Source: a virus
IMG/VR virus record: IMGVR_UViG_3300021375_000202
Span: 1-21,066 of that record
Length of the DNA stretch: 21,066 nucleotides
Reading direction: 5' to 3' (one strand)
The position numbers and the translations under genes are program-made. Shown one piece after another: positions 1 through 21,066 of the stretch (the stretch's first letter is position 1; each line of letters opens with the position of its first letter). The notes beneath the pieces were generated by a model, which ran no database searches, was not told the origin of the DNA, and saw only the letters and a list, made by a program, of their open reading frames with translations.

Positions 1-13
1 AAAACATCCAATC

Positions 14-1432
14 ATGCAAGGCTTTTTATATGCCGCACTGATTGCCGGTGCTGGTGTAAGTGGAGCTGGTTTAGGTGGTGCAGCCGCACTAGGTTTGTTT
101 AAACTTACTGATCAACTGTTACAAGGAAAAGATGTTAGAAGTGCATTATACAGTGCAGGTAAAACTGGTGCATTAGCCGCAGGTGCAAGTACACTTGGTG
201 ATCTAGTACGTGGTGGAGAAGCAGCCGCAGACGTAGCAGGTGCTGATGCCACAGGTACAACACAAGGTGCATTTCAAGGAGGCGGTACTGATGCCGCTAT
301 GGCGTTTGACACTCCTGGAAGTATTGATGACATTGTTGCTGACTTTGATGGTAAATTATCAACTGCAGAAATGAATATGATACAAGATTTACCAAACCAA
401 GATGGTATACCGCAGAATGTTATTGATCAGTATAATGTTCAACTAGGACCTATGTACGATGAAGCTGGTTTAAACCTAGCAGATTTCAAACCTGGACAAC
501 CATTATCTTCAGAACAAATGGACGGTATCCTTAACTTACAAAATCAAGATGCAATACCTGATGATGTAATCGATCAATACAATGCACAATTACAGTCGCA
601 TATTGATGGTGGTGCAAGTTCCGAAGTTGATATTGATAATATTAGCGGCCAGTCAGGTGCTGATCGTAGTGCAACTGCACAAGGCGGAAATGTACAAAGC
701 AACATTGACAAGAGTGTTGCAGATCTGAAAGCAAAAGCAGAACTAGTTGCACCAGGCGGTACAGGAGAAGGAATTGTTGTAAGAGGCAACATTCCAATCA
801 CGGACCCAGGACAAATAGAAGAATTCAATAGACTCTTTCCAGGCACAGATGCAATGAGTCCTGAGGCCAAGGAATGGTTAACAACAAATGTAGACGGAGC
901 TGCAGAAAAATTTGATCAAGCGGCGGCCGCAAGGATTGAACCAACTGCAGATCAATTAGCGAATCGTAAAAAGTCAATGGCTTTTCAAAGTGGACATAGT
1001 ACTAATTCAAATGTGTTATCAGAAGATCAAGTTACAAAATTATTTGTTGCGGTTGCATACAAGCAAGATCTTATGGAAGCACCAGGCATGCTTTCAAAGT
1101 TGAAAACACAAGTTGGCAAAGGTGTCACTGCACTAGGACAAAAAGCACGTCAGGTTGGTACAAATATTACAACAAAAGTAACTGCTGATAAACTTATGAA
1201 AGCATGGAAAAAAGCAGGAGCAATGACTGATAGTGTACAAGTTGCACAGTTTTTGACAACACAAGGTATTGACGGAGCAGTAATGCAACAAGCATTTCAA
1301 ACTGCTGGTATTAAAATGCCAGATCTCAAAAAGATAGCCAGCGATGATCCAGTACAAGGTATTGTAAATCAAATTGGGCAAAATCCAGCACTTAAAAAAC
1401 AAGTATTGGCATACTTGAACGCGGTGACATAA
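14..1432 (+). CDS. Putative virion structural protein, Gly/Ala-rich N-terminus (possibly 5'-truncated by window edge)
   Basis: I do not recognise a named family. The protein (472 aa from this ATG) opens with a Gly/Ala-rich hydrophobic stretch at residues 1-30 and a further Ala/Gly-rich stretch to about 65, then an acidic, Asp/Gln-rich middle, and ends in a helical, Lys-rich region. A repeated unit of about 30 residues ending IDQYN.QL occurs at 115-144 and 164-193. The reading frame is open to the left edge with no stop and no visible ribosome-binding site in the 13 bases before the ATG, so the real start may lie outside the window. The TAA stop overlaps the next ATG by one base (TAATG), which implies translational coupling with the nucleotidyltransferase-like gene. 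Low complexity, hydrophobic N-terminus and context suggest a phage structural or ejected protein; this is inference. Confidence 0.6.
   Translation: MQGFLYAALIAGAGVSGAGLGGAAALGLFKLTDQLLQGKDVRSALYSAGKTGALAAGASTLGDLVRGGEAAADVAGADATGTTQGAFQGGGTDAAMAFDTPGSIDDIVADFDGKLSTAEMNMIQDLPNQDGIPQNVIDQYNVQLGPMYDEAGLNLADFKPGQPLSSEQMDGILNLQNQDAIPDDVIDQYNAQLQSHIDGGASSEVDIDNISGQSGADRSATAQGGNVQSNIDKSVADLKAKAELVAPGGTGEGIVVRGNIPITDPGQIEEFNRLFPGTDAMSPEAKEWLTTNVDGAAEKFDQAAAARIEPTADQLANRKKSMAFQSGHSTNSNVLSEDQVTKLFVAVAYKQDLMEAPGMLSKLKTQVGKGVTALGQKARQVGTNITTKVTADKLMKAWKKAGAMTDSVQVAQFLTTQGIDGAVMQQAFQTAGIKMPDLKKIASDDPVQGIVNQIGQNPALKKQVLAYLNAVT
356..445 (+). repeat. Intragenic protein repeat, copy 1
   Basis: This stretch encodes residues 115-144 of the first gene. 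It aligns with residues 164-193: both start L-S, carry N-Q-D-x-I-P in the middle and end V-I-D-Q-Y-N-x-Q-L. The DNA is diverged, so this is an old duplication. Confidence 0.7.
503..592 (+). repeat. Intragenic protein repeat, copy 2
   Basis: This is the second copy of the roughly 30-residue unit, starting 49 residues after the first. The best conserved part is N-Q-D-A-I-P-D-D-V-I-D-Q-Y-N-A-Q-L. The function is unknown; it may be a small oligomerisation or binding module. Confidence 0.7.
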
Positions 1433-3312
1433 TGTATATCAAAGAAGGTGGAAACGTCTTCAAGGACGCCGACGGTGCCATAGCAACAACACGCATCAAT
1501 CAAACAGACGTAAAGCCAACTGTACAGTGGTTAGAGCAACTTACTGGCTTGCCTTTGATGGATAACATGCTGGGTAGCACAGGACAGAAGCCAACATCAG
1601 GTGATTTAGATCTAGCAGTTGATCCTAAAACAATCAGCAAAGATGATCTTGTAGCAAAACTTACCAAGTGGGCAGAGTCACATGGCTTTGATCCTAAGGA
1701 ATGGATACGCAAGTCAGGAGTCAGTGTACACTTCAAAGCTCCTATTACTGGCAGAGAAGATCAAGGTTATATACAAACAGATTTTATGTTTGTTGAAAAG
1801 CCAGACTTTTCAAAGTTTCTAATGAGAGCTGATCCGGCTAGTACATATAAAGGTGTAACACGTAATGTGTTAATGAATTCAATTGCTAAAGCGGCTGGAT
1901 ATAAATTATCACCAAACTCAGGATTGTTAAGTAGAGTTGATAACAGTTTTATTACAGATCAACCAGAACAAATTGCAAAGTACATCCTTAACAAAGGTGC
2001 TACAGAAAAAGATCTGTTCAGTGTAGAAGCAATACTCAGTGCATTGCAGAATGATCCAGACAAAGATGCAAAGTTAGCAGACTTTCGTGGCTATGCTGAA
2101 CGTGAAGGATTGCAATTTGAAAGCATTAAAGAAGGTGGTAGTGATTGGCTTGCAAGACTGCGTGATAGGATTGTAAACCAAGGCATGGAAGTTGTTACTG
2201 ACAATCAGTCACCATATAAGCCTTATCTTGCAGAAGGTGCCAGGATAGAACACCCAGAAGATTTAGTTTTTGACTATGGATCAAAAGGAATTAAACAAGC
2301 ACTTGACGGAATAACTCGCAGTGCCGAAGAACCATCAAAGGTTAATACTATCAAATGGGATGGCAAGCCTGCTATAGTATTTGGTCGTGACGATAGTGGA
2401 CAATTTATACTAACAGACAAGGGCGGCTTTGTTGCAACAGGATACAACGGCATGGCTACTAGTGCAAAAGATATGGCTAGAGTATTCAGCAATAGAAAAG
2501 GTGATTACACAGATCTAATTGGTGTATATCAAAAACTGTTTCCATTGTTGCAACGTGCAGTACCACAACATTTTAAAGGATTTATACAAGCAGACTTGCT
2601 ATACAGTGCAACGCCTCCTGTACAAGATAATTCATATGTGTTTACACCAAATCAAGTGACATATAGAGTAAGTGCTGACACACCACTTGGAAAGGAAATA
2701 GGCAACAGTGATGTAGGTATTGCGGTACACACAGAAATTGACAAGCCAGGCGGAACAGTACGTCCGGTAACCACACGTGTTCTTGACAAAGTGCCTGGGG
2801 TACTAGCCTTAGATAGCACAATGAAAGACACAGGAAGTGCAATAGAATTAGACAAAGGACTGGTAATAAAAATACAAGATGCATACAATGAATATGCTCC
2901 TGCAATTGATGCTTTTTTATCACCACAAGAACTTACACGCAGGAAGATTACAAGCACACCAAAGTTGATGAAGCAGTATATTAATTTTAAAGTTAGGCAA
3001 GGTGGGTTTACTAACATGATCAAAGATTTTGGTCCGTGGGTAACACAAAAGATACCTACTCAAGCACCGAGAATAATTGAATGGATGAGTGAGAACCAAG
3101 GTGCAGTCAGTGCATTGTTCAGTACATTTGTAAACATAGCATTGCTTAAAGATAAACTGATTAAAGATCTTGACAATCAGGATCAAGATATAAAAGCAGA
3201 TATCAAAGGCGTAAGCGGACATGAAGGTTATGTCGGTGATGGTATAAAACTTGTAGACAGAGACAAATTCAGCAGAGTAAACTTTGCAGCCAATAATCCA
3301 GGAGCAGCATAA
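1432..3312 (+). CDS. Two-part nucleotidyltransferase: pol-beta-type NTase motifs followed by KxDG ligase-like motifs
   Basis: The 626-aa protein has two nucleotidyl-transfer signatures. Residues 48-64 read G-S-T followed by G-D-L-D-L-A-V-D, and a third acidic residue sits in a strand at D117 (QTDFMF). This is the hG[GS]...DhD...hDh pattern of the DNA polymerase beta nucleotidyltransferase superfamily. Residues 308-311 (KWDG in IKWDGKPAIVFGRD) match motif I of the covalent nucleotidyltransferases (DNA/RNA ligases, capping enzymes), where Lys takes the AMP. KGG at 330-332 could be motif Ia and FIQADLLY at 384-391 motif III. Motif IV/V candidates are DKGLVIKI (474-481) or EGYV..GIKLVD (598-609). 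One-base TAATG overlaps join it to both neighbours. It could seal or extend RNA or DNA ends, but with partly degenerate motifs activity is unproven. The motifs are visible; the function is inference. Confidence 0.6.
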   Translation: MYIKEGGNVFKDADGAIATTRINQTDVKPTVQWLEQLTGLPLMDNMLGSTGQKPTSGDLDLAVDPKTISKDDLVAKLTKWAESHGFDPKEWIRKSGVSVHFKAPITGREDQGYIQTDFMFVEKPDFSKFLMRADPASTYKGVTRNVLMNSIAKAAGYKLSPNSGLLSRVDNSFITDQPEQIAKYILNKGATEKDLFSVEAILSALQNDPDKDAKLADFRGYAEREGLQFESIKEGGSDWLARLRDRIVNQGMEVVTDNQSPYKPYLAEGARIEHPEDLVFDYGSKGIKQALDGITRSAEEPSKVNTIKWDGKPAIVFGRDDSGQFILTDKGGFVATGYNGMATSAKDMARVFSNRKGDYTDLIGVYQKLFPLLQRAVPQHFKGFIQADLLYSATPPVQDNSYVFTPNQVTYRVSADTPLGKEIGNSDVGIAVHTEIDKPGGTVRPVTTRVLDKVPGVLALDSTMKDTGSAIELDKGLVIKIQDAYNEYAPAIDAFLSPQELTRRKITSTPKLMKQYINFKVRQGGFTNMIKDFGPWVTQKIPTQAPRIIEWMSENQGAVSALFSTFVNIALLKDKLIKDLDNQDQDIKADIKGVSGHEGYVGDGIKLVDRDKFSRVNFAANNPGAA

Positions 3313-3443
3313 TGTCAGATGCAGAAGCAGGAATACAATTTATCTATCATATGAGAGAACACATAGTAGACGTAGGCATAGCAACAGTATACGCAATAGC
3401 AGTTTATGCGTTGGTTTTATGGATAAAGAAAAAGTTAAGTTAA
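3312..3443 (+). CDS. Small single-pass membrane peptide (43 aa)
   Basis: A short ORF fills the space between the nucleotidyltransferase-like gene and the next one. It starts MSDAEAGIQF and ends LWIKKKLS. Residues about 18-38 are hydrophobic (VDVGIATVYAIAVYALVLW) and the tail is basic, which predicts one transmembrane helix with the Lys-rich end in the cytoplasm. Both junctions are TAATG one-base overlaps (at 3310-3314 and 3441-3445), the same coupling used by the gene before it, which is good evidence that it is translated. No family is recognised. It could be a holin-like or membrane-anchor peptide, but nothing in the sequence decides this. Confidence 0.6.
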   Translation: MSDAEAGIQFIYHMREHIVDVGIATVYAIAVYALVLWIKKKLS

Positions 3444-4687
3444 TGAGTGTAACCGCAGTAGATATACAACAATTAGAGACTTTTGCAGACAGAATATTTG
3501 CAGACGTTGGTATCGACGTGGAATTTACAAAGCATTTTAAAGACAGAGTAAACAGTGAACGCAATGCCAAGCCTATAGTACCAGCAGAACTCACACGTTT
3601 ATTCAAACAAGAACGAAAACGTTACGGCAAGCCTATTGCACAGATGGGCCCAGATAGCGAAGCAGTGATGCGTGATTTACAAACTGACATTAATGTACCT
3701 TTCGCATTGGTCTTTGACAAAAACAACAACGAACTGGATTTGATTGCTAAGACTGTAATGCGTAAGGACAACTTTTCAACTCCTAATCGTATATTTGCCG
3801 TAGAAGACTCGCCATTTAAAATTGGCACACGGTATGAGATGCCACGTAAAAGTGTGCGTCCTGTGCCTGTGGTAAAAGAAGGTGCAACTAAAAAGCATCC
3901 TAAAGAGCCTGGTGCGTACTTAATGACACACAACGGATTAGAATACAAAATATCAAGACACCTAGATGATAACGATATACACAGAGGCGAATGGGATATA
4001 TTTGTAAAAGGTATAAGTGCATTTACAGGCGACAAATGGGAATGGGTAGACACTGTAAGTCAAAGATGGAATGCTATTGCCCGTGTAAAAGGACTGTCAG
4101 AAAGCACTGAAAAAGAAAAAATTGCATTTGATTGGTTAAGTGAAAGTCGTGCATATAGAACACCAAGACAACTTAACGGACTTAAACAAAGCCAACTAGG
4201 TGAGCAGTTGTTTGAACAACTGTTAGCGTTGCAGATACTAGCAAACAGTGATCCAATATATGCGGCACGTGTGTCTGAGAATATAATGAAGTTGCAAAAT
4301 TGGCCTGGCTTTAGAACTAGCCAACCAGACTTGTATAATATTATAGCAATGATAATGAAACCAGAAAAGTTCAAAGATCGCATTGCACAAGATGTAAAAA
4401 TTACCATCCCAGAACTACGTTTAAAACGTAATTTACGTGCGATTGCAAAACGTGACTTTCAAAACAGTGATTACAGCTACATGATGCTCATGCTACAACG
4501 AAACATGGTAGATTTTTTACCAGCACCACTGATACAAATGCGTAGACAAATTGCAAATTGGGAACGTATTGTACCGAGAGATAAAAATGTAATACGTGAT
4601 AGACTCATGCTACAGATGCGTAAATCGGGCTTACAGAACGAATTTTACGAGTTTTTACGTCGAACAAAAATCTTCAAAAAACGCTAA
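3443..4687 (+). CDS. Conserved-looking phage protein of unknown function, possible RelE/colicin-type fold at N-terminus
   Basis: The 414-aa start (MSVTAVDIQQ) is chosen because it overlaps the stop of the 43-aa gene by one base; a longer in-frame ORF from 3284 would run through that gene. Residues 20-115 show the sequence HFKDRVNSERN..PI...EL..LFK followed by FALVFD...ELDLIAKTVMRK, a helix followed by strands. This order resembles RelE/colicin-like RNase folds found fused in phage polyvalent proteins, but I see no decisive catalytic set. Residues 150-215 hold a short Trp-rich segment (GEWDIF, GDKWEWVD). The last 180 residues are helical and very basic (Arg/Lys), suggesting nucleic-acid or scaffold contact. 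It ends the tightly coupled run. Its role is unknown. Confidence 0.6.
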   Translation: MSVTAVDIQQLETFADRIFADVGIDVEFTKHFKDRVNSERNAKPIVPAELTRLFKQERKRYGKPIAQMGPDSEAVMRDLQTDINVPFALVFDKNNNELDLIAKTVMRKDNFSTPNRIFAVEDSPFKIGTRYEMPRKSVRPVPVVKEGATKKHPKEPGAYLMTHNGLEYKISRHLDDNDIHRGEWDIFVKGISAFTGDKWEWVDTVSQRWNAIARVKGLSESTEKEKIAFDWLSESRAYRTPRQLNGLKQSQLGEQLFEQLLALQILANSDPIYAARVSENIMKLQNWPGFRTSQPDLYNIIAMIMKPEKFKDRIAQDVKITIPELRLKRNLRAIAKRDFQNSDYSYMMLMLQRNMVDFLPAPLIQMRRQIANWERIVPRDKNVIRDRLMLQMRKSGLQNEFYEFLRRTKIFKKR

Positions 4688-4715
4688 TCCTGGGGTCAAA
4701 AACCGACAATCTCTG

Positions 4716-4722
4716 CTAAATA
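4716..4722 (+). promoter_or_regulatory. T4-late-type promoter (CTAAATA)
   Basis: CTAAATA lies in the 84-base gap upstream of the 140-aa gene, about 50 bases before its ATG and with no -35 element. T4-like phages use a TATAAATA-like -10 box read by the late sigma factor. Transcription would start near 4728-4729. The motif alone is common by chance in AT-rich DNA; the intergenic position is the main support. Confidence 0.6.
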
Positions 4723-4728
4723 AAAGTA

Positions 4729-4748
4729 GGAACCGAAAGATCGATTCC
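4729..4748 (+). promoter_or_regulatory. 5'-leader hairpin
   Basis: GGAAcCGA-AAGA-TCGaTTCC forms a stem of seven base pairs with one internal mismatch and a 4-base loop, at or within a base or two of the predicted late transcription start. A hairpin at the very 5' end typically protects mRNA from decay. The ribosome-binding site AGGAG (4761-4765) lies free downstream, 6 bases before the ATG. Confidence 0.45.
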
Positions 4749-4771
4749 ACCATTAGATATAGGAGATTAAA

Positions 4772-5194
4772 ATGGCAACATTCACAAGAACCCACGGTAA
4801 TGCTCAAGAAGTATTCCACATTGATACCGATAACGGAAGTTTATCCGGTGCATTAGCATCATCATCACCAGTTAACTTTACTGGACCAAAATTAGACTTC
4901 TTCAAAGTAATCGTAGAGAACGCATCAAACGCAGCTCAAGACTTACAAGCACAAGTCGGAACAGATTTAGCAGTAGAACAAATTCTAGAAACTATTAACT
5001 CTGGATCAGCAGGTGTTTATCTTTACCAAGTAGAAGATGACTCAACTGGTCAAATTTCTTTAGGAATTTATCCAACAGGTGCATACACAACTGCTACACT
5101 ACAAGCAAAAATAAGAACACTTACTGCTGCTGGTTCTGGAAGCATTGACTGTTCAGGTTCAGACGTTACTTCAGGTAACTTCAAGTTAGCATAA
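4772..5194 (+). CDS. Probable abundant virion protein (140 aa), one-gene transcription unit
   Basis: The protein starts MATFTRTHGN and is rich in Ser, Thr, Gly and Ala with alternating strand-like segments (e.g. GVYLYQVEDD, GQISLGIYP), a composition typical of small phage capsid decoration or tail proteins. It lacks Trp, a signal peptide and membrane segments. It has the best expression signals of this part of the window: a late promoter at 4716-4722, a 5' hairpin, a perfect AGGAG six bases before the ATG, and a strong terminator directly after the stop. That arrangement implies high, separate expression late in infection, as for structural proteins needed in many copies. The family is not recognised; the virion assignment is inference. 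Confidence 0.6.
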   Translation: MATFTRTHGNAQEVFHIDTDNGSLSGALASSSPVNFTGPKLDFFKVIVENASNAAQDLQAQVGTDLAVEQILETINSGSAGVYLYQVEDDSTGQISLGIYPTGAYTTATLQAKIRTLTAAGSGSIDCSGSDVTSGNFKLA

Positions 5195-5251
5195 TTTTAA
5201 TTTTTTATTAAAATTCATTAAAACCCTAGTTTTTATTAACTAGGGTTTTTT
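5193..5251 (+). terminator. Rho-independent terminator preceded by an AT-only hairpin
   Basis: AAACCCTAGT (5221-5230), loop TTTTATTA, ACTAGGGTTT (5239-5248) is a perfect 10-bp stem running into T's (to 5251). Just before it, AATTTTAAT (5193-5201), loop TTTTT, ATTAAAATT (5207-5215) forms a second, AT-only stem that begins inside the TAA stop. It separates the 140-aa gene from the next late promoter. Confidence 0.9.
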
Positions 5252-5255
5252 ATGA

Positions 5256-5262
5256 CTAAATA
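5256..5262 (+). promoter_or_regulatory. T4-late-type promoter (CTAAATA), possibly giving a leaderless mRNA
   Basis: CTAAATA ends five bases before the ATG at 5268, immediately after the terminator. With the usual 5-7 base distance from the -10 box, transcription would start at or next to the A of that ATG, leaving no leader. Confidence 0.55.
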
Positions 5263-5267
5263 TTCGC

Positions 5268-5492
5268 ATGCAAAAGACCGAATGGATATATGAAAGTCCT
5301 GACAAAGGAAACACAGTATACAGACGCCGTGCTAACAGCAGTGAACGTGAGCTTGTAATCAAGAAGCCAGATGCTCATACTATTTCACCACATTTAACTG
5401 AAATTGTTACTGAAAGTGCAAACGATCCGGCGTTAAAAGAAATGCTAGACAAACTACAAGTTTACTGGAGTTTAAGAAATGCAAGTAATTGA
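5268..5492 (+). CDS. Small hypothetical phage protein (74 aa)
   Basis: The protein is polar, starts MQKTEWIYES and contains the segment DKGNTVYRRR near residues 12-21 and a C-terminal amphipathic helix (ALKEMLDKLQVYWSL). There is no membrane segment or recognisable domain. No Shine-Dalgarno is present because a late promoter box sits directly upstream; the next in-frame Met is at about residue 59, so this is the only useful start. Its 3' end overlaps the next gene by 14 bases, and that gene's GGAG ribosome-binding site lies inside it. Function unknown. Confidence 0.6.
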   Translation: MQKTEWIYESPDKGNTVYRRRANSSERELVIKKPDAHTISPHLTEIVTESANDPALKEMLDKLQVYWSLRNASN

Positions 5493-5937
5493 CGTGGTCA
5501 CATATTTTGATTGCACTCCGACTGCAACTAAAAGTTATAGAAAACTGCAACCAAATACAACAAATGCAGTAGGACATAAAATTAACACCATTGACGATTG
5601 GAACTACAGTCGCAACCAACAACGCAATTGGGAAACTATATTGCAAGTAGTAAGTTTAAAAACACAAGCCATTGGCATTACTGAACCAGTTTGCCTAACC
5701 AAAGAAAATCAAAAAGTATGGCAGTTTACATTTGGCATGGAACACGAAGGTATCTATGATGATGGTAATGATCAACTTGGATTGCTAAAGCAGGAAGTAC
5801 ACGGCGTTCCAATGATTGTTGGACTTAATGAAACATATAAAGAAGGCTTTCTCATGCCTTATTTACTCGCTACAGGCGAAAATCAGAATATTATGTTTAC
5901 ACTATTGGACCAACTACAGGCATCTGATATACTATAA
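5479..5937 (+). CDS. Conserved-looking phage protein, unknown function (152 aa)
   Basis: The start MQVIDVVTYF is supported by GGAG at 5467-5470, eight bases upstream. The N-terminal half contains VTYFDCTPTATKSYRKL and WNYSRNQQRNWETILQVVSL, the latter a strongly polar/aromatic block. The second half contains GMEHEGIYDDGNDQLGLL and a short hydrophobic strand (GVPMIVGL). There is no signal peptide or transmembrane helix. It reminds me of small proteins found among structural genes of marine T4-like phages, but I cannot assign a family. It overlaps the preceding gene by 14 bases and is followed by a late-type promoter. Confidence 0.6.
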   Translation: MQVIDVVTYFDCTPTATKSYRKLQPNTTNAVGHKINTIDDWNYSRNQQRNWETILQVVSLKTQAIGITEPVCLTKENQKVWQFTFGMEHEGIYDDGNDQLGLLKQEVHGVPMIVGLNETYKEGFLMPYLLATGENQNIMFTLLDQLQASDIL

Positions 5938-5941
5938 AATT

Positions 5942-5949
5942 AATAAATA
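5942..5949 (+). promoter_or_regulatory. T4-late-type promoter (AATAAATA)
   Basis: AATAAATA lies in the 41-base gap before the 87-aa gene and matches seven of eight positions of the T4 late consensus TATAAATA. Transcription would begin near 5956, leaving a short leader with AAAGGA at 5958-5963 before the ATG at 5979. Confidence 0.55.
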
Positions 5950-5978
5950 CATTTAATAAAGGAATTAGAAAGACTACG

Positions 5979-6242
5979 ATGGTAGACACAGCACCAATCG
6001 AAAAAAAGAGTTTAGAAGCACATGTTGATTTATGTGCAGAGCGATATAAATCTATGGCCTCAAATATAGAAGGCTTAGATAAAAAAGTAGATCGCTTGGA
6101 AATGATGATTAATGAAGTTCATGGTATGGTCCAGAAAATGGCCCAAAGAAGAACCGACCAGCTACTTGGCTGGGGAACAGGTATAATTGCAGCTCTTGTA
6201 GGAACAGTTGGATGGCTAGTGATAACTTACGTGGTCGGGTAA
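5979..6242 (+). CDS. Coiled-coil plus C-terminal transmembrane protein, XhlA/holin-like
   Basis: The 87-aa protein has a charged heptad-like segment at residues 12-58 (LCAERYKSMASNIEGLDKKV, then LEMMINEVHGMVQKM) followed by one hydrophobic helix at 64-86 (GWGTGIIAALVGTVGWLVIT). This layout, in under 100 residues, is that of haemolysin XhlA-type and related holin-accessory proteins of phages, which sit in the inner membrane and help lysis. No endolysin is in the window, so the lysis role is only suggested by architecture; a membrane anchor for another process is possible. A late-type promoter lies just upstream, and the next gene overlaps its 3' end by 31 bases. Confidence 0.55.
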   Translation: MVDTAPIEKKSLEAHVDLCAERYKSMASNIEGLDKKVDRLEMMINEVHGMVQKMAQRRTDQLLGWGTGIIAALVGTVGWLVITYVVG

Positions 6243-6706
6243 CAGAAAAAGCCTCCCGATTATTAAATAAAATTGCAGATGAACTTCTGAACTCAAACCC
6301 CAATGCTATATTTAGAAATGGTGATAGCATAATGGCGTTTGCAGACTATGAAATAGTTCGAGAATCGCAGGATGAATATTCTGTTTACAAAGACGATATG
6401 TTAATGACTTCCTGTGCTACATGTAGAATTGCACTTAGTTATTGTATACTTGACAAAAATAAAATGTTGACTGATGCAAAAAATTTGGTTGTACTTGAAG
6501 ATAAAATATTAGGTAGACAAAATGAAATGATGCACTATAGACATGTTGCTTCTAGTTCAAAAGTAGATGAATTCAGACGCGAAGTAGTTCTACATAGACT
6601 TACAAGTGCAAAAGCTGAATATCAAATGTTGCAAAAACAATTGACTAAAAGTATAAATGTTGCTAAATACTGTCAACAAAAAGGATTCGACAATGAAATT
6701 ATTTGA
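6212..6706 (+). CDS. Hypothetical helical phage protein (164 aa)
   Basis: The start MASDNLRGRV is supported by AGGA at 6200-6203, eight bases upstream, although it overlaps the preceding gene by 31 bases. The protein begins with an amphipathic helix (KASRLLNKIADELLN), has a compact middle with strand-like segments (MAFADYEIVRESQDEYSVYK) and three Cys (TSCATCRIALSYC, residues about 67-77), and ends in a long, basic coiled-coil-like helix. The Cys cluster might bind metal but lacks a fourth clear ligand. No family is recognised. A CTAAATA late box and the ribosome-binding site of the next gene lie within its last 45 bases. Confidence 0.55.
   Translation: MASDNLRGRVTEKASRLLNKIADELLNSNPNAIFRNGDSIMAFADYEIVRESQDEYSVYKDDMLMTSCATCRIALSYCILDKNKMLTDAKNLVVLEDKILGRQNEMMHYRHVASSSKVDEFRREVVLHRLTSAKAEYQMLQKQLTKSINVAKYCQQKGFDNEII
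6663..6669 (+). promoter_or_regulatory. T4-late-type promoter (CTAAATA) inside the end of the preceding gene
   Basis: CTAAATA lies 24 bases before the ATG at 6693. Transcription from about 6676 would give a short leader containing AAGGA (6681-6685), well placed for that ATG. It is within coding sequence, so chance is possible. Confidence 0.45.
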
Positions 6707-7787
6707 CTTAGATTCACCACAAACTAAGCAGTCTAAAAAAGTTCTAGAGAGCTATTTTGGCAACAACATTGACTTTGCAGCCATGAAACCACAAGCGGCT
6801 AGCGATATGTTGACAAAAGTTCGTGGGTTGATATATGAACACCGTACAACTAAATCAGTCGTGCAAAGCGAAAACGATACCACGTACATGAAGTTAATTG
6901 TAATGGAAAGAGGATTGAATGCACGTTTGCGTGAAGCAAACATTACACTTGAACCACAAACTGGTGCAACACAAATCAAAAACGACGGTGACATAATTGG
7001 ATCTACAAATGATCAATCAACTGCTATGCAGTTCAAAAAAGATGTTGAAGATGGTAAAATTACACTTGGTGAAGAAGAGCTAGTAAGAGAAGCAGAAAAC
7101 TGGATCAAGAAAGCAACAAGTAAAAATCCTGGTGCGTTTACAAGACAAGCAAAGGCTGCTGGCATGAGTACAACTGCATTTGCCAACAAAGTATTAGCAA
7201 ACAAAGATGACTATAATGCTAAAACAGAAAAACGTGCAAACCTTGCAAAGACACTAAGCAAGTTTGAAGGCAAAGCAGGTAAAGTGCTTAACCAGATTGC
7301 TGAAGGTGCTACACTTAAAATGTCAGGTCGTGTACTAAGTGAAAGCGAAGTACAACAAGCACAAGTTGTTTTGGCTGCACAGGACATGGTAGACAGAATG
7401 CAGAAGATGTTAGAAGACGTGACATCAATGCAGTTTAAAGATTTACCTGCACTGGCTGGAAGCATACAAACAACAATAGGCACTAACGAAGCACAAGCAT
7501 TTAATGATGCAGCCGGACAAAGTTTAGCAGTGTTAGTTGATGCAATACAGGCTTCAAAAGTTGAAATGGAAACTGCACAAGGAACACTAACAGGTGTTGC
7601 TCCTGTGGTACCAGGACAAGAAGAAGTTGCAGGCACTCCAGCAATAGATGAGCCAGTAGCAGATCCACTAGCGGCAGATCCAATTGATGCAGTTGCAGAC
7701 GTAAATGTTGATGCAGAAGCAGGCGGTGAAGCAGTTGATGTAAATGTTGATGTACAAGATGGAGCTCTTGGTAGAGCAAGAAGATAA
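6693..7787 (+). CDS. Probable virion or prohead-core protein with acidic C-terminal tail (364 aa)
   Basis: The start MKLFDLDSPQ is chosen over an in-frame ATG at 6657 because AAGGA ends seven bases upstream of it. Residues 15-80 form a helical block (VLESYFGNNIDF ... MLTKVRGLIYEHR ... YMKLIVMERGLNARL), a pattern I associate with structural proteins of marine T4-like phages. The middle is helical, Ala/Lys-rich and contains NPGAFTRQAKAAGM. The last 60 residues are acidic and low-complexity, with a repeated V-x-V-N-V-D motif, then a basic end (GRARR). Helical content, charge and acidic tail resemble scaffold or core proteins; this is inference. The TAA is followed directly by the next ATG. Confidence 0.55.
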   Translation: MKLFDLDSPQTKQSKKVLESYFGNNIDFAAMKPQAASDMLTKVRGLIYEHRTTKSVVQSENDTTYMKLIVMERGLNARLREANITLEPQTGATQIKNDGDIIGSTNDQSTAMQFKKDVEDGKITLGEEELVREAENWIKKATSKNPGAFTRQAKAAGMSTTAFANKVLANKDDYNAKTEKRANLAKTLSKFEGKAGKVLNQIAEGATLKMSGRVLSESEVQQAQVVLAAQDMVDRMQKMLEDVTSMQFKDLPALAGSIQTTIGTNEAQAFNDAAGQSLAVLVDAIQASKVEMETAQGTLTGVAPVVPGQEEVAGTPAIDEPVADPLAADPIDAVADVNVDAEAGGEAVDVNVDVQDGALGRARR

Positions 7788-8138
7788 ATGCGTATACTTG
7801 AGTTCACAAGTAGATCAGATAAACCATCTGCACAACAATTAACTGCACTAGCAGAATATCTACTTGGTCGTGCAGACGATGAAGATACTCAACACACTGT
7901 ACCAATAGATGTTTTTCTAAGTATGGCACACAACATGGGTGTAAACATCACTGATCAACAACTACGTACTCTTGCAACACAAGATCCTCTTAAGAACATT
8001 ATTCAAAATGTAGATGCAGACAACATTGTACTTGTCGGAGCTGGCATCACTGGTGATGAGGGCGAAGATACTATGACTGTTGATCAAGCACAAGATACCG
8101 TAGCCGGTATGGCAGATGCTGCAAATCCACTTACATAA
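7788..8138 (+). CDS. Conserved-looking small phage protein (116 aa)
   Basis: It starts MRILEFTSRS directly after the stop of the preceding gene, so it is probably coupled to it. Residues 15-75 are predicted helical (LTALAEYLLGRADDE, then VFLSMAHNMGVNITDQQLRTL). A segment PLKNIIQNVDADNIVLVG follows, and the C-terminus is acidic. Similar short proteins accompany structural genes in T4-like marine phages, but I cannot name a family. There is no membrane segment, signal peptide or catalytic motif. It is followed at once by the SGNH hydrolase gene. Role unknown. Confidence 0.55.
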   Translation: MRILEFTSRSDKPSAQQLTALAEYLLGRADDEDTQHTVPIDVFLSMAHNMGVNITDQQLRTLATQDPLKNIIQNVDADNIVLVGAGITGDEGEDTMTVDQAQDTVAGMADAANPLT

Positions 8139-8783
8139 ATGAAAACACTTATAACTTTTGGTGATAGTTGGCCACAAGGCGGAGAACTACAAGAGGATCT
8201 CGGTCAGTACCCGTACGGGCGACAACTTGCAGATCAGTATGGATTTAAGTTTTATAATTATGGTTCACCAGGTGCAAGTAACGAAGATATGGTTTTACAA
8301 CTTCTTGAATCAAAGTTAGAGAATGCAACTGCAATCTTCTTTTTAACAAACCCAGCAAGGAGCATGCATTGGCCATTGGGTATGAGTTGGCGGCATGACA
8401 GTAACGAAAGAAAACATTGGTGTTCAGATGCAAAGGATTTTGTTAAAACACTAAAATTACACTTTCATGATGACAATAAAGATACTATTAGAACAAGTAT
8501 GAGCGTAATTACACTACAACAAATGTGTAAAACACTTAACATCAACGACTATTACTTTGCAGGATGGATAAGACAAACAGATTGGCTACCTGGCGTAGAC
8601 ACTGATAAAATTTACAAAGGCGGAAATGAAACTGCGGCTGATTGGCTAGGAGCAACTGATCATAATGGCGAGCACTTACTTGGTGTACAAGATAATGAAT
8701 ACATACGTCCAAACTTTGCCCATCCTAATCATAATGGACATGCTCTAATTGCAAAAAAACTTGCAGAATGGATAAAACTATAG
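8139..8783 (+). CDS. SGNH/GDSL-type hydrolase (214 aa)
   Basis: The protein begins MKTLITFGDSW: GDSW at residues 8-11 is block I with the nucleophile Ser10. GSPGASN at 42-48 fits the Gly block, FFLTNP at 67-72 places Asn71 at the oxyanion-hole position, and AHPNHNGH at 194-201 is block V with His195. The usual Asp three residues before that His is Asn192 here, so the triad may be incomplete or the Asp replaced from elsewhere. SGNH enzymes are esterases or deacetylases acting on acyl groups of sugars, lipids or peptides. With a tail fibre gene one gene downstream, a role in modifying cell-surface polysaccharide is possible but unproven. It is homologous in layout to the second SGNH gene between nrdA and nrdB. 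It has no signal peptide. Confidence 0.8.
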   Translation: MKTLITFGDSWPQGGELQEDLGQYPYGRQLADQYGFKFYNYGSPGASNEDMVLQLLESKLENATAIFFLTNPARSMHWPLGMSWRHDSNERKHWCSDAKDFVKTLKLHFHDDNKDTIRTSMSVITLQQMCKTLNINDYYFAGWIRQTDWLPGVDTDKIYKGGNETAADWLGATDHNGEHLLGVQDNEYIRPNFAHPNHNGHALIAKKLAEWIKL

Positions 8784-8789
8784 TATAAT
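8761..8789 (+). promoter_or_regulatory. Sigma70-type promoter for the nuclease gene
   Basis: TTGCAG (8761-8766), a 17-base spacer and TATAAT (8784-8789) form a near-consensus promoter overlapping the 3' end of the SGNH gene. The -10 box ends six bases before the ATG at 8796, so the transcript would be nearly or fully leaderless. Confidence 0.75.
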
Positions 8790-8795
8790 AGATAC

Positions 8796-9506
8796 ATGCT
8801 TATAGAAAAATTTCAATACAAAAATCTCTCACGTAAACAGGTCGACGGCAAGCGACTGTATTCTACTCCTGATGGCAATGCCGTGCCCAGTGTAACTACC
8901 ATACTAGGTGCTACACAATCAAAAGAAAAGCAAGAAGGTCTAGCACGATGGCGTAAACGTGTAGGCACTGACCAAGCACAAAAGATAGTTACTGAAGCTG
9001 CCAACAGAGGTACACGAATGCATACCTATTTAGAAAACTACTGTATTGATGGCACTATCAAAGAGCGTGGTAACAATCCATTCAGTTGGCAATCACATGC
9101 TATGGCACAAGCAGTAATAGAACAAGGTATGTGCAATGTTGACGAAGTATGGGGTGTTGAAGTACCCATGTACTTTCCGGGAATATATGCAGGTACAACA
9201 GACTGTGTCGGTGTACACAGCGGTGATGATGCAATCATGGATTTTAAACAATCAAACAAGCCCAAGAAAGTTGAGTGGATTGAAGATTACAAACTACAAC
9301 TTTGTGCATATGCAGAAGCACACAACGAAGTATATGGAACAAAAATACGTAAAGGTGTAGTGCTTATGGCAGTTAAGCCAGCAGTTGATGACATGGGACA
9401 TTTAAAAGAAGATCCTTTATATCAAGAGTTCGTTGTCGAAGGTGACGACTTTGAACACTGGCGTCAACAATGGTGGAAACGTGTAGAGCAGTACTACACT
9501 CAGTAA
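8796..9506 (+). CDS. PD-(D/E)XK exonuclease, RecB/MGME1-like
   Basis: The 236-aa protein shows the ordered motifs of the RecB-like PD-(D/E)XK nucleases. PSVTTILGAT is at 31-40, RGTRMHTYLENY at 71-82 (His76, Glu80), VWGVEVPM with Glu122 at 118-125, YAGTTDCVG with Asp136, IMDFKQS with Asp149 and Lys151, and the downstream helix YKLQLCAYAEA with Gln168 and Tyr172. These give the metal-binding and catalytic set of a DNA exonuclease; the early PSVTTIL and RGT..H elements recall the MGME1-like group. It probably trims or recycles DNA during replication or recombination. It has its own early-type promoter, unlike the structural genes around it, consistent with a DNA-metabolism gene. There is no Shine-Dalgarno upstream. 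Confidence 0.85.
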   Translation: MLIEKFQYKNLSRKQVDGKRLYSTPDGNAVPSVTTILGATQSKEKQEGLARWRKRVGTDQAQKIVTEAANRGTRMHTYLENYCIDGTIKERGNNPFSWQSHAMAQAVIEQGMCNVDEVWGVEVPMYFPGIYAGTTDCVGVHSGDDAIMDFKQSNKPKKVEWIEDYKLQLCAYAEAHNEVYGTKIRKGVVLMAVKPAVDDMGHLKEDPLYQEFVVEGDDFEHWRQQWWKRVEQYYTQ

Positions 9507-9517
9507 ATAGGTAAATA
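9502..9517 (+). promoter_or_regulatory. Tandem T4-late-type boxes AGTAAATA and GGTAAATA
   Basis: Two TAAATA boxes eight bases apart overlap and follow the stop of the nuclease gene, 26-41 bases before the tail fibre ATG. A ribosome-binding site CGGAG (9529-9533) follows. Two closely spaced late starts would fit a structural gene. Confidence 0.6.
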
Positions 9518-9542
9518 CTGCTAGATTACGGAGTTTCAATAG

Positions 9543-11138
9543 ATGGCAATAGTACAAGTATCGCGTATTACAAACCGCAAAGGGTTGAGTGAAAATCTTC
9601 CACAATTAGCAGGTGCTGAATTTGGTTGGGTAATTGACCAACGTAAATTATACATAGGTAACGGAACCATAGCAGAAGGTGCTCCGGCTATTGGAAATAC
9701 AGAGATACTAACACAGTATAGTGATATACTTGCAATATCATCTGCTTACACCTATAAAGGCGAACATGCAGGGTATACAGTACAAACTGGACCTACATCA
9801 AGTGATCCTGTTGCACAAACACTACAAGCAAAATTAGATAACTTTGCTAGTGTACTAGACTTTGGTGCAACTGGTGATGGAGTAACAGATGATACAGATG
9901 CTATTAACAGAGCTTTGTTTCAATTATTTTGTAGACAAACTAATACAACAATCAGACGTAGTTTATTTTTTCCAGGCGGAACATATAGAATAACACAACC
10001 AATACTGGTACCTCCTTATGCGAAACTATTTGGAGACGGGCCTGACAGTGCTATACTTGAAATGGATGTAGGATCAGACAGTTCTTTTGGTGCATATGTT
10101 ATTCAAACTGCTGACAGTTTGCAACAGACAGGTGTAAACATTGGCAACAACAGTGCAACTGCTCCAAGAGATATAGTCATTAGTGGCATGAGCTTTACTA
10201 GTTTAGAAGCAGGTGTAGACATGATGCTTATTGACAGAGCAGATGGTGTAAGTGTAACTAACTGTAACTTCAAGGGCAATTTATCAACCAATCCAGCAGA
10301 CGCAAGTGCAGATATTGCTGGAGTGCGTTTTGATAGTACTGCATCAAATACTTGTAAACAAATAGAATTTAATAACTGTAAGTTTAGTTTTTTAACTTAT
10401 GGACTTAACACTGACGAAAACATACAAGGTGTAACTGTACAAAATTCACAGTTTACAAACCTATATCAAGGCGTGTTGCTAGGCACAGGCACACCAGACA
10501 ATGGCGGCCCTGAAGGAGTTAGAATTGTACAAAACTTGTTTGATAAGATTGGCAAGCAAGGCATAAGCATTGGTGCAGTTGCATACAATATAAGTGCATA
10601 CAATATTTTCTTAGACGTGGCAAACGATTACTTAGGAGCAGGTAACCAGGCCGCACCGGTTATCGAATTTAACGGTGATAACAATGTTAGTGTTGGAGAT
10701 ATGTTTGAACGTAGCGATGCTGATGACAGATCACAACGTCGTGTAAAAAACAATGGCAAAGCCTGTTACGCACTTATAAATGGCGACGAAATAAAATTTG
10801 GAACTTATTATAGACTTGCAGGATCAAAAGCAGACCTATCAGTACAAGGAAGTGCAACAACAATTTTTACTGTAAACACCGGAAACGCAGCCGCTTTCAA
10901 TGTAATATATCAATACAAAGAACCAACAACTAACGTAATACGTTTTGGAGAGTTAAGAGTTGTAGGACAAGATACAGATGATAGTGCCGGAACACTAGCA
11001 TATGTAGATGACTTCTCAGAAGATAATCCAAACAGTTTTGTACTCAGTGCAGTACAAAGCGGAACATCAATCAGCATACAATACACAAGCACGATTGCAG
11101 CAACCTTTAAGTACTCAATAGAACATCTTAGTTTATAA
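9543..11138 (+). CDS. Tail fibre/tailspike with right-handed beta-helix (pectate-lyase-like)
   Basis: Residues 8-45 (RITNRKGLSENLP ... LAGAEFGWVIDQRKLYIGNG) match the short N-terminal attachment module seen in Mtd-type tail fibre proteins. Residues 106-121 (DFGATGDGVTDDTDAI) are the hallmark entry of the pectate-lyase-3/glycoside hydrolase 28-like beta-helix found in tailspikes. They are followed by FFPGGTYRIT and repeated strand-turn units with Asn ladders (e.g. VSVTNCNFKG, VQNSQFTNLY). The remaining C-terminal region (about 400-531) is Ser/Thr-rich and strand-rich. It should lie at the tail and bind, perhaps degrade, a host-surface polysaccharide. Length (531 aa) is normal for such fibres. 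Late promoters lie directly upstream. The exact host receptor cannot be read from sequence. Confidence 0.85.
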   Translation: MAIVQVSRITNRKGLSENLPQLAGAEFGWVIDQRKLYIGNGTIAEGAPAIGNTEILTQYSDILAISSAYTYKGEHAGYTVQTGPTSSDPVAQTLQAKLDNFASVLDFGATGDGVTDDTDAINRALFQLFCRQTNTTIRRSLFFPGGTYRITQPILVPPYAKLFGDGPDSAILEMDVGSDSSFGAYVIQTADSLQQTGVNIGNNSATAPRDIVISGMSFTSLEAGVDMMLIDRADGVSVTNCNFKGNLSTNPADASADIAGVRFDSTASNTCKQIEFNNCKFSFLTYGLNTDENIQGVTVQNSQFTNLYQGVLLGTGTPDNGGPEGVRIVQNLFDKIGKQGISIGAVAYNISAYNIFLDVANDYLGAGNQAAPVIEFNGDNNVSVGDMFERSDADDRSQRRVKNNGKACYALINGDEIKFGTYYRLAGSKADLSVQGSATTIFTVNTGNAAAFNVIYQYKEPTTNVIRFGELRVVGQDTDDSAGTLAYVDDFSEDNPNSFVLSAVQSGTSISIQYTSTIAATFKYSIEHLSL

Positions 11139-11211
11139 AATATATTGCAAAGGTGATACTTGCGATAACTAGTATACAAGATTTTTATAGCCAAAAAGAC
11201 CTATTATGGTC

Positions 11212-11240
11212 TTGCAAAATTCTTATGAATATGCTATACT
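11212..11240 (+). promoter_or_regulatory. Strong sigma70 promoter (extended -10) for the nrd cluster
   Basis: TTGCAA (11212-11217), a 17-base spacer and TATACT (11235-11240), with TGC directly before the -10 box, make an extended -10 promoter. Transcription would start near 11247 with a leader of about 160 bases to nrdA. The host RNA polymerase should recognise it early in infection. Confidence 0.8.
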
Positions 11241-11315
11241 AATCGTATATCAGAATTACTATATAGTCCAAGTGAACAATGGATTATACACACTTAATTG
11301 GATGGTGGATAACAC

Positions 11316-11323
11316 AGTAAATA
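11316..11323 (+). promoter_or_regulatory. Possible T4-late-type box (AGTAAATA) in the nrdA leader
   Basis: AGTAAATA is identical to the first of the two boxes before the tail fibre gene. It would allow continued late transcription of the nrd genes from about 11330. The match is short and may be chance. Confidence 0.35.
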
Positions 11324-11355
11324 GGACACTTAAAGAATTCCAAAAAATTAACCAG

Positions 11356-11377
11356 AAACATAGACTCTGCTATGTTT
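11356..11377 (+). promoter_or_regulatory. Leader hairpin upstream of the nrdA ribosome-binding site
   Basis: AAACATAG, loop ACTCTG, CTATGTTT forms a perfect 8-bp stem. No T-run follows, so it is not a typical terminator. It ends 16 bases before the GAAAGG ribosome-binding site (about 11394-11399) and may affect translation or stability. Confidence 0.55.
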
Positions 11378-11408
11378 GCACACAAGATTGATAGAAAGGC
11401 CCCCATAA

Positions 11409-13715
11409 ATGACAATCCAAGTTACTAAGAGAGACGGAAGTAAAGAAGCATTAGACATTGAAAAATTACACAAAGTAGTGATGTGGGCAACAGAGAATAT
11501 AACCGGGGTAAGTGCAAGCCAAGTTGAAATAAGCAGTAATGTACAGTTTTATGATGGCATCACAAGTACAGACATACAGGAGACACTTATAAAAAGTGCC
11601 GCTGATTTAATATCAGAAGAAACACCAAACTATCAAACAGTTGCTGGTAGACTTATTGTATATCATATTAACAAAATGGTTTATGGTGGTGCTACGCCTT
11701 GGCATATTTACAAACTTGTAAAGCACAATGTTGAAAAGGGTTTCTATGATACAGAACTGTTAAGTGAATACACTGAAGAAGAATGGAATACCATCAACAG
11801 TTGGGTAAAACATGAACGTGATGAACAACTAACATATGCTGCCATGGAACAGTTTCGTGGCAAGTATCTTGTACAAAACAGAGTAACAAAAACACTTTAT
11901 GAAACTCCGCAAATGGCATATATGCTTATAGCGGCCACACTGTTTCAAGACTATGATCGCAAAAACAGACTGCGTTATGTAAAAGATTACTATGATGCTA
12001 TTTCAACACACCAAATTAGTTTACCAACTCCGGTAATGGCAGGAGTGCGTACACCACAAAGACAGTTTTCAAGTTGTGTACTAATAGAAACTGATGATAG
12101 TTTAGATAGTATAAATGCAACTGCAAGTTCAATTGTAAAATACGTTTCACAAAAAGCAGGCATTGGTATTAACGGTGGACGTATTAGAGCATTAGGGTCA
12201 CCTATTAGAAACGGTGATGCTTATCACACTGGCGTTGTGCCATTTTACAAAATGTTTCAAGCCGCCACACGTAGTTGTTCGCAAGGTGGAGTGCGTAACG
12301 GAGCGGCAACACTATATTATCCACTGTGGCACCTAGAAGTTGAAGACTTGTTAGTGTTGAAGAACAACAAAGGTACAGAAGACAACAGAGTTAGACACAT
12401 GGACTATGGTGTACAGTTTAACAAACTTATGTACGAACGTTTAATGTCAGGTGGAGACATTACATTGTTCTCTCCAAATGATGTTCCTGGTTTGTACGAT
12501 GCATTCTTTGCAGACCAAGACAAGTTCCGTGAATTATACGAAGCTGCTGAACGCAAGACAAGTATACGTAAGAAGAAAATAAGTGCCACAGAGTTGTTTA
12601 GTGCCTTTATGCAAGAAAGAAAAGACACAGGAAGAATATACTTGCAAAATGTAGATCATGCAAATGAGCACAGTAGTTTTAAAACAGATGTTGCACCTAT
12701 AAAGCAAAGCAACTTGTGTTGTGAAATAGACTTGCCAACCAAGCCTCTTGATGATATAAATGATGTAACCGGTGAAATTGCTTTGTGTACATTAAGTGCA
12801 ATTAACTGGGGTAGTTTTTCAAATCCAGAGGATATGGAAAAGGCATGTACACTTGCAGTACGTGGACTTGATGCACTCTTAAGTTATCAAAACTATCCAA
12901 TCATAGCCGCACAAATGGCAACGGAAGGTAGACGTCCTTTAGGTGTTGGTATAATTAATCTTGCATACTTTCTTGCAAAAAATGATACCAGTTACAGTGA
13001 TCCAGATGCACTTAAACTAGTAGATACATGGGCTCAACACTGGAGTTATTACTTGATAAAAGCAAGTGCTGATCTTGCGGAAGAGTTTGGTGCATGTCCA
13101 ATGAATAACGAAACAAAGTATTCAGATGGTGTGTTGCCAGTTGACACCTACAAGAAAGATGTTGATGAACTAGTGTTACATGTTGATGCAGTTGACTGGA
13201 CAGGATTGAGAACACAACTTAGAGAAACGGGCATACGTAATTCAACACTGATGGCACTTATGCCTGCTGAAACATCAGCACAGATAAGCAACAGTACAAA
13301 CGGCATTGAGCCACCAAGAGCATTTGTAAGTATCAAGCAAAGCAAAGATGGTGTACTTAAACAGGTTGTGCCAGGATATGCACGTTACAAAAACAAATAC
13401 GAACTACTATGGGACCAAAAGTCTCCAGAAGGTTACATAAAGATAATGGCAGTTATGCAAAAATATATTGATCAAGGCATAAGTGTAAACACGTCTTACA
13501 ACCCTGTACACTATGAAGATGAAAAGATACCAATGAGTGTAATGTTACAACATCTGCTACTATGTTATAAATACGGCCACAAGCAGTTGTATTACTTTAA
13601 CACATTTGATGGTGCTGGAGAAATCGACATAGACAAGATGAATGAAACACAACAACAAGAACTAACTATCGAAGAGCCTATGTACGAAGAAGCCTGCGAT
13701 AGTTGCACAATATAG
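11409..13715 (+). CDS. nrdA: Class Ia ribonucleoside-diphosphate reductase, large (alpha) subunit
   Basis: NrdA reduces NDPs to dNDPs with a radical passed from NrdB. The 768-aa length is normal. An ATP-cone begins the protein (VTKRDGSKEALDIEKLHKVV, residues 5-24), so allosteric activity control may be kept. Catalytic residues by position relative to E. coli: Cys223 (SSCVL) and Cys460 (ALCTLS) as the redox pair; Asn435, Cys437 and Glu439 in NLCCE; the radical-transfer tyrosines Tyr728 and Tyr729 (LYYFNTFDG). The C-terminal shuttle cysteines are Cys763 and Cys766 (CDSC). The active-site motif reads NLCCE where E. coli has NLCLE. It is the first gene after the sigma70 promoter. In this phage nrdB does not follow directly but after a gene that carries a copy of nrdB's 5' end. 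Confidence 0.97.
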   Translation: MTIQVTKRDGSKEALDIEKLHKVVMWATENITGVSASQVEISSNVQFYDGITSTDIQETLIKSAADLISEETPNYQTVAGRLIVYHINKMVYGGATPWHIYKLVKHNVEKGFYDTELLSEYTEEEWNTINSWVKHERDEQLTYAAMEQFRGKYLVQNRVTKTLYETPQMAYMLIAATLFQDYDRKNRLRYVKDYYDAISTHQISLPTPVMAGVRTPQRQFSSCVLIETDDSLDSINATASSIVKYVSQKAGIGINGGRIRALGSPIRNGDAYHTGVVPFYKMFQAATRSCSQGGVRNGAATLYYPLWHLEVEDLLVLKNNKGTEDNRVRHMDYGVQFNKLMYERLMSGGDITLFSPNDVPGLYDAFFADQDKFRELYEAAERKTSIRKKKISATELFSAFMQERKDTGRIYLQNVDHANEHSSFKTDVAPIKQSNLCCEIDLPTKPLDDINDVTGEIALCTLSAINWGSFSNPEDMEKACTLAVRGLDALLSYQNYPIIAAQMATEGRRPLGVGIINLAYFLAKNDTSYSDPDALKLVDTWAQHWSYYLIKASADLAEEFGACPMNNETKYSDGVLPVDTYKKDVDELVLHVDAVDWTGLRTQLRETGIRNSTLMALMPAETSAQISNSTNGIEPPRAFVSIKQSKDGVLKQVVPGYARYKNKYELLWDQKSPEGYIKIMAVMQKYIDQGISVNTSYNPVHYEDEKIPMSVMLQHLLLCYKYGHKQLYYFNTFDGAGEIDIDKMNETQQQELTIEEPMYEEACDSCTI

Positions 13716-13723
13716 GAAACACA

Positions 13724-13780
13724 ATGAGTGTATTGAATACAACCAATAGAGACCATACGACCAGTCTTGCATTCCTTGAT
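13724..13780 (+). repeat. Direct repeat, copy 1: duplicated first 19 codons of nrdB
   Basis: These 57 bases match 14606-14662 at 56 positions; the only difference is G at 13735 against A at 14617, a silent Leu codon change (TTG/TTA). Similarity stops after the GAT codon apart from two chance bases. Confidence 0.98.
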
Positions 13781-14605
13781 TCAATCAAGTTTAAATTTAA
13801 GCCACAATACTTTCATTCAGTAAAAAATAATTCTAATAAACTTCTTATTTGTGCTGGAGATAGCTGGACATGGGGAGATAGTTTAGGTGGTAGCAAACTA
13901 GATTCTCCAAATGTAGTTAAGGATAAACATAGGAAAGAACACATATATGGCAGTATAATTTCTAAGAAAATAAATTCAGATTTTATCAATATTGCTAAAC
14001 CTGGCGGATCGAATATTGAAATTCACGATATGTTAGCAGTGGTATTAGAAGATGCTGTTTTGGATAGCTTATATAACGAGATTCATGTCATTATATGCCT
14101 AACTGAAAATTGTAGAGAAGCATCAGGAGATCCAATCTGGGTACCATCGAATTTAGATAACATAGAAACAATAGACGATTTTCTAAAAGCATATGAACAA
14201 AACATGTTTTTGTCTTTAAGAGAAAATTTTATAGACAAGTATCCTGATATAAACTTTTATATTGGCAGAAATTTTACCTTTTCCTATGATGAAACTATAT
14301 TAGGAGATAATGTGTTAGATAAATTGTGGATTCAATGTTTAGAAATAAACGAGCCGTATCCAGAAGATGTGCGTTTTACTTCGGATATAGCAATAACTCC
14401 ATTGATAACGTGTTTGATAAAACTCGGCATTCATAAAAAATTAAAATATACGTTGATGGAATTTTTTGCTCGTAGTAATTTGGCGGTAGATTGGTTAGAG
14501 AAGAGTCCGTTAAACTATAACGAAGAGACCAAACATCCTACCGAAAAAGGACACGAAATTTATGCAAATTACATATATAATAAAATAAAGGAAAGAATAG
14601 AATAG
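13724..14605 (+). CDS. SGNH-hydrolase-like protein with an NrdB-derived N-terminal leader (293 aa), inserted between nrdA and nrdB
   Basis: Residues 1-19 (MSVLNTTNRD...SLAFLD) are identical to the first 19 residues of NrdB; from residue 20 on the protein is unrelated to NrdB. The body has SGNH blocks: LLICAGDSWTWGDSL with Ser47, PGGSN at 93-97, CLTEN at 125-129 with Asn129, and KHPTEKGH at 270-277 with His271; Glu268 stands at the usual Asp position. The start at 13724 is chosen because it carries the ribosome-binding site AGGAAA and the NrdB-like beginning; an in-frame ATG at 13703 lies inside nrdA. The body has no in-frame ATG of its own until residue 103, so it depends on the borrowed start. 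Composition is more AT-rich than its neighbours. TAG abuts the nrdB ATG. The substrate is unknown; esterase or deacetylase by family. Confidence 0.8.
   Translation: MSVLNTTNRDHTTSLAFLDSIKFKFKPQYFHSVKNNSNKLLICAGDSWTWGDSLGGSKLDSPNVVKDKHRKEHIYGSIISKKINSDFINIAKPGGSNIEIHDMLAVVLEDAVLDSLYNEIHVIICLTENCREASGDPIWVPSNLDNIETIDDFLKAYEQNMFLSLRENFIDKYPDINFYIGRNFTFSYDETILGDNVLDKLWIQCLEINEPYPEDVRFTSDIAITPLITCLIKLGIHKKLKYTLMEFFARSNLAVDWLEKSPLNYNEETKHPTEKGHEIYANYIYNKIKERIE
13781..14605 (+). other. Inserted segment between the nrdB 5'-end repeats
   Basis: This 825-base segment lies between the two repeat copies; repeat plus segment is 882 bases, exactly 294 codons. It codes for the SGNH body up to its stop. Hand counts on three sample 60-base lines gave 16-21 G+C, against 21-28 in sampled nrdA and nrdB lines, supporting a foreign origin. 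No integrase, transposase or homing endonuclease is in it. Confidence 0.7.
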
Positions 14606-14662
14606 ATGAGTGTATTAAATACAACCAATAGAGACCATACGACCAGTCTTGCATTCCTTGAT
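14606..14662 (+). repeat. Direct repeat, copy 2: authentic nrdB 5' end
   Basis: This is the second copy of the 57-base repeat, continuing into the conserved NrdB sequence (PAGGVGIQRYD...). The ribosome-binding site for it, AAGGAAAG at 14588-14595, lies in the inserted segment. Confidence 0.98.
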
Positions 14663-15730
14663 CCAGCAGGCGGAGTTGGAATACAACGTTATGATACCCT
14701 AAAGTACAGACAGTTTGATAAACTAACCGACAAGCAGTTGGGTTTCTTTTGGAGACCAGAAGAAGTAGATGTACTACGTGATGCAAAAGACTTTAAAGAG
14801 CTTACTGCCAATGAAAAGCATATCTTTACTAGCAATCTCAAAAGACAAATACTTTTGGATAGTGTACAAGGTAGAGCACCAATTGAGGCATTTGGTCCTA
14901 TTGTGAGTTTGCCTGAGTTGGAAAACTGGATTATCACTTGGACGTTTAGTGAAACAATACATTCAAAAAGTTACACACACATCATCCGTAATGTATATGC
15001 AAATCCAAGCAAGGTGTTTGATGAGATGATGGACATACAGGAGATTATTGACTGTGGAGAAGACATCACTGCATACTATGATGATTTAGTAGAAACTTGC
15101 AGTTACTACAACTTACTAGGTGAAGGTACACACACTGTAAACGGCAAAAAAGTCAAAATTGATCTATATGAACTAAAAAAGAAACTGTGGATTTGTTTGG
15201 CAAGTGTTAACATTTTAGAAGGTGTACGTTTTTATGTATCCTTTGCTTGTAGTTGGGCGTTTGCTGAACTTAAAAAGATGGAAGGTAATGCTAAGATTAT
15301 CAAGTTTATTGCACGAGATGAGAATGTACATCTAGCAAGCACACAACAACTTATGAAGATACTTCCACAAGATGATCCAGACTTTGTTAAAATAAAAGCA
15401 GAGTGTGAGCCACTTGTAATTAAGATGTTTGAAGATGCAGTGGAACAAGAATGTGCATGGGCTGACTATTTGTTTAAGGATGGTTCAATGATTGGACTTA
15501 ATGCACAGTTGCTTAAAGAATATGTACAATGGATTGCAAACAAACGTATGACCGCAGTTGGTGTACCGAGTAGTTATAAAGGAGCATCAAACCCACTACC
15601 ATGGACACAAAAGTGGATTGCAGGTGGTGATGTACAGGTAGCTCCACAGGAAACTGAGATAACTAGTTATGTTAACGGCGGAACAAAACAAGACGTAGAT
15701 AAAAATAGCTTTGCAGGATTTAGTTTATGA
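14606..15730 (+). CDS. nrdB: Class Ia ribonucleoside-diphosphate reductase, small (beta) subunit
   Basis: NrdB holds the diiron centre and tyrosyl radical for NrdA. All ligands are present, each one residue later than in E. coli NrdB: Asp85 (LLDSVQGR), Glu116 and His119 (SETIHS), radical Tyr123 (SYTHIIRN), Glu205 (NILEGVRF), Glu239 and His242 (RDENVHL). FFWRPEEVDV at 48-57 and the C-terminal tail ending NSFAGFSL, which docks into NrdA, are also typical. At 374 aa the length is normal and the gene looks intact despite the insertion just upstream. Its first 19 residues are duplicated as the leader of the SGNH gene; they precede the conserved core. The TGA stop overlaps the glutaredoxin ATG (ATGA). 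Confidence 0.97.
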   Translation: MSVLNTTNRDHTTSLAFLDPAGGVGIQRYDTLKYRQFDKLTDKQLGFFWRPEEVDVLRDAKDFKELTANEKHIFTSNLKRQILLDSVQGRAPIEAFGPIVSLPELENWIITWTFSETIHSKSYTHIIRNVYANPSKVFDEMMDIQEIIDCGEDITAYYDDLVETCSYYNLLGEGTHTVNGKKVKIDLYELKKKLWICLASVNILEGVRFYVSFACSWAFAELKKMEGNAKIIKFIARDENVHLASTQQLMKILPQDDPDFVKIKAECEPLVIKMFEDAVEQECAWADYLFKDGSMIGLNAQLLKEYVQWIANKRMTAVGVPSSYKGASNPLPWTQKWIAGGDVQVAPQETEITSYVNGGTKQDVDKNSFAGFSL

Positions 15731-15975
15731 GTATTGAAATTTATACAAAAGACTTGTGTGGTTATTGCGATGCAGCCAAAGACTTATTTGATCACATGGG
15801 TGTAAAGTATAATCAATACAAGTTAGGCACAGACGTTACAAGAGAACAACTCTTAGAAATTGCACCAAATGCAAAAACTGTACCACAAATTGTCATACAT
15901 GGACATTTAGTTGGCGGGTACGATGATCTGTGCGAATACATAGAAAATACAGGGTTCAACGGAACTGGCTACTAA
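15727..15975 (+). CDS. Glutaredoxin (CGYC)
   Basis: At 82 aa this is a minimal glutaredoxin. The active site is Cys11-Gly-Tyr-Cys14 (LCGYCDAAK), the cis-Pro loop is TVPQIVI with Pro53, and GGYDDL at 63-68 is the glutathione-binding turn. It would re-reduce the C-terminal cysteines of NrdA using glutathione, the role of T4 NrdC. The 4-base ATGA overlap with nrdB makes coupled production likely. Gly in place of the common Pro in the CPYC site is known among glutaredoxins and should change redox potential. Confidence 0.93.
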   Translation: MSIEIYTKDLCGYCDAAKDLFDHMGVKYNQYKLGTDVTREQLLEIAPNAKTVPQIVIHGHLVGGYDDLCEYIENTGFNGTGY

Positions 15976-15983
15976 GTAGTAGC

Positions 15984-17204
15984 ATGAATTACAACATTTG
16001 GAATAAATGGGACAAGCTCCAAACAGTAATGCTTGGCGATTGTTATAGCAGTAGATTCTTTAGAGATATTAAAAATACTAAAGTACGATCAGCACTAGAA
16101 CGAATTGCCGACGAAACACAAGAAGACTTAGAATGTTTCTATCATATTCTAAAAGACTTTGGTTGCAATATTATTAGACCAAAGTTAGATACAAATGATA
16201 GCATAATGAATTACACTGATCACGACGGAAACTTAAAATCAATACCTCGTGGTCCTTTACAACCTCGTGATGCACAGGTAGTAATAGGCAATAGTTTGTT
16301 ATATGTTGGTGATGATCATCCAAGTATTACAAACAAATTAGACGAATACGATAAGAATTATAAAAACATCAAAACACCTATTCCTAAAAAAAATTATCTT
16401 GACTACATGGGTGATGGTGCTCCAGACTGGCCATCATATGATGAACTAGTGAATAGATTTTTTAATAATGAACCACTTAGTAATGATATTAATATTAATA
16501 GAGAATTATTAGAGATATCAGCAAAGGAAGTACAGAAAAAACGCCATACATTTCCTGTGGCAGCTCCGAGTATTACTGTGGTTGGCAAAGACATCTATAT
16601 TGATATTCCAATGGATATGCCAGAGATATTACTTAACCACTGCATTAAAAAATTTAATACGGAGTATGCAGACTTCCGTGTAAACAATCTAAGGCATGGC
16701 GGACACAGTGATGGTTGCTTTCACACTATCAAACCTGGTGCAATATTAAGTTTACAAGAAATTCAAACCTATGAAGATACTTTTCCAGGATGGGACGTTT
16801 GCTATCTTCCTGATCAAAGTTGGGATAAAGTTAAGCCATTTGTTGAACTTAAAAACGAAGGCAAATGGTGGGTGCCGGGGGAAGAAAATAATCCTGCGTT
16901 TACACATTTTGTAGAAACCTGGCTTCAAGATTGGGTTGGCTATGTTCAAGAAACAGTATTTGATGTAAATGTACTTGTACTTGATGAACATCATGTATGC
17001 GTAAGTCAACCTGATAATGAGATTGTAAATACGTTTCTTAAGAAACACAATATGGAACCTGTGTATGTGCCGTGGCGTCATAGGTATTTTTGGGATGGTG
17101 GTCTGCATTGTATAACACTAGATCTAAAAAGGCAAGGCACACAACAAGACTATTTTCCAAATAGAAATAACCCAATAATTGATAAAGGATTTAACTATGC
17201 TTGA
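15984..17204 (+). CDS. Amidinotransferase family protein (arginine:glycine amidinotransferase-like)
   Basis: The 406-aa protein has the pattern of the amidinotransferase/guanidino-modifying superfamily. It opens with WDKLQTVMLGDCYSSRFF (9-26). PLQPRDAQVVIGNSLL (91-106) carries the catalytic Asp96, HGGHSDGCFHTIKPG (238-252) the His241-x-Asp243 element, and WDGGLHCITLDLKRQGTQ (370-387) the nucleophile Cys376. The last block closely follows the GGGFHCWT..RR.GT element I recall from arginine:glycine amidinotransferase. Such enzymes move an amidino group from arginine to an amine; the acceptor here is unknown. The start at 15984 is preferred over the in-frame ATG at 15930, which lies inside glutaredoxin. 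It sits at the end of the nrd run, so it is a candidate auxiliary metabolic gene. Confidence 0.85.
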   Translation: MNYNIWNKWDKLQTVMLGDCYSSRFFRDIKNTKVRSALERIADETQEDLECFYHILKDFGCNIIRPKLDTNDSIMNYTDHDGNLKSIPRGPLQPRDAQVVIGNSLLYVGDDHPSITNKLDEYDKNYKNIKTPIPKKNYLDYMGDGAPDWPSYDELVNRFFNNEPLSNDININRELLEISAKEVQKKRHTFPVAAPSITVVGKDIYIDIPMDMPEILLNHCIKKFNTEYADFRVNNLRHGGHSDGCFHTIKPGAILSLQEIQTYEDTFPGWDVCYLPDQSWDKVKPFVELKNEGKWWVPGEENNPAFTHFVETWLQDWVGYVQETVFDVNVLVLDEHHVCVSQPDNEIVNTFLKKHNMEPVYVPWRHRYFWDGGLHCITLDLKRQGTQQDYFPNRNNPIIDKGFNYA

Positions 17205-17493
17205 AAAAGACAAAATTTATTCTCTTAGACTAAGTGATAGCAGTGAAATTATCTGCAAAATAGTTAGCAGTGATAGCAACGCAACAATAATAAGCAATCC
17301 ATTCTCTCTTATTCCAACACAACAAGGTGTACAGCTTTTACCTGCAATGATGAGTGCAGATGAGACAAAAAATGTGACCATAAATACAAATAACATTACA
17401 ATGTACACTGAAACAAATAAAGATATAATTGCAAGTTATATACAGGCAAGTACAGGCATTGTAACACCAGCAAAAGGTATACTAAAAGGATAA
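17197..17493 (+). CDS. Small Sm-like (LSm) phage protein (98 aa)
   Basis: The start MLEKDKIYSL is chosen over the ATG at 17179 because AAAGGA (17184-17189) lies seven bases upstream; it overlaps the amidinotransferase stop by eight bases. The sequence IYSLRLSDSSEIICKIVSSD, then ATIISNPFSLIP, has the strand pattern of an Sm fold (L-x-L..G/S-x-E-h-h-x-K-h ... h-x-N-P), and the rest includes QGVQLLPAMMSADET and a strand NVTINTNNITMYTE. Proteins of this type are common in marine T4-like phages; whether they bind RNA is not shown. It leads directly into the PAAR gene, so it may instead be structural. Confidence 0.55.
   Translation: MLEKDKIYSLRLSDSSEIICKIVSSDSNATIISNPFSLIPTQQGVQLLPAMMSADETKNVTINTNNITMYTETNKDIIASYIQASTGIVTPAKGILKG
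17379..17386 (+). promoter_or_regulatory. Possible T4-late-type box (CATAAATA) upstream of the PAAR gene
   Basis: CATAAATA matches seven of eight positions of the T4 late consensus and lies 110 bases before the PAAR ATG, inside the Sm-like gene. The spike genes would be expected to be late. Because it is coding sequence, this is weak. Confidence 0.3.
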
Positions 17494-17495
17494 AC

Positions 17496-17789
17496 ATGCC
17501 AGGAGCAGTAAGAATAGGTGATGTAAACTCAGCAGGTGGAGCCGCAATAGGTTCTGGTGCAAGCAGTGTGATTATCAATGGCAGGGCCGCCTGTTTAGTA
17601 GGAACATCTGTGACACCTCATCCATGTTGCGGAGCTCCAGGTTGTGGAATACACTGTAGTGCAAAAACAACACTTGGTTCAATGAGTGTGATTGCAGAAA
17701 ACAAACCAATTAACTATGTCGGATCACCAGATACTTGTGGACATTCACGAGCAAATGGTAGCAATGACGTAATAATACCACGAGGTTAG
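17496..17789 (+). CDS. PAAR-motif baseplate spike-tip protein
   Basis: The 97-aa protein starts MPGAVRIGDVNSAGGAAIGS and continues with SSVIINGRAACLVG, CCGAPGCGIHCSA and SPDTCGHSRANGSNDVIIPRG. The order of short Gly-rich strand-turns with His and Cys residues is the PAAR repeat fold, a small cone that caps the central spike of contractile tails (T4 gp5.4) and type VI secretion. His61, Cys62 and nearby Cys/His residues are suited to binding the metal that sharpens the tip. Size is typical. It is two bases after the Sm-like gene and one base before the 710-aa protein, so these are probably made together for baseplate assembly. Confidence 0.88.
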   Translation: MPGAVRIGDVNSAGGAAIGSGASSVIINGRAACLVGTSVTPHPCCGAPGCGIHCSAKTTLGSMSVIAENKPINYVGSPDTCGHSRANGSNDVIIPRG

Positions 17790-17790
17790 T

Positions 17791-19923
17791 ATGGCTTGTG
17801 GTGGTGCAATTACAGCTACGGTGCTTACTGCTGGTGCAGGTATGGTCGGCGATATTGGTGGTGAAGTCTTAAAGTCAACAAGCGGAATAACAAACAATAT
17901 AACTGATAGTGTCACTGGTTTAACGGGCGATGTAAGCATGGCTAGTTTTACTAGTAATCAAGCCGCCTTTCAAGGACTTAGTTCGAGCACTGCTCTCACA
18001 AACACACTCGGCAAGGTAGCAACATTGCCTACAGGTTTACAAACAACATTTACAAATATGTCTAGTGGACTAGGCGAAAATGTATTCTCAAGTGGATTTG
18101 ATGTATTTTCAGGAGACGCATTAAGTGTAATGGCACCAGCTAGTGGCCTAGCAAACGTATTGCCCGGCGGCTTGACAGAAGCCGCAAGTGTAATGGGTGG
18201 TAGTGTAACTGGCTCAGATATACTAGGAAGTGCTAAAAAGTTTGGTAGTGTGTTTAGTAGTGCAGATGGATTTGTTGGCAGTGCTAATTCAATGATAGCC
18301 GCCGCAACAAACAGTGCAAGTGCATTTGCTGGCGGGACCTTCCCTGGCATGGATGGCATAATGAGCGGCAACCTTACTGGCATAACAAATGCATTGCCAG
18401 ACTTTGGTGCTGACCTAGGTAGTCTTGGATCAACTATAAATTTTGAAAGCATAGGTGATTTAGGATCACCGGGACAATTACTTAAAAACATGGACCTGGC
18501 AGGCAATCTCGGACCTATGTATGATAAGATTGCTGATATATCAGTTGATCCTCGTATTGCAAGTAGTTTGGGTGGAGATTTAAGCACAATTACAAATGCA
18601 GTAAATTCTGGTACAAGCGGACTTACACTTGGTAGTTTAGGTGTTGATCTTAACAAAGTAGCAGAAATTGGTCCTGCATTACCTAACAATATACAGAGCC
18701 AAGTCTTTAATGCATTTGATGGATTATCAACTGCAGAATTAGGAGACGTAAAAGGTATCCTCGGAAATACCCAAGCGGCAATAGCAAAAGGCGGAGACTT
18801 GATGAATCCGCAAAAACTATTCCCTACAAGTTTTTCAACACTTACTGCACCTCTTAGAACAGCCAGTGTGGGTGATAGAGCAATATACACAGCTGATGGT
18901 GCAGTCAATGCTGAATTTGATGATTTAGGCACAAATCTTGCTGGTGCACTCCCTGATGATTTGGCAGTAGCAAATGGAGCACTAGCAAGGAGTTTTGGAC
19001 AAGTTAAAGGTATTGACGGAAGTACTTCAAATCTATTAGCAACTGCTTCAACAACTGCTGAAACATTTAAAGATTTAGATTTAATACAAAATCAAACAAC
19101 ATATGTTGAGCCTGCGGTTGTTGATTTTTGGACTACAACATATAAAACGCAAGACGGAATTACACTTGGAACAGGACCAAATGGAACTTATACCATAAGT
19201 GATGTAATTGGCTATGCGGCAGGATATAACAGTGCCGCTCCTTTGCAACAGAACAAAATTGAAATGGAAAAACTTATTGCATCAGGTGCAATGGATGTGT
19301 TTACACGTGATGATGGATCAGGAAGTGCAAACACAGGTATCTATATAGTAATGGATTACTTTATTGATGGTGCATACAACGTCACAGTTTCCCCAGGACC
19401 TCCACCAGTAATAGAGTATGTCATACCTGCTGGTGTCTATGGTGCAGGTACATACGTTACACAAGAGGCTGCTTGGAATGCTATTATTGCGGCCGCTAAA
19501 ACAATAATGACTAACTTTTATACAGGCAATCCAGGAGCACAAATAATACAACGTAATTCTAAACGCATGCAAGAACAACAAGCAAGAGAAAAACTGATAC
19601 GACAAAAAATGGATTTGGATCTTACTGTTGTTCAATCACAAGACAATACTGCAATACAACTTGCAACTAATTTACCTGCTTTTGCTTTAGATACTACTGC
19701 AGGTGGAGCAAGTGAATTATTAGAACGTGTTATGAATTTTTCAAGTACAGGCGGACAAGCAGCGGTCGGCGCAATGCGAGAAGCAAGAAACGTAGACAAA
19801 CTTGCAACTGCAAATATACAATCAGATGCTCCAATACCACAAACTTTGCCGTCAAATCCTGGTGAAATTGCAAGCAGTACGTACACAGTCTCACAAGCTG
19901 ACGCAATCATAGTTAGAAGTTAA
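17791..19923 (+). CDS. Large Gly/Ala/Ser-rich virion protein, probably tail or baseplate associated (710 aa)
   Basis: The protein starts MACGGAITATVLTAGAGMVG one base after the PAAR stop. Residues 1-480 are rich in Ser, Gly, Ala, Leu and Asn with recurring L-G-S/L-G-x-x-L and G-L-x-x-x-L units, suggesting long helices or a repetitive rod. Residues about 530-580 contain a strand-rich part (NVTVSPGPPPVIEYVIPAG). Residues about 595-620 are a charged coiled coil (KRMQEQQAREKLIRQKM), and the end is IVRS. There is no enzyme motif. Position after PAAR implies a tail-tip or baseplate component; a tape-measure-like or ejected protein is an alternative. The TAA stop overlaps the next ATG. Confidence 0.65.
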   Translation: MACGGAITATVLTAGAGMVGDIGGEVLKSTSGITNNITDSVTGLTGDVSMASFTSNQAAFQGLSSSTALTNTLGKVATLPTGLQTTFTNMSSGLGENVFSSGFDVFSGDALSVMAPASGLANVLPGGLTEAASVMGGSVTGSDILGSAKKFGSVFSSADGFVGSANSMIAAATNSASAFAGGTFPGMDGIMSGNLTGITNALPDFGADLGSLGSTINFESIGDLGSPGQLLKNMDLAGNLGPMYDKIADISVDPRIASSLGGDLSTITNAVNSGTSGLTLGSLGVDLNKVAEIGPALPNNIQSQVFNAFDGLSTAELGDVKGILGNTQAAIAKGGDLMNPQKLFPTSFSTLTAPLRTASVGDRAIYTADGAVNAEFDDLGTNLAGALPDDLAVANGALARSFGQVKGIDGSTSNLLATASTTAETFKDLDLIQNQTTYVEPAVVDFWTTTYKTQDGITLGTGPNGTYTISDVIGYAAGYNSAAPLQQNKIEMEKLIASGAMDVFTRDDGSGSANTGIYIVMDYFIDGAYNVTVSPGPPPVIEYVIPAGVYGAGTYVTQEAAWNAIIAAAKTIMTNFYTGNPGAQIIQRNSKRMQEQQAREKLIRQKMDLDLTVVQSQDNTAIQLATNLPAFALDTTAGGASELLERVMNFSSTGGQAAVGAMREARNVDKLATANIQSDAPIPQTLPSNPGEIASSTYTVSQADAIIVRS

Positions 19924-20678
19924 TGTTTAACAGAGAAAATATTGCTCAAGCAAAAGCAGACTTTACACAAAACAGATATTGTATAATTGACAATGTTCTA
20001 CACGAAGAGCATATACAAGCACTATACAAAGCCGCTCCAGAAATGCCATATCAACTTCGTGCAAGGGCTACAGGTATAGATGTACGAACATATGCAGTAG
20101 ATTATAAACACACAGACGAGTTTCAACGCACACTAGAACAATATATACAGAATGCCAAAGGTAACTTCAGTTACTTTCACCATGTATATGTAGCAGCCAA
20201 AGATAAGAAAAATCATGCTGATCCATTAGTAACCGAATTTAATCATATTATACAAGAAGATTATACACATGGACAACCTGATTATACATTTCATGATCTA
20301 GCAACTGACATAACTGGATTTCCTAACATGGTAGCAAAAAATGGAAACTATGGATACTACGACTATCAAAGTTGGTTAAAAATGCACAACGATGTTAGAA
20401 GATGGTGTGCTTACATATTCTATTTCAATCCAGCATGGGAACCAGATTGGGGCGGACAACTTTGTATTATGGACGATACAGGCAAAAATATTAAAGAAAG
20501 CATAATACCTTATGGAAACAGGCTGGTGCTTATGGATGTAAGCAAAGTAGATATCAATACACACTTTGTATCTCCAGTGAGCATAGGCGCTGATCATCCT
20601 CGTTACAGTCTAAGTGGATGGTTCTATCAGAAAGAAAAAGATGGTCCAGGACCAGAAAAACGGTTGACAAACTCATAG
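19923..20678 (+). CDS. 2-oxoglutarate/Fe(II)-dependent oxygenase (prolyl-4-hydroxylase-like)
   Basis: The 251-aa protein carries the 2OG-Fe(II) oxygenase signature in its C-terminal half. His155-x-Asp157 (KMHNDVRRW) is followed by YIFYFNPAWEPDWGGQL (164-180), IIPYGNRLVLMDV, the distal His214 (THFVSPV) and Arg227 (HPRYSLSGWFY) that would bind 2-oxoglutarate. The N-terminal part (NRYCIIDNVLHEEHIQALYK) is the usual lead-in strand and helix. Such enzymes hydroxylate proteins, nucleic acids or small molecules, and are frequent in marine T4-like phages. Here the start is joined by a TAATG overlap to the 710-aa structural gene. The substrate is unknown; the virion protein made with it is a possibility. 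Confidence 0.88.
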   Translation: MFNRENIAQAKADFTQNRYCIIDNVLHEEHIQALYKAAPEMPYQLRARATGIDVRTYAVDYKHTDEFQRTLEQYIQNAKGNFSYFHHVYVAAKDKKNHADPLVTEFNHIIQEDYTHGQPDYTFHDLATDITGFPNMVAKNGNYGYYDYQSWLKMHNDVRRWCAYIFYFNPAWEPDWGGQLCIMDDTGKNIKESIIPYGNRLVLMDVSKVDINTHFVSPVSIGADHPRYSLSGWFYQKEKDGPGPEKRLTNS

Positions 20679-20692
20679 AACCGTTGTATACT
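20664..20692 (+). promoter_or_regulatory. Consensus sigma70 promoter for DNA ligase
   Basis: TTGACA (20664-20669), a 17-base spacer and TATACT (20687-20692) differ from the full consensus at one base. The -35 box lies inside the end of the oxygenase gene. Transcription would start near 20699. The same TATACT -10 and 17-base spacing occur in front of nrdA, so both look like early/middle promoters read by host polymerase. Confidence 0.88.
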
Positions 20693-20714
20693 TATAGTAT
20701 GATATGTAACAGGA

Positions 20715-21066
20715 ATGGAGACATCACTCGTGCTAAACAAAATAAAATATACTTCAAAAAATTATAATGGATTACAAGTGGCTTGCGATTGGATACAAGA
20801 TCTCGAGGAAAACAATAGTCGCATACACAAAGAAGGCGTCATTGAAAAAGCATTAGTTGCGGCAAGACTTGGAAGTCACAGTGCAGAATGCTTTTTATAC
20901 AATTGCTACCTTGCATACAATCCATACTTCATGTATAACATAAAACAAGTTGCTGAAACATCTGGATATGAACACAGAGAAAATCCTTGGGTAGCATTTT
21001 GGGGATTGTGTGAAAGTTTACGTACAAGAACTATTACAGGCAATGCGGCAAGAGAAGCAGTGCAAC
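20715..21066 (+). CDS. ATP-dependent DNA ligase, T4 gp30-like, N-terminal part (cut by window edge)
   Basis: From 20715 (METSLVLNKI...) the frame is open to the window end with no stop, about 117 codons. The segment FWGLCESLRTRTITGNAARE matches the T4 DNA ligase N-terminal region, where an F.ht.ATRKLTGNAA-type sequence occurs. Further support is SRIHKEGVIEKALVAA and LGSHSAECFLYNCYLAYNPY, a helical layout of the ligase DNA-binding domain. The catalytic KxDG lies beyond the edge. Two starts are possible: ATG 20715, or GTG 20730, which has GGAGA (20717-20721) about eight bases upstream and gives MLNKIKYTSK; I think GTG at least equally likely. It is driven by the consensus promoter just upstream. 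Role: joining nicks during replication and repair. Confidence 0.75.
   Translation, partial: METSLVLNKIKYTSKNYNGLQVACDWIQDLEENNSRIHKEGVIEKALVAARLGSHSAECFLYNCYLAYNPYFMYNIKQVAETSGYEHRENPWVAFWGLCESLRTRTITGNAAREAVQ

Follow-up and report, generated by a model that had tools for sequence, protein, structure and literature searches.

A predicted SGNH-hydrolase gene at the nrdA-nrdB junction of uncultured phages begins with a copy of the nrdB start

Introduction

In phage T4, mobE is located between nrdA and nrdB; according to the cited portions of two reports, its start overlaps the nrdA stop and translational coupling has been proposed for it (PMC2988022, PMC3653736). Duplicated gene ends are described, in the cited part of a further study, for the mobile-ORF hybrids of the fungal mitochondrial genes atp6, atp9, cox2 and nad3, where the 3' end is duplicated, a homing endonuclease is encoded and the foreign end completes the essential gene (PMC3630166). 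Phage genomes are also subject to domain mosaicism, in which fragments are shared by unrelated proteins, ribonucleotide reductases included, as stated in the section cited (PMC10684548).

The locus described here lies in a stretch of 21,066 nucleotides (the window), corresponding to positions 1 to 21,066 of the IMG/VR virus record IMGVR_UViG_3300021375_000202. As in the cited accounts of mobE, an extra, promoterless gene is placed at the nrdA-nrdB junction, outside the reading frames of both genes. Unlike mobE, the insert encodes a predicted hydrolase and not a nuclease (an SGNH-like fold is predicted and no nuclease domain was matched), and its own 5' end is a copy of that of nrdB, preceded by a ribosome-binding site. 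It shares with the fungal mobile ORFs, as presented in the cited part of PMC3630166, the duplication of one end of an essential gene and the resulting in-frame hybrid, whereas in the phage the 5' end is duplicated, no nuclease was matched and the copy heads an unrelated gene. Compared with that partial account, the arrangement would be a mirror image of the fungal 3'-end duplication, without a nuclease match. It differs from general domain mosaicism in that donor and recipient adjoin and what they share is the region of the translation start. The body of the chimera belongs to the GDSWTWG SGNH family of uncultured phages (L205-L277), with which it shares the GDSW and HP blocks; unlike the chimera, the other tested members keep a variable N-terminus of their own and copy no start from their locus.

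Results

The nrdB start is present twice

The genes and sites of the locus are as follows (window coordinates):

11409..13715, + strand: nrdA, class Ia ribonucleotide reductase large subunit, the intact upstream neighbour (Pfam Ribonuc_red_lgC, 8.1e-126)
13714..13718, + strand: AGGAA, putative ribosome-binding site for the chimera, native to the intergenic region and overlapping the nrdA stop (anti-SD duplex -4.2 kcal/mol)
13724..13780, + strand: upstream copy of the first 19 nrdB codons, forming the N-terminus of the chimera (56/57 identity to 14606-14662)
13781..14605, + strand: predicted SGNH/GDSL-hydrolase body, fused in frame and ending in a TAG stop (273 residues from 13784)
13856..13867, + strand: GDSW block with the presumed catalytic serine, residue 47 (G45, D46, S47 and W48 invariant in 41 aligned sequences, which were chosen by the GDSW motif and are thus invariant partly by construction)
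14534..14539, + strand: HP block with the presumed catalytic histidine, residue 271 (H271 and P272 conserved in at least 90% of the 41 sequences)
14588..14593, + strand: AAGGAA in the last codons of the chimera, presumed ribosome-binding site of nrdB (anti-SD duplex -5.6 kcal/mol)
14606..14662, + strand: downstream copy, the first 19 codons of the intact nrdB (sequence comparison)
14606..15730, + strand: nrdB, class Ia ribonucleotide reductase small subunit, intact (Pfam Ribonuc_red_sm, 1e-46; PHROG 86, 1.8e-143)

Bases 13724-13780 and 14606-14662 are identical at 56/57 positions, with a single silent TTG/TTA change (blastn and codon comparison); a repeat search of the window returned the same element as a direct repeat of 60 nt at 97% (13724-13783 / 14606-14665, spacing 882). 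About 1e-22 chance pairs of the 57-base kind are expected in the window by a simple random-sequence estimate. The upstream copy opens a chimeric ORF of 293 residues (13724-14605), whose first 19 codons are those of nrdB bar the silent change and whose TAG stop (14603-14605) abuts the nrdB ATG at 14606. Both in the window and in a related contig, L002 (IMGVR_UViG_3300020165_002362), the next in-frame ATG of the chimera after that of residue 1 comes at residue 103, and between codons 4 and 106 neither GTG nor TTG occurs in frame. The GDS motif occupies residues 45-47 (GDSW 45-48) and would be lost with a later start. Because there is no alternative start before codon 103 and GDSW lies at residues 45-48, the nrdB start would be the only plausible start of an active hydrolase.

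These results agree with an earlier note on this DNA, which had described the repeated nrdB start with its single silent change and spacing of 882, an upstream copy running in frame into an SGNH-like body with no in-frame ATG until residue 103, and an insert lacking a homing nuclease. The body was corroborated by its predicted fold and SGNH structural neighbours (see below), and no homing nuclease was matched in the insert in Pfam, PHROGs or NCBIfam. The note had also proposed that the newcomer uses the ribosome-binding site and start of nrdB; both are available to the chimera, as judged from the anti-SD duplex and the absence of another early start, and the AGGAA has the same position in the empty-site relatives L005-L007. 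Over 13500-14800, 4 promoter-like sites were counted (5.9 expected), and no terminator-like site was found within the insert, the sole one in this range being inside nrdB. As read from the sequence, the chimera fits the note's idea of translation from the nrdB start with nrdB left whole: it would be translated from the native nrdA-nrdB ribosome-binding site and the nrdB start codon, and nrdB probably from a site of its own, with added coupling to the stop of the chimera.

The body is a predicted SGNH/GDSL-type hydrolase under purifying selection

The GDSW family was found by a motif scan of viral contigs (74 stretches in all). The chimera body is 43-44% identical to its best members (L229, L226, L252 and L276). 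Since family members align with the chimera only from about its residues 26-29 onwards, the replaced part would be the native N-terminus; the first 40 or so residues of the family are variable, and it is this variable segment that the NrdB-derived residues would replace. The aspartate three residues ahead of H271 is not conserved in the 41 sequences. An AlphaFold2 model of the chimera, built with the 41-sequence alignment, reached a pLDDT of 90.3 and a pTM of 0.90, with residues 1-8 below a pLDDT of 50 and a helix predicted at 14-24, about half of it NrdB-derived. In Foldseek searches against the PDB, CE2 esterases and GDSL lipases ranked top (best E 3.5e-4, listed TM-scores of at most 0.55); in BFVD the top match was an uncharacterized phage protein (E 3e-17, TMq 0.75), and SGNH-annotated proteins were among the weaker matches. 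The chimera had no Pfam, PHROGs or NCBIfam match at E 0.01, and its relative L229 had only a sub-threshold match in Pfam, to DUF6071. Fold and motifs together point to an SGNH/GDSL-type hydrolase, the activity being presumed.

Compared with L002, the body has a dN/dS of 0.276 (Fisher p 5e-5) and therefore encodes a protein under purifying selection. Its GC content is 30.8% vs 38.2% for the window, and its GC3 of 25.5% is within the range of its neighbours; composition is at most a weak hint of a foreign origin. Elsewhere in the family, L215 (3822-7229 and 10619-11446) carries a native-form GDSW gene 3.4 kb downstream of its nrdA-nrdB pair, with 42% identity to the chimera body.

The arrangement recurs in other contigs

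Both junctions of the insert are spanned by two further contigs: L001 (IMGVR_UViG_3300021378_000329), with 3 mismatches to the window in 12,939 aligned bases, and L002, which is 91.7% identical to the window over 6.3 kb. The distinct lineages known to carry the chimera thus number two, the window's and that of L002. Direct repeats can cause misassembly, and the arrangement is known from contigs, not from reads; nevertheless, an artefact of a misjoined repeat is extremely improbable given both junctions in two other contigs, one of them just 91.7% identical, and a body under purifying selection. Judged from assembled contigs, the arrangement is real and not peculiar to one contig.

In L002 the repeat is longer, with 71 nt at 87%: it starts in the region of the nrdA stop, takes in the ribosome-binding site and ends at codon 19. 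The counterpart of the AAGGAA at 14588..14593 lies within it. The L002 chimera stop overlaps the nrdB start (ATGA), whereas in the window the two abut and 7 more bases precede the nrdB ATG. Aligned by eye, the end of the L002 chimera (ATA AAG GAA CGA CAA TGA) is in register with the intergenic ATA TAG GAA ACA CAA TGA. The direct repeats of 57-71 nt that bracket the insert would be expected of a transposon-like insertion with a long target-site duplication. This origin is nonetheless very unlikely: a Pfam scan of 19 window ORFs matched no transposase or integrase; of 46 inverted repeats of at least 20 nt, 25 were listed and none of these brackets the insert; and SGNH family members at other sites have no such repeats. 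Upstream of the insert, nrdA is mosaic relative to L002, with 97.5-100% identity over 11505-12304 and 84.5-94.5% from there to 13504, which marks a recombination boundary.

Close relatives retain the empty site

In the closest relatives (L005, L006 and L007, with NrdB identities of 93-97%), nrdA and nrdB are separated by a gap of 9 bases, and the SGNH body was absent from 80/80 NrdB loci compared (tblastn, E 1e-3). Trees were built from nrdB (14 sequences, first 25 codon columns removed) and from the C-terminal 330 codons of nrdA (13 sequences). The window and L002 grouped together in both (support 0.989 and 0.874, respectively), beside the empty-site pair L005 and L006, with L007 and L008 outside. 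Because the trees put the window and L002 beside empty-site relatives, the insertion is, on this phylogenetic evidence, derived and probably a single event. An insertion at the nrdA-nrdB junction with nrdB intact, as the earlier note had it, is thus matched by insertion-free relatives, but it is not brand new, since it is common to the window and L002 lineages and the two L002 copies differ at 7/57 sites.

The nrdA-nrdB junction is a recurrent cargo site

Inserts were found at 23/159 distinct nrdA-nrdB junctions, in a sample biased towards relatives of the window NrdB; the gap was at most 150 nt at the other 136. Among sampled phage loci, the junction is a recurrent cargo site. The chimera accounts for two of the 23 (window and L002), and seven SGNH-like genes are of the GCSW type. 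Isocitrate-lyase genes occupy five junctions (one shared with another insert), PGDYG-domain genes six (two shared) and Asp/Asn-hydroxylase genes two (one shared); the remaining two junctions of other type are L093 and L057. The insert of L022 was classed as SGNH-like on two motifs alone, GCSF and HP. Pfam typing covered one representative each of isocitrate lyase, PGDYG and hydroxylase, all above the Pfam cut-off, plus L135 (DUF6071, sub-threshold only), L057 (Methyltransf_34, sub-threshold only) and L022 (no Pfam match), the other inserts being typed by eye. The isocitrate-lyase-like inserts, 401 residues long, are those of L097, L108, L117, L156 and L122 (Pfam ICL, 2.4e-102 for L108; the rest by eye).

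The seven GCSW genes match the profile of the chimera family with E-values of 7.7e-11 to 3.8e-17 in a search of 8 sequences, L022 not being among the matches; taken together with L022, they gave an hhalign probability of 98.9%. AAAGGAA in the last codons, a presumed nrdB ribosome-binding site, and an ATGA overlap with nrdB are common to L002 and to 5/7 GCSW cassettes (L163, L204, L174, L099 and L135), and for this reason the right joint of the chimera looks ordinary. On the left, the anti-SD duplex is -3.9 to -7.3 kcal/mol at the five isocitrate-lyase junctions and -3.9 kcal/mol in L193, whereas it is 0.3-0.4 kcal/mol in 6/7 GCSW cassettes (L188, -3.6 kcal/mol). No match of more than 58% over 45 nt to the insert's own nrdB start was found in 21/23 junction inserts. 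As far as these comparisons go, a left-hand ribosome-binding site is common to other inserts and the copied codons are unique to the chimera.

Origin of the chimera

The pattern requires one unusual event, the left joint, since the right joint matches ordinary cassettes. The explanation we favour, and consider probable, is the acquisition of cargo with a single illegitimate joint, of nrdB codon 19 to a 5'-truncated SGNH gene, followed later by conversion. An SGNH/GDSL-type gene would have entered the nrdA-nrdB junction in the common ancestor of the window and L002 phages. At the left joint, the truncated gene would have been joined in frame to nrdB codon 19; at the right, the cassette would end in the ordinary way, with a ribosome-binding site and a stop overlapping or abutting the intact nrdB start. 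The simplest route would be a cross between an empty-junction recipient and a donor with the order nrdA-SGNH-nrdB, in which an illegitimate crossover on the left and a homologous one within nrdB on the right would suffice in one step. Among the 63 GDSW genes kept (see below), none in native form lies between nrdA and nrdB, as it would in the donor; the only ones on loci with nrd genes are the three chimeras (window, L259 and L002) and that of L215, which comes nearest to such a donor.

Alternatively, an ordinary SGNH cassette with its own start may have arrived first, its ribosome-binding site and opening codons being overwritten afterwards by ectopic conversion from the adjacent nrdB. In other phages the junction does hold ordinary SGNH-like cassettes that have a start of their own, and later conversion between copies is indicated at the same locus (see below). 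Yet the starts of the cassette and of nrdB would share little homology, which would call for conversion through non-homologous sequence, and 6/7 GCSW cassettes have no left ribosome-binding site; we regard this two-step course as rather unlikely.

The copied 5' end could also have been imported with the element from a different phage, by analogy with the fungal mitochondrial mobile ORFs, for which the cited part of PMC3630166 gives a precedent of a foreign gene end on a mobile ORF. The 7/57 differences between the L002 copies equal those between the nrdB genes of L002 and L006 (7). However, the upstream copies have at least 9 differences from each of 157 other junction loci, the nearest being L006 and L007 of the same neighbourhood, and the insert has no nuclease match, leaving an import improbable.

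History of the two copies

Under the preferred explanation, cargo acquisition through one illegitimate joint, the copies would later have become nearly identical in the window lineage. They differ at 1 site in the window and at 7 of 57 in L002; where the four copies fall into two pairs, the pairs follow the genome at 2 sites and the position at 0. At sites 39, 52 and 54, the window nrdB agrees with both chimera copies and differs from the L002 nrdB; at sites 52 and 54 it is unlike the nrdB of L005, L006, L007 and L002, the same bases being found in L008. Site 19, another of the sites concerned, varies among empty-site relatives too (G in L005, A in L006 and L007). On this handful of sites in 57 bases, the window copies look homogenised by gene conversion, which better explains their near-identity, and the conversion, later and ectopic, probably ran from the chimera copy onto the nrdB 5' end, a direction held with moderate confidence.

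The synonymous divergence between the window and L002 is 0.139 in the body, vs 0.348 in nrdB and 0.303 in nrdA (p 0.0008 and 0.002), and about 0.44 in the first 19 codons of either gene. The low value for the body suggests that it passed between the lineages after their split; it fits poorly with simple joint descent and would count against the explanation favoured here.

Copied starts in other genes

A test of the family used those 63 genes (54 distinct proteins), out of 75 motif hits, in which the motif lies 15-70 residues from the start. The start-copy score against another ORF start in the locus was 91-96 in 3/63 (window, L259 and L002) and at most 38 in the other 60; a copied 5' end as a habit of these SGNH genes was rejected on these grounds. 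A wider scan, of 277 loci that overlap in part, covered 5,092 ORF starts (ATG, at least 60 aa, both strands, mechanical ORFs), with a match of 75% over 45 nt in the 3 kb upstream as the criterion. Beyond the chimera it returned one match, in L058, which was taken for a tandem repeat inside one ORF and set aside as a copied start.

When viral contigs were searched with pattern seeds from the chimera or its body, L001/L085 and L002 were the only matches; in GTDB genomes neither the body nor the family alignment had any. Such seeds can miss relatives (the SGNH family surfaced in viral contigs only through the motif scan). In INPHARED, the chimera had no tblastn match at E 1, and there was one weak match to the family member L229. 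A wide pattern, for starts that resemble that of NrdB but lack the proline after it, met at least 119 stretches; the matches listed were ordinary or contig-end-cut NrdBs (L086 and L158) and did not include the known chimeras, so that the scan is not exhaustive. The complete matches of a narrower NrdB-start pattern were L001/L259 and L002, plus two ordinary NrdBs (L157 and L278). In the open-access literature, which is not all print, no paper was found on a phage gene with a copied neighbour start, nor anything relevant on homing-nuclease insertions with duplicated ends.

The earlier note had gone further, to a gene-capture route, and had suggested a search for other genes carrying a copied essential-gene 5' end. 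The arrangement is confined to one clade, 60/63 family genes and 21/23 junction inserts have no copied start, and the 5,092 ORF starts yielded no comparable case. As a general route, gene capture is unsupported.

Discussion

The chimera looks like a single rare event maintained by selection, and offers a well-preserved case of the way in which a phage cargo gene can come to be expressed on arrival, with relatives in the empty-site state, in the filled state and with the repeat at two degrees of divergence. It also indicates that in uncultured phages the nrdA-nrdB junction, where T4 has mobE, is a wider cargo site. It is doubtful that a 5'-broken or foreign gene can obtain translation at once by copying the start of the essential gene beside it, with the essential gene left whole. 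If it can, the long direct repeat makes the insertion exactly reversible, and through gene conversion the newcomer's copy can replace the 5' end of the essential gene itself.

Several other genes of the window may be recorded. A second, distinct SGNH/GDSL-like gene (GDSWPQG) lies at 8139-8783, with sub-threshold Pfam GDSL matches, and is followed at 8796-9506, outside the insert, by a PD-(D/E)XK-family protein just over the Pfam cut-off. A 407-residue protein at 15981-17204 has PHROG 25854 (unknown function) as its sole match, with none in Pfam or NCBIfam. The small PAAR-motif protein encoded at 17496-17789 (PHROG 281; NCBIfam match sub-threshold) is probably part of the tail tip.

What the first reader, a model, noticed from the sequence alone, without database searches (positions are those of the whole stretch)
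15984..17204. Amidinotransferase as a candidate auxiliary metabolic gene at the end of the nrd run
The Asp96, His241 and Cys376 set is intact, and the C-terminal block resembles arginine:glycine amidinotransferase, so an active enzyme is likely. Its place after nrdA-nrdB-glutaredoxin suggests early expression. It may draw on host arginine, make a guanidino compound, or modify a base or a sugar. The acceptor is unknown.
Basis: partly seen in the sequence, partly recalled or inferred. Interest (0 to 1): 0.6.

Follow-up and report, generated by a model that had tools for sequence, protein, structure and literature searches.

The report
Rewired viral relative of arginine amidinotransferases
This phage gene belongs to a large family of enzymes, seen almost only in viruses, that resemble the human creatine-pathway enzyme but have lost one of its three catalytic residues and often sit beside a tRNA-dependent transferase-like gene, so they probably modify arginine in a way not yet described.

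Summary
The gene is real: ATG 15984, stop 17204, 406 aa, purifying selection (omega 0.15 against an 87% identical homologue). It has the amidinotransferase fold and its closest solved relatives are AGAT, SxtG, HsvA and StrB1, not deiminases. In 94 family members Cys376, His241 and Asp243 are 93-94/94, but position 193 is mostly N, S, C, H or D. The family ('VAT') forms its own supported clade, has acids that canonical enzymes lack (Asp371, Glu323), and is found in hundreds of viral contigs but almost no cellular genomes. Canonical, Asp254-bearing amidinotransferases occur separately in some of the same phage genomes, beside UDP-glucose dehydrogenase. The nrd link holds in only 18 of 48 non-redundant loci; 27 of 48 lie beside a tight trio: a small aminoacyl-tRNA-transferase-like (ATE_C) protein, a DUF6875-like protein and DUF6614. 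In two near-identical genomes VAT was swapped between conserved flanks. Most likely it is an active Cys/His guanidine-modifying enzyme acting on something other than free arginine plus glycine. Its substrate is unknown.

The parts
15984..17204 (+). VAT: viral AGAT-like protein, 406 aa
   Evidence: ORF and homologue start; profile hits to AGAT/SxtG/HsvA/StrB1; fold match
16269..16271 (+). Asp96, equals AGAT Asp170 (guanidinium-binding Asp), 90/94 conserved
16560..16562 (+). Ala193, aligned with AGAT catalytic Asp254; variable in the family
16704..16712 (+). His241-x-Asp243, equals AGAT His303/Asp305; 94/94 and 93/94
16860..16892 (+). VAT-specific insert motif GKWWVPGEExN (293-303)
16941..16964 (+). 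8-residue VAT-specific insert YVQETVFD (320-327) with near-invariant Glu323
17094..17096 (+). Asp371, VAT-specific acid five residues before the nucleophile; Gly in 23/24 canonical enzymes
17109..17111 (+). Cys376, equals AGAT nucleophile Cys407, 93/94 conserved
11409..13715 (+). nrdA (context)
   Evidence: phrog_84
14606..15730 (+). nrdB (context)
   Evidence: phrog_86
15727..15975 (+). glutaredoxin (context)
   Evidence: phrog_22
17197..17493 (+). downstream small protein (phrog_527), ATG overlaps the VAT stop by 8 nt
17496..17789 (+). PAAR protein (context)
   Evidence: phrog_281

Best explanation
The gene encodes an active enzyme of the pentein fold in a virus-dominated sister clade of the AGAT/StrB1 amidinotransferases. 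Shown by sequence: Asp96 and Asp243 (guanidinium holders), His241 (acid/base) and Cys376 (nucleophile) are kept, while the acid that primes the histidine in AGAT (Asp254) has been released from selection and new near-invariant acids (Asp371, Glu323) and two inserts have appeared. Inferred: Cys376 attacks a guanidino carbon to form an amidino-enzyme (S-alkylthiouronium) intermediate as in other pentein enzymes, with Asp371 or Glu323 taking over the role of Asp254; the guanidino group is presented on something other than free arginine, most likely an arginine residue or arginine conjugate, such as one made by the aminoacyl-tRNA-transferase-like protein encoded next to many VAT genes; the amidino group then passes to an amine acceptor or is hydrolysed off. 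The last two steps are guesses from context.
For: Profile search: the only significant PDB hits are AGAT, SxtG, HsvA and StrB1, E 1.9e-23 to 2e-16. AlphaFold model (pLDDT 81.5) best matches the same four proteins, E 4.5e-18 to 3e-16, then deiminases at 1e-8. Conservation in 94 members; acid at position 193 in only 13 of 57 tree rows with 11 changes on the tree, against 24 of 24 in canonical enzymes; Asp371 56/57 versus Gly 23/24. Separate clade, support 100/98. PAD4 works with the tetrad Asp350, His471, Asp473, Cys645 (PMC3525017), the same chemical set as Asp96, His241, Asp243, Cys376. Neighbour trio with an ATE_C-like protein (Pfam in 20 of 24 members, best 2e-9; fold nearest to aminoacyl-tRNA-dependent transferases MprF and ATE1 among GNAT folds) in 27 of 48 loci. 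omega 0.154.
Against: No substrate or activity was tested. The window (21 kb fragment) itself has no ATE-like gene; in the long relative G005 the trio lies about 100 kb from VAT, and several long VAT contigs show no trio gene. Many trio loci have no VAT nearby (17 of 58 do). TM-scores are modest (0.54-0.57).
Confidence: 0.42

Rival explanations
1. Classical auxiliary metabolic gene: an arginine:amine amidinotransferase that moves the amidino group of free arginine to a small amine or an aminosugar.
Against: The glycan-cluster copies that keep Asp254 are a different, canonical clade present separately in some of the same genomes; VAT lost Asp254 and gained inserts; only one VAT member (S-SCSM2R) was seen in a sugar cluster.
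Confidence: 0.27
2. Arginine or peptidyl-arginine deiminase/hydrolase: water, not an amine, resolves the intermediate, giving citrulline, or ornithine plus urea.
For: The conserved tetrad equals that of PAD4, whose listed key residues include no Asp254 equivalent; pentein fold shared.
Against: Sequence, tree and fold place it with amidinotransferases; deiminases are far weaker matches and the Pfam ADI model does not match.
Confidence: 0.15
3. Pseudoenzyme: a guanidine-binding or structural protein that has lost catalysis.
For: Catalytic acid position unconstrained; one paralogue, L040, has lost the Cys, showing decay can happen; adjacent to baseplate-type genes.
Against: Cys376 93/94 and His241 94/94 in very diverse sequences; new acids fixed near the nucleophile.
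Confidence: 0.1

Closest known systems
L-arginine:glycine amidinotransferase (AGAT, 1JDW), with SxtG, HsvA, StrB1
   Same: Fold; Asp170, His303, Asp305, Cys407 equivalents; HC-x-T-x-D C-terminal block
   Different: Asp254 equivalent replaced (Ala193 here, variable in family); VAT-only inserts GKWWVPGEE and YVQETVFD; Asp371 in place of Gly; separate clade
Glycine amidinotransferase-like genes of Campylobacter phages CP220/CPt10 (PMC2853527)
   Same: Phage-borne, AGAT-like, in radical-SAM clusters; some VAT members (L026, L029, L043) also lie among radical-SAM-type genes
   Different: CP220 and CPt10 proteins keep the Asp254 equivalent and fall with the canonical side of the tree
Peptidyl-arginine deiminase (PAD4)
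   Same: Tetrad Asp-His-Asp-Cys
   Different: Much weaker fold match (E 2e-6); different subfamily and domain structure
phrog_25854 (unknown function)
   Same: The only PHROG that VAT matches (E 4.8e-13)
   Different: Also matches the canonical phage enzymes, better (E 1.7e-20), so it does not separate the two clades
DUF6875 heme proteins (PMC13307353, citing a preprint on a 'cytochrome P422' family)
   Same: Neighbour [2] of VAT shows weak DUF6875 similarity in 15 of 29 members
   Different: Weak (best E 1.5e-5); heme binding not tested; not in the window

Membership tests
AGAT / amidinotransferase branch of the pentein fold | Homology of sequence and fold to AGAT/StrB1 | tested here: met
AGAT / amidinotransferase branch of the pentein fold | Cys-His-Asp catalytic triad (AGAT Cys407, His303, Asp254; PMC3684758, PMC2844391) | tested here: not met
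   Cys and His met; Asp254 position is Ala193, acid in 13/57 family rows
AGAT / amidinotransferase branch of the pentein fold | Guanidinium-binding Asp170 and Asp305 | tested here: met
   Asp96 90/94, Asp243 93/94
AGAT / amidinotransferase branch of the pentein fold | Amidino transfer from arginine to an amine | not testable with these tools
   needs an enzyme assay
AGAT / amidinotransferase branch of the pentein fold | Phylogenetic placement inside known amidinotransferases | tested here: not met
   own clade, 100/98, separate from cellular and canonical viral enzymes
Arginine deiminase (PF02274 ADI) | Match to the ADI model | tested here: not met
   no Pfam match other than a chance DUF3231
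Peptidyl-arginine deiminase | Asp/His/Asp/Cys tetrad | tested here: inconclusive
   Asp96, His241, Asp243, Cys376 match in kind and order, but PAD4 was not aligned residue by residue here
Peptidyl-arginine deiminase | Best sequence and fold match to PAD | tested here: not met
   PAD4 far down the fold list, no sequence hit
Auxiliary metabolic gene | Cellular homologue taken from hosts | tested here: inconclusive
   VAT found in 4 contigs of about 85,000 genomes (at least one phage-like) and 1 of 399 genomes searched by profile; no recent host donor seen, but the contig scan is pattern-limited

The most novel reading that the evidence does not exclude
VAT and the trio (ATE_C-like aminoacyl-tRNA transferase, DUF6875-like possible heme protein, DUF6614) form a widespread phage system that adds an amino acid, perhaps arginine, from tRNA to a protein or peptide and then rebuilds its guanidino group: a new tRNA-dependent modification pathway used by viruses.
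Probability: 0.15. Interest if true: 0.87.

Novelty: new variant of a known kind. Interest (0 to 1): 0.56.

Why it matters
It shows that phage 'glycine amidinotransferase' annotations lump two clades: one that keeps AGAT chemistry and sits with sugar genes, and a larger viral one with a rewired active site. Treating the second as creatine-type or arginine metabolism would be a mistake. The recurring neighbourhood with a tRNA-dependent-transferase-like protein gives a concrete, testable lead to a chemistry not yet described in viruses, and the swapping of VAT alleles between conserved flanks suggests selection on its specificity.

Tried and rejected
Pfam, NCBIfam and PADLOC gave no family for the protein. 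Deiminase membership was rejected. The nrd operon as the family's home was rejected as general. HMO-2011 looked promising through gene [2], but its neighbours are not an amidinotransferase or DUF6614. The Campylobacter phage enzymes were tested as the same family and fall on the canonical side. An early mapping of AGAT Ser354/355 to Glu322/323 was dropped: the wider alignment shows an 8-residue insert there. Literature searches for phage amidinotransferase with cyanophage, AMG or guanidino terms, for DUF6614 and for arginyltransferase plus amidinotransferase gave nothing on this family. T4 late promoter motif: one TATAAATA, inside nrdA, uninformative.

Full report
Observation. The first solid match is to SxtG, HsvA and AGAT in the last 70 residues; a profile of 23 viral homologues matches AGAT over both halves, E 1.9e-23, with SxtG, HsvA and StrB1 as the only other significant hits (the remaining entries listed are at E 0.0085 or worse). 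An AlphaFold model built on those homologues (mean pLDDT 81.5) has the same proteins as best PDB matches (E 4.5e-18 to 3e-16); arginine deiminases follow at about 1e-8. Against L002 (87% identical) omega is 0.154, and 0.13-0.22 against others, so the protein is constrained but evolves faster than nrdB (omega 0.01-0.05).

Active site. AGAT's triad is Asp254, His303, Cys407 (PMC3684758, PMC2844391). Aligning the window protein with human AGAT and 16 cellular relatives maps Asp96 to the Asp of AGAT's PRD motif (Asp170), His241 to His303, Asp243 to Asp305, Cys376 to Cys407 and Ala193 to Asp254 (the numbers 170 and 305 and their guanidinium-binding role are from my own knowledge of the family). In 94 distinct family members His241 is 94, Cys376 93, Asp243 93 and Asp96 90, while position 193 is N 23, D 19, S 15, C 7, H 6 and others (three of these 94 rows proved to be canonical enzymes). 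On the tree rows it is acidic in 13 of 57 with 11 changes, against 24 of 24 (one Glu) in cellular and canonical viral enzymes. Acids that only this family has are Asp371, five residues before the Cys (56/57; Gly in 23/24 canonical), and Glu323 in an 8-residue insert (55/57; absent from canonical). So the loss of Asp254 is probably a relocation and not decay; this last step is inference, since no coordinates could be measured.

Family and distribution. I call the family VAT. It is one side of a branch with support 100/98; canonical viral enzymes and cellular AGATs lie on the other side. The same kind of scan of about 85,000 genomes gave four contigs: one (L042) carries phage-like genes, and the Bdellovibrionia copy L044 lies on a 917-kb contig and may be cellular or a prophage. 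A profile search of 399 genomes of one bacterial phylum gave one VAT, that same L042 genome. Scans with short patterns can miss members. VAT genes recur within one genome: tandem pairs in L020, L063 and L085, two in L096, and three in the 328-kb relative G005. One paralogue, L040, has lost the Cys.

A second, canonical enzyme. Six of the long contigs examined (G005, G006, G007, G008, G011, G015), plus L052, L096 and L100, also carry an enzyme of about 305 residues with Asp254, HID(S/T)T and the Cys; its neighbours include UDP-glucose dehydrogenase, and in Synechococcus phage S-SCSM2R glycosyltransferases. The Campylobacter phage enzymes reported earlier (PMC2853527) keep the Asp and fall on that side. 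Published reports of viral amidinotransferase or creatine genes (PMC11360552, PMC8226683) do not, in the passages read, mention this clade.

Neighbourhood. In the window and its close relatives VAT follows nrdB-glutaredoxin and precedes a phrog_527 protein and PAAR. Over 48 loci non-redundant at 80% VAT identity with at least 2.5 kb on each side, nrdB or glutaredoxin is near in 18, but a member of a three-gene set is near in 27 and at least two members in 25. In L061, L063, L075, L077 and L088 these genes and VAT sit in the nrdB/glutaredoxin-PAAR slot. The set is: [2] about 165 aa, weakly DUF6875 (15 of 29 members, best 1.5e-5), a domain reported as heme-binding tryptophan oxidases (PMC13307353); [3] about 145 aa, ATE_C, the arginyl-tRNA-protein transferase C-terminal domain, in 20 of 24 members, whose high-confidence model (pLDDT 95.6) is nearest to MprF-type and ATE1 aminoacyl-tRNA transferases, although ordinary GNAT acetyltransferases also match; and [8] DUF6614. 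Searched from [3] independently of VAT, 57 of 58 loci have [2] and 55 have [8] within 2.5 kb, but only 17 have VAT. So the trio is a unit and VAT a frequent, not obligatory, partner. The window fragment has no ATE-like gene; the relative G005 has the trio far from its VAT.

Cassette exchange. L008 and L022 share nrdA 98%, nrdB 100%, glutaredoxin 93%, the next gene 96% and PAAR 91%, but VAT only 49.5%: a deeply diverged VAT allele has been exchanged in place.

How it may work. Kept residues point to guanidine chemistry through a Cys adduct. PAD4, which acts on arginine in proteins, is described with just such a tetrad (PMC3525017). Together with the ATE-like neighbour this makes an arginine residue or conjugate a reasonable substrate. 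None of this is shown. The classical reading (free arginine to a small acceptor), hydrolysis and a pseudoenzyme remain as rivals.

Noticed in passing
window 13703-14605: An SGNH-like ORF sits between nrdA and nrdB and begins with a 60-nt near-copy (97%) of the 5' end of nrdB (13724-13783 and 14606-14665); only L001 and L002 of the related loci have it. It looks like an insertion that duplicated the nrdB start.
   Followed up: partly
L012 about 9098-9743: A different ORF (begins VTVLAIGDSN) is inserted between nrdB and glutaredoxin in this relative, so the nrd region is an insertion hot spot.
   Followed up: partly
window 8139-8783: A second SGNH-like ORF (GDSWPQGG motif) without any PHROG match.
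   Followed up: no
window 19923-20678: 2OG-Fe(II) oxygenase-like protein two genes after PAAR (PADLOC 2OG model 5.6e-12, NCBIfam FlmC weak); conserved downstream of VAT in several relatives.
   Followed up: no
L203-L276: Many other phages carry the trio [2]-[3]-[8] next to a T4-type baseplate gene, often followed by an unknown protein of about 350 aa, a nucleoside-phosphorylase-like protein or a DUF6165 protein instead of VAT.
   Followed up: partly
L026, L029: Long runs of radical-SAM-type genes around VAT, similar in kind to the Campylobacter phage clusters.
   Followed up: partly
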